Source: Thermococcus sp. JdFR-02
Lineage (GTDB): Archaea > Methanobacteriota_B > Thermococci > Thermococcales > Thermococcaceae
NCBI GenBank assembly: GCA_002009975.1
Contig: MTLP01000020.1
Coordinates: 1 to 61,511, forward strand
Length of the DNA stretch: 61,511 bases
Direction: 5' to 3'
Below the pieces are notes generated by a model. It was not told where the DNA came from. It searched no databases and saw nothing but the letters and a program-made list of their open reading frames with translations. The translations under genes were made by a program, and so were the position numbers. This document shows positions 1 through 61,511 of this stretch, piece after piece; positions within the stretch are counted from its first letter, which is position 1, and the number at the start of each line of letters is the position of its first letter.

Positions 1-1545
1 GCTGCTAGGATTGTTGCTGAGACTGTTAGGACTACTTTGGGTCCTAAGGGTATGGATAAGATGCTCGTCGACAGCCTAGGAGACATAGTAATCACAAACG
101 ACGGTGCAACAATCTTAGACGAAATGGACATCCAACACCCAGCAGCAAAGATGATGGTTGAAGTTGCAAAAACACAAGACGAGGAAGCAGGTGACGGAAC
201 AACAACAGCAGTCGTAATTGCTGGAGAGCTCTTAAAGAAAGCAGAGGAGTTATTAGACCAAGAGATTCACCCAAGCATAATCGTTAAAGGTTACACATTA
301 GCTGCTGAAAAAGCTCAAGAGATTCTTGAAAGCATTGCAAAGGACGTTGATGTTGATGATATTGACATGTTAATGAAGGCAGCAACAACAGCTATTACTG
401 GAAAAGCAGCTGAAGCTGAGAGGGAATACCTAGCTAAGTTAGCGGTTGAAGCAGTAAAGCAAGTTGCAGAGAAGGTTGGAGACAAGTACAGGGTTGACAT
501 TGACAACATCAAGCTTGAGAAGAAGGAGGGTGGAAGTGTCCACGACACTCAATTAATTAAGGGTATCGTCATTGATAAGGAGAGAGTTCACCCAGGAATG
601 CCAAAGAGAGTTGAAAACGCTAAGATTGCATTAATTAACGATGCATTAGAGGTCAAAGAAACCGAGACAGATGCAGAGATTAGAATTACAAGCCCAGAGC
701 AATTACAAGCATTCCTCGAGCAAGAGGAGAGAATGCTCAAGGAGATGGTTGATAAGATCATTGCAACAGGAGCTAACGTAGTATTCTGCCAAAAGGGTAT
801 TGATGATTTAGCCCAGCACTACTTGGCTAAGGCGGGAGTTTTAGCTGTTAGGAGAGTTAAGAAGAGTGATATGGAGAAGTTAGCAAAGGCAACAGGGGCA
901 AAGATAGTAACAAACATCAGAGACTTAACATCAGAGGACTTGGGTTATGCAGAAGTCGTCGAGGAGAGAAAGGTTGCAGGGGAGAACATGATTTTTGTTG
1001 AGGGTTGTAAGAATCCTAAGGCGGTTACTATTTTGATTAGGGGTGGTACTGAGCATGTTGTTGATGAGGTTGAGAGAGCAATAGAAGACGCAATAAAAGT
1101 AGTGAGGGATATCGTTGAAGACGGCAAGATCATTGCAGGTGGAGGAGCTTCAGAGCTCGAGCTTAGCATAAAGTTAGATGAGTTTGCAAAGCAAGTTGGT
1201 GGAAAGGAGGCATTAGCAATTGAAGCATTCTCAGAAGCATTGAAGATAATTCCAAGAACATTAGCAGAAAACGCTGGATTAGATCCAATTGACATCTTGG
1301 TAAAAACAATCGCAATGCACAAGGAGAAGGGACCAGCAATTGGTATCGATGTCTTTGAGGGAGAACCATCAGACATGCTAGAGAAGGGAGTTATTGAGCC
1401 TTTGAGAGTCAAGAAGCAAGCAGTAAAGAGTGCAAGTGAAGCAGCAATAATGATTCTAAGAATTGATGACGTCATTGCAGCAAGCAAGCTCGAGAAGGAG
1501 AAAGAAGGAAAGGGCCCAGAAGGCGGAGAAGAGACTGAGTTCTGA
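1..1545 (+). CDS. Thermosome (group II chaperonin) subunit, 5' end missing
   Basis: ATP-dependent protein-folding chaperonin subunit of the cytosolic double-ring thermosome. The reading frame is open from base 1 and lacks only the first residues; it begins with the conserved [20 protein letters not shown] stretch. The ATP-binding signatures NDGATIL and GDGTTTAVV follow, then the apical domain and the C-terminal equatorial segment with GGGASE and the [12 protein letters not shown] motif. The C-terminal tail is acidic (GGEETEF) and has no GGM repeat. Synonymous codon use is patchy: bases 1-60 and about 988-1077 use mostly T- or G-ending codons, while neighbouring blocks use A- or C-ending ones. 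Identification is very secure; which paralogue (alpha or beta) cannot be told here. Confidence 0.98.
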
Positions 1546-1630
1546 TCTCTTTTAATTCTCTTTGCTTTTCTTCAATCGTTCTTTCTAGAAGTATCTTCAA
1601 AGCACTTTTTCTTCTTACTGTTGTTTCTGC

Positions 1631-1640
1631 TTTATATATA
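1631..1640 (+). promoter_or_regulatory. TATA box for the flippase-like/GT4/deacetylase genes
   Basis: A TTTATATATA box lies about 70 bases before the ATG at 1703, in the 157-base gap after the thermosome gene. The gap also has T-rich runs (1552-1625) that could end thermosome transcription. Placement is by motif only. Confidence 0.5.
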
Positions 1641-1702
1641 ACTTAGAGAAATGAACCAATTAACTTTTAACAATAGTACAAAAAGACAGAATAGGGACAG
1701 CT

Positions 1703-2575
1703 ATGATAAATGTGATTGAATACACAAACCTCATTAAATCCTTGGATAAAGAAAGCTTGGAGCTTATTGCAATTGCTTTGTCACTGTATTACTTAAGCAC
1801 TTTAATATATGCTCTTCGCTGGAAGCTTGTTTTGAGAGGTCTGGGAAGAGATATGCCTCTTTTAGAACTTTTAAAGATAACTCTCTCTTCCATATTTATC
1901 AACAACATAACTCCAATTAGCAGAGGGGGAGGAGAGGTATTACGAATAACTTGGATCTCAAGGAAGTATAAAATTCCCATGACCTTATCGACAGTTAGCA
2001 TTATTTATGAGAGAATAATGGAAGCTGTGCCAATAACTATTCTGTTGCTTTTGGGGATAACCTATTTTGCAAGCCACACGATGTATTTTGCTTTACTGGC
2101 AATTTTCATCATGATGTTTCTCTGGCTTAAATGGGAGATGTTTATAAGGCTTTCAGTTAAGATATTTAATGCTAATCTCACAACGGAAGAACTTGCGGGC
2201 ATAATATCTCTAAAGAAAAATTTCTTTATGAATGTCATTGTGATTGGATTGAGCTCTATAGTTTGGATCTTGGATATTTTGAGACTCAAGCTCATTGCAC
2301 TAGCACTTGGATGGAATCCGAGTGTTAGTTTTTTAGCTATAGTTTCATTTGTAAATTTAATATTCGGTCTCATGGCTTTTACCCCTGGAGGGGTTGGGAT
2401 AGTTGAAGGTGGCTTAATCGGAACTTTAACCTATTTTGGGGTTCCTTCAGCCCTTGCAATCTCAATAACACTGTTGGAGAGATTTATTTCGTATGTGCTA
2501 AGTTCAATGGTTGGATTTATGACACTGGTATATTCTGGAGGTGCTGAAATATGGAGAGCCTTAAAATCGCGTTAG
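1703..2575 (+). CDS. Flippase-like / lysylphosphatidylglycerol synthase TM-domain protein (UPF0104)
   Basis: Integral membrane protein of 290 residues with about seven or eight hydrophobic segments. It shows family-typical features: an early arginine-containing loop (YALRWKLVLRGLG), a middle motif TPISRGGGEVLRI at about residues 71-83, and late FTPGGVGIVEGGLIG and LLERFISY motifs. Members of this family (AglD and MprF-like transmembrane domains) are linked to lipid or polyprenyl-glycan handling. The downstream glycosyltransferase gene starts inside its 3' end (25-base overlap), so the two are translated together, and a polysaccharide deacetylase follows. The substrate is not known. The start is the first ATG after the promoter. 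Confidence 0.85.
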   Translation: MINVIEYTNLIKSLDKESLELIAIALSLYYLSTLIYALRWKLVLRGLGRDMPLLELLKITLSSIFINNITPISRGGGEVLRITWISRKYKIPMTLSTVSIIYERIMEAVPITILLLLGITYFASHTMYFALLAIFIMMFLWLKWEMFIRLSVKIFNANLTTEELAGIISLKKNFFMNVIVIGLSSIVWILDILRLKLIALALGWNPSVSFLAIVSFVNLIFGLMAFTPGGVGIVEGGLIGTLTYFGVPSALAISITLLERFISYVLSSMVGFMTLVYSGGAEIWRALKSR

Positions 2576-3762
2576 TTTCAGATTGGTTCTTTCCAAGTAT
2601 TGGAGGGATTGAGTATCATATTCATGAATTAGCTTTAAATTTAACAAAGCTTGGTCATGAAGTTCATATAATCACGCGCTTTGGACAGTATTCTGACAAA
2701 GAGCTCCCCTATGAAGTTCACAGATTTAAGGGAAGTTTAAATGTGAATTCTTTTCACGTTAGCATTGGTGTAAAGATGCTTAAGGAGATTAATGATCTCT
2801 ACAAAAGAGAAAGATTTGATTTAACTCACGGCCACAGCATCTATTCTCCGATGGCGATTGGGGTGGCAAACCTTTCAATTGGAATTAGAGGGGTTCCAAG
2901 TATAGTTACTAATCATTCTCTTCTCGGGGATTCGCTTTTTAACCTGACGTATCTCTTTCTTCTTAGGGCTTCTTTGAGAAAAATAAACTCTTTTATAGCT
3001 GTTAGCAAGGCTGTTGAGAAAGATTTTAGAGATATCTTAGGAACGAGGGGAGAGAATAAAGAAATACGTGTCATACCTAATGGGATAGATAAAACATTTT
3101 GGCATCCAGTTGAAGATAAGGAGGAATGGAAAGAAAAGCTTGGTTTTGAAGGTGTAGTTGTGATGACTACATCGAGGCTTACAAAGAGGAAAAGAATACA
3201 CCTGATTCCAAAAATAGCTCATGATCTAAAAAAATATGGGATTAAAGGTGTGAAGTTTTTAATTATAGGTGATGGTCATGAGAGGGAAAAGATACGGGGG
3301 TTAATTGAAGCATATGGTGTTGAAAAGGATGTTTTAATGTTGGGACAGTTACCAAGAGAGCTAATTAGGAAATATCTGTGGGCGAGCGACATTTATTTAT
3401 CTCCAACGATTTATGAAGCCTTTGGAATAGCCGCTTTAGAGGCTTTGGCATGTGGAATTCCTGTTGTTGCAAACAATCATGGAGGTATAAGCGAGATAGT
3501 TGAGCATGGTAGGAGCGGGTTAATATCTCCAAACGATAAGGGGCTCTTGGAGAATTTGGCTTATCTTATTGAGAATGAAGGGCTTAGAGAAGAGATGGGA
3601 AAATATGGAAGAAGGAGGGTAGAAGAGAACTTCACATGGGATAAGGTTGTAAAAGATATAATAAATGCCTATGAGGACACAATTAATAGATTTGTTGAAG
3701 AGCCTTTCGTTCTCTATAAGATTCATCAGGGGATTAAAAATGTTGGTATCATTGACATTTGA
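2551..3762 (+). CDS. Glycosyltransferase family 4 (GT-B fold)
   Basis: Probable cytoplasmic retaining glycosyltransferase of 403 residues. The N-terminal Rossmann domain opens with KIALVSDWFFPSIGGIEYHI, the glycine-rich acceptor loop typical of GT4. The C-terminal donor-binding half has VMTTSRLTKRKR, FLIIGDGHEREK and the E-x7-E signature EAFGIAALEALACGIPVV near residues 290-307. The donor and acceptor sugars cannot be read from sequence. It overlaps the upstream flippase-like gene by 25 bases and the downstream deacetylase start by 23 bases, so the three form one translationally coupled operon, perhaps for a glycolipid. Confidence 0.93.
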   Translation: MESLKIALVSDWFFPSIGGIEYHIHELALNLTKLGHEVHIITRFGQYSDKELPYEVHRFKGSLNVNSFHVSIGVKMLKEINDLYKRERFDLTHGHSIYSPMAIGVANLSIGIRGVPSIVTNHSLLGDSLFNLTYLFLLRASLRKINSFIAVSKAVEKDFRDILGTRGENKEIRVIPNGIDKTFWHPVEDKEEWKEKLGFEGVVVMTTSRLTKRKRIHLIPKIAHDLKKYGIKGVKFLIIGDGHEREKIRGLIEAYGVEKDVLMLGQLPRELIRKYLWASDIYLSPTIYEAFGIAALEALACGIPVVANNHGGISEIVEHGRSGLISPNDKGLLENLAYLIENEGLREEMGKYGRRRVEENFTWDKVVKDIINAYEDTINRFVEEPFVLYKIHQGIKNVGIIDI

Positions 3763-4456
3763 TGTTGAGCAGGATTGTCCTCCCTATTTAACTACAACGA
3801 GGGGTGTAGTGGAAGGTCTGCCAAGGATACTGGATATACTCGATAGAAAAAACATCAAAGCTACTTTTTTCTTTACAGCAAAAATTGCTAAGAGATTTCC
3901 GCAATTGGTTAAACGAGTTGTTGATGAAGGACATGAACTTGGAAGTCATGCATACAATCACGAACGCTTGGATAAGCTTAACAAAGCTGAGGCTGAAAAA
4001 GCTATTGAAAAATCCCTCTTGGTTTTAAGAAAATTTGATGATGTTGTGTCATTTAGAGCACCAAATTTGCAATTGCCTTCTTATCTTTTCCCAAGTTTAA
4101 AAGAAAATAATGTTTTGGTTGATTCTTCAAAAGCCGCTTATAAGAGTTATGGTGGAGTTGGATTTATTGAGGGGGTTTTGGAGATTCCAGCTTCAATAAC
4201 TTCCTCAATTTTAAGGCTCCCCTGGAAAATTCAAAAAATGATTCATAGCCGATTAAAGGAGCCAAAAGTCTATTTTGCACATCCTTGGGAGTTTGTGGAT
4301 ATGAGGAAAGACAATATTCGCTATGACTGTAAGTTTAATACTGGAGAAAGAGCTTTAGAGCTTTTAGAAAATCTAATTGAGTACTACAAAGAAAAAGATG
4401 CAAGATTTGTTTTAATGAGAGATTACTCTGAGATTTATTCTAAATTGAGTGTTTAA
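3740..4456 (+). CDS. Polysaccharide deacetylase family protein (NodB homology)
   Basis: Probable metal-dependent deacetylase of amidated sugars, 238 residues from the ATG at 3740, which follows AGGGG at 3728-3732. An in-frame start at 3665 lies deep in the previous gene and is less likely. NodB motifs are visible: TFDVEQDC (motif 1 Asp), the metal-binding SHAYNHERL (H-x3-4-H), SFRAPNLQ (motif 3 Arg) and a late YFAHPWEF histidine motif. It is the third gene of the operon with the flippase-like and GT4 genes. Another family member sits in the main glycan locus (45253-46107). The substrate is unknown. Confidence 0.9.
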   Translation: MLVSLTFDVEQDCPPYLTTTRGVVEGLPRILDILDRKNIKATFFFTAKIAKRFPQLVKRVVDEGHELGSHAYNHERLDKLNKAEAEKAIEKSLLVLRKFDDVVSFRAPNLQLPSYLFPSLKENNVLVDSSKAAYKSYGGVGFIEGVLEIPASITSSILRLPWKIQKMIHSRLKEPKVYFAHPWEFVDMRKDNIRYDCKFNTGERALELLENLIEYYKEKDARFVLMRDYSEIYSKLSV

Positions 4457-5043
4457 GACTGCAGTTTTTCAAGCTCATTTTCAAGTTTTCTGAGCTTTTC
4501 TTTGGCTCTCCTTAATTGTCTATTTGCTATCTCGACGATTTTTTCTAGATACTCATCATCAACCCAAATTTCTCCATCTTTACCTATAGGAATATCTATC
4601 CTCTCAGTTGAATAAATCTCAACCAAAAGCTTTTTATGGCTTATGCTCTTTATGTTCGAGTTCTTAAAGCCGCATTGGATGGCTAAATTCAGCAAATTGA
4701 CCGCATCTTCTAAAGTCTTTGCACCAACATGGAGAATTGGGCTGTGAAGCATAAACCAGAGCATTCCATCATTATGCTTAGCGATGGCTCTTTTAACTTC
4801 TTCAATGCTGACTTCTCTATGCCATTTACCAAGCCACTTGGCGTTTAATTTGTCTCCAAAATCTGGTATCTCCATAACGACTATCCTTCCGGAGCATGAA
4901 GACGTGGTAAAATAATTCTCCATTGAGTTTATTTTCTCAAGTAGGCTTATTATGTCTTCATCAACGAGCTTTTTCTCCAAAGCCTCTCTAAACTTCGCCG
5001 TTGAAAGCCTCTTCTGTAATTCAAAGTTCTTCTCATAAAGCAT
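4453..5043 (-). CDS. taw3: tRNA(Phe) wyosine N4-methyltransferase Taw3
   Basis: Taw3/TYW3-family methyltransferase of 196 residues that uses S-adenosylmethionine to methylate the wyosine-derivative base at position 37 of tRNA-Phe. The signature YFTTSSCSGRIVVME is near residues 43-57, with WFMLHSPILHVG near 96-107 and the conserved GFKNSNIKSI segment after it. The C-terminus is a charged helix. Length fits the archaeal family. It converges on the deacetylase gene with a 4-base overlap of ends and appears to be a single-gene unit. Confidence 0.93.
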   Translation of the reverse strand: MLYEKNFELQKRLSTAKFREALEKKLVDEDIISLLEKINSMENYFTTSSCSGRIVVMEIPDFGDKLNAKWLGKWHREVSIEEVKRAIAKHNDGMLWFMLHSPILHVGAKTLEDAVNLLNLAIQCGFKNSNIKSISHKKLLVEIYSTERIDIPIGKDGEIWVDDEYLEKIVEIANRQLRRAKEKLRKLENELEKLQS

Positions 5044-5121
5044 GTTAAAAGGTAAGAAATGCTATTTAAAAGGTTAACGTGATAGTACTCTTAACATTTT
5101 AAAAATGAAAATAAAAAAGGG

Positions 5122-6369
5122 CTAGCTAATAGCAGCTTGAACAGCTAAATCTGCTCTAACTATTCCATAACCGTAGAATATTGAATCTCCTATATTGTCT
5201 GCTGTGGTGTGTAAGATGCCCCTAACTGTGTCTGTTGTTAAGTCATCTTCTGTTCCTACTGGTAGGACGGTTCCATAGTTGTTGTAGTATACTGCTTGGA
5301 TTAGTGCAACAACACCGCTAACGTGTGGTGCTGCCATTGAGGTTCCACTGAGTTCTTTATATGTATTGTCTGGATAGGTGCTTAAGATATCAACACCAGG
5401 AGCAACTATCTCTGGATGTCTGTTACTCCATGAAGGGACTTGGTCGTCTATGTCAGTTGCCCCCACTGCAATTACCTCTAAATATACCGCTGGATAGCTT
5501 GGATATTCTGCCCCTTCATTTCCTGCCGCTGCAATTAGAACAACGCCCAATTGATACGCCTCACTTATTGCATCGTGTACTGAGTCTGGTGCTGAAGACC
5601 CTCCAAGACTCATTGATATAACCTCAGCGGCATCATCATCTGGATCTCCGACAATTATGCCATCTCCATCTGCATCTAACACTCCATCTGGACCAAGCAA
5701 AGCTTGTTCAATTCCAAGTATTAAGTCACTCCATGATCCTATTCCACCATTTCCTAGAACTTTGATTGCATAAATTTCAACTTCAGGTGCTACTCCAACA
5801 ACGCCTATGTCATTGTTTAAGGCGGCAATTGTTCCTGCTACATGTGTTCCATGACCGTTTCTATCTATATAGCTTCTTGGATTCGTTGAAATCCTCCCTC
5901 TAAGAACGCTAATTCCCCATTTTATGTTATCTTGTAAGTCAGGATGATCATAGTCTATACCTGTGTCTAAAATTGCAACTTCAATAACCCCATCGCTTGC
6001 ACCAGCTGTTATTTGCCATACATCAGGTGCTTTTATTCTTTCAATTCCCCACGGAATTGTCTGAGGTGGTTGGGTTATTGGTCTCCCTAAGATGTGAATT
6101 TCTCCATCATATTCAACCCTAACAACACCTTTAGCCTTCTCTAAATGTTTAACCGCTGACTCAGGAAGTTCTACAACGATAGCTGGAATAATTTTGTAGC
6201 GTATTTTAACTTGTCCTCCAACTTTTTCTACAACTCTCTCATTGAAGTTTGACTTGTCTATTGTCACTATAACTCTCACCTTTTCTACAGGTTCCGCCAT
6301 TGTTATTCCAATATAAGAAAAAACGACTAAAACAATCAACAATGTAGATATAGCCTCTCTCCCATTCAT
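5122..6369 (-). CDS. Secreted subtilisin-like serine protease (S8) with propeptide
   Basis: Extracellular subtilase of 415 residues. I chose the ATG at 6369 because GGAGGG sits six bases before it and it opens directly onto a signal peptide (NGREAISTLLIVLVVFSYIG...); an in-frame ATG at 6399 would add ten residues. An inhibitor-I9-type propeptide follows. The catalytic triad is complete: Asp in VAILDTGIDYDHPDL, His in NGHGTHVAGTIA and Ser in LSGTSMAAPHVSG, with the oxyanion Asn in AAAGNEGA. A calcium-binding-like acidic stretch (DADGDGIIVGDPDDD) lies between. It resembles the Thermococcus subtilisins that mature by autoprocessing outside the cell. Confidence 0.95.
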   Translation of the reverse strand: MNGREAISTLLIVLVVFSYIGITMAEPVEKVRVIVTIDKSNFNERVVEKVGGQVKIRYKIIPAIVVELPESAVKHLEKAKGVVRVEYDGEIHILGRPITQPPQTIPWGIERIKAPDVWQITAGASDGVIEVAILDTGIDYDHPDLQDNIKWGISVLRGRISTNPRSYIDRNGHGTHVAGTIAALNNDIGVVGVAPEVEIYAIKVLGNGGIGSWSDLILGIEQALLGPDGVLDADGDGIIVGDPDDDAAEVISMSLGGSSAPDSVHDAISEAYQLGVVLIAAAGNEGAEYPSYPAVYLEVIAVGATDIDDQVPSWSNRHPEIVAPGVDILSTYPDNTYKELSGTSMAAPHVSGVVALIQAVYYNNYGTVLPVGTEDDLTTDTVRGILHTTADNIGDSIFYGYGIVRADLAVQAAIS

Positions 6370-6520
6370 TTGTATCCCTCCATATACTAAAGTAGACATT
6401 TGAATTTACATATTACACTTTATCCTTAAACTATATAAGGACTTGCTATTTATGATGTCTGCTTAGAGCAAGATTTTATTTGATATTATACAAGACATTA
6501 GAATCTAAGATCAGAACATC

Positions 6521-8479
6521 CTAAAAGAGAGTTGTTAGTTGCACAAAAACTCCTTTTTCTTTAACAAACTCAATAAAGCGCTTGTAGGTTTTGTTAACCT
6601 TTAAAGTTTCGCTGTCTCCAATTGCTATCAATTTTCGCTTTGCCCTTGTTAAAGCAACATTCAGCCTTCTCAAATCAGTTAAGAAGCCAAGTTCTTTGTT
6701 TTTGTTGCTTCTGACAAATGAGAGAATTATCACTTCCTTTTCCCTTCCTTGATATCCATCAACACTGTGAACCTCAACATTAACTAAAGAGCGAATTAAA
6801 TCAACCTGATCATCATAAGGCGTTATAACTCCAATAAACTCTTCTTTAACGCCCATTCTTAAAAGCTTATCAACAAGCTCTTTAACTATCTTTGCTTCAA
6901 GAGGATTTTCTCTTGATAGCGATCCTCTTCTTTGACGCTCCCATTTATCCTCCCTCTTTGAGGTATCGATGAAAACTAACGGCTTTCTTGGATCCAAAAC
7001 GTCATCCCATGGACTTCCAAAGGAAGGATTATTAACGCCTAAATCAGCTAACGTAATATTCTTCACGCGTTCATAAGCTTTAATTTTGCCACCATAGAAC
7101 TCTTTGCTCGGAAACTCCATTAAAAGGGCACTCATCCTGTATTGGATTTCAAGCATCTTAGCCTTATGTGGAAACCTCTCTATGAGCTTTTCAAAGAGGG
7201 TTTCGCTCAGCCCTTTTGCCTCTTCACTTAAAATCGTTGGAGGCAGCTGTTTATGATCGCCTGCTAAAATAAAGCGCTTTGCCTTTGCTATTGGGATTAA
7301 AACACTTGGAATGGTTGCTTGAGAAGCTTCGTCAATTATGGCAACATCAAATTGAATATCTCTTATAAATTCCAAAGCTGCAGAGGAGTTCGTGCTTAAA
7401 ATTACATCTGAGTCTTGGACTATCTCTTTGATGATTTCCTCTTCAATGGCTTTTGCTTCATCATAGAGCTTTTGAACGTTTTCGTTAATCTGGATCCACA
7501 TTGCCATTGATTTTATGGTCTTTGCTGAAACACCTCTTGTTCCTACTCCCTTCTTGGCAAGCTTTAAAATATCTCTATCCCCAAGTCCCCTCCTGAACTG
7601 AGGTGTCGGTTTGGTGTATTGATCTCTAATTATGGCTAATCTCTCGGCTTTATTCCTAAGCATCTTAACCCTTCTATATTTCTTGTGATTCTCGACTTGA
7701 AAAGCTAAAGTAGATTCCTTTAGGTGTTTGGAAACCCTTGAAGGATGACCTAATCTTACAAGCTTAACCTTCCCCCAAAGCCCTTCAACAAGGTTATCTA
7801 CTGCTATATTGCTCTCTGCAGTTGCAAGAACTTTATTTCCCCTTTTCACTTCTTGTCTTATGAGTTCAATTAAAGCTCTGGTTTTTCCAGTCCCGAAGGG
7901 ACCGTGAATTAAGAAGAAGTCTTCACTTCCTAAAGCCAAGCTCACGGCTTTTATTTGACTTTCATTAAGCTCTTCATCAAAGGGGGTAAATTCGACCGTT
8001 TTGCTCTTTTTTGGCTCTTTCAAACCCAGAAGAAATTTTAATGCTTCTTTTCCATTCTCGGTTAGCTTTTCAAGATTTTCTTCCATTCTTTTAAAAGTGA
8101 TATCATTTGCATACAAATCGATTCTAACCTTTCTTAAAGCCCAAGTGGGAACGCTTTCTAAAGCTACAACTAAAAAACGGTTTCCTTTTTCAACAACCGT
8201 GCCAACAAGATCACTTGCTAAAGGATTTCCTCGACTTATCAAAACCAAGTCTCCAACACTTATTTCAGTCTCAAAAGGCTTCTTTCTTCCATATTTCACG
8301 AGCTTAAAGCCGAACTCTTGTCCAATAACCTTTCCATTGAGGTTTAGGATAGCCCTTCCAACTTTTTCCCTTTCATAACCTTTAAGCTTTTTAATTTCTT
8401 CTCTCATAGCTTCAATTTCAGCTTCTCTCTCAAGCTCAACAAGTTCTTTTAATTTTGAGATGTAGCTTATTAGATTCAC
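6521..8479 (-). CDS. SF1B DNA/RNA helicase of the UPF1/IGHMBP2 type
   Basis: ATP-dependent superfamily 1 helicase of 652 residues. An N-terminal beta-barrel-like domain (LVLISRGNPLASDLVGTVVE) precedes the core. Helicase motifs in order: motif I HGPFGTGKTRAL near residue 193, motif II AIIDEASQAT, motif III LAGDHKQLPPT, motif IV QYRMSALLMEFP, motif V SVDGYQGREKEVIILS and motif VI LNVALTRAKRKLI. Related archaeal proteins act on nucleic-acid repair or RNA; the exact substrate is not known. It stands alone between the subtilisin and the tRNA pair, on the same strand as both. Confidence 0.93.
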   Translation of the reverse strand: MNLISYISKLKELVELEREAEIEAMREEIKKLKGYEREKVGRAILNLNGKVIGQEFGFKLVKYGRKKPFETEISVGDLVLISRGNPLASDLVGTVVEKGNRFLVVALESVPTWALRKVRIDLYANDITFKRMEENLEKLTENGKEALKFLLGLKEPKKSKTVEFTPFDEELNESQIKAVSLALGSEDFFLIHGPFGTGKTRALIELIRQEVKRGNKVLATAESNIAVDNLVEGLWGKVKLVRLGHPSRVSKHLKESTLAFQVENHKKYRRVKMLRNKAERLAIIRDQYTKPTPQFRRGLGDRDILKLAKKGVGTRGVSAKTIKSMAMWIQINENVQKLYDEAKAIEEEIIKEIVQDSDVILSTNSSAALEFIRDIQFDVAIIDEASQATIPSVLIPIAKAKRFILAGDHKQLPPTILSEEAKGLSETLFEKLIERFPHKAKMLEIQYRMSALLMEFPSKEFYGGKIKAYERVKNITLADLGVNNPSFGSPWDDVLDPRKPLVFIDTSKREDKWERQRRGSLSRENPLEAKIVKELVDKLLRMGVKEEFIGVITPYDDQVDLIRSLVNVEVHSVDGYQGREKEVIILSFVRSNKNKELGFLTDLRRLNVALTRAKRKLIAIGDSETLKVNKTYKRFIEFVKEKGVFVQLTTLF

Positions 8480-8644
8480 TTTTGATCACCAATTTTTGAA
8501 ACTTTATATGTTAACCTGAGATTGTTTAAGTTTAAATAATGCAGTGATACATAATTTTCTCCTTGATTATACTAAATGTAAGGAAAAGCTTAGATAGGCT
8601 TAAACAACAGTGTTGATCAAGCTTTTTGTCAGAAGAGTTTATTA

Positions 8645-8722
8645 TGGTGGGCCCGCGGGGCTTCGAACCCCGGACCTCCCGCTTATCAGGCGGGCGCTCT
8701 GACCAGGCTGAGCCACGGGCCC
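8645..8722 (-). tRNA. tRNA-Ile (GAU)
   Basis: Cloverleaf of 78 bases including encoded CCA. The acceptor stem GGGCCCG pairs with CGGGCCC, the anticodon stem CCCGC encloses the loop CUGAUAA giving anticodon GAU, and the T arm reads CCGGGGUUCGAAGCCCCG. There is no intron. It is the second gene of a two-tRNA unit, 8 bases after tRNA-Glu. Confidence 0.97.
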
Positions 8723-8730
8723 TTCTCAGC

Positions 8731-8808
8731 TGGTGCCCCGGCCGGGATTTGAACCCGGGTCGCGGGATCGAGAGTCCCGCATGATTGACCGGGCTACACC
8801 ACCGGGGC
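8731..8808 (-). tRNA. tRNA-Glu (CUC)
   Basis: Cloverleaf of 78 bases including encoded CCA. The acceptor stem GCCCCGG pairs with CCGGGGC, and the anticodon arm CGGGA-CUCUCGA-UCCCG gives anticodon CUC. The T arm contains GGGUUCAAAUCCC. It is the first gene of the tRNA pair and has a strong promoter at 8832-8850. Confidence 0.95.
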
Positions 8809-8831
8809 GTCGATAATCCTTAGGCGAGAGG

Positions 8832-8850
8832 AAATTTATAAATTTTTCGG
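8832..8850 (-). promoter_or_regulatory. BRE/TATA promoter of the tRNA-Glu/tRNA-Ile unit
   Basis: Read on the minus strand the sequence is CCGAAAAATTTATAAATTT, a purine-rich BRE followed by a near-consensus archaeal TATA box. It lies about 25-40 bases before the mature tRNA-Glu 5' end. Confidence 0.8.
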
Positions 8851-8936
8851 TAAGGATTCGTTCTTTTACTTCTTTTTTTCCGTAATCCTTAAATGCTTTT
8901 AGGTTTTATTTCTCTCTACTAAGATGGGGTGGTGTT

Positions 8937-9932
8937 ATGAAGGTTGTAATTATGGCTGGAGGTTACGCTACTCGTTTATGGCCCATAACAAAGGATAATC
9001 CCAAGGCATTGCTTCCTGTTGGGGATAAAGTAATCATCGATTATATTCTTGAAAAGACAAAAGAGCTGGATTTGGAGCTTTATCTCTCAACCAACAGATT
9101 TTTTGCTTCCCAATTTAAAGAATGGGCAAAGGATAAGGATATTACCCTTTTAGTTGAAGAAACTCTGCATGAGGAGGAAAAGCTTGGCACAATTGGAGCT
9201 TTGGGTGAAGCTGTTAAAAAGCTCGGCTTAGATGATTATCTTATCATAGCTGGAGATAATCTGTTCTCCTTTAGTTTAAGAGACTTTTTGAGTAAATATG
9301 ATGGGAAAACTCTCATAGCCGTTTATGACGTTGGTGATTTTGAGCTAGCTAAGCGCTATGGTGTTGTGCTTTTAGAAGATGATAGAGTTGTAGACTTTGA
9401 AGAGAAACCGGTGAAGCCAAAATCAACTTGGATAAGTACGGGTGTTTACATATTTCCAAAGGAGATTATGAGTCTCATCCCCGAATATTTAAAGGAGGGC
9501 AATAAAGACTCTCCTGGATATTTCGTGCAGTGGCTTCTCTCTAAAGGAGTTGAAATTTATGCTTATCGCTTTGATGACTATTGGTATGACATTGGTTCCT
9601 CTGACAGCTATCTGGAGGCTATGAAAACTTTGTTAAAGGAAAGTCACATTGAAGAGATTCAGATTAGTCCGTATTCAAAAATAATTCCTCCAGTTGTTAT
9701 TAGGAAGGGGGCAAAGATTCTTGGAAGGTCAATAATTGGTCCTTACGCCTACATTGGCGAGAACTGTATAATTGAAAACTCTGACATAAGTGATTCTATA
9801 ATCTTTAAGAACACTGTAATTAGGAATTCAACGATTTGGCGTTCTATAATTGATGAGAAATGCGAAATTAGGAATTTAGAGCTTAAAAAGAGTTTAGTAG
9901 GAGGACATGCAAAGATACAAAGAGGAGATTAA
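8937..9932 (+). CDS. Sugar-phosphate nucleotidyltransferase with left-handed beta-helix tail
   Basis: Enzyme of 331 residues that activates a sugar-1-phosphate to an NDP-sugar. The nucleotidyltransferase core opens with VVIMAGGYATRLWPITKDNPKALLPV, the G-x-T-R-L-x-P signature with its Lys, and has IIAGDNLFSF around residues 101-110. The C-terminal third (from about 235) has hexapeptide repeats typical of a left-handed beta helix. The nucleotide and sugar (GDP-mannose or NDP-glucose class) cannot be decided. RBS GGGGTGGTG precedes the ATG. A decayed copy of its 3' end lies at 28347-28494. Confidence 0.92.
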   Translation: MKVVIMAGGYATRLWPITKDNPKALLPVGDKVIIDYILEKTKELDLELYLSTNRFFASQFKEWAKDKDITLLVEETLHEEEKLGTIGALGEAVKKLGLDDYLIIAGDNLFSFSLRDFLSKYDGKTLIAVYDVGDFELAKRYGVVLLEDDRVVDFEEKPVKPKSTWISTGVYIFPKEIMSLIPEYLKEGNKDSPGYFVQWLLSKGVEIYAYRFDDYWYDIGSSDSYLEAMKTLLKESHIEEIQISPYSKIIPPVVIRKGAKILGRSIIGPYAYIGENCIIENSDISDSIIFKNTVIRNSTIWRSIIDEKCEIRNLELKKSLVGGHAKIQRGD

Positions 9933-9971
9933 GCATTTTGTTATTTAAGTAAAACAAAAAAGGTATAGTAT

Positions 9972-10442
9972 TTATCGCCCTTCTTCTATCCACTTATTCC
10001 AAATTTTGGCGACTTCATATAACAATTCTCCAAATTTTTTTGTTGTTCGGTAGTATCTTCGTGATTTGTAAATCATTTGAGCATTTTGAAGGGTCTTTAT
10101 AACGATGTTATAATTGGTCTTTGTAGTTCCAAAAGGAATTCCTAACTCTTTTGCTTTCTTCTCAACTTTTCTGTGAATCTCTGTCCTAGGCAATTGCTTT
10201 TCAACGAGTATTTGATAATAGGTGGTTAATTCTCTGTTATCAAGATATCCCAATATAAATTCCAGCCATTCCTCTGAATGGAATCCTCTTTTTCTCTTTT
10301 CAGCGTTGTGAATATGTTCCAAGAGCATTTTGGCTAGTTTTTGTCTTTCTGGATGGTTTGGGAATAATAACTTCAAGAGTTCTTCCAAATTTTTCGGCTT
10401 TTCCTTTGGGATAATGATTTTAGCTATGGGAATATAAGGCAT
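9972..10442 (-). CDS. Uncharacterised basic protein, possible winged-helix DNA-binding regulator
   Basis: Protein of 156 residues that I do not recognise. It is predicted mostly helical and basic; residues 70-140 (LTTYYQILVEKQLPRTEIHRKVEKKAKELG...) have the look of a helix-turn-helix followed by a YKSRRYYRTTKKFG wing-like segment. The RBS GAGGTGA precedes the ATG. It is transcribed away from the DUF257 gene, and the shared gap holds a 25-bp dyad (10512-10536), which would suit an autoregulator. That role is inferred from layout only. Confidence 0.6.
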   Translation of the reverse strand: MPYIPIAKIIIPKEKPKNLEELLKLLFPNHPERQKLAKMLLEHIHNAEKRKRGFHSEEWLEFILGYLDNRELTTYYQILVEKQLPRTEIHRKVEKKAKELGIPFGTTKTNYNIVIKTLQNAQMIYKSRRYYRTTKKFGELLYEVAKIWNKWIEEGR

Positions 10443-10511
10443 TAAGTTTCACCTCTCAGGAGTATTCATTTACAGTTAGTAACTTTAAAGGTATTGAAAA
10501 AATAATCGTAG

Positions 10512-10536
10512 TATATCGTAAATTTTATACGATATA
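10512..10536. promoter_or_regulatory. Dyad-symmetric operator-like site in divergent intergenic region
   Basis: TATATCGTA (10512-10520) and TACGATATA (10528-10536) form a perfect 9-bp inverted repeat around a 7-base A/T spacer. A further half-site, ATCGTA, lies at 10505-10510. The site is between the divergent genes at 10442 (minus) and 10625 (plus), so a repressor here could act on both. Confidence 0.6.
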
Positions 10537-10624
10537 TAAAATTCATACCAAAAGTATTAAAACTGAGTAGGATTTATCTAATAGTGATACGTCTCATGAA
10601 TAGAGTAGTTTGAGGTGTACAACC

Positions 10625-11272
10625 ATGCATTGGAAAAGTTCTGAGAACTTGTGGAATTTACTAAAACCTGGAGAAACTATATTAATAGAGTATTCTGCAA
10701 GATCCACTCCATTTATTGTGTTTTATAGTTTAATACAATGGGCAAAAAATAATGATTTTGAGATTCTCATCGACGATATTCTGGATACATTATATGCGTA
10801 TAAGGTACAATTAAGCCTAGCTGGAATTGATTTGGATTTGTTTAGTGATTTGTTAGTCATAAAAGAGAGCGGTAGAGTGGAAGTTGGAAGGATTGTTGGG
10901 CGTATGGGAATTCGAGATTCTGCGATATACTGGAGTGAATACAATAAAATAATGAGACCAATTTTTGAGAGAGCTAAACGATTGATTATTAACATTATTC
11001 TTGGGATTGAAAAACTTTTTGTATTGGCGGATAGCAAAAGGGAGATACTTAACAATATAAACAATATTTTGTCCTGGACAGGAAATACAAAGAGGATAAC
11101 ATTTTATTTTATTAATACTGACTTAGTGAACACTCTTGGGATTGGAGTGCTCCCACTTCTTGAGGAATTAGCAAGTACGGTTATCAACGTTGACAAAGAT
11201 GAAGGAAGGGTAAAGCTATTAATAACAAAATCGATAAATAACGAGCTAGATGGGCTGGAAATAAACCTCTAA
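10625..11272 (+). CDS. DUF257 family protein (Thermococcales RecA/KaiC-like fold)
   Basis: Protein of 215 residues resembling DUF257, a family largely confined to Pyrococcus and Thermococcus. It has the typical start with a LWNLLKPGETILIEYSARSTPF segment near residues 9-30, an RVEVGRIVGRM motif in the middle and a FYFINTDLVNTLG strand late. I chose the ATG at 10625 because GAGGTG at 10612-10617 sits at the proper distance; the TTG at 10610 overlaps that RBS. The function is not known; the fold is thought to resemble RecA-like ATPases without a clear Walker A, and none is seen here. Confidence 0.8.
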   Translation: MHWKSSENLWNLLKPGETILIEYSARSTPFIVFYSLIQWAKNNDFEILIDDILDTLYAYKVQLSLAGIDLDLFSDLLVIKESGRVEVGRIVGRMGIRDSAIYWSEYNKIMRPIFERAKRLIINIILGIEKLFVLADSKREILNNINNILSWTGNTKRITFYFINTDLVNTLGIGVLPLLEELASTVINVDKDEGRVKLLITKSINNELDGLEINL

Positions 11273-11299
11273 ATTTTTCTTTATGATATTATAAAAAAT

Positions 11300-11478
11300 G
11301 AGGGGCATCATATAGGAGAAGGCCTCGGGGCGGAGGTTTCACCCTGAGACAAAGTTTACATCTTCACAACACGAACCTTATGACCTTGGGCTGATCATAA
11401 AGTCCATGTTTTTAGATGCAGACTTTGGGTCGAGGCAAAGCTTTCGCTTCGAAGTCTTCTACCTATACGATACCCCTC
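11300..11478 (-). ncRNA. Unassigned structured RNA gene with its own promoter and terminator
   Basis: The 382-base gap 11273-11654 holds a relatively GC-rich block that folds only as minus-strand RNA. The ends pair over 17 bp (11462-11478 with 11300-11316), extended by AGAAG/CUUCU past one bulged base. Inside are a 6-bp hairpin with a GAAA tetraloop (11436-11451), a stem joining 11415-11426 to 11351-11362, and an 18-bp hairpin (11368-11410) with loop AGCCCAA. Two pairs in the closing stem and four in the long hairpin are G-U on the minus strand; on the plus strand they would be A-C mismatches. A TATA box at 11499-11507 places initiation near 11478, and a run of six Ts (11292-11297 region) follows the 3' end. 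It does not look like RNase P, SRP, tRNA or a C/D box RNA; the family is not recognised. Confidence 0.8.
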
Positions 11479-11498
11479 ACACTAAGGTTGTCTTTGAA

Positions 11499-11507
11499 AT
11501 ATATAAA
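11499..11507 (-). promoter_or_regulatory. TATA box of the structured RNA gene
   Basis: Minus-strand TTTATATAT, preceded by a purine-rich BRE-like AAAAAGC. Its centre is about 25 bases upstream of 11478, exactly the outer base of the closing helix of the RNA. Confidence 0.75.
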
Positions 11508-11675
11508 GCTTTTTATTTCTTAATTTTAATTTAGAACAAAGTAACATTTGATATTATTAAAAACAACTACCCACTAAATTGGAGATTTAACAAACGTTTA
11601 GATGCATATTGTCCAAATATTTGTTTTTAATGCTAACTTTAAATAGCAATACGCATGATTTATGTTGGTGAGTTA

Positions 11676-12719
11676 ATGCTTAAGTGCCAGAGATGTGGAA
11701 GGACTTATCAAAACACTTTCCGCCTAAAATGTGACTGTGGGGGAGTATTGGATGTCGTTACTTACTTTGAGAAACCCTTTGAAGAGCTTTTAAACAGAAA
11801 ATTTCTTGATGTGCGGAGATATTTGAACCTTTTACCAATAAGCAGAGATTTTCTGCCAAGTTTAACACTTCCAATTACTCCCATTATTGAAAAGGAGTTT
11901 GGTAATGTCAAGGCACTTTTTAAGCTTGAGTATCTAATGCCAAGCGGTTCCTTTAAGGACAGGGGGACCTATGTGACGATTGCAAAGCTTAAAGAGGAGG
12001 GAGTAAAAGAGATCAGCTTGGATTCCTCAGGAAATGCTGCAATAAGCTTTGCTCTCTTTGGAAAATCTGAAAACATTAAGGTTCATGTTTTCATCCCAAA
12101 ACACACAAGTGAAGGTAAAAAGAGAATTTTGAGGTTGCTAAAGGCTGAGATTCATGAAGTTGAAGGTTCAAGAATGGAGGTTCATGAGAAAGCCCAAGAA
12201 TTTGAAAAAGCTATTTATGTCTCGCATTGGTTCAACCCTTACTTCATAGAGGGCACAAAAATAACAGCATATGAAACATTTGAGCAGGGCAAAGTTGATT
12301 ATACCTTAATTCCAACGGGAAGTGGAACTCTATTTTTGGGAGTTTACAAAGGATTTAAGGAACTTTTAGAGCTTGGCTTAATTGAAAGGTTTCCAAAGCT
12401 TATTGCAGTTCAAGCTAAGGGATTTGAAAGTTTATGTGAGAGGAGTGAGGAGAAGAGCAAATTAGCAGAGGGGATAGCAATCCCAAAACCTCCAAGGAAA
12501 GAGCAGATGATGAAGGTTTTAAAAGAAACTAAAGGCTTTTGCATCTCAGTTGGAGATGAGGAGATTAAAAAGGCTCTTGAGGAATTAGTTTCGATGGGCT
12601 TTATTGTTGAACCAACTTCAGCAACAGTTTATGCTGCCTTTAAGAGGCTTTTGGAAAATGGAAAACTTAAAGGTAGGGTTTTACTTCCTCTGACAGGGTC
12701 TGGATTAAAGGTTCTTTAA
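11676..12719 (+). CDS. Threonine synthase-like PLP-dependent enzyme
   Basis: Fold-type II PLP enzyme of 347 residues, most like threonine synthase (O-phosphohomoserine to threonine). An N-terminal zinc-ribbon-like segment (CQRCG...CDCGG) is typical of the archaeal enzyme. The PLP lysine is in MPSGSFKDRGTY, phosphate-binding residues are in SSGNAAISFA, and a C-terminal LTGSGLK motif contacts the cofactor. I prefer the ATG at 11676 to that at 11655, because a TATA-like TTTAAATA at 11638-11645 would start transcription after 11655 and GGTGAG precedes 11676. It is slightly short for ThrC, so a related activity remains possible. Confidence 0.85.
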   Translation: MLKCQRCGRTYQNTFRLKCDCGGVLDVVTYFEKPFEELLNRKFLDVRRYLNLLPISRDFLPSLTLPITPIIEKEFGNVKALFKLEYLMPSGSFKDRGTYVTIAKLKEEGVKEISLDSSGNAAISFALFGKSENIKVHVFIPKHTSEGKKRILRLLKAEIHEVEGSRMEVHEKAQEFEKAIYVSHWFNPYFIEGTKITAYETFEQGKVDYTLIPTGSGTLFLGVYKGFKELLELGLIERFPKLIAVQAKGFESLCERSEEKSKLAEGIAIPKPPRKEQMMKVLKETKGFCISVGDEEIKKALEELVSMGFIVEPTSATVYAAFKRLLENGKLKGRVLLPLTGSGLKVL

Positions 12720-12749
12720 GTTTTGAAGGAAAAATTTCGAAATGTTTTT

Positions 12750-12780
12750 ATACCTATAAGGTATAATACCTATGGGGTAT
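12750..12780. promoter_or_regulatory. Two tandem 15-bp palindromes over the promoter of the ATPase at 12785
   Basis: ATACCTATAAGGTAT (12750-12764) and ATACCTATGGGGTAT (12766-12780) are both inverted repeats of ATACC/GGTAT. Their centres are 16 bp apart. They begin at the end of a TATA-like TTTTTATA and stop four bases before the ATG, so bound protein would block transcription. The same geometry with a different sequence is seen at 24515-24545. Confidence 0.75.
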
Positions 12781-12784
12781 AATT

Positions 12785-14131
12785 ATGAGATTCTATGATA
12801 GGGAAAGGGAAATTCGATTGTTAAAAAAAGGCAAGAGAATTGCAATAATTGGCAGGAGGAGAGTTGGGAAAACTAGGCTTGTGGAGGAAGCACTAAATCC
12901 AATAACCCTCTTCATTCCAGCAGAAAAGAATGAAGCTTTGGTATGTAAAGATTGGTTAGAAGAAATCAGGGAAAGAAGATACATTCCAGCATTAAATTCA
13001 ATGAAGGAGATAGTGGAATTTTTGATGAGAGAGAATGAAGTTATTTTTATAGATGAGCTTCAGAATGCACTGAAGGTCAATCCTTCCTTCGTTTATGACC
13101 TTCAGAGGCTTCTAGATAAATATAGAGAGCCAAAAGTTGTTGTTACGGGTTCATTGATAAGCATGTCCAAAAAACTTGTGCAAGATTACAAAAGTCCTCT
13201 CTATGGGAGATTTAACTACATCATAAAGCTTAGAGAGCTGGATTTTAAGACAATAACTGAGATAACGAGAGATTTGGGATACAGCTTTGAAGATGCAATA
13301 ATTTTGTGGTCGATTTTTGGGGGCTTACCAAAGTATTACGAAACCCTTGAGCACTTTAAGGTTTCAGTTTTGGAGTTTATAGAAATGATGTTCTTTGAAG
13401 AACCGTATCCAATGTTCAGTGAAGTTATTATGATGCTTAAAGAAGAGCTTGGAAAGGAGTATAAAACCTACTTCAGCATTCTTCAAGCGATTAGTGAGGG
13501 TAAGAATACGCTTGGTGAGATTTCTTCATATCTATCGACAAAGAGCACTAATCTGACTAAATATCTCTCCGCTCTTGAGAAGGAATATGAATTAGTCATT
13601 AAGAGAAAGAATGTCTTTGATAGGGGAAGGAACAGATATTACATCAGTCAAAACTTGATAGACTTCTGGTTCCTTTTTATGTGGAGAAATTATACCAAGC
13701 TTGAGAAGGGAGAGCTGAGGTTTGATAAGAACGAATTCAACTCCTACATCGGCAAAAAGTTCGAAGTGTTAATTGAAAACCTTGCTCAAAACTTTGTTCC
13801 ATTTGATGTTATAAAGACAGGGAAGCTTTGGGGTAAGTTTAAAGAAAAGGAAAAGGGAAAAGACTCATTTGAAATTGACATTGTAGCTTTAGGAGAAAAG
13901 GATATTGCTTTCTTTGAAGTTAAATGGGAAAATCTGAGCTTTGGAGAAGCTAAGAAGGAACTGGAAAAGCTTAGGGAAAAGGCGAATGCTGTAGGAGACA
14001 AGAGAAATAAACATTTAGTTTTAGTAGCGAAATCGGTTAAAGGAAAAGAGAAGCTGAATGCTTTGGTGTATGATTTGGAGGACATTAAGGGGATTTTTGG
14101 AGTTTTTGAATCAAAGGGCAAAGTTCCTTAA
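12785..14131 (+). CDS. Archaeal AAA-ATPase with DUF234 nuclease-like C-terminus
   Basis: Protein of 448 residues in the archaeal ATPase_2/DUF234 family, whose function is not established. Walker A is IIGRRRVGKTRL near residues 21-32 and Walker B EVIFIDELQN near 79-88. A sensor-like VVVTGSLISM and an SPLYGR motif follow. A winged-helix segment (LGEISSYLSTKSTNLTKYLS) lies in the middle. The C-terminus has the PD-(D/E)xK-type pattern EIDIVALGEKDIAFFEVKW, with Asp and E-x-K present. It is a single-gene unit with tandem palindromes at the start, so self-repression is plausible. Five more such genes lie in the window. Confidence 0.88.
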   Translation: MRFYDREREIRLLKKGKRIAIIGRRRVGKTRLVEEALNPITLFIPAEKNEALVCKDWLEEIRERRYIPALNSMKEIVEFLMRENEVIFIDELQNALKVNPSFVYDLQRLLDKYREPKVVVTGSLISMSKKLVQDYKSPLYGRFNYIIKLRELDFKTITEITRDLGYSFEDAIILWSIFGGLPKYYETLEHFKVSVLEFIEMMFFEEPYPMFSEVIMMLKEELGKEYKTYFSILQAISEGKNTLGEISSYLSTKSTNLTKYLSALEKEYELVIKRKNVFDRGRNRYYISQNLIDFWFLFMWRNYTKLEKGELRFDKNEFNSYIGKKFEVLIENLAQNFVPFDVIKTGKLWGKFKEKEKGKDSFEIDIVALGEKDIAFFEVKWENLSFGEAKKELEKLREKANAVGDKRNKHLVLVAKSVKGKEKLNALVYDLEDIKGIFGVFESKGKVP

Positions 14132-14254
14132 AATTCATGCTTGCATTTGGAGGATGAGGTTATGATCGTGAATTGAAAGACTATTTAGCTGAGTTTTACT
14201 ATCATAAAACATTTTATTTTTACGAATTTATTTGCGAAAAATTTATATGCTTGA

Positions 14255-14290
14255 TGCCATTTTAATTAAATGTCATTAAATATCATTAAC
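14255..14290 (+). promoter_or_regulatory. Direct repeats in the 5' leader of the RHH-sat operon
   Basis: TGCCATTTTA (14255-14264), TGTCATTAAA (14271-14280) and TATCATTAAC (14281-14290) are related decamers, the last two directly abutting. They lie just downstream of a CGAAAAATTTATATG BRE/TATA promoter (14235-14249) and before the RBS GGAGGTG (14294-14300). The ribbon-helix-helix protein encoded next could bind them; that is an inference. Confidence 0.5.
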
Positions 14291-14306
14291 AGTGGAGGTG
14301 TTTTGA

Positions 14307-14534
14307 ATGCCGGAAGAAAGAAAATATACGACAGTTTCAATACCTGTGCAACTCTATGAAAAGATTAAGAAGAGAATTGAAGGTACAGGATTTACATCAG
14401 TTTCTGACTATGTAACATATGTCTTGAGGGAAGTTTTGGCAAGCCTGGAGGAAGAGGAGAAGGAAGAAGTTTTCAGCGAAGAAGAGGAAGAGAAAGTTAA
14501 GGAAAGGCTCAGGGCTTTAGGCTATCTTGACTGA
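14307..14534 (+). CDS. Small ribbon-helix-helix-like protein heading the sulfate operon
   Basis: Protein of 75 residues. The first 45 residues (KYTTVSIPVQLYEKIKKRIEGTGFTSVSDYVTYVLREVL) fit a CopG/Arc-type ribbon-helix-helix: a beta strand, a helix, a TSVSDYV turn and a second helix. The rest is a highly acidic helix ending in RLRALGYLD. It starts 26 bases before the sat gene and shares its promoter, so it may regulate the operon or interact with its enzymes. Binding to DNA is not proven, and the acidic tail is unusual for a simple repressor. Confidence 0.75.
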   Translation: MPEERKYTTVSIPVQLYEKIKKRIEGTGFTSVSDYVTYVLREVLASLEEEEKEEVFSEEEEEKVKERLRALGYLD

Positions 14535-14560
14535 TTTGCTTTTCTTTTTAGGTGGTAAAA

Positions 14561-15709
14561 ATGGTCTCAAAACCTCATGGTGGCAGATTAATCAGAAGAA
14601 TCGCCGCCGAAAAAACAAGGGAGAGAATTTTAAGTGAAGCCGAAGAATTTCCAAAAGTCCAGATTAGAGAGGGAGTTGCAATAGACTTGGAGAACATAGC
14701 CCATGGAGTTTATTCTCCTTTAACCGGATTTTTAAGGAGTGATGAGTTTCAGTCTGTTCTAGATACCATGAGATTACCCAGTGACCTGCCTTGGAGCATT
14801 CCAATAGTTTTGGATATAAGCGAGAAGGATAAAACCTTTGAAGAGGGAGATGCCATTTTGCTCTATTATAAAAACACGCCAATAGCAAGAATGCACGTTG
14901 ATGAAATCTATACCTATGATAAAAAGGAGTTTGCTCAAAAAGTTTTCAAGACAATCGATTCTGCTCATCCAGGTGTTGCTAAAGTCTATGCAATGGGTGA
15001 ATATTTAGTCGGCGGTGAGATTGAGCTTTTAAATGAATTGCCAAACCCATACGAACGCTATACTTTAAGACCAGTTGAAACAAGGGTTTTATTCAAAGAG
15101 AGGGGATGGGAAACAATAGTCGCTTTTCAAACGAGGAACGTTCCCCACTTGGGGCATGAATATCTGCAGAAATCAGCCTTAGCTTTCGTTGATGGATTGT
15201 TTGTAAATCCAGTGATTGGAAAGAAAAAGAAGGGCGATTACAAAGATGATGTGATACTAAAAGCTTATGAAACTCTTTTCAAGCACTACTATCCAAGAGA
15301 CGCTGCCGTTATGGCAATAGTTAGGTATGAGATGCGTTACGCTGGTCCAAGAGAGGCAATACACCATGCAATAATGCGTAAGAACTTCGGATGTACCCAC
15401 TTCATAGTTGGAAGGGATCATGCGGGCGTAGGAAACTATTACGGTCCTTATGAAGCTCAAGAAATATTCCAAGCTTTCCCTGACTTAGGTATTACTCCAA
15501 TGTTCTTCAAGGAGTTCTTCTACTGCAAGAGATGTAAAGCAATAGTTAATGAGAGGATTTGTCCGCATCCAATGGAAGATAGAGAGTACTTCAGCGGTAC
15601 AAAGATTAGAAAGATGATTATGGAAGGTAAAGTTCCCCCAGAGTACTTCATGAGGAAAGAGGTTTATGAAACCATAAAAGGCTTTGAAAATCCATTTGTG
15701 GAGGATTGA
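14561..15709 (+). CDS. sat: Sulfate adenylyltransferase (ATP sulfurylase)
   Basis: Enzyme of 382 residues that converts ATP and sulfate to adenosine 5'-phosphosulfate (APS) and pyrophosphate. The active-site motif FQTRNVPHLGHEYLQK (Q-x-R-N-x2-H-x2-H) is near residues 191-206, and GPREAIHHAIMRKN and FIVGRDHAGVG follow. A cysteine cluster (CKRC...C) near the C-terminus is of the zinc-site type seen in archaeal and bacterial homomeric enzymes. The ATG at 14561 follows GGTGG at 14551-14555; an upstream GTG at 14552 overlaps that RBS. It opens the APS/PAPS pathway completed by cysC in the same operon. Confidence 0.97.
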   Translation: MVSKPHGGRLIRRIAAEKTRERILSEAEEFPKVQIREGVAIDLENIAHGVYSPLTGFLRSDEFQSVLDTMRLPSDLPWSIPIVLDISEKDKTFEEGDAILLYYKNTPIARMHVDEIYTYDKKEFAQKVFKTIDSAHPGVAKVYAMGEYLVGGEIELLNELPNPYERYTLRPVETRVLFKERGWETIVAFQTRNVPHLGHEYLQKSALAFVDGLFVNPVIGKKKKGDYKDDVILKAYETLFKHYYPRDAAVMAIVRYEMRYAGPREAIHHAIMRKNFGCTHFIVGRDHAGVGNYYGPYEAQEIFQAFPDLGITPMFFKEFFYCKRCKAIVNERICPHPMEDREYFSGTKIRKMIMEGKVPPEYFMRKEVYETIKGFENPFVED

Positions 15710-15710
15710 A

Positions 15711-16643
15711 ATGCTAATAATTCACCACTGGGACACTGATGGCATTGCTTCAACGGCTTTAACCGTTAAAGCATTAAACTTAGATAAATTCATTAATCTA
15801 AGTCCGCCTATTGGAGAGTTCAGATTTGACGAGAGAATCAGGAAAGAGATTGAAAAAGCGGAGCAGATCTACGTATTAGATCTCAGCTTGCCACATGAGG
15901 TTGAGGACATTGAAAAAGAGATAGTTTTCATCGACCATCATATACAAGCTAAGATAAAGAACCCAAAAGTTAAGCAAATAAACCCTGCTTTGAATGGTGA
16001 ATATTCCCCTTCCGCTTCTTTTGTTGTTTCTCAATATTTCTCTTTATGGAATGAATGGAGTGCTTTGGGTGCTTTGGGAGACATAGGTAGGAAAGCATTT
16101 GAAATTCCCAAAGTTAGAGAACTCTTAAAGAACGCTGAAATCTCTGAATATGAAGCCTTCAGATTAGTTCAGCTCATTGATTCAAACTACATCGTTGTGG
16201 ATAGAAAAGGAGTTGAAGAAGCAGTTAAGGTTCTTCTTGAAAGTTCCACAAAGGAGCTCTTAGAATATGAGCCATGGATTAAGAAAGTTGAGGCAATAGA
16301 AAAGACGATAGATGATGCGATTAGCGGTTTGGAGCTTAAGAATGGATTTGCATTTGTAACTTTTGAGAGTCCCTTCAACGTAATCTCCAAAGTTGCAAGA
16401 AAAGCGGTCTGGGAACTTGGATATAAAGGAGCAGTGGTTGTAAATAGGAATTTTCAAGGAAAAGCCCAAGTATATTTTAGAATATCATCTGAGCTAGCTG
16501 ATAAAATAAAGATGAGCGAGATAATTTCAACCCTTAGAGGAAAGGGCTTTAACGCTGGAGGAAAGAGGGAGGTTTTGGGTTGCATATGTGAAAAAGAAAG
16601 AATTGACGATGTATTGGGAATAATTAACGCCCATTTGAGGTGA
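15711..16643 (+). CDS. DHH-family phosphoesterase
   Basis: Protein of 310 residues with DHH and DHHA1 domains. The metal motifs HHWDTDGIAS at residues 5-14 and VFIDHHIQ near 75-82 are intact, and a C-terminal GKGFNAGGKREVLGC motif matches DHHA1. Relatives hydrolyse short oligonucleotides or 3'-phosphoadenosine phosphate (pAp). In a sulfate-activation operon pAp, the by-product of PAPS use, is an attractive substrate, but this is inference. The ATG follows GAGGA directly after the sat stop codon. Confidence 0.88.
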   Translation: MLIIHHWDTDGIASTALTVKALNLDKFINLSPPIGEFRFDERIRKEIEKAEQIYVLDLSLPHEVEDIEKEIVFIDHHIQAKIKNPKVKQINPALNGEYSPSASFVVSQYFSLWNEWSALGALGDIGRKAFEIPKVRELLKNAEISEYEAFRLVQLIDSNYIVVDRKGVEEAVKVLLESSTKELLEYEPWIKKVEAIEKTIDDAISGLELKNGFAFVTFESPFNVISKVARKAVWELGYKGAVVVNRNFQGKAQVYFRISSELADKIKMSEIISTLRGKGFNAGGKREVLGCICEKERIDDVLGIINAHLR

Positions 16644-16648
16644 TTTAG

Positions 16649-18061
16649 ATGGATGAAAAAATTAAAGAGAGCTTAGAAAATGTTAAAAAAGTCTTTGTAA
16701 TTGGTTTGGACTCAGCGCCTCCAGAGCTTTTATTTGATAGACTTTTGGACGATTTACCTAACATAAAGAAGCTCTTAGAAAAATCTATTTATGGTCCTAT
16801 GCAAAGCACAATTCCCGCTATTACAATTCCTGCTTGGATGGTAATGGCTACGGGAAAAACTCCTGGTGAATTAGGGCTTTACGGATTTAGGCATAGAAAA
16901 AGGGGAACCTACAACGACATTTGGATTGCTCACAGTTTAATGGTTAAAGAAAAAGCTGTGTGGGATTATATTGCTGAAAAAGGTAAAAAATCTATTTTAG
17001 TTGGTGTTCCTCCGAGCTATCCTCCAAAACCGATTAACGGTCACTTAATTTCATGTTTTATTACTCCAGATGCTTCTGTTGATTACACCTATCCAAAAGG
17101 TCTCAAAAGCGAAGTGGAAAGATTAGTTGGTGAATACATCTTTGATGTGGTCTTTAGGAAAGAAAACAGAGATGAAGTTAAAGAACAACTTTGGGAAATG
17201 ACCAAAAAGCGTTTTGAGGTTATAAAGCATCTCATCCAAGAAAAAGAGTGGGATTACTTTGAATTCGTTGAGATTGGGTTGGATAGGGTTCATCATGCCT
17301 TTTGGAAGTATTTTGACGAGAATCACCACTTACACGAGCCAAACAGCAAATATAAGAGCGTTATTCCCGATTACTACAAGCTTCTCGATAAAGAAATTGG
17401 AAAAACTTTGGAGCTTTTAGATTTGGATGAAACTGCCGTTATTATAGTCTCAGATCATGGAATAAAAGCCATGAAAGGTGCTTTTGCAATAAACCAGTGG
17501 CTTATTGAGGAGGGACTCTTGAAGATTAAAAATCCAGAGATTTTGAAGGAAAGAAGGCAGGTTAGGTTTAATGAGTTGGATGTTGATTGGAGCAAAACGA
17601 TCGCTTGGGCTTGGGGCGGCTATTACTCCAGGGTTTTCCTTAACGTTAAGGGAAGAGAGCCTCATGGAATTATCGAGCCTGAAAATTACCACAAAGTTAG
17701 GGACGAAGTTGCCGAGCTAATAAAGACTATTAGAGGACCAAATGGTGAGAAATGGGATACAAAAGTGTTCTATCCAGAGGAAATTTATCCAATAGCCAAA
17801 GGGGATAAGCCTGATATGATGGTCTATTTAGATGATTTGAACTGGAGAGCAGCGGGAACTTTGGGCTATGAAACACCTTACTTGTTGGAGAATGATCTGG
17901 GTCCAGATGATGCCGTTCATGCAGAATACGGGGTTTTTGCTCTTTATTTGCCTGGAATGGAAGAATCAAGGCAGATTAGCTTAACCATATATGATTTTGC
18001 TCCTACTGTGCTTAAGCTCTTTGGGATGGAGAAACCGCTTAGAGGGAGGAGTGTTGTATGA
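16649..18061 (+). CDS. Alkaline-phosphatase-superfamily protein (type I phosphodiesterase/nucleotide pyrophosphatase)
   Basis: Enzyme of 470 residues with the bimetal core of the superfamily. The first metal Asp is in VIGLDSAPPELLF, the likely nucleophile is Thr in PAITIPAWMVMATGK, and IIVSDHGIKAMKG supplies a second Asp-His pair, with a late GPDDAVHAEYGVF histidine. Such proteins cleave phosphodiester or pyrophosphate bonds in nucleotides. There is no signal peptide, so it should be cytoplasmic. It starts five bases after the DHH gene with RBS GAGGTGAT, and overlaps the next gene by four bases. A role in trimming APS, PAPS or pAp would fit the operon but is not shown. Confidence 0.88.
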   Translation: MDEKIKESLENVKKVFVIGLDSAPPELLFDRLLDDLPNIKKLLEKSIYGPMQSTIPAITIPAWMVMATGKTPGELGLYGFRHRKRGTYNDIWIAHSLMVKEKAVWDYIAEKGKKSILVGVPPSYPPKPINGHLISCFITPDASVDYTYPKGLKSEVERLVGEYIFDVVFRKENRDEVKEQLWEMTKKRFEVIKHLIQEKEWDYFEFVEIGLDRVHHAFWKYFDENHHLHEPNSKYKSVIPDYYKLLDKEIGKTLELLDLDETAVIIVSDHGIKAMKGAFAINQWLIEEGLLKIKNPEILKERRQVRFNELDVDWSKTIAWAWGGYYSRVFLNVKGREPHGIIEPENYHKVRDEVAELIKTIRGPNGEKWDTKVFYPEEIYPIAKGDKPDMMVYLDDLNWRAAGTLGYETPYLLENDLGPDDAVHAEYGVFALYLPGMEESRQISLTIYDFAPTVLKLFGMEKPLRGRSVV

Positions 18062-18306
18062 ATAAAAGGGATATAGTTTTTATTCCTCATGCACTAGAAA
18101 GAATGAAGGATAGAGGTATCTCAGAAACCCTTATAGTTGAAGCTTTAACTAACCCAGATGAAGCTATAGAAGGGTATTTTGGGAGAAAAGTCGCCCAGAA
18201 GGTTATAGATGGAAAATTGATTAGGGTTATTTATGAAGAGCATGAAGATAAAATAATTGTGATAACAGCCTATATAACTTCGAAAGTTGATAAATACCTG
18301 AGGTGA
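18058..18306 (+). CDS. DUF4258-like putative toxin of a toxin-antitoxin pair
   Basis: Protein of 82 residues resembling DUF4258 (RelE-like fold): IPHALERMKDRGISETLIVEAL near the N-terminus, then a beta-rich half ending ...IRVIYEEHEDKIIVITAYI. Members are usually paired with DUF2283 proteins and are predicted type II toxins. Here it overlaps the upstream phosphodiesterase by ATGA and the following DUF2283 start by a few bases. The pair therefore sits inside the sulfate operon and shares its transcript. Confidence 0.8.
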   Translation: MNKRDIVFIPHALERMKDRGISETLIVEALTNPDEAIEGYFGRKVAQKVIDGKLIRVIYEEHEDKIIVITAYITSKVDKYLR

Positions 18307-18311
18307 TTTGC

Positions 18312-18527
18312 ATGAAAATTTCATATGATCCAAAGTATGATGTTATGTACATCAAGTTTTCAGATGCAAAGATAGTGGATACCGTTGAAGTCGATGAGGG
18401 GATTATCATAGACTATGGTGAGCATGGGGAAATCGTAGGTATAGAGATAATCAACGCATCGGTGAGGATCAAGCCAAAACCCCTGAGCGAGATCACTATA
18501 AAAATAGAAGAACAAGCCGCTCCTTAG
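18312..18527 (+). CDS. DUF2283-like putative antitoxin
   Basis: Protein of 71 residues with the DUF2283 hallmark SYDPKYDVMYIKFSD at the N-terminus followed by EVDEGIIIDYGEHGEIVGIEIINAS. The ATG at 18312 is preceded by GAGGTGAT; the in-frame ATT-type start at 18303 overlaps the upstream stop and is not favoured. It is translated right after the DUF4258 gene. The toxin-antitoxin role is known for the family only by association. Confidence 0.82.
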   Translation: MKISYDPKYDVMYIKFSDAKIVDTVEVDEGIIIDYGEHGEIVGIEIINASVRIKPKPLSEITIKIEEQAAP

Positions 18528-18536
18528 GTGAATGTT

Positions 18537-19058
18537 ATGGAGGGCTTTACAATCTGGTTAACAGGTCCAAGTGGGGCAGGAAAAACTGTATTAGCTCACG
18601 CCTTAAAGAAAAAGCTCAAAGAGATGAATTATAAAGTTGAGATTCTGGATGGCGATGTTATAAGGAAAACACTTTATCCAAACTTAGGATTTAGCAAAGA
18701 AGCCAGAGAGATGCACAATAGGATAGTAATTTACATGGCTAAGCTGCTCTCAAGAAATGGTGTAGTAACGATTGTTTCCCTGATATCGCCTTATAGAGCT
18801 GTTAGAGAGTATGCAAGAAAGGAAATTGACCGCTTTATTGAGGTTTATGTATATGCTCCTCTCGAGGTTAGGATTCAGAGAGATCCGAAGGGGTTGTACA
18901 AGAAAGCCATGCGAGGTGAAATAAAAGGATTGACGGGCTATGATGGAGTTTATGAAGAGCCAGAGAACCCTGAGGTGAAGGTTGACTCTTCAAAGATGAC
19001 GCCGGAGGAAGAAGTTGAAGCTGTATTAAGGAAAGCTAGAGAACTGGGCTATCTTTAG
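18537..19058 (+). CDS. cysC: Adenylylsulfate (APS) kinase
   Basis: Kinase of 173 residues that phosphorylates APS to PAPS. Walker A LTGPSGAGKTVLAHAL is at residues 8-23. The APS-binding signature DGDVIRKTLYPNLGFSKE and VSLISPYRAVREYAR follow, and the lid segment KGLYKKAMRGEIKGLTGYDG is complete. The ATG at 18537 follows GGTGA at 18527-18531; a GTG at 18528 lies inside that RBS. Together with sat it makes PAPS, the sulfate donor, which could feed sulfation of glycans or reductive use. Confidence 0.95.
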   Translation: MEGFTIWLTGPSGAGKTVLAHALKKKLKEMNYKVEILDGDVIRKTLYPNLGFSKEAREMHNRIVIYMAKLLSRNGVVTIVSLISPYRAVREYARKEIDRFIEVYVYAPLEVRIQRDPKGLYKKAMRGEIKGLTGYDGVYEEPENPEVKVDSSKMTPEEEVEAVLRKARELGYL

Positions 19059-19066
19059 GTGGTTTT

Positions 19067-19807
19067 ATGCTTCCCTTTATTCTTCTTGGCTTCATTGTTG
19101 GTTTTTTGGTTGGGTTGACGGGAATTGGTGGAGGAGCCTTGATGACTCCATCCCTTATCTTCTTGGGAGTTGAACCTTTGATAGCTGTGGGCACTGATTT
19201 AGTATATGCATCTATTACAAGGATTTTTGGCGTGCTCTTTCATTATAAGAAAGGTAAGATTAGACATGATTTAGCTTTAAGATTGTTTGCTGGAAGTGTG
19301 CCCGCAATTTTGCTGGGCTCTGTTTTGCTTAGAGTGATAGATAAGAACGCACTTAATCACTATCTCACTCTACTGCTCGGCTTAATCCTTGTTCTTAGTT
19401 CCTTTCTCAGCTTGATTAAAGGTGAAATCCACGTCCCCATAAGACCTAGGAGAGAATACCTCTATCTTTTGGGGTTTATTGTTGGGTTGACTGTGCAGTT
19501 CACCTCAGTTGGTGCTGGCGTCATAGTGAGCTTTGCGCTGATGAATTTAGCTAAAATAAGCCCGAGAGAAGTTGTTGGTGTTACAATATTTTACGGTTTA
19601 GCTTTGTCTTCATTCAGTGCTTTGAATTACGCGTTTTTAGGAGGTATAAACTATAGCCTAGCTTTATTGTTAATTGTTGGAACTCTTCCGGGAGTTTATT
19701 TGGGAGCTCATGTAAACGCAATAGTGGAGAGGGACAAGCTGAAAAAAGTTATTAATTTGGTAATCCTAGCTATTGGGTTTGTGATACTCCTTCAGAGGAT
19801 GATTTGA
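19067..19807 (+). CDS. TauE/SafE-family permease, probable sulfur-oxyanion transporter
   Basis: Membrane protein of 246 residues with about eight hydrophobic segments in two similar halves. Each half has the family motif: GFIVGFLVGLTGIGGGALMTP at the N-terminus and GLTVQFTSVGAGVIVS in the middle. TauE/SafE proteins export or import sulfite, sulfate or organosulfur compounds. It is the last gene of the sulfate operon, eight bases after cysC with RBS TAGGTGG, so sulfate or sulfite transport is the natural guess. Direction of transport is unknown. Confidence 0.88.
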   Translation: MLPFILLGFIVGFLVGLTGIGGGALMTPSLIFLGVEPLIAVGTDLVYASITRIFGVLFHYKKGKIRHDLALRLFAGSVPAILLGSVLLRVIDKNALNHYLTLLLGLILVLSSFLSLIKGEIHVPIRPRREYLYLLGFIVGLTVQFTSVGAGVIVSFALMNLAKISPREVVGVTIFYGLALSSFSALNYAFLGGINYSLALLLIVGTLPGVYLGAHVNAIVERDKLKKVINLVILAIGFVILLQRMI

Positions 19808-20009
19808 GTTGCAGTGATATTCTGAGCACTTTGAGTTATTTTGGTATATAAACGCGATCTAATATTTATAAACATTTGATTCTTCAAAATCAAAATATTT
19901 ACATGTTTCTTGATTTCATACAATCAATAGCAATATTTAATTCAGCTACCTTAATATTCGGCAATGATCATAGGGAAGTTTATCTTGACTTAAATTATTA
20001 AATAACCTC

Positions 20010-21338
20010 CTATCTCAACATATCTTCTAAATCAAAGACATGAAAGCCCTTTTCCCTGAGATCCTCTTTTCCATCCAGAGACTTGGCTATTATTCCATAG
20101 TGGAAGTCTCCTTCGAACTCGACCATTCTTGCCTTTCTCCTCAGAGCTCTAAGTATGTTTTCAGTCTTCTTCTCATTGAGGTCACTCCATTTAACTTCGA
20201 AGAGGAATATTTCATCGTCTCCAAGTGCAATTATGTCAATTTCCTCTCCCTTAAACCACCAGCGCCCGATTTCCTTAAATTCAACCGGTCTTTTCAAAAT
20301 TAGAAATTCTCTTGCGACATCTTCAAACTTCTTTGAAAACACCTTAGTCAAAGAGTCTTCATTAACCTCTACCTTTCCCAGAGAAATCCTGCCCTGATTT
20401 GGGTATACTAGAGTAAACCATGAAAGAAGGAGGTTGTTTCTGATTTTATATACACTCCTCTTTTTCTTCACTAGTATTGGGGTTTCCTTTTCAATGAAGC
20501 CCAAGCGCAACAGGTTCTCTATATATGGATAGATGCTCCTTGCGGGCTTTCCTATAAAGTTGGCAATCTCTTCAAGCCTTGTATTTCCATGGGAGATGGC
20601 ACTCAGTATTGAGAAATATACCTTGAGTTCTCTGAGCTCCTGGGAGAGGAGTATGTATGGTTCATTGTAGAAAAAGCCACCATCACTTAAGAATTCCTCT
20701 TTTACAAGGTTTTCGATCGTTTTATGCCTCTTGGCAACATTGAGATAGGTTGGCGTTCCACCGATGAGCATGTAAGCTTGGATCCCATAATCTTTATCTT
20801 CAAAGAATTTTAAAGCGTTTAGGTAATCAAGCTCTTTCAGATGGATATCTCTCGTTCTTCTCCCGTAGAGGGGAGAGGCGTAGCTTAGAACTTCATCCCA
20901 CATCATTCCCAGCAGAGAGCCGGAGATGACGAGCATAACGTCTTTTTTGCTCAACTCGTGGTCCCATACTCTCTGGAGATCACTCAATATCTTCTTATCA
21001 CTTTTTATGGCATAGGTGAACTCATCTAAGATTATTAAGGTTTTTTCTGGAAGTTTATCAGCCATATATGTGAAAAGTTCTTTCCAATCGTTCAGTTCGA
21101 GCTTTTCGAGCCACTTATCATTAAGAAATTTTGCCAGCTCACGTTTGAACTCCTCAATTTGGATCTCTTTTACAGCTTCAGGAAACGTGAAGAAGAATGA
21201 GTTTTTGTTTTTGGCAAATTCCTGAAGAAGTCTTGTTTTCCCAACTCTCCTTCTACCGTAAAGGACAACAAAAGAAGGGGTGTTTTCCCACTCTCTCTGA
21301 AGCAGGGCGGTTTCTTTCTCTCTATCCACAAACTCCAT
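20010..21338 (-). CDS. Archaeal AAA-ATPase with DUF234 nuclease-like C-terminus
   Basis: Protein of 442 residues, same family as the gene at 12785. It starts EFVDREKETALLQREWEN, with Walker A VVLYGRRRVGKTRLL near residues 23-37 and Walker B TLIILDEFTY near 97-106. SPLYGRRTRDI and a winged-helix segment with RLEEIANFIGKPARSIYPY follow, then the nuclease-like EEIDIIALGDDEIFLFEVKW. RBS GGTGGTGGT precedes the ATG and a BRE/TATA lies at 21365-21384. The protein most resembles the one at 26926, and both have ATCATGAT palindromes nearby. It is divergent from the small wHTH gene at 21430. Confidence 0.88.
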   Translation of the reverse strand: MEFVDREKETALLQREWENTPSFVVLYGRRRVGKTRLLQEFAKNKNSFFFTFPEAVKEIQIEEFKRELAKFLNDKWLEKLELNDWKELFTYMADKLPEKTLIILDEFTYAIKSDKKILSDLQRVWDHELSKKDVMLVISGSLLGMMWDEVLSYASPLYGRRTRDIHLKELDYLNALKFFEDKDYGIQAYMLIGGTPTYLNVAKRHKTIENLVKEEFLSDGGFFYNEPYILLSQELRELKVYFSILSAISHGNTRLEEIANFIGKPARSIYPYIENLLRLGFIEKETPILVKKKRSVYKIRNNLLLSWFTLVYPNQGRISLGKVEVNEDSLTKVFSKKFEDVAREFLILKRPVEFKEIGRWWFKGEEIDIIALGDDEIFLFEVKWSDLNEKKTENILRALRRKARMVEFEGDFHYGIIAKSLDGKEDLREKGFHVFDLEDMLR

Positions 21339-21386
21339 ACCACCACCATATTAATCATTGTCTCAAAAATATAAATAAGTTTCGAT

Positions 21387-21414
21387 TAATCATGATTATA
21401 TATAATCGTGATTA
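21387..21414. promoter_or_regulatory. Two palindromes TAATCATGATTA / TAATCGTGATTA between divergent genes
   Basis: TAATCATGATTA (21387-21398, perfect palindrome) and TAATCGTGATTA (21403-21414, one mismatch) have centres 16 bp apart. The TATATA between them serves as the TATA box for the plus-strand wHTH gene, about 28 bases before its ATG. The minus-strand ATPase promoter (TATA 21365-21376) is next to it. Confidence 0.7.
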
Positions 21415-21429
21415 GAATATATTGTTTTG

Positions 21430-21693
21430 ATGAAGGACATTTATACAGAGGATTACCTGAGAAAGCTGGGTTTGAATGAGAGGCAGATTAGAGCCGTGCT
21501 CTATGTAAAGGAGAGAGGGAAGATTGGGAATAAAGAGTATCAGGAGTTGTTTAATGTTTCGAGACAGACAGCAACAAGGGATTTGAGTGATTTGATTAGA
21601 TTGGGAATTTTCGAACGTGTCGAGAAAGGGAAGTATAAACTAAAGACTCACCATGAGTCAAATATGAGTCAAAAGGTGAAATCCCGTGAGTGA
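21430..21693 (+). CDS. Winged-helix protein resembling the C-terminus of RecG-like/AlbA_2 regulators
   Basis: Protein of 87 residues. DYLRKLGLNERQIRAVLYVK followed by GKIGNKEYQELFNVSRQTAT and LSDLIRLGIFERVEKGKYKL is the pattern of the C-terminal winged helix of COG2865-type ATP-binding/AlbA_2 proteins, which are much longer. This is either a free-standing domain or the last part of a lost gene. It has its own TATA box about 28 bases upstream (leaderless) inside the palindromes, so it may be the repressor binding there. The last codons overlap a decayed gene start (21686). Confidence 0.7.
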   Translation: MKDIYTEDYLRKLGLNERQIRAVLYVKERGKIGNKEYQELFNVSRQTATRDLSDLIRLGIFERVEKGKYKLKTHHESNMSQKVKSRE

Positions 21694-21739
21694 GGCAAGC
21701 GAAGCCTTAGAAAGCAACGATAATATTTCCCAAGTCTGA
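21686..21739 (+). pseudogene. Decayed gene start, flippase-like N-terminus (copy 1)
   Basis: GGTGAAATCCC then GTG opens 17 codons beginning VSEASEALESN before a stop. The same RBS-plus-start pattern, reading MSEAS-AL, recurs at 23001, 28315 and 34543. I recall such N-termini from Thermococcales polysaccharide flippases; that assignment is a memory-based inference. Confidence 0.4.
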
Positions 21740-21755
21740 GTTGTTCAGAAAACCA

Positions 21756-21777
21756 AAAGTGTTATATATAATACTTT
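21756..21777. promoter_or_regulatory. 22-bp palindrome over the TATA box of the AbiE-like operon
   Basis: AAAGTGTTATA (21756-21766) and TATAATACTTT (21767-21777) form an inverted repeat with 10 of 11 pairs. The dyad contains TATATATAA, about 25 bases before the leaderless ATG at 21791. It is well placed for autorepression by the two-wHTH protein encoded next, as known for AbiEi antitoxins. Confidence 0.7.
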
Positions 21778-21790
21778 CTAATTTTTGGAC

Positions 21791-22726
21791 ATGAATACTC
21801 TATCAAAAATGGAAGTTAGAACACTTTTGAAACTTAAGAGAGAGGAAACTATAATTGAGTTAGCTAATGAATTAGGTTTATCCATTTATCGAACCTCTAT
21901 TCTTGTTGCATCCCTCAAAAGAAAAGGTTTGGTAAAGACGAAAAAAAGAGGGAAGTATAAAATAGTGTCGTTAAGTGAGGCAAAGCCTGCGGAACTTTTT
22001 AAAGGGTTGGTCTCTAAGTTTGGTCATATGCCCCTTGATAGCATTTTAAGTGGGAAAAGTCTACCACTTCTAGCCGTTCTTAAGGTCACTCCTCTAAGTG
22101 CCTATGAGCTCTGCATAAAGAGTAGCCTTTCAAGGAGTACTCTCTACTACATACTTAACAAGCTTTCTAATTACGGCATCATTGGAGAGAAAGACGGAAA
22201 ATATTTTCTAGTGGAGAGATATAGGTTGTTTCATGAGTTTGCTAAAGAATTTTATGAGCTACAAAATTCTATTAAGGCTAGGGAGTTCTGTAAAGATTCC
22301 GCTGTGATATGGAGTGGAGTTGGGGAATTTATTCTGTTAACTAGGGAGTACAAAGGAAAGGATGCTGAAAACTTCCACTTAACTGGGCTTGAACGATTTA
22401 GTGATTTCGGTATAGATCTTATTGGAACTGGGCAGTATCATTATTATTATTCTGAAAAAGTAAAGGGGCTTTCCCTAGAAGAGATTATTGTGCATGCACT
22501 ACTCATTGATTTCAGCACAAGAACAATTTTGTATTCAATAGTTCTCTTGCTAGCGTATAAGGATAAGATAAATCAAAAGAAGCTTTTTAAGCTTGGTAGA
22601 AAATACGATGTCAGCGTGAGCGAATTGCTGGAATATCTCGAAGGCAAAGAAGTTAAAAAGTATCCCTACCCCTCTATGGAGGAAGTGAAAGAAATTTTCA
22701 AAATGTACTTTGGTGAAGAGAAGTGA
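21791..22726 (+). CDS. Double winged-helix regulator, AbiEi-like putative antitoxin
   Basis: Protein of 311 residues with an N-terminal wHTH (TIIELANELGLSIYRTSILVASLKRKGLVK) and a second wHTH near residues 95-145 (PLSAYELCIKSSLSRSTLYYILNKLSNYGIIGE). The remainder is a mixed domain of unknown role. It overlaps by four bases (GTGA) with a gene encoding a nucleotidyltransferase start, the layout of type IV AbiE-like toxin-antitoxin pairs in Thermococcales. The ATG at 21791 is about 25 bases after the TATA box; a TTG at 21785 would lie before the likely transcription start. Confidence 0.75.
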   Translation: MNTLSKMEVRTLLKLKREETIIELANELGLSIYRTSILVASLKRKGLVKTKKRGKYKIVSLSEAKPAELFKGLVSKFGHMPLDSILSGKSLPLLAVLKVTPLSAYELCIKSSLSRSTLYYILNKLSNYGIIGEKDGKYFLVERYRLFHEFAKEFYELQNSIKAREFCKDSAVIWSGVGEFILLTREYKGKDAENFHLTGLERFSDFGIDLIGTGQYHYYYSEKVKGLSLEEIIVHALLIDFSTRTILYSIVLLLAYKDKINQKKLFKLGRKYDVSVSELLEYLEGKEVKKYPYPSMEEVKEIFKMYFGEEK

Positions 22727-22974
22727 GTGTGGTAACTAGAGAAAAAATAATATCTGAATTTCATCTGCTGGAAGAGAAAGCTAGATTACTGTCCATTAAG
22801 CCTGTGCAGGTTTACATGATTGGCGGTGGAAATTTGGCTCTTAGAGGACTCAAAAGTGCAACAAAGGATATTGACATTGTAGTGTTAGATGAAATACAGT
22901 TTTCTCTCCTGCAAAACCTTTTAGAGAGTCCACAATTATTGCCTGTTTATGTGAGGCACTTATTACAAACTTAA
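22723..22974 (+). pseudogene. Truncated nucleotidyltransferase, AbiEii-like toxin remnant
   Basis: Only 83 residues remain. VQVYMIGGGNLALRGLKSATKDIDIVV contains the nucleotidyltransferase core: the GG loop and D-x-D (DID). Full family members are about twice as long. After DIDIVV the sequence no longer resembles the family and stops at 22974. A GTG start overlaps the upstream stop. No continuation was found in the 130 bases downstream, which hold a decayed gene start and then the ATPase end. The pair is probably an inactive toxin with a surviving antitoxin. Confidence 0.65.
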
Positions 22975-23000
22975 AGCCATCATAATTGAAGGGTGAACCC

Positions 23001-23057
23001 ATGAGTGAAGCTATCTCCAAGCTCAGAAATCAGGGAGCAGGGCTCTTCTATCTTTAG
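23001..23057 (+). pseudogene. Decayed gene start, flippase-like N-terminus (copy 2)
   Basis: GGGTGAACCC precedes ATG and 18 codons, MSEAISKLRNQGAGLFYL, then TAG. The RBS, spacing and MSEA start match the copies at 21686, 28315 and 34543. Confidence 0.4.
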
Positions 23058-23104
23058 ACATTGATTTTGTTGCTTTTGAAAGCAAATTTAGGAAATTAAA
23101 GAGT

Positions 23105-24511
23105 TTAGCTATCCCTCAAAATTTGGAGGATTGCCCTCTCATCTAGCACTATTAACTCATCCGGCACGTTCTTCACCTTCCTAGCTACCAGAAGGTAATA
23201 GCTCTCCCCCTTCCAATTGCTCAGCTCGACTTTTCTCTTCAGCTCTTCAAGAAGTTTTTCACCGTTTATAGGCTTGTTTCTCCACTTGCACTCGCCAAAT
23301 AAGGCTCTTTTTCTGTCCCGACTGAGGGCTACTATGTCTATTTCATAGACTTTTCGCTGTCCATTTTCTCTATAATAGCCCCAATGTCGCCCTATCTCGA
23401 TGAATTTGAAGGGTAGTTCTTTCTTGCTATTTAAAATCCAGAGCAATTCTCTGCAGATGAAATCGAACCTCTTTCCAGTGTAGTCAGGCAACATGGAGAT
23501 TACTTCTCTCCCAAGATCTTCACGCATTGCCTCATACTCACTCTGCCTCGGATGAACAAAACGGAACCAGAAGTTGAGCAGTGAATGATTTATATAAAGT
23601 ACTCTTTCCTTTCCGAGGATGGCTTTATCGTAGGAGAGCAACTTAAAATAATCCACTAACTCTTTAACCTGTCTTGTCAACGACGTTTCTTCCCGATTCA
23701 TGTATCCTGCTATTTTGCTAATTGATGTGGCTCCATTAGCCACGGCTTCAAGTATATCGTAATACACTCCAGAACGCCTCCCGAACTCAAGGGAGAGTAT
23801 CCTCGGCACTTCTTCCTCTAACGGTGCCGAGAGAGAGAAGAAAAGAGTGCTAATGATTTCCTCTGCACTCTTTCCTTCAAGTCCTTCATCTTCAATAGCT
23901 ACGTAGTACTTGGGAAAGCCGCCAAAAACTGCGTAAAGCTTCATAAAGTCATCAATATCTTTTATTCCAAGTTCCCTTGACATTTTATAACTGGCTTTAA
24001 TTCCAAGCTCCTTCATATGGAGTTCTCGCTTTATCCTCTCGTAGAGCGGCTCATTTGAATCTCTGAAGAGCTTTTCAATCATTCCAACTGTTGAACCGGT
24101 AAAGATCAGCATGAGGTTTTTCCTGTTCTCGTGGATGTCTATGAACTTTTGAAGGGTTGAGAACACTGAAGGCTCAACCCTCTGGAAGTCCTGAAATTCA
24201 TCGAAGACGACAACGCCATTAAATCTTTCGAAAAGTACTTCAAAAAACTCATTCCAGCTCGATATACGTTCATACTTTGTTATGACTCCTTTTTTCCTCA
24301 GAATTTCTTCGTACTCTCTCAAAAGGGATTTGGAAGTCTTACCTCTATTAACGAAGAAATAGAGGTCTTTTTCTCCTAAGAACTCAAGGAGGAGTCTCGT
24401 TTTGCCAACTCGCCTTAATCCATAAACCATGATAGTGTAGAGCTTCTTTTTTGAGCGTTCTCTTGCTTCTTCAAGTATTTTCATCTCAACCTCTCTGTCG
24501 ATGAAACGCAT
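23105..24511 (-). CDS. Archaeal AAA-ATPase with DUF234 nuclease-like C-terminus
   Basis: Protein of 468 residues. Walker A is VYGLRRVGKTRLLLEFL near residues 30-46 and Walker B VVVFDEFQDF; GSTVGMIEKLF and EPLYERIKRELHM replace the usual SPLYGR region. The mid-protein wHTH includes SISKIAGYMNREETSLTRQ, and the C-terminal motif is YEIDIVALSRDRKRALFGECKW. I chose the ATG at 24511 rather than the GTG at 24520, because the TATA box (24545-24552) puts initiation near 24523 and tandem palindromes fill the space. Function unknown for the family. Confidence 0.88.
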   Translation of the reverse strand: MRFIDREVEMKILEEARERSKKKLYTIMVYGLRRVGKTRLLLEFLGEKDLYFFVNRGKTSKSLLREYEEILRKKGVITKYERISSWNEFFEVLFERFNGVVVFDEFQDFQRVEPSVFSTLQKFIDIHENRKNLMLIFTGSTVGMIEKLFRDSNEPLYERIKRELHMKELGIKASYKMSRELGIKDIDDFMKLYAVFGGFPKYYVAIEDEGLEGKSAEEIISTLFFSLSAPLEEEVPRILSLEFGRRSGVYYDILEAVANGATSISKIAGYMNREETSLTRQVKELVDYFKLLSYDKAILGKERVLYINHSLLNFWFRFVHPRQSEYEAMREDLGREVISMLPDYTGKRFDFICRELLWILNSKKELPFKFIEIGRHWGYYRENGQRKVYEIDIVALSRDRKRALFGECKWRNKPINGEKLLEELKRKVELSNWKGESYYLLVARKVKNVPDELIVLDERAILQILRDS

Positions 24512-24514
24512 TAT

Positions 24515-24545
24515 ATTCACCTACTGAATTATTCACTTAGTGAAT
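24515..24545. promoter_or_regulatory. Two tandem 15-bp palindromes over the promoter of the ATPase at 24511
   Basis: ATTCACCTACTGAAT (24515-24529) and ATTCACTTAGTGAAT (24531-24545) are separated by one base, centres 16 bp apart. One touches the TATA box and the other covers the likely transcription start, three bases before the ATG. Layout matches 12750-12780 exactly, but the sequence differs. Confidence 0.8.
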
Positions 24546-24590
24546 ATATAAATTTATCTGTGTAGGAAAACGGTCCAAAAAAGTTGGAGA

Positions 24591-24630
24591 TTCCTGACCT
24601 CTCCTCCTGAAGGGCGAGGCTTGAGGGAGA
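24591..24630. mobile_element. Possible solo end of an IS605-type element
   Basis: CCTGACCTCTCCTCCTGAAG followed by GGCGAGGCTTGAGG forms an imperfect hairpin (24598-24619: CCTC/GAGG, CCT/GGG, loop CCTGAA). It resembles the subterminal hairpins that flank tnpB genes in archaea. No transposase gene is nearby. Assignment rests on resemblance only. Confidence 0.35.
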
Positions 24631-24661
24631 AAAAAATGTTAAGGTGGAGGAATGTTAGGCT

Positions 24662-25900
24662 TCAATTGACCTTTCCGATCAGCCATTCCCAAAGGGGGAC
24701 AACATTCACCTTTCTTCCCCCTTCTGCTATCGTTCCTTTCTCATCCCATGTTATTACACTCAGCCTTTTGGCCTTTAACATCTTTCCTACCTCCACTAGG
24801 TTCTTAACTTCCCTTCCATAATTATCTTCGGTTATCTCTTTTGTGACCTGTATCACCTCCTCCACCTTTAACCCTTTTTTCAAAATGAAGTCGACCTCTC
24901 TTTTATCGTCCCGCCAGTAGTACAGTTTATAACCTCTTCTCAAGAGTTCAATAGCAACTGCATTTTCCATTTTCCTGTCAAAATCTGGTGATGGAGTAAA
25001 ACCTGCACTCAAAAAGGCGGGATCAATAATATAGGCTTTTCTCGGAGATTTCAAGCTTTCTCGTATCTTGTAAGAAAAGCGCTCTGCTTTGACAATTATA
25101 AAGGCCTCCTCAAGATATTCAACGTAATTTTTCACAGTGTGCACACTGCCAATGTTTAGAGCATTCTTCAGCTTCGTGTAGCTGAACTCTCTAGCAAAGT
25201 TAGAGACAAGATAGAGAGAGAGCTCGTAAAGGGTTGAGGAGTACTTCACGTTCCTTCGCTTAACTACATCCTTCATTATGATGCTGTCAAAAAGCATTCT
25301 CCCATAGTCACGATAATCATAGCCCTTGACAATCACCTCTGGAAAGCCCCCTTTTTCCAGATACTCGGAAAGTTTTGAGAGCATTTTTCCTTCCTGAGAG
25401 CTCATCTCCACCTTTGGCTCAATTTTTTTAGCCCTCAAGGATTCCCTGAAGGAGAATGGAAAAACTTTAACTTCAACATATCTCCCCGTTAGATGGGTTG
25501 CCAGCTCGCTGCTTAGCAGTTTCGAATTCGAGCCAGTAAGAACGACGTTATAGCCCAATCTTCTGAGCCTATTGACAAAAAGTTCCCAGCCCTTAACATT
25601 CTGGATTTCATCGAGAAAGATAGTTTTAAACTCTCCATAAACCTCATGAGCAAGCTTTAAGATCTCGTTGAGGTCTTCTATTTTGGCCAATACCTCATCA
25701 TCGAAGTTTACATAACCAAAATTTTCTTTAAGAGTGTTTACTGCCAAAAAGCTTTTTCCCGCCCTTCGAGGTCCAGTTATTACCTTTATCAGGTCAGTTG
25801 GAAGGTACTGCTTGAGTTTTCCCTCAGCTTCTCTCTCAACATAGTGTTCTTTTCTCAACTTTTCTAATTCATACTTTTGGGCTATTATGTGCTCCCTCAT
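24662..25900 (-). CDS. AAA_14 ATPase with DUF4143 nuclease-like C-terminus
   Basis: Protein of 412 residues from the second ATPase family present here. Walker A ITGPRRAGKSFLAVN is near residues 40-54 and Walker B FKTIFLDEIQNVKGWE near 90-105, followed by VVLTGSNSKLLSSELATHLTGR. A wHTH-like SVHTVKNYVEYLEEAF precedes the DUF4143 domain with YYWRDDKREVDFILKKG and EVIQVT. The ATG at 25900 follows AGGTG; a GTG at 25909 overlaps it. GTGCA motifs recur four times upstream. It lies tail to head with the ATPase at 23105. Cellular role unknown. Confidence 0.87.
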   Translation of the reverse strand: MREHIIAQKYELEKLRKEHYVEREAEGKLKQYLPTDLIKVITGPRRAGKSFLAVNTLKENFGYVNFDDEVLAKIEDLNEILKLAHEVYGEFKTIFLDEIQNVKGWELFVNRLRRLGYNVVLTGSNSKLLSSELATHLTGRYVEVKVFPFSFRESLRAKKIEPKVEMSSQEGKMLSKLSEYLEKGGFPEVIVKGYDYRDYGRMLFDSIIMKDVVKRRNVKYSSTLYELSLYLVSNFAREFSYTKLKNALNIGSVHTVKNYVEYLEEAFIIVKAERFSYKIRESLKSPRKAYIIDPAFLSAGFTPSPDFDRKMENAVAIELLRRGYKLYYWRDDKREVDFILKKGLKVEEVIQVTKEITEDNYGREVKNLVEVGKMLKAKRLSVITWDEKGTIAEGGRKVNVVPLWEWLIGKVN

Positions 25901-25903
25901 CTT

Positions 25904-25959
25904 GTGCACCTAAGAAAATATAGTGCATAAAATTTAAAAAATTTGTGCAGTTTAGTGCA
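25904..25959. promoter_or_regulatory. Repeated GTGCA motifs in the promoter of the ATPase at 25900
   Basis: GTGCA occurs at 25904 (as GTGCAC), 25923, 25945 and 25955. The first two form the inverted pair TGCAC-13-GTGCA. The TTTAAATT box between the second and third is the likely minus-strand TATA. A gene-specific repressor or self-binding is possible. Confidence 0.5.
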
Positions 25960-26046
25960 TATTCTTGAGTTATGGTCCACTTCTTCAAGGGTCTTTCTGA
26001 GGAAGCCGAAGTTGGAGATAATTCTCAATTAATGCTTTGAGGGAAA

Positions 26047-26115
26047 ATGAAGGTTCTAGTAACGGCAGAAGCTGGTTTTATAGGAGCAATTTTAAAGCTG
26101 AGAATTGGGAAATAA
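26047..26115 (+). pseudogene. Remnant of an NAD-dependent sugar epimerase/dehydratase start
   Basis: ATG opens 22 codons, MKVLVTAEAGFIGAILKLRI..., with RBS GAGGG. This is the N-terminal Rossmann strand and glycine loop of extended SDR enzymes (usual form VTGGAGFIGS), with two glycines lost, then a stop. It occupies the 312-base gap between the ATPase at 25900 and VapB at 26213; otherwise that gap holds only promoters. Confidence 0.6.
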
Positions 26116-26178
26116 ACAATTTTGAGCTTATTTCAAGCTCATTAGAAAAGTTGATGTGAGTATACAAAATGCTTATAT

Positions 26179-26193
26179 ATTTGTATTACAAAT
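26179..26193. promoter_or_regulatory. Palindrome ATTTGTA-T-TACAAAT in the vapBC promoter
   Basis: A perfect 7-bp inverted repeat around one base, overlapping the end of TTATATATT (TATA box 26172-26180). A further TACAAA lies at 26163. It is placed for autorepression of vapBC. Confidence 0.65.
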
Positions 26194-26212
26194 GTATCTG
26201 CAGGTGAATTAC

Positions 26213-26443
26213 ATGGGAAATGTTATTAGTATTCGTGTTCCGCCGGAAATTAAGCACGAAATGGATAAGTTAAAGGGTGAAGTTAACTGGAGTGAGGAAA
26301 TTAGGGAATTCATAAAAAAGAGGATTAAAGAATACAAAAAGAGAAAAGCCCTCCAGGAGGTTGTAGCCTACATCCAAACCTTGCCCGAGGCACCAAAAGG
26401 AACAGCACAAGAGTTAGTGAGGGAGGACCGTGATAGTCATTGA
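26213..26443 (+). CDS. vapB: VapB-type antitoxin
   Basis: Protein of 76 residues. The N-terminal GNVISIRVPPEIKHEMDKLKG followed by VNWSEEIREFIKKRIKEY is a ribbon-helix-helix, and the C-terminal half is the toxin-neutralising tail. The ATG at 26213 follows CAGGTGA; the frame is open upstream to 26156 but that part includes the TATA box and operator. The next gene starts inside its 3' end (14-base overlap), the usual vapBC coupling. Confidence 0.88.
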   Translation: MGNVISIRVPPEIKHEMDKLKGEVNWSEEIREFIKKRIKEYKKRKALQEVVAYIQTLPEAPKGTAQELVREDRDSH

Positions 26444-26846
26444 CTCCTCGGCTTTTTCAAAGTTTTTATTAAAGGAAGAAGGCTGGGAAAAGGTAATCCC
26501 CTACTTAGACCCAGGCTTAGAACCACATGCCGTAGATATGTTAATCATTGAGACAACAAATGTGATATGGAAATACATGAAAAAGTACAAGCTAATAACG
26601 AGAGAACAAGCTATAGGACTTTACAGGCAGATGACAAAGCTCATAAGGGAGGAAGTTATAACGCTGGAGCCAGGGGAGAAATATTTGCAGGGAGCTTTGA
26701 AAATTGCTATAGATTATGACATTTCCATTTATGACAGCCTGTTCTTGGCACAGGCTGGAAATTTAAAAGCCGAACTGATTACAAGCGATAAAAGACAAAG
26801 AGACGTGGCGAGAGAAATTGGACTGGGAGTAGTGTACATAAAATAA
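26430..26846 (+). CDS. vapC: VapC-type PIN-domain ribonuclease toxin
   Basis: PIN-domain protein of 138 residues, predicted to cleave RNA using Mg2+. The acidic residues are visible: IVIDSSAFSKFL (first Asp), LIIETTNVIWKY (Glu), DISIYDSLFLAQA (Asp) and LITSDKRQRDVA (Asp). A GTG start with a weak RBS overlaps vapB. It lies between the epimerase remnant and the next ATPase in the accessory island. Confidence 0.9.
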   Translation: MIVIDSSAFSKFLLKEEGWEKVIPYLDPGLEPHAVDMLIIETTNVIWKYMKKYKLITREQAIGLYRQMTKLIREEVITLEPGEKYLQGALKIAIDYDISIYDSLFLAQAGNLKAELITSDKRQRDVAREIGLGVVYIK

Positions 26847-26903
26847 CGCTCCGTATCCGGGTTACTTTTGTTTATGCCTGCTAAAACCAAAATATTTAAA
26901 TAT

Positions 26904-26934
26904 TCGAGTCATGCTTATTATAATCATGATTCGA
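26904..26934. promoter_or_regulatory. Dyad site spanning transcription and translation start of the ATPase at 26926
   Basis: TCGAGTCATG (26904-26913) and CATGATTCGA (26925-26934) are inverted repeats with 9 of 10 matches. The core AATCATGATT (26922-26931) is a palindrome containing the start codon, and a weaker AGTCATGCTT lies 15 bp before it. The core is shared with 21387-21398. A TATA box (ATTTAAATA, 26893-26901) implies a leaderless message. Confidence 0.65.
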
Positions 26935-28296
26935 AAATTTGTAAACCGGAAGAGGGAGCTCGAAGTCCTGGAGAGAGCATGGAGGAAAGGCTTTCGGCTT
27001 TTTGTGGTCTACGGGAGAAGAAGGGTGGGAAAGACTGCCCTTCTGAGGAAACTCTTGGAAAATAAAAGGGGCATATATTTTCTCTGCTCCCAGAGGGGGT
27101 ATGGGAAAGACATCAAAAGATTTTCTCACGAGATAAGTTCTTTTATTGGTACTCCGGTAAGATTCGAAAGCTTTAGGGATGCATTTAGGTTCCTAAAGGG
27201 ACAGGGGAGGCTTTTGGTGATTCTTGATGAGTTCCCTTACTTGATAGAGGCAGACAAGGGCGTTACATCTGAGTTTCAGGAGGTGGTGGATATAGTGCTT
27301 GAGGGTTCAGAGATCACCATTATCCTCTGCGGTTCGAGCGTTGGAATGATGGAGCGTGAGGTTCTCAGCTACAAGAGCCCTCTCTACGGGCGAGCAAGTG
27401 GGGTTCTGAAGGTCAAACCATTCCGCTTCTTCGATATGGTGGAATGGTTTGGAAAGGACTTTGAGAAGCTTTTAAGACTCTATGGGGTCACGTGGGGGAT
27501 TCCCAAGTACATGGAATTCTTTAAAACGGGGAGCGATGATGAGATTATCAACAACTTCTTTGACCCGAGTGCATTTCTTTTCAATGAGGCGAGGCTTCTC
27601 CTCATGGAGGAACTGAGGAATCCAACCAGATATATGCAGATTATCGAGGCCATAGCCATGGGAAAAACCCGGCTTAACGAGATCGCTCAGTACGTTGGGA
27701 TGGATGCCAAAGATCTATCTGCATATCTTAGGGTGCTCTCGAATCTTGGAATTGTGAGGCGAGAAGTTCCAGTAACAGAGAGGAAAGCCAAGAGAGGGAT
27801 TTATGTTATAGAAGATGAGTACTTCCGTTTTTACCACCGCTTCGTCAGTCCGCATTATGAGGAGATAGACTCCCTCAATCCTGAGCCAGCAATTCAGGAT
27901 TTCCTGGGGAACTTTAACACCTATCTTGGAAAGACCTTCGAAAAAGCAGCCAAAGAGTTTTTAATAGAACTTAATAAGTATGGGAGGTTGCCGTTTAAAT
28001 TTACAGAGATCGGAAAGTGGTGGCATAAAAATGAGGAAATTGATCTCGTTGTGCTGAACAAAAGGAAAAATACGGCCCTGCTGGTGGAGGTAAAGTGGAA
28101 GGAGTTGAGCGAGAAAGAAGCGAGGGGGGTTTTGAAAGATTTAAAGCGTAAAAGTGGGCTTGTTGGGTTAAAAAACTGGCAGAAGTATTACGGGTTGATA
28201 GCGAAGGGCATTGAAGGTAAGGAAGCTCTTAAAAGTGAGGGCTGGTTCCTGTGGGATTTAGAAGATTTCAAGAATTTGAATTTTAAGATTAGATGA
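26926..28296 (+). CDS. Archaeal AAA-ATPase with DUF234 nuclease-like C-terminus
   Basis: Protein of 456 residues. It begins IRKFVNRKRELEVLERAWRK, with Walker A VVYGRRRVGKTALL near residues 27-40, Walker B LLVILDEFPY near 104-113, SPLYGRASGVL, a wHTH with RLNEIAQYVGMDAKDLSAYL and the nuclease-like EEIDLVVLNKRKNTALLVEVKW. The ATG at 26926 is 25-30 bases after the TATA box, so it is preferred over the upstream in-frame start at 26911. Overall pattern is closest to the ATPase at 20010. GC content looks higher than in neighbouring genes, hinting at transfer. Confidence 0.88.
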   Translation: MIRKFVNRKRELEVLERAWRKGFRLFVVYGRRRVGKTALLRKLLENKRGIYFLCSQRGYGKDIKRFSHEISSFIGTPVRFESFRDAFRFLKGQGRLLVILDEFPYLIEADKGVTSEFQEVVDIVLEGSEITIILCGSSVGMMEREVLSYKSPLYGRASGVLKVKPFRFFDMVEWFGKDFEKLLRLYGVTWGIPKYMEFFKTGSDDEIINNFFDPSAFLFNEARLLLMEELRNPTRYMQIIEAIAMGKTRLNEIAQYVGMDAKDLSAYLRVLSNLGIVRREVPVTERKAKRGIYVIEDEYFRFYHRFVSPHYEEIDSLNPEPAIQDFLGNFNTYLGKTFEKAAKEFLIELNKYGRLPFKFTEIGKWWHKNEEIDLVVLNKRKNTALLVEVKWKELSEKEARGVLKDLKRKSGLVGLKNWQKYYGLIAKGIEGKEALKSEGWFLWDLEDFKNLNFKIR

Positions 28297-28307
28297 TAAT
28301 ACTAAAG

Positions 28308-28346
28308 TGAATCAATAAGCGAAGCTCTGCGGAGGATTGGGGAACA
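28308..28346 (+). pseudogene. Decayed gene start, flippase-like N-terminus (copy 3)
   Basis: GTGAATCA then ATA AGC GAA GCT CTG CGG AGG ATT reads ISEALRRIGEQ, the start codon changed from ATG to ATA. It runs straight into the nucleotidyltransferase remnant at 28347. Confidence 0.4.
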
Positions 28347-28494
28347 AAAGTCCTTGGAAGATCAATTATTGGACTCTATAATAAGAAATTTTACTATATG
28401 GTGTTCGATCATTGATGAGAAATGTGAGATAAGGAATTTGGAGCTTAAGAAGAGCTTGGTTGGTGGACATGCGAAGATACAGAGGGGAGATTAA
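28347..28494 (+). pseudogene. 3' remnant of a sugar-phosphate nucleotidyltransferase gene
   Basis: The segment matches the 3' end of the intact gene at 8937-9932: KVLGRSIIG, then, after an internal loss of roughly 70-75 bases, CSIIDEKCEIRNLELKKSLV and GGHAKIQRGD followed by TAA. Many differences are at third codon positions, so this is an old paralogue or allele fragment, not a recent copy. It stands directly before the AglB gene in the 277-base gap 28297-28573. Confidence 0.85.
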
Positions 28495-28573
28495 GGATTT
28501 GTTGTATGCTACTACATTTAGTAAGTGAAATCCTCAATAAACCTTTTAATCTCTGCATGTAGTATTTTAAAAT

Positions 28574-30889
28574 ATGAAGAAGTGGGAGAGAATTTTTGAG
28601 CCAAAGTTTGCTTTACCGCTGATAACACTGGTTGCATTGATTTACAGGATGTATCCTTTTTTTAAGTACAAATATTTGTTTGGATATGACCCTTATTTTC
28701 ATTTAGCTTATATTGAGGAGAGCGTGAAAGCCGGGTATTGGATAAAGTTTATTACTTTTGCAAATGCACCATCGGGTGCTAAATTGGATAGTCCTCTTGG
28801 TTTGTACTTGGCACCTTATTATGTTTACAAATTTTTTAATATCTTTGGAGTTTCTTTATACGATGCTTTTAGGATTACACCAGTTATTTTTGGAGTTTTA
28901 ACAGTTGTATTCTTTTATTTGGCTATCTTAAACTTCTATGGTAAAGAGGAGGCATTTTTTTCTGCTTTCTTTTTAGCAGTAATGTTTGGGCATGTTTTTA
29001 GGTCGGTAGCGGGTTATTATCGGGGAGACAATTACATGCTCTTTTGGTATTCTTTTGCACTGTTTGGTATTTCTTTAGCTTTTAAATATTGGAAAAAAGA
29101 TGAGAGATATTTATTCTATTTAATTCCAGCTTTTGCAAGTGGATTAGCATCAATATTCTGGAAAGCTTATTATCCAATATTTGGATTTTTGATTGGAAAC
29201 GCAGTTTTCATTGCTATAGGAGCTTTTATGTTGAACAAAAGAAGATATTTCTTAGATTCGGCTCTGTTAACACTTTCTACGGCTTTTGGAATTTTATTGG
29301 CTCTTAAACTTGGGGGAATTTATAGCTATGGGATGTTATGGAACAGTGGCATTTCAGAAAAAGTCGCAAAGGAATTTGGCTTTAAGCTTGAAGCGATTAA
29401 GGATATTTATCTATTCGTTCATTTGAAAGTCTTAGTTCCGTTAGTTCTTTTGTTTATCCTTCTGCTGTTCCTTATTAGCAAGATTAAAAGAGTACATTAT
29501 AAACTAGGTGCATTGAGTTTGGTAACAGTTATTATGATTGTTGGGGTCATGAAAATCGATAAGCCTCCTTTCAACTATGTGTGGATAATAAAAGAGCTGT
29601 TAACTGGCTTTGGAATGTTCACCAATCCACCCATAGCAGAAACTCAAAAAAGTACTTTTCAAGACTTATTTGCTGCATATAACATTGTCATGTTTTTAGT
29701 GCCATTTTATTTTCTTAGATTTTATAAAAGATTCAAAGTTGTGGATGTGATGAATTTTGGTTTAATAATTCCAAGCTTGCTCATGATTTATTATTGGACA
29801 CGGTTTTTGTTTATCAGTTCAATAACAATTGCATTGATGGGAGGAATCGGCTTAGTGAATTTTTATAAAATTATAAAAGGCATAAACATCTCTGCCAGAA
29901 AGTTAACAGCTGTTACTGTTATTTTACTACTGTTAATACCTTTTGTTAGTGCTTCTTTAGGTTTTGAAAGGCTTTCAAATGAGAGACCTTTTGCAAATAA
30001 ATACTGGGAAGATGCTTTAGTCTATCTTAGGAAAAATTCCCATGAGAGTGATGTGGTTTTAGCATGGTGGGATTATGGTCATTGGATAAGCTATTATGTA
30101 AGAAGAGCGCCAATTGCCCAGAGCGGACCGAATTCATTTGTTGCTAGTTATTATCTAGGAAAAATCAACGATAACCAATTAATGGCTCGTGGAGTTGATT
30201 ATGTAATTGTTTCCTATGATACTGCTTTAAAGTTTGGAGCTATTCTGGAAACTGCTAAAGAGCCTAAAGAGGAACACTTCATGGTAGTTCTCCCTTTAGT
30301 CTCCACATATAAAGCTTTAATATTTCAAAGAGAGAATTATAAAATCGTGGCAAAGCCGGGTGAAAAGTGGCAAATAAGCGTTATTGTGAATTATAAAACA
30401 TATACTCCAAAAGAAGTTTGGATAGAAAGCAAAAAGGGGGTTAAAAAAGTTAAAATTTCAACCACAGGAAATGTTGTCAATGCTTATGTTTATATTAATC
30501 TGAATTATGGCTACGCTGTTTTGATGAGTGAAAAGAGTTTTAACACTACTTTAGCTAAGTTAATGTTCACAAATGAGTATCCCAAGAATTATAAGCTCTT
30601 TTATTCAGATGGCGGCATAGTTAAGGTGTTTAAATTTGAACATCCAAATGTTGAAGTTATAAAGAATGGAAAGGAAATTCGCTTTGCGTTGGAGAATGGA
30701 GATAAGGAGTATAGTTTGTGTATTTCTGGATTTTATGAAAATGGGACAAGAATCTTCAATGATTGCTATCCAATAGCTGAGAATAAACCTATTGTTATTG
30801 AGATGAAAATTCAAGAAGTTAAGGTCATTAGATATGCCCTTTATGAGAAGAAAAAAGTTTTAGATGCAGGGATTTTTAGAGTTGATTAA
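28574..30889 (+). CDS. aglB: Oligosaccharyltransferase catalytic subunit (STT3/AglB)
   Basis: Polytopic membrane enzyme of 771 residues that transfers a lipid-linked glycan to Asn in N-x-S/T sequons of surface proteins. About 12-13 membrane segments fill the first 460 residues, with the metal-binding GYDPYFHLAYIEE in the first external loop and GYYRGDNYM as the second acidic loop motif. The signature WWDYGHWISYY is near residue 495. The C-terminal globular domain is short, as in the small AglB form. It begins the surface-glycan locus, consistent with glycans made next door being put on proteins. Confidence 0.95.
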   Translation: MKKWERIFEPKFALPLITLVALIYRMYPFFKYKYLFGYDPYFHLAYIEESVKAGYWIKFITFANAPSGAKLDSPLGLYLAPYYVYKFFNIFGVSLYDAFRITPVIFGVLTVVFFYLAILNFYGKEEAFFSAFFLAVMFGHVFRSVAGYYRGDNYMLFWYSFALFGISLAFKYWKKDERYLFYLIPAFASGLASIFWKAYYPIFGFLIGNAVFIAIGAFMLNKRRYFLDSALLTLSTAFGILLALKLGGIYSYGMLWNSGISEKVAKEFGFKLEAIKDIYLFVHLKVLVPLVLLFILLLFLISKIKRVHYKLGALSLVTVIMIVGVMKIDKPPFNYVWIIKELLTGFGMFTNPPIAETQKSTFQDLFAAYNIVMFLVPFYFLRFYKRFKVVDVMNFGLIIPSLLMIYYWTRFLFISSITIALMGGIGLVNFYKIIKGINISARKLTAVTVILLLLIPFVSASLGFERLSNERPFANKYWEDALVYLRKNSHESDVVLAWWDYGHWISYYVRRAPIAQSGPNSFVASYYLGKINDNQLMARGVDYVIVSYDTALKFGAILETAKEPKEEHFMVVLPLVSTYKALIFQRENYKIVAKPGEKWQISVIVNYKTYTPKEVWIESKKGVKKVKISTTGNVVNAYVYINLNYGYAVLMSEKSFNTTLAKLMFTNEYPKNYKLFYSDGGIVKVFKFEHPNVEVIKNGKEIRFALENGDKEYSLCISGFYENGTRIFNDCYPIAENKPIVIEMKIQEVKVIRYALYEKKKVLDAGIFRVD

Positions 30890-30940
30890 TCGACAAATTT
30901 TTAATCTTTAAAAGTTGTATAACAAATTCGGTGTAGTTGC

Positions 30941-31999
30941 ATGAAAGCTTTAATACTTTCTGGTGGACACGGAACAAGGCTTAGACCTTTAACGTACTCT
31001 CAGCAAAAGCAGCTTATTCCGGTTGCAAATAAGCCCGTTCTTTTTTATGCAATTGAAGATGTCATAGAGGCAGGTGTTCATAATATAGGAATTATAGTTG
31101 GACCAAACAAAGAACAGGTAATTAACGCAGTTAAAAGTGTTGATTGGGATGCTAACATTGAGTTCATTTATCAAGGAGAACCTTTGGGATTAGCACATGC
31201 AATAAAAGTTGCAAGAGATTATCTTGGAGATGACGACTTTGTTATGTATCTTGGCGATAACATCCTTAGAGAGGGGATTGTCAAGCATTTAGAGCATTTT
31301 AAGAAAGGTGACTTTGATGCGAGCATTTTATTGTGTGAAGTTCCAAATCCGCAACAATTTGGTGTTGCAGAGCTTAGCGAGGATGGAAAAACGATTAAAC
31401 GATTAGTAGAGAAGCCCAAGATTCCGCCGAGTAATTTAGCCTTAGTGGGAATCTACTTCTTTAAGCCAATCGTTCATGAAGCTGTTGAGAACATAAAACC
31501 CTCTTGGAGAAATGAGCTTGAGATTACAGATGCAATTCAATGGCTAATTGATCATGGCTACAAAGTGGGATGGACAAAAGTTGAGAATTGGTGGAAAGAC
31601 ACTGGAAAGCCTGAGGACATTTTAGATGCGAATAGATTGATTTTGGACGACATTAAAAGGGAGATAAAAGTTAAAACTAAAGCTAAGATACTTGGAAGAG
31701 TTATAGTTGAGGAAGGAACTGAAATTGACGAAAACACAGTTATTAAAGGTCCAGCAATAATTGGAAAGAACTGTAAGCTCAAGAATGCTTATATTGGTCC
31801 TTATACGAGTATTGGGGACAATTGTGTTATTGAAAATACTGAGATTGAGGATTCAATAATAATGGATGGCACGGTTGTAAATTGTGGTGGGAGAATAGTA
31901 GAAAGCTTGATTGGAAAGGAAGTAAAGATAATGGAAAGGAACCAACATCCTATTGGAAGAAAATTAGTCCTTGGAGACAGATCTCAAGTGATTTTATGA
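30941..31999 (+). CDS. rmlA: Glucose-1-phosphate thymidylyltransferase (long form)
   Basis: Enzyme of 352 residues that makes dTDP-glucose, first step to dTDP-rhamnose. The nucleotide-binding signature LILSGGHGTRLRPLTYSQQK and QLIPVANKP are at the N-terminus, with VMYLGDNILREG near residues 98-109. A left-handed beta-helix tail (from about 250) marks the long archaeal form. RBS GGTG precedes the ATG. It opens the rml operon, 11 bases before the epimerase gene. Confidence 0.94.
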   Translation: MKALILSGGHGTRLRPLTYSQQKQLIPVANKPVLFYAIEDVIEAGVHNIGIIVGPNKEQVINAVKSVDWDANIEFIYQGEPLGLAHAIKVARDYLGDDDFVMYLGDNILREGIVKHLEHFKKGDFDASILLCEVPNPQQFGVAELSEDGKTIKRLVEKPKIPPSNLALVGIYFFKPIVHEAVENIKPSWRNELEITDAIQWLIDHGYKVGWTKVENWWKDTGKPEDILDANRLILDDIKREIKVKTKAKILGRVIVEEGTEIDENTVIKGPAIIGKNCKLKNAYIGPYTSIGDNCVIENTEIEDSIIMDGTVVNCGGRIVESLIGKEVKIMERNQHPIGRKLVLGDRSQVIL

Positions 32000-32010
32000 G
32001 GTGAAAACAA

Positions 32011-33030
32011 ATGAAGGTATTAGTTACTGGTGGAGCCGGTTACATTGGTTCAGTCATGGTGCCAATGTTATTAGATGAAGGATTTGATGTCGTGGTTCTT
32101 GATAGATTTTTCTTTGGAAAAGAGACTTTAAAAGAAGTTGAAGGGCATCCAAGGCTAACGCTAATTAAGGATGACATTCGCTGGTTTGATCCTTCAATAA
32201 TGAAGGGGATTGACGGAGTAATTGATCTGGCAGCATTATCCAATGATCCAGCTGGGGAGTTAGATCCTCAAAAAACCTTGGAAATAAACTACAAGGGAAG
32301 AGTGAGGGTTGCTCAATTAGCTAAAAAATATGGGGCTGAAAAATATATTTTTGCATCGACTTGTAGTGTCTACGGTTTCCAAGATAGTATTGTGAATGAA
32401 GACTCTCCAACAAATCCACTAACAACTTATGCAAAATCTGCAGTTCTAGCTGAGCAAGAGATAATGCCTTTAGGAGACAATAATTTTAGTGTGACTTTCT
32501 TAAGACAAGCAACGGTTTATGGACTTTCTCCAAGAATGCGTTTTGATTTAGCAATAAATGCCATGATATTGTATCTTTGGAAAGATGGCAAGTTGAGAAT
32601 AATGCGTGATGGAACTCAGTGGAGACCTTTTGTGTATGTTAAAGACACATCAAGGGCATTCATCAAAGTTCTTGAAGCTGATCCCGATATTGTTAATAAA
32701 CAGATATTCAATGTGGGAAGTAATGAACAGAACTATCAAATATTTCCACTTGCAAAAATGCTTGCTGAAGCTTTAGGTATGGAGTTGCAGTATGAATGGT
32801 ATGGAGATCCAGATAAGAGATCATATCGTGTAGATTTTTCAAAAATAAAAGAAGTTCTTGGATTTAAGCCAAAGTATACTCCAAAAGATGCAGCAAAGGA
32901 AATTTACCAAGCATTAGAAGATGGCAAGGTGAAAGATGATATTAAAACTAGAACAGTTCAATGGTATAAATATTTGCTTGAAGCTCATAGAATTATTAAA
33001 GATGTTGAGTTAGGTGGAGTTATATTGTAG
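32011..33030 (+). CDS. NAD-dependent sugar epimerase/dehydratase (extended SDR)
   Basis: Enzyme of 339 residues with an N-terminal Rossmann motif KVLVTGGAGYIGSVM and an IFASTCSVYG strand carrying the catalytic Ser/Thr. The active-site tyrosine is in TTYAKSAVLAEQE; the residue four after Tyr is Ala, where most SDR enzymes have the catalytic Lys. WRPFVYVKDTSRAF follows. Its place between rmlA and rmlC is that of dTDP-glucose 4,6-dehydratase (RmlB), but the Y-x3-K anomaly and divergent sequence leave open another sugar conversion. No other RmlB candidate is in the window. Confidence 0.8.
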   Translation: MKVLVTGGAGYIGSVMVPMLLDEGFDVVVLDRFFFGKETLKEVEGHPRLTLIKDDIRWFDPSIMKGIDGVIDLAALSNDPAGELDPQKTLEINYKGRVRVAQLAKKYGAEKYIFASTCSVYGFQDSIVNEDSPTNPLTTYAKSAVLAEQEIMPLGDNNFSVTFLRQATVYGLSPRMRFDLAINAMILYLWKDGKLRIMRDGTQWRPFVYVKDTSRAFIKVLEADPDIVNKQIFNVGSNEQNYQIFPLAKMLAEALGMELQYEWYGDPDKRSYRVDFSKIKEVLGFKPKYTPKDAAKEIYQALEDGKVKDDIKTRTVQWYKYLLEAHRIIKDVELGGVIL

Positions 33031-33042
33031 GAGGTGAAGAAA

Positions 33043-33600
33043 ATGCCTTTTAAATTTAAAAAATTGGAAATTCCGGATGTAGTATTAATAAAGCCCAAGG
33101 TCTTTGAAGATGAGAGAGGCTTTTTTATGGAAACTTACAAAAAGTCTGATTTTGAAAAAGCTGGAATAAACGGTGAATTTATTCAGGATAATCATTCAAA
33201 ATCAAAGTATGGTGTGTTAAGGGGATTACATTTCCAGAAAGAACCCTATGCTCAGGCAAAGATTGTTAGATGCATTAGGGGAGTTATTTACGATGTTGCT
33301 GTCGATTTAAGAAAAGATTCACCAACCTTTGGGAAATATGTTGGTGTTATTCTTTCAGAATACAACAAATATCAACTCTATATTCCAAGAGGCTTTGCTC
33401 ATGGATTTGTAGTGCTGAGTGATGTTGCTGAAGTAGCTTATAAAGTAGATAATATCTATGCCCCAGATTATGAAGGAGGGCTAATTTGGAACGACCCACA
33501 TGTAGACATTCAATGGCCCATTGAGGATCCAATACTCTCAGAAAAGGACAAAAAATGGCCAACACTAAAAGAGTTAATCAAAAGAGGAGAATTGTTTTAG
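33043..33600 (+). CDS. rmlC: dTDP-4-dehydrorhamnose 3,5-epimerase
   Basis: Cupin-fold epimerase of 185 residues acting on dTDP-4-keto-6-deoxyglucose. The motifs are complete: FEDERGFFMETYKKSDF, QDNHSKSKYGVLRGLHFQ with the catalytic His, DVAVDLRKDSPTFGKY with Asp, and IPRGFAHGFVVLSD. The ATG at 33043 is preceded by GGAGGTGA. It lies 12 bases after the epimerase gene, and its stop is followed 53 bases on by rmlD. Confidence 0.96.
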   Translation: MPFKFKKLEIPDVVLIKPKVFEDERGFFMETYKKSDFEKAGINGEFIQDNHSKSKYGVLRGLHFQKEPYAQAKIVRCIRGVIYDVAVDLRKDSPTFGKYVGVILSEYNKYQLYIPRGFAHGFVVLSDVAEVAYKVDNIYAPDYEGGLIWNDPHVDIQWPIEDPILSEKDKKWPTLKELIKRGELF

Positions 33601-33653
33601 GTGAGTTGGGTTTTTATTTTTGTAACTGGGACTTAATTAATAAGGTGGTTAAG

Positions 33654-34523
33654 ATGAGAGTTGCAATAATTGGTGCAAAAGGACAGCTTGGAAGTGATTT
33701 GGTTAAGGCTTTTGGAGAAGATGCAATCCCTTTAACTCATGAAGATTTAGACGTTACAGACTTTGAGAGTTTAAAAATTTTGAACGAACTTAAGCCCGAT
33801 GTTATAATCAATACTGCTGCATATCATAAAACCGACGAATGTGAGGAGAATCCAGAAAAGACTTTCCTTGTTAATTCAGTTGGTGCTAGAAATGTAGCAC
33901 TCATATCTAAAGAAATAGATGCAATAAATGTGTACATAAGCACTGACTATGTATTTGATGGAACTAAAGGAGAGCCTTATACAGAAGAAGATGTACCAAA
34001 CCCTATAAACGTTTATGGAGTAAGCAAATATGCTGGAGAGCTCTTAGTCAAATATATAACCGACAAGCATTACATCATTAGAGTTTCGAGCCTCTTTGGT
34101 GTTGCAGGAGCTAGTGGAAAGGGAGGAAACTTCGTTGAGACAATGATAAAACTTGCAAAGGCTGGTAGAGAGATAAATGTTGTGAACGATATAGTAATGT
34201 CTCCAACCTATACGAGAGATGCAGCTTTAGCTATTAAAGAGATACTTAGAAAGAGACTACCTTATGGAATATATCACGTAACTAATGATGGCTTTTGCAC
34301 TTGGTACGAATTTGCAAAGGCGATTTTTGAAATAACTGGCATTGAGGTAAGTTTGAATCCGATAACTTCAGATAAGTTTCCAACAAAGGCTAAAAGACCA
34401 AAATTCTCGGCTCTAAGCATTGAAAAGCTAAAATCTTTTGGAATCAATATGAGACCTTGGAATGAAGCGTTAAAGGATTATTTAAGAGAGAAGGGGCATA
34501 TATATCACAGGACAAAAATCTAG
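33654..34523 (+). CDS. rmlD: dTDP-4-dehydrorhamnose reductase
   Basis: SDR enzyme of 289 residues that reduces the 4-keto group to give dTDP-L-rhamnose. It has RVAIIGAKGQLGSDLV at the start, NTAAYHKTDECEENP near residues 63-77, the STDYVFDGTKGEPYTE motif and the catalytic VYGVSKYAGE (Y-x3-K). The ATG at 33654 follows AAGGTGG; the frame is open upstream into rmlC but that part is not conserved. It closes the rml set. Confidence 0.95.
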   Translation: MRVAIIGAKGQLGSDLVKAFGEDAIPLTHEDLDVTDFESLKILNELKPDVIINTAAYHKTDECEENPEKTFLVNSVGARNVALISKEIDAINVYISTDYVFDGTKGEPYTEEDVPNPINVYGVSKYAGELLVKYITDKHYIIRVSSLFGVAGASGKGGNFVETMIKLAKAGREINVVNDIVMSPTYTRDAALAIKEILRKRLPYGIYHVTNDGFCTWYEFAKAIFEITGIEVSLNPITSDKFPTKAKRPKFSALSIEKLKSFGINMRPWNEALKDYLREKGHIYHRTKI

Positions 34524-34542
34524 TCAGATTTTGGTGAAGCTT

Positions 34543-34599
34543 ATGAGTGAAGCAAGCAAAGCTTTGTGGAAGATTACTAAAGGACGGAGATTTGAATAA
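34543..34599 (+). pseudogene. Decayed gene start, flippase-like N-terminus (copy 4)
   Basis: GGTGAAGCTT then ATG and 18 codons, MSEASKALWKITKGRRFE, then TAA. KALWKITKG is how I recall Thermococcales Wzx flippases beginning, and an intact flippase gene starts 39 bases later. It may be the stub of a replaced flippase gene. Confidence 0.5.
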
Positions 34600-34637
34600 T
34601 AGCAATCCTTAAAACCAATGAATTATTAAAATCTGAG

Positions 34638-36086
34638 ATGGTTGCTATGAACACTATCCAGAGAATAGCAAAAAACATGGCTGTGCTATTTCTTGCGAGA
34701 ATTGCTAGCACGTTATTTGGCTTTTTCTATGTAATGTACACTGCAAGATACTTAGGACCAACAAATTATGGTATTTTAGCATTCGCCTTAGCTTTAAACG
34801 GAATATTTGGGGTTATTACTAATTTTGGTTTTGATCCTTTAACCGTTAGGGAAGTTGCGAGAAATAAAAGTCTAGCTAAGAAATATTTAGCGAACGGGAT
34901 TGCTTTAAAGTTGCTTTTTGGGACTTTGACTTTTTTGGTAGTAACCTTAGTCGTTAATTTACTAGGTTATCCTGAGGTTACTGTTAAAGTTGTTTACTTA
35001 GTAACGTTTTCGACGATCATGGCCGGAGTTAATAACTTATTCAACGATATATATCAAGCATTTGAGAAGATGGAGTTTATGTCTATTGGGCAGATTTTGA
35101 GTAGTGCATTATCCTTAGCTTTTGCTTTAGTTGGGATAAAACTTAACTTAGATGTTTTGTACTTTTCAATGGTTTATCTTATTGTGAACTTGATCGTTTT
35201 GAGCTATCATATTGCTGTTATGATCTGGAAGTTCGTGATGCCGAGTATTGAAGTGGATGTGAGATTTTGGAGGAATGTTTTGAGAGAAGCATGGCCTTTT
35301 GCTCTCACAGCCATGTTTATTTCGATTTACTATTGGATAGATTCGGTTATGCTGTCATACATAAAAGGAGATGAAGTTGTTGGATGGTACAATGCGGCTT
35401 ATAGATTAGTTATTAATTTATCCTTCATTCCTGGTATTGTCAATATGGTGGTCTTTCCCGTCATGTCAATATTTCATATATCTTCAAAACACTCTTTGCA
35501 TTTAGTGTTTGAAAAGTATTTTAAATTTATGCTAGCGATTGGTATTCCCTTAGGAATTGGGACAACACTTCTAGCTGATAGAATAATAGTAACTATATTT
35601 AGCAGTGAATATATTCCATCAATACAAGCTCTTCAAGTACTTATCTGGGCAATGGTATGTGTCTTTGCAAAGCTTCCATTTGTGCGGTTGTTAGAATCAA
35701 TAGACAAGCAATCAATCGTGGCAAAAGTAACAGGGATTGGAATGGTGGAGAATGTTATTTTAAACTTAATGATAATTCCAAAATTTAGTTATATTGGTGC
35801 AAGTATTACAACACTTATAACGGAGATTACTGTTACAACTCTTGTAATTGCTTCCGTTTATAAATCCGGATATGGTATTCGGAAAAAACACTTCTTAATG
35901 TATATATCCAAGCCGTTCATTTCTAGTGGACTAATGGGATTTTTTGTTTGGAGATTATCACATGTAACAAGGAACTTGATGATACTAATAGTGTTATCTA
36001 TATTCTTATATAGTGGAGGAATGTTTATAATAAAAGGAATAGATAAGGAAGATTTGGGTTACTTAAGCAAATTAAAAGTAAGATAA
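34638..36086 (+). CDS. Wzx-type polysaccharide flippase
   Basis: Integral membrane protein of 482 residues with about 12-14 hydrophobic segments, from the MATE/MOP polysaccharide transporter group. N-terminal IQRIAKNMAVLFLARIASTL and FYVMYTARYLGPTNYGILAF are diagnostic; conserved prolines and a charged central loop follow. It should move lipid-linked repeat units across the membrane for AglB or a polymerase. The start could also be the ATG at 34647, which gives a more typical N-terminus. It ends convergent with the glycosyltransferase operon. Confidence 0.92.
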   Translation: MVAMNTIQRIAKNMAVLFLARIASTLFGFFYVMYTARYLGPTNYGILAFALALNGIFGVITNFGFDPLTVREVARNKSLAKKYLANGIALKLLFGTLTFLVVTLVVNLLGYPEVTVKVVYLVTFSTIMAGVNNLFNDIYQAFEKMEFMSIGQILSSALSLAFALVGIKLNLDVLYFSMVYLIVNLIVLSYHIAVMIWKFVMPSIEVDVRFWRNVLREAWPFALTAMFISIYYWIDSVMLSYIKGDEVVGWYNAAYRLVINLSFIPGIVNMVVFPVMSIFHISSKHSLHLVFEKYFKFMLAIGIPLGIGTTLLADRIIVTIFSSEYIPSIQALQVLIWAMVCVFAKLPFVRLLESIDKQSIVAKVTGIGMVENVILNLMIIPKFSYIGASITTLITEITVTTLVIASVYKSGYGIRKKHFLMYISKPFISSGLMGFFVWRLSHVTRNLMILIVLSIFLYSGGMFIIKGIDKEDLGYLSKLKVR

Positions 36087-36177
36087 AATAAAGCTTTAAG
36101 AGACGTAAATAGAATTAGCTTGATATCATAGAAAAATATACTTTAGAAAATTACTAATGTTATACTCAATGTTCTCA

Positions 36178-37464
36178 TTAAACATGCTTCTCTGTGTCTG
36201 TCATATTCATGATATCTTGATAAATTTTCTCTGTTTTTTTAGCTATTGCTTCATAGCTACACTTGCTTTTTATATATGCTGACAACTTTTTAGGAGGATA
36301 TCTCTTATAGTTATCTAGCATATATTCTATAGCCTTTTCCAAAGATTCAATGTCTTCAGGAGGTACTAATATTCCAAGTGTTTTCTTTATATTTTCTTCT
36401 AAAGCAGGAATGTTAGTAGCCACTACAGGAGTACCACAAGCAAGACTTTCAAAGAATGTTACACCAAATGTTTCCCATGTGGTTGGTTGTACATAGATAT
36501 GAGCATTTCTCATATATTTTGCCACATCTTTTTGTGGTTTAACTCCCAAAAACTTAATAAATTTTGCAATATTAAGATATCTTGCTAATTTTTCATATTC
36601 TTCTCTATATGGCCCATCCCCAATTATTTCAAGAAGAATATCCTGTCTTCGCTGGATAATTTTCTTGAGTGAATAGATAAGATACACTAATCCTTTTTCT
36701 GGAATAATCCGTCCTACAAAGAGTAATCTTCTATGCATGGATCTTTTCTGCTGGAACAATTTTGGATAAAATATGTCAAAATTAATTGGATTAGGTACAA
36801 CACAGAAATTGTTATATATGCCATAACTCATTATGTGTTTTTTTAAGTAGTGAGTGGGAGTAAGGATTAAGGTTGCATTTTTTAGTATAAACTTTGCCTC
36901 TATAATATCTACCCAAGAAAGGCTCCTTCTAGGAAATCCACTCCAATGCTCACTTATTACTACAGGAATGTGGTATAACTTACCTAATAATACTGCATTT
37001 ATCCCTGCATAAAACCCATGAGCATGAATTATATCTGGCTTCCAACCTTCTTTTAGTAATCTGCGAAATCCTAGTATGATACCAAATAAGGTAGGTATTT
37101 GATTGATGTATGTGATCAGTTTATTTACTCGATTAAATAATTTATTTTCTCTGCTTTTTTTAATTTTATCGCGATTATCTCTTATCTTTCGAGTAATTGC
37201 AAAATCCAGCTTTTTTAAAATTCTTGAAAATATTCCACTATATTCAATTTTAACGACTTCAATATTGTCCTCAAAGTTTTTAATTACTCTGTAAGTGTAT
37301 AAGATGCCAAAAACATCTAATGGGTGGGTAGGGTATGAATAAAGAATTTTCACTGAGTTATTTTTTGAGATTGCTTTTGCAAATTCTTTTATAAAAATAC
37401 CTGCTATTGGATTCCTATCTGAGGGATAATTGGTGGGGATGACCAATATTTTTAATTTCTTCAT
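36178..37464 (-). CDS. Glycosyltransferase family 4
   Basis: GT-B glycosyltransferase of 428 residues. It begins KKLKILVIPTNYPSDRNPIAGIF, has an acceptor-domain DIIHAHGFYAGINA and EHWSGFPRRSLSW, and the donor-domain motifs LFVGRIIPEKG, LEIIGDGPYREEY and E-x7-E ETFGVTFFESLACGTPVV. The ATG at 37464 follows GGGGGGAT; an upstream in-frame start at 37494 lies in the previous gene. The start overlaps the preceding membrane-protein stop as ATGA. It is the last gene of the minus-strand glycan operon. Confidence 0.92.
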   Translation of the reverse strand: MKKLKILVIPTNYPSDRNPIAGIFIKEFAKAISKNNSVKILYSYPTHPLDVFGILYTYRVIKNFEDNIEVVKIEYSGIFSRILKKLDFAITRKIRDNRDKIKKSRENKLFNRVNKLITYINQIPTLFGIILGFRRLLKEGWKPDIIHAHGFYAGINAVLLGKLYHIPVVISEHWSGFPRRSLSWVDIIEAKFILKNATLILTPTHYLKKHIMSYGIYNNFCVVPNPINFDIFYPKLFQQKRSMHRRLLFVGRIIPEKGLVYLIYSLKKIIQRRQDILLEIIGDGPYREEYEKLARYLNIAKFIKFLGVKPQKDVAKYMRNAHIYVQPTTWETFGVTFFESLACGTPVVATNIPALEENIKKTLGILVPPEDIESLEKAIEYMLDNYKRYPPKKLSAYIKSKCSYEAIAKKTEKIYQDIMNMTDTEKHV

Positions 37465-39164
37465 TTTGTATCCCCCCAATACACATAAACCCATAATCCC
37501 CTGTTATAGTATATTTGGTTAATTTTTTGATAAACTCGCACTTCTCTGAAATCTGATGGCGTGAATCTTTCAGTTTCATTCCATAATTTTAGATATTTAA
37601 CAACGTCCGCATAAGATAACCATATATAATAACTGTTTAGGTTATGGATAAAGATATTTTTGAAATGATCCCCCACATATTGGTTTCTAGGTGCCTCATC
37701 AGAAACACCTAAAATTGAGTTAGATGCTGCAGATATAGTAGTAGGGGAAATCCCCAATATAGGGTTGTCTGTATCTTTATTTTGAAGTAACCACTTTGTT
37801 CCAGTAAACTCCATAATTGTGAACTGCCCATTTGGAGCTTCAATGAACGGAGATGGGAGTGTATTAAATATGTGCAGAGTACTTATAAAAATGAGGAGAC
37901 TTACCCAAAGCCATCTTTTATAGTTCTTCATTACAATGTTTTTATAAAGAGCATAACCAAACATCAATTCAAGTGAAAATACACTGTATCTAATTCCTCT
38001 AAATATATCACTTCCAGTAGGTAATACAAATGTTAAGAGTATTGTCCAAATTGTTGAAGCTACAAAAATAAATATTAACAATTTGTGTTGTCTGGTTTTC
38101 TGGATATATTGTCTTTTTGATATCAATTCGAATAGAGCAAGCAAGACTACAACTCCCATTGTTATATATCCTCCAAACCATTTAAAAATGAATGTTGTTA
38201 ATTTCCAAAAAGAGAAATGGCTAATTTTAGAAACTTCTGAAATCGAAACATAATTCTCTGGAGTAACAAACCATCTTAAGACCATCATAATCCTTCTTTT
38301 CCAAAGGACAGTTCTAGAAAACCAAGAGATAAACGAAACTACAGAAAGAATCACAATTTCAGTAAGATATAGAGCATTTCTTTTATTACAGTTTGTCAAA
38401 ATGTCTAAAAATAACATTAATCCTAGAAAATATGTCCAGAACAATGAAAATAGTGGATGGAGTATCGGCAAGAATACACTAACAAGACTAAGGAGAAAAG
38501 TGGTTTTAGGTTGTTGGATTTTAAAATGTAGCAAATATAAATATAACAGTAATGGGAAAAGATTCAAAGCAAATGTATGGGGGGCTGGAGATAAAGGTGC
38601 TAAAAAAATAGAAGGGATTAGTAGGATTGAGAGAATTATGTACCTCCTTGTTGTGAGTTTAGTAAAAATGTTTTTTGTTAAGGTATATATAGATAGAACA
38701 TAGATAGCAAAAAACAGTAAATTAATGCGACCAGTTATTATTAGAAATGAGATATCAGCTAAGTATGATATTCCAATAATTATAATGTGAATTGCAGGAT
38801 AGTAATTGGTAGAGGGTATTTTACCAGTTGTAAGAATATCTATCACGTGCCCTATATGTCTAAGTCCATCCGCTCGACTAAAAAAGAAATACTTCTTCCA
38901 TAAAGGTGTAGATATGATATATAAACAGCTTGTAAGCAGAAAAAACACAAAAAACTTTTGTTGCACTTTCTTACTTATAATAACACCAACTAGTGAGAGT
39001 ACATAAATACTACTAATCAAAAAGAATATACTCTTTGCGGATGAATACGGAGATAGTTCATATCCAGAAGAAGGAGGATATAAGAGGATATTTAATGATA
39101 AGCAGACTAACAAGAGAATATCAACAATTAAGAGGAATCTTGTAATATTTTTTTGAGATATCAT
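37461..39164 (-). CDS. Polytopic membrane protein, possible GT-C transferase or polymerase
   Basis: Protein of 567 residues with about 12 hydrophobic segments and a C-terminal extracytoplasmic part of some 130 residues. An acidic first loop (FFSRADGLRHIGHVIDILTT) and TNYYPAIHII resemble the first external loop of GT-C glycosyltransferases. I do not recognise a precise family. Its position between GT4 genes suits a Wzy-like polymerase or a lipid-sugar-dependent transferase. GGAGGG lies nine bases before the ATG. Confidence 0.75.
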   Translation of the reverse strand: MISQKNITRFLLIVDILLLVCLSLNILLYPPSSGYELSPYSSAKSIFFLISSIYVLSLVGVIISKKVQQKFFVFFLLTSCLYIISTPLWKKYFFFSRADGLRHIGHVIDILTTGKIPSTNYYPAIHIIIIGISYLADISFLIITGRINLLFFAIYVLSIYTLTKNIFTKLTTRRYIILSILLIPSIFLAPLSPAPHTFALNLFPLLLYLYLLHFKIQQPKTTFLLSLVSVFLPILHPLFSLFWTYFLGLMLFLDILTNCNKRNALYLTEIVILSVVSFISWFSRTVLWKRRIMMVLRWFVTPENYVSISEVSKISHFSFWKLTTFIFKWFGGYITMGVVVLLALFELISKRQYIQKTRQHKLLIFIFVASTIWTILLTFVLPTGSDIFRGIRYSVFSLELMFGYALYKNIVMKNYKRWLWVSLLIFISTLHIFNTLPSPFIEAPNGQFTIMEFTGTKWLLQNKDTDNPILGISPTTISAASNSILGVSDEAPRNQYVGDHFKNIFIHNLNSYYIWLSYADVVKYLKLWNETERFTPSDFREVRVYQKINQIYYNRGLWVYVYWGDTK

Positions 39165-39183
39165 CTTATTACGCCCTCCTTAG

Positions 39184-40320
39184 CTACATACGCTGAAGTA
39201 CTTTTTTCCATCTCATTATTCCTTTATGTAGTGAGTGTTTCTCCTTTACCATTACATATGCATTTTTACTTATTCTATTTATCTCTTCAGGAGGAAGATT
39301 TAGAACCTCTATTATCTTATTAGCCAGATCTTCTGGAGAGATTTCTGTTAAAACAAACCCAGTTTCACCTTCCTTCACTATGTCAGGAAGTCCTCCTACT
39401 GGGGTTACTAAAACTATTGTTCCTCTACTCATTGCTTCAAGAACTGTTAAAGGTAACCCTTCACTTAAAGAGGGATGAACTAGAATCTTAAATTGTTCAA
39501 AGATTACTGGAACCTTTTCATGAGGGACCCATCCCTTAATCTTAACCTGTCTAGTTAAGTTCAACTCTTTAATATATTTAATAAGCTGATATCTTTGAGA
39601 GCCCGATCCATAAATAACAAATTCTATATCTTGTACTTTTTTTACTAGGTTTGGTATTGCTTTAACTAAAACCATTATACCTTTTTCTGGTTCAAGTCTT
39701 CCCAAATACCCGATTATATTTTTTCGCATAGAAGTTTTTTTATAACGTCTTAGGAAATTATCATCAAGATACATCAATGATCTCATTGTGAATACTTTAC
39801 TTTTATACTTATGAAGGTTTAAGAATCTGACACTACTCTCAGTCTCTGCGAGGATCAAATCAGAAAAAAAGAAGCATAAAGATTCTAAAATATAAACTAA
39901 CTTTGCAACAACTTTTGAGTTAGGATGTCTTACACTAAATACTTTATAACTAGTTCCCCCTGCAAAGGATATAATTTTCTTTTGGAATAATTTGGCTTGC
40001 AATATAAGAAAGAGTATTTTTGGAAATCCAGTTACAAAAATTACAATATCAATATTTTTAGAAAGTCTTACCAACATGAAAATACTATAAATGTATGAAT
40101 ATATTTTTTTAAAAAATAAAGATCTCGCAATTTTTTTAGTATTAGCAGAGATATCATATATAATTACATTTGGGGGTATATCTCCTAACTTTGGCATACC
40201 CTCTATAATTACATAAACGCTAGAACTGATGGTAGCCAATATTTTAAGCCTTTGCTGGATTCTATGACTAACAATGTCAAAAGGCCCCCCATACATAACC
40301 ATACACACGTTTTTTGACAT
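39184..40320 (-). CDS. Glycosyltransferase family 4
   Basis: GT-B glycosyltransferase of 378 residues. After a divergent N-terminal half with YGGPFDIVSHRIQQRL, the donor domain shows IGYLGRLEPEKGIMVLV, FVIYGSGSQRYQL, KGWVPHEKVP and SEGLPLTVLEAMSRGTIVLV with the E-x7-E pair shifted to the usual place. RBS GGAGGGAT precedes the ATG. It follows the double-domain GT gene by three bases and precedes the membrane protein by 19. Sugar specificity is unknown. Confidence 0.9.
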   Translation of the reverse strand: MSKNVCMVMYGGPFDIVSHRIQQRLKILATISSSVYVIIEGMPKLGDIPPNVIIYDISANTKKIARSLFFKKIYSYIYSIFMLVRLSKNIDIVIFVTGFPKILFLILQAKLFQKKIISFAGGTSYKVFSVRHPNSKVVAKLVYILESLCFFFSDLILAETESSVRFLNLHKYKSKVFTMRSLMYLDDNFLRRYKKTSMRKNIIGYLGRLEPEKGIMVLVKAIPNLVKKVQDIEFVIYGSGSQRYQLIKYIKELNLTRQVKIKGWVPHEKVPVIFEQFKILVHPSLSEGLPLTVLEAMSRGTIVLVTPVGGLPDIVKEGETGFVLTEISPEDLANKIIEVLNLPPEEINRISKNAYVMVKEKHSLHKGIMRWKKVLQRM

Positions 40321-40323
40321 TTG

Positions 40324-42669
40324 TTATCCCTCCACCTTTAGAATGTAATTTATCATTTTTTTCCATTCTTTCGTGACACTTATCATACTAAAATTATCAT
40401 AAGCAGTTTTTTTAGCAATTCGCCAAATTTTTTTACGTAATTTCTCATTCTTAGCAAGCTGAAGCGCCTTTAGATAGGAGTTAGTGTCTGCTTTGGTTAA
40501 TATAATCCCATTTTTCATATTTAGTAGATATCTAGACGTCGCTTTACTATTAAGGATTATCAAGGTTCGTCCTAGTGATAATGCTTCTATTTCTGCTCTA
40601 CCAAACTCATGCTGAAATGAAATTACTAAATCGATCAGTGACGATAAATATTCTAAAAGTAAATCCCTATTGACACTTCCAATATGGGCAACATTTGATA
40701 TCTTTTGAAGTTTTCTTTTATATGGTCCTTCTCCAAATATGTAAAATTTTAGTTCATTCCCAAATATTTTCAAACTTTCTTTACAAACATTTTCAAGTAG
40801 TGGAGCATTTTTTTCTTCTGTCAATCTTCCAATAAATGCTACGTTTATACCTTTTTTATTTCTCTTCATTTTTCTAGAGGTTAAATAGAAGAGCCTATCT
40901 TCGACAGGAGGGCCAATTATTCTAATTTTTTCACAAGGAATTCCAAAACGTTTCATTCCATCTTTAATCAATACACTTTGTGCTCGTATCAAATCTGCTC
41001 TCCAAGCAACATAAAGATAAATTGGATAAGTTAATTTTGTTATTATTGTCCTTACTTTTTCAATAAACCAATTATTATATCGAATTAAATATGGTGAATA
41101 CCATGGTCTAACATTGCCCTCTGCGTACAATATTTTAATATTTGCTCTTGTAAGTAAGGCCAATAACATTGGAATTAGTCCTGTTTTTGGCTGTAAAATA
41201 ACAATAATTTTTGTACCTGTAGAATTTTTGAGATACTTCGTTACTATTTCAAATGCAATTAAAAAGCTCGCTACTATAGCTAGTATCTTCACCAAGAAGT
41301 AGTCAAGTTTGGTTTTTGGAGGGTATTTCTTTAATGCTGACATACGAATTTGATGAATAATAAATTTATCGTTTATCTTAATAATTCTTTTGTAACTTCC
41401 ATAATATGGGCTCATAAACACGACCCTATACCTATCAGATAAGCCTAAAGCTACAAGATAATATGAAACTTCTGCTCCAGCTGCTCTTCTGCTACCTACT
41501 TCTAGTAAACCTGGAGAGATAAAAAGGACATCAGGATTAAAATTGCCCATTTCATCTTCCCCAATGACATTTTTATATAATTTAATATACTTTATTGCTA
41601 TATTTTCCCAAGTAAACTGTTCTCCATATCTCCTAATTTTCTCTCTGTCCCACTCTTTTTCTAATGCAATTAAAATCTTTTCTGCCAAATCTTGCGGATT
41701 AGCAGGCTCTACTAATAGACCATAGTCTTTGGAGGAGATTATCTCTGGAACTGTGCCAACAATGCTACCCACAAACGGGATCCCACTAGCTAAGGCCTCC
41801 AACATAACAATCGGAAACGTTTCTCGTATGCTAGGCATAACAAATATATCTGAAGCACAAAACCACAAAGGCAATTCTTCCTCAGGTATATATCCTGTTA
41901 GTGTAACATATTTCTCAATTTTGAGCTTCTTTATCATTTTTTCCAACTGTTCTTTTAGTGGACCCTTTCCCCCAATATAGAAGCGAACGTTAGGATATCG
42001 CTTTATTATCTTAGGAATGGCTTCAATTAAGTATTGATACCCTTTCCGTTCAACAAGACGTCCAACTCCAAAGACTATCTTTTTATCCAAAGGTAACCCC
42101 AAAGCTCTTCTGCATTCTAGTTGGTTGCTAATTTTGAATTTATTTACGTCTACAAAATTATAAACAACAGCGATCTTTTCTGGTTTAAGAATATCAATTT
42201 CAAGAAGTTGTCTTTTCCAATATTCTGAGAGAGCTATTATCTGTGTGGTTTTATTTAGTATATATCGTCTAATACCTTTTACAAAGTTATTGCTGTTTAA
42301 ATACTCCATATGAAGTAAACTAGAATGAATATGAAAAATAAATGACACTCCTAAAATTTGTCCCCAAAGACCATAAGCGGCATTTTCCCAAAAGCTGATA
42401 CCTCTTCCTACATGAGCGTGAATAATAATTTTCTTACCTTCTTTCTTATACTTCTTTATAAGTTTTGAGAGTCTAACAAAATTAGCAAGAAATCTCACAA
42501 CTTTTTTAGAAACTTCTTCCGTCAAATTCGAAGTTTTGTCCACTTTATGAGCTTCAACCCTTTCAACAATAATGCCTTCTTTAGTCAGTTTTTCTTCTAG
42601 AGTTTTCCCATACGTTTGTATTCCACCGACTCCGGAGGGAATTATATTGATGACAACTAAATTTTCCAT
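40324..42669 (-). CDS. Fusion of two GT4-type glycosyltransferase domains
   Basis: Single frame of 781 residues, about twice the family length. Domain 1 (1-373) has PSGVGGIQTYGKTL, FGVGRLVERKGYQYL, FYIGGKGPLKEQL and RETFPIVMLEALASGIPFVG. Domain 2 (from about 374, MGNFNPDVLFISPGL) has RRAAGAEVSYYL, AFIGRLTEEKNAPLL, FYIFGEGPYKRKL and a weaker EFGRAEIEALSLGRTLII. A GGGGAAGATGAA stretch before Met374 could allow internal initiation, giving the second domain on its own. The enzyme might add two sugars in succession. It begins one base after the sulfatase-like gene stop. Confidence 0.88.
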   Translation of the reverse strand: MENLVVINIIPSGVGGIQTYGKTLEEKLTKEGIIVERVEAHKVDKTSNLTEEVSKKVVRFLANFVRLSKLIKKYKKEGKKIIIHAHVGRGISFWENAAYGLWGQILGVSFIFHIHSSLLHMEYLNSNNFVKGIRRYILNKTTQIIALSEYWKRQLLEIDILKPEKIAVVYNFVDVNKFKISNQLECRRALGLPLDKKIVFGVGRLVERKGYQYLIEAIPKIIKRYPNVRFYIGGKGPLKEQLEKMIKKLKIEKYVTLTGYIPEEELPLWFCASDIFVMPSIRETFPIVMLEALASGIPFVGSIVGTVPEIISSKDYGLLVEPANPQDLAEKILIALEKEWDREKIRRYGEQFTWENIAIKYIKLYKNVIGEDEMGNFNPDVLFISPGLLEVGSRRAAGAEVSYYLVALGLSDRYRVVFMSPYYGSYKRIIKINDKFIIHQIRMSALKKYPPKTKLDYFLVKILAIVASFLIAFEIVTKYLKNSTGTKIIVILQPKTGLIPMLLALLTRANIKILYAEGNVRPWYSPYLIRYNNWFIEKVRTIITKLTYPIYLYVAWRADLIRAQSVLIKDGMKRFGIPCEKIRIIGPPVEDRLFYLTSRKMKRNKKGINVAFIGRLTEEKNAPLLENVCKESLKIFGNELKFYIFGEGPYKRKLQKISNVAHIGSVNRDLLLEYLSSLIDLVISFQHEFGRAEIEALSLGRTLIILNSKATSRYLLNMKNGIILTKADTNSYLKALQLAKNEKLRKKIWRIAKKTAYDNFSMISVTKEWKKMINYILKVEG

Positions 42670-42670
42670 G

Positions 42671-44071
42671 CTAAACCCTCCAAAATACTAACTTTTCTGA
42701 GGTGACTTTGGCAAGCTTTTCCATGAATATTTTTGACAGTTCTTTATCTACAATCGGGTTCTGTTCCTTCGGGTCGTTTTTAAGATTGAATATCCAAACA
42801 ACTTTGTCTCTTTCAGAGTAAATAAACTTAAGCTTTCCATAAATCAACGCTTTCTTCTCATACCCATGTATTGTGTTTTCACTTAGGATAAGTCGCTTTT
42901 TGGGAGCTTTAAAGATGTTTATCCCATCAAATAGAATGTTGTGTTGAATAGCTAACAAGTCCAACAGTGTTGGCACGATATCAACTCCACTAATGAATTT
43001 ATCTTTCTCCTCTTTATTTGGTATATTTGAGCCAGTTATTATTAGCGGAACCTGAATAAGCTCATTGAACACACTATGTCCATGCCCTATCCCTGCGTAA
43101 CCGCGTACATCGTAGAAATACTTGGCCTCTAACTCTGCATGATCCCACAACTCTTCGCCATGATCTGCTGTGATTATTAATATTGTATTATCCATTAACC
43201 CTCTATCTTCGAGGAACCCATAAAACTGCTCTAAAGTGTGATCTACATACCTTAAAGTGTTATCATACAGCAAAATCTTGTTTTCTTTAAACTCTTCAAA
43301 TTCTTCCCCTTTTTGATTTTCGGGCTTTTGGAAACTACCCCAATACTCTATTCTTGGAAGCTTTTTGACAGTTCCAAAGTAGTTGTAGAACTCTTCTGGA
43401 GGACTTAAAGGTTCATGGGGATCCTTCAAATGAACATGGGCAAAGAAATGTGTTTTTTGTTTGGTTATCCATCCCTTTAAATCCTTTAAAATGGTCTCTC
43501 CATCAGTTAGAGAATTGAGCTTTTGCTCATTAAATCTTCTTCTCACAGAAAGCATTGCAAGGTCAATTCCGGAATTAAAATAAGTAGCATAGCCAAAAAG
43601 TGCTAAAATTTCGCTCAATGTCAGAATTTTACTCTTCAGCGGTTTTAGTTTGGAGATCTCAAACTTTCTGTCCTCTCCCTCAAGGACAGCGCCATGATTA
43701 TGAGGATAAAACCCCGTAAGGAGAGATGCAACAGCTGGATAAGTCCAAGGGGATGTAGCAATCAGTGATACTTTATACCCTTTAAGTGTATCTAAAAATG
43801 GTGTGGTTTCTCTTTGATAGCCATTGTAAGACAGATGGGTATTTCTAAGGCAATCAATTGTTACTAAAATAATATTTTTGTCTGGCTTGCTTGACAGGTC
43901 TAAAAACTTCTCTGCAGAAGGTTTTATTTTCTTGATTCTCTTTTTAAAATACTCTCTATCCTTTGATGCATTCTTCTCAAACTTAACTTTATCATACAGT
44001 TTGCGAATTGTTTTATATAGTCTTATGTTTCTCTTAATTGTCTTATCAACTATTGATTCCATGAACGTCAT
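42671..44071 (-). CDS. Sulfatase-like alkaline-phosphatase-superfamily protein
   Basis: Enzyme of 466 residues with the metal motifs of the superfamily: ILVTIDCLRNTHLSYNG near residues 67-83, IITADHGEELWDH and GIGHGHSVFNELIQVPLI. In sulfatases the next key motif is C/S-x-P-x-R; here it reads WTYPAVASLLTGFYPHNHG, with Thr in place of Cys/Ser and no Arg. Thr is the nucleophile of phosphoglycerol and phosphoethanolamine transferases, so transfer or removal of a phosphate group is as likely as sulfate hydrolysis. No signal peptide or membrane anchor is seen. The start overlaps the previous stop by ATGA. Confidence 0.85.
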   Translation of the reverse strand: MTFMESIVDKTIKRNIRLYKTIRKLYDKVKFEKNASKDREYFKKRIKKIKPSAEKFLDLSSKPDKNIILVTIDCLRNTHLSYNGYQRETTPFLDTLKGYKVSLIATSPWTYPAVASLLTGFYPHNHGAVLEGEDRKFEISKLKPLKSKILTLSEILALFGYATYFNSGIDLAMLSVRRRFNEQKLNSLTDGETILKDLKGWITKQKTHFFAHVHLKDPHEPLSPPEEFYNYFGTVKKLPRIEYWGSFQKPENQKGEEFEEFKENKILLYDNTLRYVDHTLEQFYGFLEDRGLMDNTILIITADHGEELWDHAELEAKYFYDVRGYAGIGHGHSVFNELIQVPLIITGSNIPNKEEKDKFISGVDIVPTLLDLLAIQHNILFDGINIFKAPKKRLILSENTIHGYEKKALIYGKLKFIYSERDKVVWIFNLKNDPKEQNPIVDKELSKIFMEKLAKVTSEKLVFWRV

Positions 44072-45240
44072 CTCTGAGTCCTCCTAATCAAAGACCTAAA
44101 CAACCTTTCATACTCCTTTGCAACCTTTTCCCAGTTATATTGCCTCTTTATTCTCCTAATCTGAGTCTTCTTTATAAGCTTTAAATCGAACTCTCCTCTC
44201 TCAAGCATTTCCATTTTGTTAGCTAGATCCTCAGCATCTTTAAAGTATATCCCTCCTTCTTGCAGGACTCCTTTATTAAACGGTACGTCATAAGCCAATA
44301 TTGGTCTCTTAAACAGCATCTGCTCAAGTAGAGAGGGATTTGTTCCTCCAACTTCATACGCGTGAATGTAAGCAAAACAGTTCTTCCTCAAAACTCCGAG
44401 GACTTCTTTATCATAAATCGGATCTAGCAAGAGTATATTTTTATTATCTCCTTTCAGCCTAAAGAGATATTTTGTGTACGGATCTTTTTTATTGAAGTTC
44501 CCAACTATAACAAGCTTTTTCTCTGATTTTGCTTTCTTAAATCCTTCAATTTCCACATGAATGTTGTTCTCAGCGACTATACGGGCGACTGTTAAGTAAT
44601 ATCCTCTTGGGGACACTCCATATTTATTAAGGATGCTTATCTCATCATCTTTTGATAGTTCGGAGGAAATTAGCTCCCTTGCTCCATAAGGGATGTACAC
44701 AACATTTTTTGCATTGTACGTTTTTTCTAGGTGTTCTTTTATTTCCAAAGAATCTGCAACCACGATATGAGGAACTTTGATAGACAGATATTCAAAAGAC
44801 CATTGCACTATTGTCATTAGAGGGGACAATAGCCTAAGATAAAATGGCCAAAAAAGTCCTCTTCTTATTGGTCTTTTCCATTCTATGCCATCTGGGTTTA
44901 CCAAAGTAGTTTTACCTAAAAGTCTTGGCAGAATTGCAGATACAGAACCATCTGGAGCCACATAATAAAATATTTCAATTTCAGGCCCATATCTTGTTGA
45001 AAGATACACTGTAGCTATTAAATCGTTTATTACTGGGACAGTGATAATATTTGACTTCACTGAAGGTATATGAACTCTAATAATTCCCTTATAAGAATCC
45101 ACATAAAATTTATCTGATTCACATGTTACATAAACTTCAAATCCGTGCATAAGTAGTCTTTTGGAGACTTCTTCAACAAAAGTTTCATTTCCTCCATATT
45201 TTGCAGGTATGCCTCGAGATCCCAATAGTGCCACTTTCAT
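44068..45240 (-). CDS. DUF1972-type glycosyltransferase, probable rhamnosyltransferase
   Basis: GT-B glycosyltransferase of 390 residues. The N-terminus KVALLGSRGIPAKYGGNETF is the hallmark of the DUF1972 domain, followed by VNPDGIEWKRPIRR and, in the donor half, YGVSPRGYYLTVARIVAENN and EVGGTNPSLLEQMLFKRPIL. DUF1972 transferases in bacteria often use dTDP-rhamnose, and the rml genes in this locus would provide it. That donor assignment is inference. RBS GGAGG is at proper distance from the ATG. Confidence 0.88.
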   Translation of the reverse strand: MKVALLGSRGIPAKYGGNETFVEEVSKRLLMHGFEVYVTCESDKFYVDSYKGIIRVHIPSVKSNIITVPVINDLIATVYLSTRYGPEIEIFYYVAPDGSVSAILPRLLGKTTLVNPDGIEWKRPIRRGLFWPFYLRLLSPLMTIVQWSFEYLSIKVPHIVVADSLEIKEHLEKTYNAKNVVYIPYGARELISSELSKDDEISILNKYGVSPRGYYLTVARIVAENNIHVEIEGFKKAKSEKKLVIVGNFNKKDPYTKYLFRLKGDNKNILLLDPIYDKEVLGVLRKNCFAYIHAYEVGGTNPSLLEQMLFKRPILAYDVPFNKGVLQEGGIYFKDAEDLANKMEMLERGEFDLKLIKKTQIRRIKRQYNWEKVAKEYERLFRSLIRRTQR

Positions 45241-45252
45241 GATAGTTCCTCC

Positions 45253-46107
45253 TTAGATATTGTCTATAATATCCCTAATTGGAGCAATTCGAAAAGTTTT
45301 AATCATACTTTCTATTTTTTGCAGTAACTTAATTCCTGTTCCATTATATGCTTCAAATCTTATTAATGAAGGAACATTTAATCTAGGCAATTCAGGAAAA
45401 ATTTCCCAGGGATGAATGTATGCTACAAACGGCCTTCCTTCTTTGTTTATTTTTTTGATTATTGTCTTTATAAGCCACAATGGATAAGTCCTTATATAAA
45501 ATCCACCTCCTATCGGGAGATTTATTCTATATTTACCAAATCTAATTAGTGAAAGAGCACTTATGGGGACTTCTACTATCTTGGCATTAGGGTCATGTTT
45601 GCTTATATCTTCTTTTGATGGTTTATAAATGGATAAAGGAGCATTAGGAACTCCATAGAGCATAGTTTTAACAGGAAAAATACTTGAGTCATATAAAAAG
45701 GAGTATTTTTCTAAAGTCTCAAAAATCCATTTGTTTTCATTTGTTATTGATGCATGAGGAGCTCTAAACCCTTTGGGTCGTTCCTTTGTAATTTTATACA
45801 AAATATGATTTGTTCTCTGTATTTCCTTTTCAACCTCTTCTTTAGTAAGCCGATATAAAGGTATGTGAGAATATGCGTGCGATCCAATCTCATGTCCTCT
45901 CTCATAAATCATCTCAACAATTTCTGGGTGACTTTCTGCTACACTACCTAATATAAAAAATGTTGTTGTTATATTATGTTTATCAAATAAATCTAGAATA
46001 AGTTTAGTTGCTTGGCCTACAATTGTTTCTCGTTTTTCTGGAAGATAGTTAGCTAAGAATTCGTTGCACCACCAATACTCAACATCAATAGTTATAGCGT
46101 TTATCAT
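45253..46107 (-). CDS. Polysaccharide deacetylase family protein (PuuE-like)
   Basis: Enzyme of 284 residues with a NodB-type barrel. Motifs: ITIDVEYWW with the Asp/Glu pair, TTFFILGSVAE, GHEIGSHAYSHIPLYRLT (metal His pair), KGFRAPHASIT and a late FVAYIHPWEIFPELPR histidine. The set is that of the DUF3473-associated deacetylases found in exopolysaccharide clusters. It probably removes acetyl groups from amino sugars in the glycan. It resembles, but is not close to, the gene at 3740. Confidence 0.9.
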   Translation of the reverse strand: MINAITIDVEYWWCNEFLANYLPEKRETIVGQATKLILDLFDKHNITTTFFILGSVAESHPEIVEMIYERGHEIGSHAYSHIPLYRLTKEEVEKEIQRTNHILYKITKERPKGFRAPHASITNENKWIFETLEKYSFLYDSSIFPVKTMLYGVPNAPLSIYKPSKEDISKHDPNAKIVEVPISALSLIRFGKYRINLPIGGGFYIRTYPLWLIKTIIKKINKEGRPFVAYIHPWEIFPELPRLNVPSLIRFEAYNGTGIKLLQKIESMIKTFRIAPIRDIIDNI

Positions 46108-46131
46108 TGTAACTCCTCTCCTATTTAAATA

Positions 46132-47256
46132 CTAAAACCTTATTTCTCTTATCCGCTCAATAAATTCTTGATAATTTAAAAAGGAATATTTTGTTTCATT
46201 ATATAATTCACTCAGCTTCATTGAGATAATATCTACTCCAATATTTTTTAGAAACTCAAATGGTCCTTTTGATACATTTGTTCCTAGTTTAAAGGCAATA
46301 TCAATTTCTTTTGGAGTGGCAATACCTAGACATGCCAGTTCTGTTGCAATACTAACAATTGGAGATATTAATCTAAGTCCATCATAGGTGCTGTTCTCTT
46401 TCTTTGTTATCTTAAGGCTCTCATTTGTCCAATTATAGAATCCATTTCCAGTTTTTTTCCCTAGTTCCTTATTCTTGACTTTTCTTATTAAAGTATTAGG
46501 AGTATCTATAAGATTTATGTTCTTATTCACATAATAAAGGACATCCAGTCCAATGAAATCGGCCAATCTTATAATACCTAATGGAAAACCATAATCATAA
46601 TGCATTACAGAATCTATATCCTCTTTACTCCATTTCTTTAAATCATGTATTGCTAGTGTTATTGTAGGGATTAAAATCCTATTAACGATAAATCCAGGAA
46701 TATCTTTTTTAACTACTATTGGGGTCTTTTCTAGACTATTTACAAATTTAATAGCAGATTGAAGGGTTTCTTCACTTGTATGCACACCCTTTACTACTTC
46801 AACTAATTTCATTATAGGAGCGGGATTAAAGAAATGGATACCTAAGAATCTTTCTGAATTTTTAACGTAATTTGAGAGCTTATTTATACTGAGACTTGAT
46901 GTATTTGAGGCAATAATACTTTCATTAGGAACATACATACTAATTTTCTCAAAAACATCTTTTTTTATTCTCATATCTTCAGTGACGGCTTCAATGACTA
47001 AATCAGCATCTTTAACTGCGTCTTTTATATTTTGTATAGTCTGTATTCTACAGAGTATATCTTTTTTTTGCTCCATTAATAACCTCCCTTTTAACACTAG
47101 TTTCTCCAAATTTCTATTAATTTCATGTTTACACCTTTTTAGACTATCTTCGTTAGTGTTTACAACAATAACATTATATCCATGCATTGCTAAGGTTTGG
47201 GTTATCCCAGTGCCCATTGTTCCAGATCCTATTACAGCAATATGTTCAAATCCCAT
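46132..47256 (-). CDS. 3-hydroxyacyl-CoA dehydrogenase-like NAD-dependent enzyme
   Basis: Protein of 374 residues. The NAD domain opens IAVIGSGTMGTGITQTLAMHGY and has ADLVIEAVTEDMRIK and IIASNTSSLSI; the catalytic FLGIHFFNPAPIMKLVEVV (His) and VVVKKDIPGFIVNRIL are intact, and the C-terminal helical domain is duplicated as in FadB-type or HbdA enzymes. It normally oxidises 3-hydroxyacyl-CoA. Finding it inside a glycan operon, with no other fatty-acid oxidation gene, suggests a 3-hydroxyacyl group or other hydroxy acid for decorating the glycan, possibly with the neighbouring acyltransferase. This is inference. Confidence 0.88.
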   Translation of the reverse strand: MGFEHIAVIGSGTMGTGITQTLAMHGYNVIVVNTNEDSLKRCKHEINRNLEKLVLKGRLLMEQKKDILCRIQTIQNIKDAVKDADLVIEAVTEDMRIKKDVFEKISMYVPNESIIASNTSSLSINKLSNYVKNSERFLGIHFFNPAPIMKLVEVVKGVHTSEETLQSAIKFVNSLEKTPIVVKKDIPGFIVNRILIPTITLAIHDLKKWSKEDIDSVMHYDYGFPLGIIRLADFIGLDVLYYVNKNINLIDTPNTLIRKVKNKELGKKTGNGFYNWTNESLKITKKENSTYDGLRLISPIVSIATELACLGIATPKEIDIAFKLGTNVSKGPFEFLKNIGVDIISMKLSELYNETKYSFLNYQEFIERIREIRF

Positions 47257-47271
47257 TTATCTCACCCAACT

Positions 47272-47820
47272 CTAGGATTTAGAATGTGGAGTTAACTGTT
47301 TGATAACTTTTGCAGGGTTTCCTGCCACTACTGTATATGGCGGCACATCCTTAGTAACAACACTTCCTGCCCCAATTACACTATTTTCTCCAATTGTGAC
47401 TCCAGGTAAGATTATACAGCCCGGTGCGATCCATACTCCTTTTTTAATTCTTGTTTTTTTCACAATTCGTGGATAAAAATTTAACTTTAACTCTATGGAA
47501 TTAGTAGGGTTAGCGTGGGCAAATATCATCGTATTCATCCCTATACTAACATAATCATCAATTTCAACTCGTTCGGGATATAAAAAGTCTATTACAACAT
47601 TTGGTCCAATATATACATGTTTCCCTATTTTAGTTCCTCTAAGTCTATGAAAAAAGACTGCTAATCCTGGATGTGGACTATGTCTTGCTAAGGTATCTAA
47701 AATAATATACCACATTAGTCTCAAATAATACTTTACAGTTCCGATAATACCTCTATAACCCCAATATTCCATTAATTCTTTTTTGTTTATTTCCTCAGGA
47801 TCTACAATGTTATAATTCAT
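47272..47820 (-). CDS. Left-handed beta-helix acyltransferase (hexapeptide family)
   Basis: Transferase of 182 residues. Hexapeptide repeats run from about residue 60 to the end: IGKHVYIGPNVVIDFLYPE, VSIGMNTMIFAHANP with the catalytic His, and WIAPGCIILPGVTIGENSVI. The C-terminal PPYTVVAGNPAKVIKQL is typical of sugar O-acetyltransferases. It probably acylates the repeat unit of the glycan. It overlaps the GT2 gene end by 11 bases. Confidence 0.92.
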   Translation of the reverse strand: MNYNIVDPEEINKKELMEYWGYRGIIGTVKYYLRLMWYIILDTLARHSPHPGLAVFFHRLRGTKIGKHVYIGPNVVIDFLYPERVEIDDYVSIGMNTMIFAHANPTNSIELKLNFYPRIVKKTRIKKGVWIAPGCIILPGVTIGENSVIGAGSVVTKDVPPYTVVAGNPAKVIKQLTPHSKS

Positions 47821-48703
47821 CCTTACCCCTCCTCACCATTTGAGCTAAAGCATTCAATGTCAATCCAGCAATAAACAATTGAATCCCAATTATGGCAAAA
47901 ATTCCGGCTCCAATGGCTTGGGTTAGATAAACTTTTCCACCGTAGGTATAATATGGTTCCAAAGCCCAATACGCCAATATACCCGAGGTGATGAATGATA
48001 ATAAACTCAAAACACTAAACAATAACAAAGGTCTCCTATATCCAATTAAACCTACAACCTTTGCCAAAACTCCCATTCCATGAGAGAAGGGATTCTTTTT
48101 GTGCTTATTTGGCACATCATAGCGGACATTTATTGGAACTTCTGTGATTCTTAAGCCTTTTTCAGATAGTTGAGCAATCATTTCACTCTCGACATTATAT
48201 CCTGTAGAGCTTAGATCCAAGCTTTCCAAGGCTTTTTTATTTAAAGCTCTAAAACCACTTTGAGAGTCTGTAATCCTAATTCCAGATGCAAGAACTGTCG
48301 TTGTGTTGAGAACCCAGAGCCCAAGCCTTCTGTAAAGAGGAATATTCTTGTGGGCACCATTCAAATATCTCGAGCCAATCACTAAATCTGCTTTATCTTC
48401 CAAAATTGGCTCCAATAAAAGAGGAATCTCATCAGGGTTATGCTGACCATCAGCATCGATGCAAACGACAACATCATAATCATTAGCTAAAGCATAATTA
48501 AAACCCGTTTTAAGGGCTTTTCCTTTTCCTTTGTTAACTTCGTGCTTAACAACAATCGCCCCAGAACTTTCTGCAATCTCAGAGGTTCTATCACTAGAGC
48601 CATCATCAACAACCAAAACATCTCCATATTTTTTAGCCAAAGTTACAACAGAACCAATCGTTAGCTCTTCGTTATAAGCGGGAATTACTATAATGGTTTT
48701 CAT
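47810..48703 (-). CDS. GT2 glycosyltransferase, dolichyl-phosphate sugar synthase-like
   Basis: GT-A glycosyltransferase of 297 residues with two C-terminal membrane segments. It starts KTIIVIPAYNEELTIGSVV, has VLVVDDGSSDRTSE, the metal-binding VVCIDADGQHNPDE and IGSRYLNGA, and ends with hydrophobic helices of the type that anchor polyprenyl-phosphate sugar synthases. It likely loads glucose or mannose on dolichyl phosphate. The ATG at 48703 follows GGGTGAT and lies one base after the VapC stop. Confidence 0.92.
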   Translation of the reverse strand: MKTIIVIPAYNEELTIGSVVTLAKKYGDVLVVDDGSSDRTSEIAESSGAIVVKHEVNKGKGKALKTGFNYALANDYDVVVCIDADGQHNPDEIPLLLEPILEDKADLVIGSRYLNGAHKNIPLYRRLGLWVLNTTTVLASGIRITDSQSGFRALNKKALESLDLSSTGYNVESEMIAQLSEKGLRITEVPINVRYDVPNKHKKNPFSHGMGVLAKVVGLIGYRRPLLLFSVLSLLSFITSGILAYWALEPYYTYGGKVYLTQAIGAGIFAIIGIQLFIAGLTLNALAQMVRRGKDEL

Positions 48704-48704
48704 A

Positions 48705-49178
48705 TTAATCACCCACTTCTTTCCTCAGCTTCTCAATGTTGTCAATTAACACTATTCCCTCTTTTTTGCATGCATTTTCAAAGTCATTATCAAAGGATAT
48801 CAGATATTTGATACCATAAAACTTGCAGGTGGCTAAAATGAAAGCATCATTTGGCAAAAGACCATATCTATCAATTAAATCGCGGGAAATGCGGTAAACG
48901 AACTCGTTAACTTCTAAGAGCTTAAAGAGCTCCAGAAGTTGATAGCAGGGAGTTTTGTCCATACTTTTAACGAGCTCCGGTTTCTTTTTTAGAGTTAGGA
49001 CACTTTTCCCGGAAACAGTCTTTAAATAAATGAAAATAACCTCTGAGATAACTATATCGTTTATGAAGTTCTCTCCATCTTTAATTATTAATTCTTGTAA
49101 GAGATCTCTCGCATTTGGATTTCCCTTTAAATGTTCAATTAAGACACTTGAATCAATAAAGGCTTGAAAGCTCTTCAT
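48705..49178 (-). CDS. vapC: VapC-type PIN-domain ribonuclease toxin
   Basis: PIN-domain protein of 157 residues. QAFIDSSVLIEHLKGNP has the first Asp, FINDIVISEVIFIYLK the Glu, YGLLPNDAFILATCKFYG an Asp and YLISFDNDFENAC another. The ATG at 49178 follows GGTTGAT and lies inside the antitoxin gene. Its stop is one base before the GT2 start, which suggests that toxin and glycan operon share a message. Confidence 0.88.
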   Translation of the reverse strand: MKSFQAFIDSSVLIEHLKGNPNARDLLQELIIKDGENFINDIVISEVIFIYLKTVSGKSVLTLKKKPELVKSMDKTPCYQLLELFKLLEVNEFVYRISRDLIDRYGLLPNDAFILATCKFYGIKYLISFDNDFENACKKEGIVLIDNIEKLRKEVGD

Positions 49179-49329
49179 ATAAATCAACCTTCAGTTCTTT
49201 TGCAGACTTTTTGGTTTTAATTAACCCGAAAGTCTTATCCAAAATATCTTTCTTCTTTTTCAGCTCATTAATCATCCTCTTAACATCTTCTTCAAGTCCT
49301 TCAGGAACAACAATCTTTATTTCCCCCAT
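49153..49329 (-). CDS. vapB: Small VapB-type antitoxin
   Basis: A 58-residue frame, MGEIKIVVPEGLEEDVKRMI then NELKKKKDILDKTFG and a basic LIKTKKSAKELKVDLYEELS tail. RBS GGTGGTGAAAA precedes the ATG. It overlaps the vapC start by 26 bases, the usual antitoxin-toxin coupling. Its short strand-helix N-terminus and tail fit the VapB/AbrB or RHH class but the exact family is not clear. Confidence 0.8.
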   Translation of the reverse strand: MGEIKIVVPEGLEEDVKRMINELKKKKDILDKTFGLIKTKKSAKELKVDLYEELSSLY

Positions 49330-49406
49330 TTTTCACCACCAACATTGGACAGATTAATTCCCGCATCTCCGATTTTAACGGTCTCAGTCGATAAACATGA
49401 TATCAT

Positions 49407-49961
49407 TTAATCAATAAATGCATTAACTTTTTTAACACTTTCTCTTGTAGATAGAAGCAGAATGAATAAAAGAATAGCTGAGATTACTGCAATGTGTTCA
49501 GAAGGGGCAACCAAATAATTCCATTTTGTCATTAAAAGCGCAAGAGCCGCCAATACAATGAAAGCTCGGATTATACTACTTTTTGCATTAGTTACATTTT
49601 GTAATACTTCTGACAAGATATAGGCGATAAGTCCGAAAATTAATAATTTTTCTAAAAAGAATCCCAAAATTAAAATGCTGATGATTATCCAGTCCCTTGT
49701 TTTTGGAGCTTTAACTCCCTTAAGAATGTCGTCCAGAGCAATTAAACTGGACATGACGACTAGAAATGTAATTTGAGCCGATTCATAGGAAAGAATATTG
49801 CTGACGGTTAATTCATATCCTAAGGCTATCGAATATGCAAAGAAAACCAGTATTCCGAGATCTTTATTCTTCTTTTCGACCAAATATGCAATGGGTAAAA
49901 TAAAGGCACTTTTGATTTTAAAAATAATCCCTATGACAATCATCGCTGCAAGTCCGATCAT
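49407..49961 (-). CDS. Uncharacterised membrane protein
   Basis: Protein of 184 residues made almost wholly of about six or seven hydrophobic segments, with short charged loops (YLVEKKNKDLG, DDILKGVKAPKTRD). I do not recognise it. The ATG at 49961 follows AGGTGAT; a GTG at 49970 overlaps that RBS. It lies upstream of vapBC with a 77-base gap, and may or may not belong to the glycan operon. A gene-end remnant of 61 unrecognised codons (49974-50159, minus) runs up to its RBS. Confidence 0.65.
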   Translation of the reverse strand: MIGLAAMIVIGIIFKIKSAFILPIAYLVEKKNKDLGILVFFAYSIALGYELTVSNILSYESAQITFLVVMSSLIALDDILKGVKAPKTRDWIIISILILGFFLEKLLIFGLIAYILSEVLQNVTNAKSSIIRAFIVLAALALLMTKWNYLVAPSEHIAVISAILLFILLLSTRESVKKVNAFID

Positions 49962-49973
49962 TGAGATCACCTT

Positions 49974-50159
49974 TTAATCTCCATTAGTATTTACAATTAC
50001 ATCAAAGCCATTAAAGACTTTTTGATATAACCAAGCCTCGCTCTTCAGGATGGAGAGGATGTTGGTGGAACCATATTCCAAAACCAAAAACACCCTGTGG
50101 ATATCTATCGTTTCTTGGAAGGATAAAGTCTTAAAAACTGAAGTGGTAGGAAAGTTTAT
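49974..50159 (-). pseudogene. Unrecognised open frame without a start, probable gene remnant
   Basis: Sixty-one codons are open on the minus strand, ending HRVFLVLEYGSTNILSILKS then EAWLYQKVFNGFDVIVNTNG and a stop 12 bases before the ATG at 49961. There is no ATG in it and the plus-strand promoter at 50153-50161 sits at its upstream edge. It looks like protein sequence but I cannot name the family. Confidence 0.35.
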
Positions 50160-50198
50160 TTAACTCTTAAGCATGATTTATCATCTGAGGGTGGAGAT

Positions 50199-50375
50199 AT
50201 GAGGAGTAAATATAAAAAGATTGAATTTGAATTTAAGCTTCCCGATGGGGTAAACATAGAGGAAATTAGAGAGGGAATTAGGCGGATTATTTTAAAGTGC
50301 CTTAAAGAAGAAGGATTGAGTGAGAAAGAAATTGAAGAAGTCAAGATAAATATCGAGCTGGTGGAAGAGAAATGA
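50199..50375 (+). CDS. Small unknown protein, first gene of a PIN-toxin operon
   Basis: A 58-residue acidic/basic protein: MRSKYKKIEFEFKLPDGVNI then EEIREGIRRIILKCLKEEG and EVKINIELVEEK. RBS GGTGGAG precedes the ATG, a TATA-like TTTATTTAA lies at 50153-50161, and the stop overlaps the next ATG as ATGA. It looks like a strand-helix-strand protein. Family not recognised. It may be a second antitoxin or accessory factor of the PIN toxin downstream. Confidence 0.7.
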   Translation: MRSKYKKIEFEFKLPDGVNIEEIREGIRRIILKCLKEEGLSEKEIEEVKINIELVEEK

Positions 50376-50572
50376 AGGATTTAAAAGTCGAGATTATTCT
50401 TCCAAATAAAATAAAAAAGAGAAGGATCAGTAAGGAAATAAAAGAATACATAGAAGCAGTTAAAGCTGCGGAGAGGTTAAGCAAACTCCTTGATGAGGTG
50501 AATTTTGATGAAATCGAAAAAGAAGCTGAGAACTTCCGGAAGAAGTTCAAGTTCAGAGATTTTTCTCATTGA
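50372..50572 (+). CDS. Probable antitoxin of a PIN-domain toxin
   Basis: Protein of 66 residues, charged and mostly helical: EIILPNKIKKRRISKEIKEY then AVKAAERLSKLLDEVNFDE and a KEAENFRKKFKFRDF tail. The PIN gene starts inside it at 50508, the usual antitoxin-toxin coupling. The DNA-binding class is not obvious. Middle gene of a three-gene operon. Confidence 0.72.
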   Translation: MKDLKVEIILPNKIKKRRISKEIKEYIEAVKAAERLSKLLDEVNFDEIEKEAENFRKKFKFRDFSH

Positions 50573-50933
50573 CACCTCGGTTTTGATTGATCATTTCAAA
50601 AGGAGAACACATTTAGAGATCTGGGGGAATGCCATTTCGACAGTTACCCTTTTGGAGTTTTTAAGAGGTGTGCCGGGTGAAGAGAGACGGGTGGCATTTC
50701 TTAAGGGGTTGCAGAAGCTGTTTAAAATAGAACCAGTTGATGATCTCGTTGTTTTAACATACTGTAAATTATATCGAGCTTTGAGGCGTAATGGAGAGCT
50801 GATTGAAGACGCTGACCTTTTGATTGCAGCCACAGCAATCGCCAAAGGTTATGTTCTGTGGACTAAGAACATTAAACACTTTGAACGTTTAGAAAAGTTT
50901 GGTTTAAGAGTTTTTAAGGAGAAATGTTCCTGA
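50508..50933 (+). CDS. vapC: VapC-type PIN-domain ribonuclease toxin
   Basis: PIN-domain protein of 141 residues. EIFLIDTSVLIDHFKRR has the first Asp, ISTVTLLEFLRGVPG the Glu and ELIEDADLLIAATAI the third acid; the fourth position reads VLWTKNIKHFERL, Asn in place of the more usual Asp, as in several active members. The ATG at 50508 follows GAGGTG; a TTG at 50505 is possible. The 25 residues before the PIN core are basic and partly shared with the antitoxin's overlapping frame. Confidence 0.87.
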   Translation: MKSKKKLRTSGRSSSSEIFLIDTSVLIDHFKRRTHLEIWGNAISTVTLLEFLRGVPGEERRVAFLKGLQKLFKIEPVDDLVVLTYCKLYRALRRNGELIEDADLLIAATAIAKGYVLWTKNIKHFERLEKFGLRVFKEKCS

Positions 50934-51000
50934 TGATGTACCTCCATATGCTCTTAAAAAGCGAATTGAAGAACTTGAAAAGGTAAGGAAAGAGAAATGA
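50926..51000 (+). pseudogene. C-terminal remnant of an antitoxin gene
   Basis: An open frame without a start reads VPDDVPPYALKKRIEELEKV-RKEK and then stops. It is like the C-terminal tail of VapB-type antitoxins, and is followed by a PIN-domain start remnant. It belongs to the 434-base gap 50934-51367. Confidence 0.45.
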
Positions 51001-51014
51001 AGTAGATAAAGAAA

Positions 51015-51101
51015 AAACGGCTTGTAATTGACATCAATACTCTGATTTCAACCTTATCACGGATGCTTTGTTCTTTAAACCCTTTTTTCTGCATCTACTG
51101 A
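51015..51101 (+). pseudogene. N-terminal remnant of a PIN-domain toxin gene
   Basis: KRLVIDINTLISTLSRM is a recognisable PIN start (normal form VIDTNVLIS), without an ATG in front and ending at TGA after 28 codons. With the antitoxin tail just before it, it marks a dead VapBC. The rest of the gap to 51317 shows no gene. Confidence 0.6.
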
Positions 51102-51316
51102 AATCATTCGATAGTAGTAAAGAGTTGCTTAATTGAAAATTTTATTAACTTCCTGATCAGAATAGTCAGAATATGAAGAAAAATTACTATCTTGCAAAAA
51201 GCGAACAGTTAGTTTTCAACGTTATTAAAACATAATGTGTTTGAAGTTAACTCTAACTACTAACTCCCAATATTTTCTCTTTTTGATCTTCCTAACTGTT
51301 GAGCATGTATAATTTG

Positions 51317-51368
51317 TATTCCATAAAATATAAAAACTATAAAAATTTATATTCTATGGGATATAAAA
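51317..51368. promoter_or_regulatory. 33-bp-spaced direct repeats with internal dyads at the ATPase start
   Basis: TATTCCATAAAATATAAAA (51317-51335) and TATTCTATGGGATATAAAA (51350-51368) agree at 16 of 19 positions. Each has partial dyad symmetry (TATTC/GGATA type). A CTATAAAAATTTATA box between them is the likely TATA. The second copy runs into the start codon. Confidence 0.65.
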
Positions 51369-52705
51369 TGTTGAAGAAGAATGAGATAATAGAAGTATTG
51401 AGTGATAGCAATTTTTGGGGGAAAAGACAGGAGACCGGAATAGAAAGAGAGGAATATCTAAAGAGGATGGAGAGATTGGCTAAACCCAGAGATTTTTCAT
51501 TATCAATAATTGGAGTTAGGAGAGCTGGAAAAACTTTCTTGGCTAAACAGTTTTTAAAAAGGAAAATAAATGATGAAGGATTAAAACCAGAACAAACGCT
51601 GTATGTTAACCTAGAAGAACCAAAATTTCATCCTTATTTGAGTCTAGAACTTTTGGATGAGATATACAAAGCTTATAGAACATTTGTTAACAGAGAAGAG
51701 TTTGCAGTTATGGTGCTGGATGAAATACAAAACGTTGAAAATTGGGAAAAATGGGTTAGGGCTTTAATGGAAAAAGAAAACGTCAAGGTTATAGTTACAG
51801 GTTCAACTTCTTCTTTGTTAAAAAGAGAGGTATCCACCGTACTAACCGGCAGAAATTTAACATTAGAAATTTTCCCTCTTAGCTTTAGCGAATTTTTAAA
51901 ATTTAAAGGATTGTATGTTAAAAAACCACTGAATATGATCAAAAACAAGGAAAGAATTGAGATTTATCTTTGGGAATACCTAACATTTGGCGGATTTCCC
52001 AGGGTTGTTCTAGAAGAGGATGAGTTTCTAAAAAAGGAAATACTAAAAGAATTATTTGAAGGAATTGTAATGAGAGACGTCGTGTTTAGACATCAATTTA
52101 GAGAGATAAACGGTGTAAAGATCATAGCGGAGCTGGCTATAAATAGCTTTTCTTCCTTGAAGAGCATAAACAGTTTTAAAAATGATCTATCTGGCATATT
52201 AAAGAAAAATGTCTCCCCTAATTTTGTTGGAGAAGTCCTAAATGCCCTTGAGGAGAGCTATTTAATATTTCAGATACCTCCTTTTTCTCCAAAAATAAAG
52301 GACATCAAAAAACATCCAAAAAAGATATATGTCATTGACAATGGTCTGATAAATGTAATATCGCTAAGCTTTTCCAAAAACATTGGCAGATTGGCTGAAA
52401 ACTTGGTGGCATTACATCTAATTAGGAAATATGGGAAAGACAATATCTTTTATTACAAAGGAAAGAGAGAAGTGGACTTTGTAGTTAAAAAGGGATTAAG
52501 AGTAGAGAAAGTTATTCAGGTCACCTGGGACTTTGAAAAAAGCTATGAAAGAGAGATTGAAGCTTTGCTCGAGGCTTTGAATAGCTTTAATCTAAAGGAG
52601 GGCATAATTGTGACAGAAAAGCAAAAAGGGGAGGAAACCTATGGTGACAAAAAGATAAAAATTCTGCCCCTTTGGGAATTCCTCCTTTTAGATTCAGAAA
52701 TTTAA
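51368..52705 (+). CDS. AAA_14 ATPase with DUF4143 nuclease-like C-terminus
   Basis: Protein of 445 residues, same family as the gene at 24662. Walker A IIGVRRAGKTFLAKQFL is near residues 46-62 and Walker B FAVMVLDEIQNVENWEKW near 113-130; VIVTGSTSSLLKREVSTVLTG follows. A wHTH-like NVSPNFVGEVLNALEESYL precedes DUF4143 with FYYKGKREVDFVVKKGLRVE and KVIQVTWDF. The ATG at 51368 is about 25 bases after the TATA box; in-frame upstream Mets (51299, 51356) lie in the promoter repeats. Role unknown. Confidence 0.87.
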   Translation: MLKKNEIIEVLSDSNFWGKRQETGIEREEYLKRMERLAKPRDFSLSIIGVRRAGKTFLAKQFLKRKINDEGLKPEQTLYVNLEEPKFHPYLSLELLDEIYKAYRTFVNREEFAVMVLDEIQNVENWEKWVRALMEKENVKVIVTGSTSSLLKREVSTVLTGRNLTLEIFPLSFSEFLKFKGLYVKKPLNMIKNKERIEIYLWEYLTFGGFPRVVLEEDEFLKKEILKELFEGIVMRDVVFRHQFREINGVKIIAELAINSFSSLKSINSFKNDLSGILKKNVSPNFVGEVLNALEESYLIFQIPPFSPKIKDIKKHPKKIYVIDNGLINVISLSFSKNIGRLAENLVALHLIRKYGKDNIFYYKGKREVDFVVKKGLRVEKVIQVTWDFEKSYEREIEALLEALNSFNLKEGIIVTEKQKGEETYGDKKIKILPLWEFLLLDSEI

Positions 52706-52743
52706 TACATTGCCGCAAGGTATAATCAAAACTCTTTTATATA

Positions 52744-52765
52744 TTGTCAGACAATTGTATGACGA
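52744..52765. promoter_or_regulatory. Palindrome TTGTC-A-GACAA in the RHH/PIN operon promoter
   Basis: A perfect 11-base palindrome at 52744-52754, followed by a degenerate copy TTGTATGACGA (52755-52765). It directly follows TTTATATATT (TATA box), and the RHH gene starts at 52775. Autorepression by the RHH protein is likely. Confidence 0.6.
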
Positions 52766-52774
52766 GGTGATTAA

Positions 52775-53065
52775 ATGAAAACAATTAATGAAAATAGGTT
52801 AACGATACGGCTTCCAAAGGCGTTAATAAAAAGTATTGATGAGCTTGTGGAAGAGGGAGAATTTACAAGTAGGAGTGAGTTTGTGAGGTATGCAATAAGG
52901 GAAGCCTTAGTGAACATAATCCTCACAAAAAGAATAACTAAAGAAGAAGCGAGGAGAGTATGGAGGGAATATAAAGCTAGGGCAAAAGAAGTCCCAGAAG
53001 AAGAGATTGAGGAAGTTCTAAGGGAAGTTGACGAGGAGTGGAAAAAATGGAGCCAAAGGTTGTGA
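52775..53065 (+). CDS. Ribbon-helix-helix antitoxin
   Basis: Protein of 96 residues. RLTIRLPKALIKSIDELVEE and FTSRSEFVRYAIREALVNII form a clear CopG/NikR-type ribbon-helix-helix (residues 8-50). The acidic C-terminal half (EEARRVWREYKARAKEVPEE) is the neutralising tail. RBS GAGGTGA precedes the ATG. The PIN toxin gene begins 19 bases before its stop. Confidence 0.88.
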   Translation: MKTINENRLTIRLPKALIKSIDELVEEGEFTSRSEFVRYAIREALVNIILTKRITKEEARRVWREYKARAKEVPEEEIEEVLREVDEEWKKWSQRL

Positions 53066-53493
53066 TTGACACAAACGTGATAATCTCAGCTGCAATAAAT
53101 CCAAAAGGAAAGCCGGGAAAGATTATTGATATGATAATGAATGGGGATATGACTTCATATACTTCAAAAGAAATTTTGGACGAGCTGGGCTTTAAACTAC
53201 TCTCAGAAAAAGTGCTAAAATATATAGGTGATGCTTCTACAGCACTAAGCTTGCTCTTGAGCTTTTCTACGGTATCTATCATTGTGGAACCAAAAATTCG
53301 CTTTAATTTATCTCCTGATCCAGATGACAACAAATTTTTTGACGTGGTTTATGAAGCGAAAGCAGATTACTTAATCAGCGAAAACATAAGAGATATAGTA
53401 AACCTAAGGAACAAAAATAAAGAGTTCAAACTGGGAACTCATAGCTTCAAAGTTCTAACACCAGCCGAATTTCTTGAAACTTTTTCATTATAA
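53047..53493 (+). CDS. PIN-domain toxin (COG1569 type)
   Basis: PIN protein of 148 residues. KVVIDTNVIISAAINPKGKP has the first Asp and the loop typical of the COG1569 subgroup, TSKEILDELGFKLL the Glu, SPDPDDNKFFDVVYEAKADY the third acid and LISENIRDIVNL the last segment, with Glu where Asp is usual. The ATG at 53047 follows GAGGAGTGG. It forms a toxin-antitoxin pair with the RHH gene. Confidence 0.88.
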   Translation: MEPKVVIDTNVIISAAINPKGKPGKIIDMIMNGDMTSYTSKEILDELGFKLLSEKVLKYIGDASTALSLLLSFSTVSIIVEPKIRFNLSPDPDDNKFFDVVYEAKADYLISENIRDIVNLRNKNKEFKLGTHSFKVLTPAEFLETFSL

Positions 53494-53503
53494 TAAGTTA
53501 ATG

Positions 53504-54790
53504 CTACATCATCTTCTTGCTAAGCTCCCTCAAATAATCGCTTGGTCCCAAATCTATGGCTGGAACTAAAGCGTTGAATTTTCTTATTATCTCCTCCCTC
53601 TCAATATAGCGCTGGTAGATATTCTTCAAGCTCTCTTTATCTAAGGCTTCATCGTAAAACAGCAGCGGATTTGGAGATAAAAGCAGTACTCTGTGCTTTT
53701 TTCTTATCATGGTGAAGAGACGGTAAAGTTCGGATGTGTGGCTCATGACATCTGAGATGAATATCAGATAGGAAGGAGTTCTTATGTTTAGAATCACCTC
53801 TACAAAGCTCTTCCTTTTGCTTGGGAATAACTTCCTCAAAAATTTTCTCGCTTTTGATGTCAGCCTAACACTGATTTTAGCTCTTGTACTCAGCAATCCT
53901 GCTTTGGGAACAAACTTTATAGCATTCCTAAACTTCTCAAGCTGGTCTCTCCTCTTAGAGGGATAAATTAGCTTAGCACTTTTATCACCATAGACGACCA
54001 TTCCAACGCTGTAGCCCTTCTTAATCAGCAGAGTTGCTAAATGCAGTGCTAAAGTTGATGCATAGTCTATCTTAGCTCTTCTAACGCCTTTTCTCATTTC
54101 TGCGGTGGAGTCTAAAACTATGTAAACGTCGCTCTCTTTCTCCCTCAAAAATTCCCTAACTATTAGCTCTCCCAATCTTGCAGTGGCTTTCCAGTCGATC
54201 TTCTTTAAATCGTCTCCAGGCAAATATTCCCTAAGGGTGTGGAGTTCGATACTTTCCATTCCGAAAAAGATGTCTTTTCTATAGGCTTCCCTCAATTTTA
54301 TGTTGTAATCCTGCCTGGCAGCTTCTTTTATTGAGTCTACGGAAGGATAAACATCAAGCTTAGCCTTCCCTAAAACAATTTCTTCATAATAAAGCTCCTT
54401 CTCATCGGTAATTATCAGCTTAGCTGAAAGCTCATAGCTTCCCTTCTTCTCTGGAACTAAATAGTACTCCACTATCTTCTCCTCGTTTTGGTCTAAAATA
54501 ATCGTATCTGGTAACTTAGCTTTAATATCCTTCGGGAGCTCTTCAATGATTTTGACTTTTACCTTGTTGCCAAGATTCTTGAGCTTTAGAGTTACCTTAA
54601 CCTTTTTTCCTTCCTCAGCTCTATCCTCAACCATTCTCTCAACCTTAACATTTACAGAAAATCCTTTTCTCGCTTGAACTATATACAGTCCCAATCCTAC
54701 ACCTAACAAAGCGCTTATTAAATTGTTCAGCAAATACCCTTGAAAGAGAAGCAGAGCGGTTAAAGTCCATAAAATATCTTCCCTCTTCAT
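53504..54790 (-). CDS. DUF58 protein with von Willebrand A-like domain
   Basis: Protein of 428 residues with two N-terminal membrane segments (residues 8-45), a beta-rich region and the DUF58 core GDDLKKIDWKATARLGELIV near 196-215. The following VWA-like domain has a MIDAS-type VYIVLDSTAEMRKG (D-x-S). DUF58 proteins are partners of MoxR ATPases and are thought to bind metals or client proteins at the membrane. It is the last gene of the MoxR operon and overlaps the MoxR stop by ATGA. Confidence 0.9.
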   Translation of the reverse strand: MKREDILWTLTALLLFQGYLLNNLISALLGVGLGLYIVQARKGFSVNVKVERMVEDRAEEGKKVKVTLKLKNLGNKVKVKIIEELPKDIKAKLPDTIILDQNEEKIVEYYLVPEKKGSYELSAKLIITDEKELYYEEIVLGKAKLDVYPSVDSIKEAARQDYNIKLREAYRKDIFFGMESIELHTLREYLPGDDLKKIDWKATARLGELIVREFLREKESDVYIVLDSTAEMRKGVRRAKIDYASTLALHLATLLIKKGYSVGMVVYGDKSAKLIYPSKRRDQLEKFRNAIKFVPKAGLLSTRAKISVRLTSKARKFLRKLFPSKRKSFVEVILNIRTPSYLIFISDVMSHTSELYRLFTMIRKKHRVLLLSPNPLLFYDEALDKESLKNIYQRYIEREEIIRKFNALVPAIDLGPSDYLRELSKKMM

Positions 54791-55716
54791 TTTGGAACCT
54801 CTACTTCATCGAGAATTTCTTTAATAACGTCTTCTCCTTTAACCCCTTCAAGCTCGTACTCTGCTCTAACGAGAATTCTATGTGACAAAACTGGGACTGC
54901 CATTTCCTTTATGTCATCTGGAATAACGTAATCCCTTCCCCTTAAGAATGCTAAAGCCTTTGCTGCATACAATAGATGCTCTGCTGCCCTTGGTGAAGCG
55001 CCAACCAAAAGCCTCTCATCCTTCCTTGTTGAGGTTATAATCTCGTACAGATACTCCAAGACAGGATCACTCGTTTTAACTTTCTTAGCTTTTTCGATTA
55101 AGCTCCCAACTTCCCTTAAGTTTATGATTTGAGAAACTTCACTGAACTGCAGCAAATCTTTACGCTTTAATAAGTTGAGCTCCTCCTCTTTATCGGGATA
55201 GCCAACTTTTATTTGAATCATGAATCTGTCCAATTGAGCCTCCGGTAGAATGTAAACACCTTCATGCTCCAGAGGGTTCTTTGTGGCTATAACTAAGAAA
55301 GGCTTTGGAAGCTTTATAGTGTAGCCTTCGATAGTAACCTGTCCCTCCTGCATCGCTTCCAATAGAGCGGATTGTGTTTTTGGCTGTGCCCTGTTAATCT
55401 CATCCGCCAGCACGATGTTCGCAAATATAGGACCTTTCCTAATCTTGAACTCTCCGCTTCTTTGATCATAGTAGGTTGAACCAATTATATCTGCAGGCAA
55501 TAAATCCGGAGTCAGCTGAATTCTTGAAAACTTTAATCCAATAGCATTTGCAAAGCTCTTTGCTATGGTAGTTTTAGCAACTCCGGGGATTCCCTCCAAT
55601 ATTACATGACCTTCAGCAAGTAAAGCCACAGCTAATAGCTCTATAACATCATCTTTACCAACCACGGCCTTGTGTATCTCTTCCTTAAGCTTTTCTAGGA
55701 ACTCTTTCCCTTCCAT
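54787..55716 (-). CDS. MoxR-family AAA+ ATPase
   Basis: Chaperone-like ATPase of 309 residues. Walker A VILEGIPGVAKTTIAKSFA is near residues 37-55, Walker B IVLADEINRAQPKTQSAL near 103-120, with the MoxR-specific LTPDLLPADIIGSTYYD between. Sensor motifs ATKNPLEHEGVY and GASPRAAEHLL are present. MoxR proteins help mature protein complexes together with DUF58 partners. RBS GGGTGG precedes the ATG, which lies 32 bases inside the DUF4350 gene. Confidence 0.94.
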   Translation of the reverse strand: MEGKEFLEKLKEEIHKAVVGKDDVIELLAVALLAEGHVILEGIPGVAKTTIAKSFANAIGLKFSRIQLTPDLLPADIIGSTYYDQRSGEFKIRKGPIFANIVLADEINRAQPKTQSALLEAMQEGQVTIEGYTIKLPKPFLVIATKNPLEHEGVYILPEAQLDRFMIQIKVGYPDKEEELNLLKRKDLLQFSEVSQIINLREVGSLIEKAKKVKTSDPVLEYLYEIITSTRKDERLLVGASPRAAEHLLYAAKALAFLRGRDYVIPDDIKEMAVPVLSHRILVRAEYELEGVKGEDVIKEILDEVEVPK

Positions 55717-56725
55717 TTAAACCACCCAACTTTTTGCCCGTTTTTATCTCTTCAATTATCTTCCTCAAAAGCTTTTCATCATAACCTTCATTCTTCAACT
55801 CCTCTATTATTTCATCCAAGCTCTTTTCCCTTTCCTTAAAGAATTTATTTAACAGTGAAATGGCTTTATCCAGGGTTATTTTAGCCAATCCAGTTTCTAT
55901 AAATAAAGCCGTTATTGTAACGGTTAAAAGGACATAAAATGCTTTTGCTTTATCTAAGCTCCTGTGAATGACGAGCGTTCCCAGCTGATATGGGTTGAAG
56001 CTTGAGTGATGAATCTCATCTATGTAAATTATATCTGACTTTATATACTTAACAAAGTTTCTTATAAACTCTTCATTCTCGTCGAACATATCATTTATAA
56101 AGACACTTGGATCCGAGAATAGAACTATTCTACCATTCCCATATTCTACCTCGCTCATTATTGGATATTCTCTCTGGTTGTTTCCAAGCAAGGTTACTTT
56201 ACTTGTATATATTTTTCCTTCTGCACCCAATATTGCCGAAGGAACGTTTAGAATTAGCTTATCAACCCCGGTTCCAAGATTTGGGTCTAAAATTCTTATA
56301 AGCTGAGGGAAGTTAGCGTTTTTGGAGTAAAAGATGTCAATAAACTGAATCCTTGAGAATCTTGCAGTCAAATTTAATCCTTCTAATATCTGATTTCCGC
56401 TACCAAAATCATCTATTAAAACCAAAGTGCCACCTTTTTCCAAAAATCTCTTTATCTCTTCCACTTCTAATGAAGAATAACGCATATCTGGACCGATTAT
56501 CAGTAAAGTTCCTTCCAGATCCCCAAGGCTTATTGAGTTGAACGATGATATTATTGGGATTATTTTGGATTCTTCATAGAGGGCTTTTCCAAAACTCGAA
56601 GCACCGTCCCAATTTGTGTTAAAAATGCTAAAATCCGCACTTGTATTGAAGATAGGGATTGCTAAGGGCATAATCAAGAGAAAAATGCCAAATACTAAGA
56701 GTAACCCATAGAAGGCTCTCCTCAT
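55685..56725 (-). CDS. DUF4350 membrane protein
   Basis: Protein of 346 residues with an N-terminal membrane segment (residues 5-27), an extracytoplasmic DUF4350 domain (LLIIGPDMRYSSLEVEEIKR, GGTLVLIDDFGSGNQIL, GRIVLFSDPSVFIND) resembling a class I glutamine amidotransferase-like fold without a catalytic Cys, and a second membrane segment near 265-285. The tail is cytoplasmic and charged. It is a standard member of MoxR/DUF58 clusters. Function unknown. Confidence 0.87.
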   Translation of the reverse strand: MRRAFYGLLLVFGIFLLIMPLAIPIFNTSADFSIFNTNWDGASSFGKALYEESKIIPIISSFNSISLGDLEGTLLIIGPDMRYSSLEVEEIKRFLEKGGTLVLIDDFGSGNQILEGLNLTARFSRIQFIDIFYSKNANFPQLIRILDPNLGTGVDKLILNVPSAILGAEGKIYTSKVTLLGNNQREYPIMSEVEYGNGRIVLFSDPSVFINDMFDENEEFIRNFVKYIKSDIIYIDEIHHSSFNPYQLGTLVIHRSLDKAKAFYVLLTVTITALFIETGLAKITLDKAISLLNKFFKEREKSLDEIIEELKNEGYDEKLLRKIIEEIKTGKKLGGLNGRERVPRKA

Positions 56726-58599
56726 AGGCTATCACCCACCAAAAATCCTACAATGAACCTCCCAGCGGACCTTATATAGTCAATGATCTCTCTTCTGCTC
56801 AATCTCTTCATACCATAGAAGTATTTCTCATGCAGCATAGTTAACCTCTCCAGTTCATAGGAAAAGCTTTCATTGCTAAGCTTTCTTAAAAGTTCCCTTG
56901 GTGTTAAGCTCGGCTTTAGATTGTAGCGCTTAATAATTCTATAATAAATATCTCTGTAAATCTCACCAAGTTTCCTTACTTTCTTTGCTTTCTCTTCCGT
57001 TTCCAATGCTTTAATCAGTTTTACGAACTCTTCTTCTGTTATTCCCTTGGTTTTTCTCTTTGAGACAAATGAATAAATTAAGATGCTGAGGAGAGCTGCT
57101 AAAACAACTATAATTAAAGAGCGATTTATCGTGATTTTAACAACGTTAATTCTAACAACATTTGATTTTGCTGGGGCATAGTACTCATCTCCGGGGAAGT
57201 AAGCATAAATCTCATGGGTTCCAGTTTCATTAAACGCTATCTTAAACCCAAAGATAGTTTTTGTTAGCCACTGCTGGTACAGCTTTCCATCAACGTAGAT
57301 TGAAATTAAAATCGGTCTCTCTGCGCCTTTAACTTCACCAAAAATCCTAACTTCCTTTCCAACGCCAACCTTCTCTTTGTCGGCTTCGATCTTAATATCA
57401 ACTGGATATCTTAAGAAAAAGACACTTATGCTCGCAAAGCTTTTCTCGTAAACCTCAGTTCCCAAATAGGTCACATTAACTAAATACCTTCCCTCTTTTT
57501 CCCCCTTTATTTTAAATGAAAAGCTTCTGTTTTCAAGAGTTTTTAATAAAATTTCTTCTCCATCAAATTCAGCTTTAACGATTTGATCCCCAAGTGGATT
57601 CCCATAATAATCTAAGAGAATACCGTTGATTGTTAAATTTTGATATACATATGCGCTTCCACTTGAAGACAGGATTATGCTTGTCGGTATTTTTGTGACG
57701 TTTATGGTTAAGATGTTTGATTTTTCCAGTTTATTATCTCTCATTCCAGTTGCAAAAACGCTGTAGATTCCGGTTTTGTTAAAAGAATATCTGAATGAAA
57801 AATAGCCGTTTTTAACCCTAACATCATAGGATTTATTTTCAATGTGAAGCTCAACGCTTTCAAAACCATAGGCATAACCATAAAAGGTGACGTTTTCATA
57901 GATGAATGGGTTTAGATTTGAAGCATAAAGGGTTAAAGGCTTTGGAAGTGGGATAAAATTCTCTTTTTCTTTTAACTTTTCATATTCTTCAGGTGGCAAT
58001 ACCTTGTAAACACTCAATATTTTTTCATAAGCTGAATAGAGCTTTTCTATCTTCTCCAGCTTTTCCCTCAGATTATCAGTGTTTAATTTTAAAATTTTCC
58101 CATTTTCGTCTAAGAATTCCAGCTTATCCATCTCATCTAAGGATTCATTACTCTCTACGATGCCCTTTTTCATATAATCTAAACCCTTGGTAGCATTTAA
58201 GTAAGCGTAGTAATCTTTCTCCTCCTTTACTCTTTCAATGTTCTCCAAAAACAGCTTTTGTCCTTTAGCTATGTTTTTAATTCCCTCTCCCAGAGTGAGG
58301 AAAGGAGGTAAATAGTCCTCAACCTTGCTCTTAATTCCCCTTGATTTGTAGAACTCAACCTCTTCTCTCGTAACATTAAGCCTACCTTCAAGATTTAAGG
58401 CATAATTTATCGATTCATTATTCTCATCTATCACATTGTCAAGCACTATTCCAGAGTACAGCAAGATGGCTTTAAGATAAATGTAAAGCCCTTTATCATT
58501 TTCATTTGCGTTCTCATAGGGAGTATGTCTCTCTAAGGCTAACCCAAAGCTGCTGAATGTAACGATGAGTAGCATGATTAAAACTAATACCTTCTTCAT
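56722..58599 (-). CDS. Secreted/membrane protein with Ig-like repeats and DUF4129 C-terminus
   Basis: Protein of 625 residues with a signal peptide (KKVLVLIMLLIVTFSSFGLAL), an extracytoplasmic helical part (40-215), two or three beta-sandwich repeats (about 230-490, e.g. GIYSVFATGM, GTHEIYAYFPGDEYYAP), a membrane helix near 500-520 and a cytoplasmic end of DUF4129 type (YNLKPSLTPRELLRKLSNES ... FYGMKRLSRREI). The ATG at 58599 follows GAGG; a TTG at 58608 overlaps it. It heads the MoxR operon and may sense or bind extracellular polymers. Confidence 0.85.
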   Translation of the reverse strand: MKKVLVLIMLLIVTFSSFGLALERHTPYENANENDKGLYIYLKAILLYSGIVLDNVIDENNESINYALNLEGRLNVTREEVEFYKSRGIKSKVEDYLPPFLTLGEGIKNIAKGQKLFLENIERVKEEKDYYAYLNATKGLDYMKKGIVESNESLDEMDKLEFLDENGKILKLNTDNLREKLEKIEKLYSAYEKILSVYKVLPPEEYEKLKEKENFIPLPKPLTLYASNLNPFIYENVTFYGYAYGFESVELHIENKSYDVRVKNGYFSFRYSFNKTGIYSVFATGMRDNKLEKSNILTINVTKIPTSIILSSSGSAYVYQNLTINGILLDYYGNPLGDQIVKAEFDGEEILLKTLENRSFSFKIKGEKEGRYLVNVTYLGTEVYEKSFASISVFFLRYPVDIKIEADKEKVGVGKEVRIFGEVKGAERPILISIYVDGKLYQQWLTKTIFGFKIAFNETGTHEIYAYFPGDEYYAPAKSNVVRINVVKITINRSLIIVVLAALLSILIYSFVSKRKTKGITEEEFVKLIKALETEEKAKKVRKLGEIYRDIYYRIIKRYNLKPSLTPRELLRKLSNESFSYELERLTMLHEKYFYGMKRLSRREIIDYIRSAGRFIVGFLVGDSL

Positions 58600-58670
58600 T
58601 TTCCTCAAATTCTAAAGAGTATGAGAAATATTTTAAAGTTAGTGGTAAAAAGTAGACTCAAGGGATGGCT

Positions 58671-59429
58671 ATGAAGGGAAAGTATATAGTAAGCTCAGCT
58701 TTAATAATCGCTGGTACTGCTATTTTGGGATACGGGGCAATAACTGCAAATCAAAGTCAAATCAACCTAGGCATAGCTGGAATTTTCTTGGGCTTAATAG
58801 TGCTGACTTTTAAGACTTCTGAGTACGTAAAAAGAGAGGCTTTAGATAATTTAGCCTCCCCATACATTAAAACTCTGCAAGAGCTTGTGAAAGATTTAGC
58901 CTTGGAAGGTAGAGCAGTGTATATTCCTCCCTATGAGAATTTGCCCAATGGAGGAACCTTTATTCCTTTGCATGAGGAGTTTGATCTAGATTTAGCGAGA
59001 TTGGATGAAGAGACCGTCTTTCTCACAAATGTTAGCAATGAGAGGCAGATGGGATTAAAGATAAGACCTCTTGGCTTAGAGCTTTTGAAAAAATATGAGG
59101 AGCATTTGGAGTATTCTCTGGAAGATACAAACTATAAAGAGGTTGAGAGTGCTTCATCTTCAGTTTTGAGGGTTTTGGATTTGGCTAAAGGCGTTTACAT
59201 CGATGAAGAGGATGGGAAGTTTAGGATAGTTGTTAACACTGTAAATAGAGAGATTTGCAGAAAGAATATAGACTACTGTGATCAGGTTGCCTGCCCAATA
59301 TGTTCATCAATTCTGCTTAGCTTAGCCAAAGCGACGGGTGAGTTAATAATGGCTGATAAATTCTCCATTACAGAGCATGGAATAGAAATAGAAGCAAAAA
59401 GATTGGGAGGAGTTGGAAATTGGATGTAG
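58671..59429 (+). CDS. Uncharacterised membrane-anchored protein of the DUF1616 cluster
   Basis: Protein of 252 residues with two N-terminal membrane segments (residues 7-45) and a soluble domain. The domain contains PPYENLPNGGTFIPLHEEFD, RPLGLELLKKYEEHLEY and a cysteine-rich EICRKNIDYCDQVACPICSS that may bind metal. The family is found next to MoxR clusters in Thermococcales; function unknown. An alternative ATG at 58665 abuts the AGGG RBS, so 58671 is preferred. It diverges from the MoxR operon. Confidence 0.8.
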   Translation: MKGKYIVSSALIIAGTAILGYGAITANQSQINLGIAGIFLGLIVLTFKTSEYVKREALDNLASPYIKTLQELVKDLALEGRAVYIPPYENLPNGGTFIPLHEEFDLDLARLDEETVFLTNVSNERQMGLKIRPLGLELLKKYEEHLEYSLEDTNYKEVESASSSVLRVLDLAKGVYIDEEDGKFRIVVNTVNREICRKNIDYCDQVACPICSSILLSLAKATGELIMADKFSITEHGIEIEAKRLGGVGNWM

Positions 59430-59662
59430 AGGACTACATAATCACATTTTTAAGCATATGGGTTTTAATTTCAGCATTAGCGACGAAAAGCGTTGATGTA
59501 TTTTTAACTTTAACTTTAATCGGTCTTTTAATAACTTTAGAAGTTGGAGGGCTATTTTTAGATAAAGAGCAGAAGGAAAATATCAAACCAGCAATAGAGC
59601 TGCTCTTAATAGTCTTTGGAATAATAGTGGCTAAGAAGGTTTATGAAGTCCTTTCAAAGTAA
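59420..59662 (+). CDS. Small three-helix membrane protein
   Basis: Protein of 80 residues with three hydrophobic segments (FLSIWVLISALATK, VFLTLTLIGLLITLEVGGLF, IELLLIVFGIIVAKKVYEVL). The start is TTG at 59420, supported by GGAGGAG six bases before; no ATG is available in frame. It overlaps the previous gene by ten bases. No family recognised. Confidence 0.7.
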   Translation: MDVEDYIITFLSIWVLISALATKSVDVFLTLTLIGLLITLEVGGLFLDKEQKENIKPAIELLLIVFGIIVAKKVYEVLSK

Positions 59663-59675
59663 CGGGGGAAGTGAA

Positions 59676-60662
59676 ATGAAGTGGAAAGACTACTGGGATT
59701 TGATAACGATCATATGCTTATCATTAATATTGGACTTTTTAATAGCCTTTTATCCAGACAGTTTACTTAGGAAAGCTCTTGGCTTAGCCTTTGTCCTCTT
59801 CTTCCCCGGCTATGTGTTTATAACAGCTTTATTCCCAAACAGGAAAGAGCTTGATAACCTTGAAAGATTGGCTCTAAGCTTTGGATTAAGCATAGCTATT
59901 GTTCCGTTAATTGGATTGGGCTTAAATTATACACCCTGGGGAATTCGCTTAATTCCAATTTTAGTTAGCTTAACAGCTTTTAACCTAATTTTTGGGGTTT
60001 TTGCAGTTTATAGAAGGGTTAATGCAGTTGATCCATGGATTCCAAAGGTCGACTGGCAGAAGCTTAAAGAGGAACTTGAATGGGATAAAGCGAGCAAGTT
60101 GGATAAAGCATTAACCGTGATTTTGATAATTGCGATAATCTCTTCAATCGCGACTTTAGCCTATGTTATAACTCATCCCAAGCCTGGAGAAAAATTCACT
60201 GAGTTCTACATTTTGGGTCCAGGTGGGAAGGCAAGTGACTATCCAACAGAGCTTTTCGTTGGAGAAGAGGGAAGAGTTATCTTGGGAATAGCAAATCACG
60301 AATACAGAAATGTCACTTATTTCGTTGAAGTCTGGCTCGTAAATTTAACCTATGACTTTGAGACCAACCAAACGTATATTCACAACATGTATCTAATAGA
60401 TACATTTAATGTCACGTTGCCTCACAAGCCGATAGATATTGAAGGAAATTGGACTCCTCAGTGGGAGATGAACTACACCTTCAAAATCAATAAACCCGGA
60501 AAATGGCAACTCTGGTTTTTGCTCTTTAAAGACGAAGAACCACCTCTGCCCAAGCCAATAAATAATGATTACGCCCAAACAAACGCAACTCAGAGGATTT
60601 TGGATGCAATTGATGGAAAGATACTGAGCTTAAAGCTCAATATTGAAGTTAGAAGGATTTAA
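59676..60662 (+). CDS. DUF1616 membrane protein
   Basis: Protein of 328 residues with four N-terminal membrane segments, the DUF1616 signature GLAFVLFFPGYVFITALFP and ERLALSFGLSIAIVPLIGL, another membrane helix near 150-170, and an extracytoplasmic beta domain (TEFYILGPGGKASDYPTELF ... GIANHEYRNVTYFVEVWLVN). The ATG at 59676 follows GGGGGAAGTGA. DUF1616 proteins are common near archaeal surface-layer or glycosylation genes; function unknown. It is the last gene of its operon. Confidence 0.88.
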   Translation: MKWKDYWDLITIICLSLILDFLIAFYPDSLLRKALGLAFVLFFPGYVFITALFPNRKELDNLERLALSFGLSIAIVPLIGLGLNYTPWGIRLIPILVSLTAFNLIFGVFAVYRRVNAVDPWIPKVDWQKLKEELEWDKASKLDKALTVILIIAIISSIATLAYVITHPKPGEKFTEFYILGPGGKASDYPTELFVGEEGRVILGIANHEYRNVTYFVEVWLVNLTYDFETNQTYIHNMYLIDTFNVTLPHKPIDIEGNWTPQWEMNYTFKINKPGKWQLWFLLFKDEEPPLPKPINNDYAQTNATQRILDAIDGKILSLKLNIEVRRI

Positions 60663-60680
60663 TGGAAATAGATTTATCTG

Positions 60681-61003
60681 CTATACCTTTAGGGTATCCC
60701 TTACAATTTTCAAAAATTCCTCAATAAAATTTAAAACAAACGCTGCTTCTTCTTCACTCACTAATGCTCCGCCGTATTGAACATTATGTCTCGAGACTCT
60801 GAGTTCATCAAAGATATTTATTAAATTCGTTATTCTAGGATTGTCTTTATACAAGTCCCTAATAGCTATTCCTAAGCAATAATGACTTCTTTCTTTAAAT
60901 CCTTTTGCAAAGAGTAATGCTCTTGCAATGTGAAATGCAGAGTTATAAGCAGCTATTTCTACCATCTCATAATCTTTGATTTCAAAATTTCTTTTTGCAG
61001 ATT
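60681..61003 (-). pseudogene. HEPN-domain protein, 5' part removed by an IS605-type insertion
   Basis: HEPN-family frame. From the ATG at 60965 it encodes 94 residues, with YNSAFHIARALLFAKGFKER and the HEPN motif ELRVSRHNVQYGG (R-x4-H). The frame stays open upstream of that ATG (SAKRNFEIKDYEMVEIAAY) into the transposon end at 61004. Normal HEPN proteins begin with a helix before that segment, so the true start was probably cut off by the insertion. Whether the ATG at 60965 still allows a functional short protein is uncertain. A nucleotidyltransferase partner, usual for HEPN, is not seen. Confidence 0.7.
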
Positions 61004-61511
61004 GTGAACTACCCCTTGCTTACGCAAGGGGCTTCCCGCTTCACGGAGAGAACTTGCCCATCGATCACGTTTCTGTAGCTAATCACGAGGGGTAGAGGTT
61101 CTCTCCCCACGGGCGTTCGGGACCGTCCCAGCCCCACATCTAAGATGTTCAGGGAAGCGTTCAGATCTCTGTCCGCCTCCCAGTTGCATTTGGGACAGAC
61201 AAACCATCTATCATTTAGCCTGAGATCTTCCACAACATGACCACATTTAGCACATCTCTTTGATGTATTGGCAGGCTTAACTCTCACCACCCGCCTACCA
61301 GCTCTTTCAGCCTTGTAGGCGAGCAGTGAGAGGAATTTAGACCAGGCAGAGTCGAGAATGTGTCTGTTCAAGGTCGAGGGCTTACCGTTCTCGACCATAT
61401 CTTTAACATTCAAATCCTCAACGCATATTACATCGTAATTTCTGACGTAGTAGCAAGAGAGTTTGTGCAGAAAATCTAACCGCTGATTCTCAAGCTTCTC
61501 GTAGAGTTTAG
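61004..61511 (-). mobile_element. Right end and body of an IS605-type element (runs off the window)
   Basis: The end carries the hairpin CCCCTTGC-GTAA-GCAAGGGG (61012-61031 on minus) followed by TAGTTCAC. TTCAC at 61004-61008 is the likely cleavage end. tnpB fills the rest. The 3' part of tnpB plus this end would form the omega RNA, whose guide would be read from the flanking HEPN sequence below 61004. Confidence 0.75.
61009..61511 (-). CDS. tnpB: TnpB RNA-guided nuclease, N-terminal part outside the window
   Basis: The visible C-terminal 167 residues hold the RuvC-II Glu in YDVICVEDLNVKDMVENG, the zinc ribbon CAKCG...CPKCN and the RuvC-III Asp in EADRDLNASLNIL. A further C-terminal tail (GRSRTPVGREPLPLVISYRN) is common in archaeal OrfB proteins. 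The frame is open to the end of the window. TnpB of IS200/IS605 elements is an RNA-guided DNA endonuclease, ancestor-like to Cas12. The stop TAG lies inside the right-end hairpin region. All key residues present look intact. Confidence 0.92.
   Translation of the reverse strand, partial: KLYEKLENQRLDFLHKLSCYYVRNYDVICVEDLNVKDMVENGKPSTLNRHILDSAWSKFLSLLAYKAERAGRRVVRVKPANTSKRCAKCGHVVEDLRLNDRWFVCPKCNWEADRDLNASLNILDVGLGRSRTPVGREPLPLVISYRNVIDGQVLSVKREAPCVSKG

Follow-up and report, generated by a model that had tools for sequence, protein, structure and literature searches.

The question raised by this locus is whether a 179-base intergenic block of Thermococcus sp. JdFR-02, at positions 11300-11478 of the 61,511-nucleotide stretch of DNA analysed here (the window), is a gene for a structured RNA and, if so, what such an RNA could do. 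The original prediction had described it as a complete, unassigned structured RNA gene. Both the sequence and the coordinates of the block were correct, and the covariance model shifted its ends slightly, from 11478-11300 to 11479-11297 (Table 1). The sequence evidence indicates with very high confidence that a real structured RNA gene lies within these bounds, and the element is almost certainly free-standing, non-coding and about 180 nt long. This is supported by the absence of Rfam matches, by compensatory changes among homologues, by a promoter at fixed spacing and by the lack of a long closed frame: no ORF of at least 60 aa overlaps the RNA in the window, and no closed stop-to-stop frame longer than 43 aa occurs in any of 46 homologues. 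Two general features of non-coding RNA genes, base pairing conserved with compensatory changes and a promoter of its own at the 5' end, were both found, the promoter as judged from sequence. We rate the family as new but its kind, the free-standing orphan structured RNA, as already known, because assigning it to a new kind would require a demonstrated mechanism; it is very probable that the family is undescribed.

Table 1. Features of the RNA gene and of the gene toward which it is transcribed (window positions).
Feature	Position	Strand	Basis
Sugar nucleotidyltransferase gene (PF00483)	8937..9932	+	Domain match and neighbourhood analysis
T run, probable transcription terminator	11293..11298	-	Sequence
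Structured RNA	11297..11479	-	Covariance-model bounds
P1 closing helix, 3' arm; both-side changes in 9/17 pairs among homologues	11300..11316	-	MFE fold and alignment
P4 region with conserved GRAAC motif	11324..11348	-	Homologue alignment, subfamily comparison
P3, apical 18-bp hairpin; variable sequence, pairing kept	11368..11410	-	MFE fold and subfamily comparison
P2, AAGCGAAAGCTT hairpin, GNRA tetraloop, near-invariant sequence	11438..11449	-	Homologue alignment
P1 closing helix, 5' arm, 17 nt	11462..11478	-	MFE fold and homologue alignment
TATA box TTTATATA	11500..11507	-	Same spacing in 44/46 homologues
BRE and further conserved upstream region, to about -85	11508..11565	-	Homologue column conservation

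The minus strand (11480-11298) was predicted to fold with a minimum free energy (MFE) of -96.4 kcal/mol versus -44.9±4.2 for 200 dinucleotide shuffles (z -12.2), none of which was as stable. The plus strand of the block folded less well (-84.3, z -9.1), the sense strand was the more stable one in 44 of the 46 homologues, and antisense matches of the covariance model scored well under their sense counterparts, in agreement with the earlier choice of the minus strand as the transcribed one. The predicted outer helix of 17 bp (P1), its extension of 5 bp (11460-11456 with 11321-11317) and the 18-bp hairpin (11410-11393 with 11385-11368) were all recovered in the MFE fold. Two other points held in part: G-U pairs are present, but the fold has 11 of them and not the six that had been named, and the GNRA hairpin, whose sequence is present and conserved in homologues, has its arms paired elsewhere in the MFE fold of the window copy. 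As a single sequence this copy folds into one long irregular hairpin, and many homologues fold the same elements into a closing helix and three hairpins.

The first full-length relatives were found by BLASTN within the family Thermococcaceae, and a covariance model made from seven of them located the RNA in 40 of 94 Thermococcaceae genomes. A second model, made from 44 sequences, raised this to 45 genomes at E≤0.05, and a search of 115 genomes (12 genera) from the whole phylum gave no homologue outside this family. At E≤0.001 the count is 42/94, with all six genera represented. A sizeable and strongly structured RNA family, present in 42 genomes of one archaeal family, is absent from Rfam; one match (G015, E 8e-4) is weak and doubtful, and lies 1.07 Mb from the nucleotidyltransferase locus. 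The carriers presumably include the laboratory species T. onnurineus, T. barophilus, T. sibiricus and Palaeococcus pacificus. The genome that we take to be T. onnurineus (G026) appears to carry two copies, and expression of the RNA may thus have been recorded already and gone unnoticed.

Several genomes hold more than one copy or traces of one. JdFR-02 itself has a second copy (contig C7, 79189-79359) that is 51% identical to the window copy, and in three genomes two diverged copies stand in tandem, about 320 nt apart. In G043 two RNAs 28 kb apart (contig C6, 85827-85987 and 113624-113784; L066 and L067) are 100% identical while their flanks and promoters differ and one TATA box is changed, which suggests gene conversion or cassette exchange. 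A search for overlooked copies near the nucleotidyltransferase gene at 40 loci, almost all from genomes without a firm match, revealed only partial or decayed relics in G081, G022 and G061; looking for suitable folds next to TATA boxes yielded nothing convincing, and no copy was seen directly behind this gene in the other negative genomes inspected.

The compensatory substitutions sought among Thermococcales homologues were found. In the 44-sequence alignment the 17 pairs of P1 were standard-paired in 95.4% of cells, with changes on both sides in nine of them, and the helix is predicted to remain stable at 85 °C in nearly all of the 46 homologues. The covariation score of P1 plus P2 was 0.396 against 0.08-0.19 when partners were slid by 1-3 columns, and double changes occupied 83 cells, where shuffles gave 34±8. 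P2 contributes little to this support because it is conserved chiefly in sequence, and P3 is paired in every subfamily, with many pair types. The register of P4 varies by subfamily: one has a perfect helix, a second uses a different register, and in a third the 3' strand of P2 is the better partner. P4 may thus form its own hairpin or pair with P2, the preference differing among subfamilies.

The upstream sequence also points to an independent gene. A TATA box placed for initiation at the outermost base of the closing helix had been predicted, and the centre of TTTATATA indeed lies about 25 bases from the helix start, a spacing that is constant to within a base or two across the homologues counted in Table 1; six T follow the 3' end (11298-11293), as had also been noted. 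Column information among homologues is close to background beyond -100, rises from about -90 and is highest at -80 to -71 and -40 to -21. Most RNA copies in the main Thermococcus subfamily carry, within this upstream block, the near-palindrome TTTTGCTTTAAATAAAAGCAAA, which overlaps the BRE, together with the element GAAATTATTTC; these two conserved blocks beyond BRE and TATA span about -85 to -35 (e.g. L050 and L057) and suggest a dedicated regulator. A 39-bp promoter core (up to 3 mismatches) occurred at 19 sites in 18 genomes, every one directly upstream of an RNA copy, and was found before no other gene. As conservation begins about 85 bases upstream and the promoter core is exclusive to RNA copies, the RNA appears to be its own transcription unit.

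Among the neighbours of the RNA in the window and other loci are genes for STT3/AglB, a polysaccharide flippase, an RmlB-type epimerase, a UDP-sugar dehydrogenase and a DegT aminotransferase, for DUF835/DUF257 proteins and for ATP sulfurylase and APS kinase; the surroundings are those of an N-glycan and sulfate-activation locus. With the nucleotidyltransferase gene in 85 of the 94 genomes and the RNA in about half of them, this gene does not need the RNA, and co-occurrence of the two was rejected since the gene is core. Among the 46 copies that share a contig with the nucleotidyltransferase gene, 45 lie within 41 kb of it, the exception being the weak G015 match, and 32 lie within 2 kb. All copies within 2 kb point toward this gene (33/33, once a further copy truncated at a contig end is counted), 28 of them convergent with it and five codirectional; overall, 43 of the 46 are transcribed toward it. 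Several copies stand 8-72 bp from the gene end, one subfamily has the RNA 13-18 kb away, and the second JdFR-02 copy is on a different contig from the gene. The RNA gene is therefore accessory, and the locus to which it is tied is core. The gene nearest to the RNA 3' end in the window encodes a DUF257 protein (10610-11272, plus strand), which is convergent and ends about 25 bp away. A conserved protein family of about 155 aa (MPYIP.AKI...; window 9972-10442, minus strand; L014:5225-5686), without Pfam match, is often present in several copies near the RNA in the JdFR-02 genome and genus g6.

We searched Rfam 15 by cmscan with the whole window, with the window RNA (E up to 10) and with 15 homologous loci (E up to 1). 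Two tRNAs were the only matches in the window, and the best matches in the RNA itself were chance miRNA hits (E 0.7-3.3), none attaining a family's gathering score or a significant E-value; a known Rfam family was thus excluded. This agrees with the earlier statement that the RNA is not recognisable as RNase P, SRP, tRNA, C/D or simple H/ACA RNA, and the proposed comparison with the hgc RNAs gave only HgcC-like matches outside the RNA. The RNA ends in UGAGGRG and CYCCUCA, without the RUGAUGA and CUGA boxes near the ends that mark C/D guides, and the 3' end is CUCACU or CUCAUU in nearly all copies, without the ACA box after a stem that marks H/ACA RNAs, which gave no Rfam match in the window RNA or the homologous loci. 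Omega RNAs of IS200/IS605 elements overlap or abut the 3' end of tnpB; TnpB is absent beside the window RNA and present in only two of the loci examined. Other kinds of element were also rejected: a MITE-like element, since conservation runs about 85 bp past the 5' terminal inverted repeat; a plasmid-borne element, without any plasmid match; and an origin in viral contigs, where three short-pattern matches share merely 12-14 nt with the model and are due to chance.

Among known systems, orphan RNAs have been described in P. abyssi, of which sRk48/sRk52, known from six P. abyssi loci and a single T. kodakarensis locus, are nearest in kind: they have their own BRE/TATA promoter, 130-180 nt, covarying stems and several copies per genome (PMC3124441). 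If the window RNA were sRk48/sRk52, copies would be expected in both species. However, the two genomes that we take to be those of the model organisms P. abyssi and T. kodakarensis (G004, G024) gave no match to our model, so the distribution differs and this identity was rejected. Orphan RNAs have also been reported for T. kodakarensis and for T. onnurineus (PMC4247193, PMC5316973). HgcC (RF00062) and sscA of Pyrococcus are likewise structured orphan RNAs of this archaeal order, but neither has a covariance match to the window RNA, the weak HgcC-like matches lying outside the RNA in two loci. RNAs of the OLE, ROOL and GOLLD type resemble it in their discovery through conserved structure, their restricted hosts and a function unknown or found late, but the window RNA matches no Rfam 15 family. 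Bacterial 6S RNA, of about 184 nt, is, like the window copy, a long hairpin closed by both ends, and it binds RNA polymerase as an open-promoter mimic; unlike it, the window RNA has no Rfam 6S match and many homologues form three hairpins.

Taken together, we see an even chance that this free-standing RNA acts in trans to serve the surface-glycan locus, in which it would probably be a protein-bound regulatory RNA. P1 would protect the RNA ends, P2 and P4 would bind protein or each other, P3 could hold copy-specific information, and the resulting RNA-protein particle might regulate the adjacent surface-glycan genes in trans, its synthesis being itself controlled through the extra promoter blocks. 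Against this reading, the link to glycan genes is one of position only, and the locus is variable and may collect unrelated genes. The patchy distribution, the G043 pair with different surroundings, the tandem pairs and the relics also fit a somewhat unlikely reading, an accessory or selfish cassette of promoter and RNA (about 260 bp) that travels with an exchangeable glycan island without benefit to it and might serve as short homology for island swapping. However, compensatory changes keep the pairing and the promoter spacing is retained, which suggests that selection acts on the transcript, and the near-fixed direction (43/46) is unexpected for random insertion; plasmid matches are also missing.

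The convergence of 28 of the 33 close copies with a gene that several of them nearly touch could mean that the RNA acts in cis, the transcript and its terminator blocking or destabilising nucleotidyltransferase read-through or insulating the edge of the glycan operons. We consider this quite improbable: five close copies are codirectional with the gene, one subfamily is separated from it by 13-18 kb, the second JdFR-02 copy is on another contig, and the near-invariant sequences of P2 and P4 would be needless in a terminator or insulator. That the RNA has merely diverged from a known class (H/ACA or C/D guide, RNase P, SRP, 6S-like or transposon-associated omega RNA) is very unlikely in spite of the 6S-like length and long closed hairpin, the comparable orphan RNAs of Pyrococcus (PMC3124441) and an IS605-type TnpB gene near two copies, as the Rfam searches gave nothing significant within the RNA in the window or the 15 loci, the 3' end has no ACA and TnpB is missing from the window neighbourhood and most loci. 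Although the RNA is intergenic and beside metabolic genes, as a leader, riboswitch or 3' UTR element of an adjacent mRNA would be, such an origin is extremely unlikely: the RNA has a promoter and T run of its own, its neighbours vary among genomes, and the gene facing its 3' end is encoded on the other strand, both in the window and in 28 of the 33 close copies, an orientation on which a riboswitch or leader was rejected.

An RNA in trans at the surface-glycan locus would be of interest because, to our knowledge, no RNA has been described that regulates archaeal surface glycans, and the position, direction and dedicated promoter make a knock-out directly testable in a tractable carrier strain. 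In its boldest form, which we think improbable, it would belong to a novel archaeal RNA-protein particle controlling cell-surface glycosylation or sulfation, with a switch between two P2/P4 pairings that exclude each other; the variable P3 arm would then mark each allele of the glycan locus.

Lastly, the TnpB genes near two copies are at L069:4852-6162 (minus strand) and L078:1201-2352 (plus strand). Sub-threshold HgcC matches outside the RNA were seen at L038:1798-1991 (minus strand), L038:874-1006 (plus strand) and L046:256-372 (plus strand), L038 also giving sot0042, and HgcC itself may be a transposon-associated RNA.
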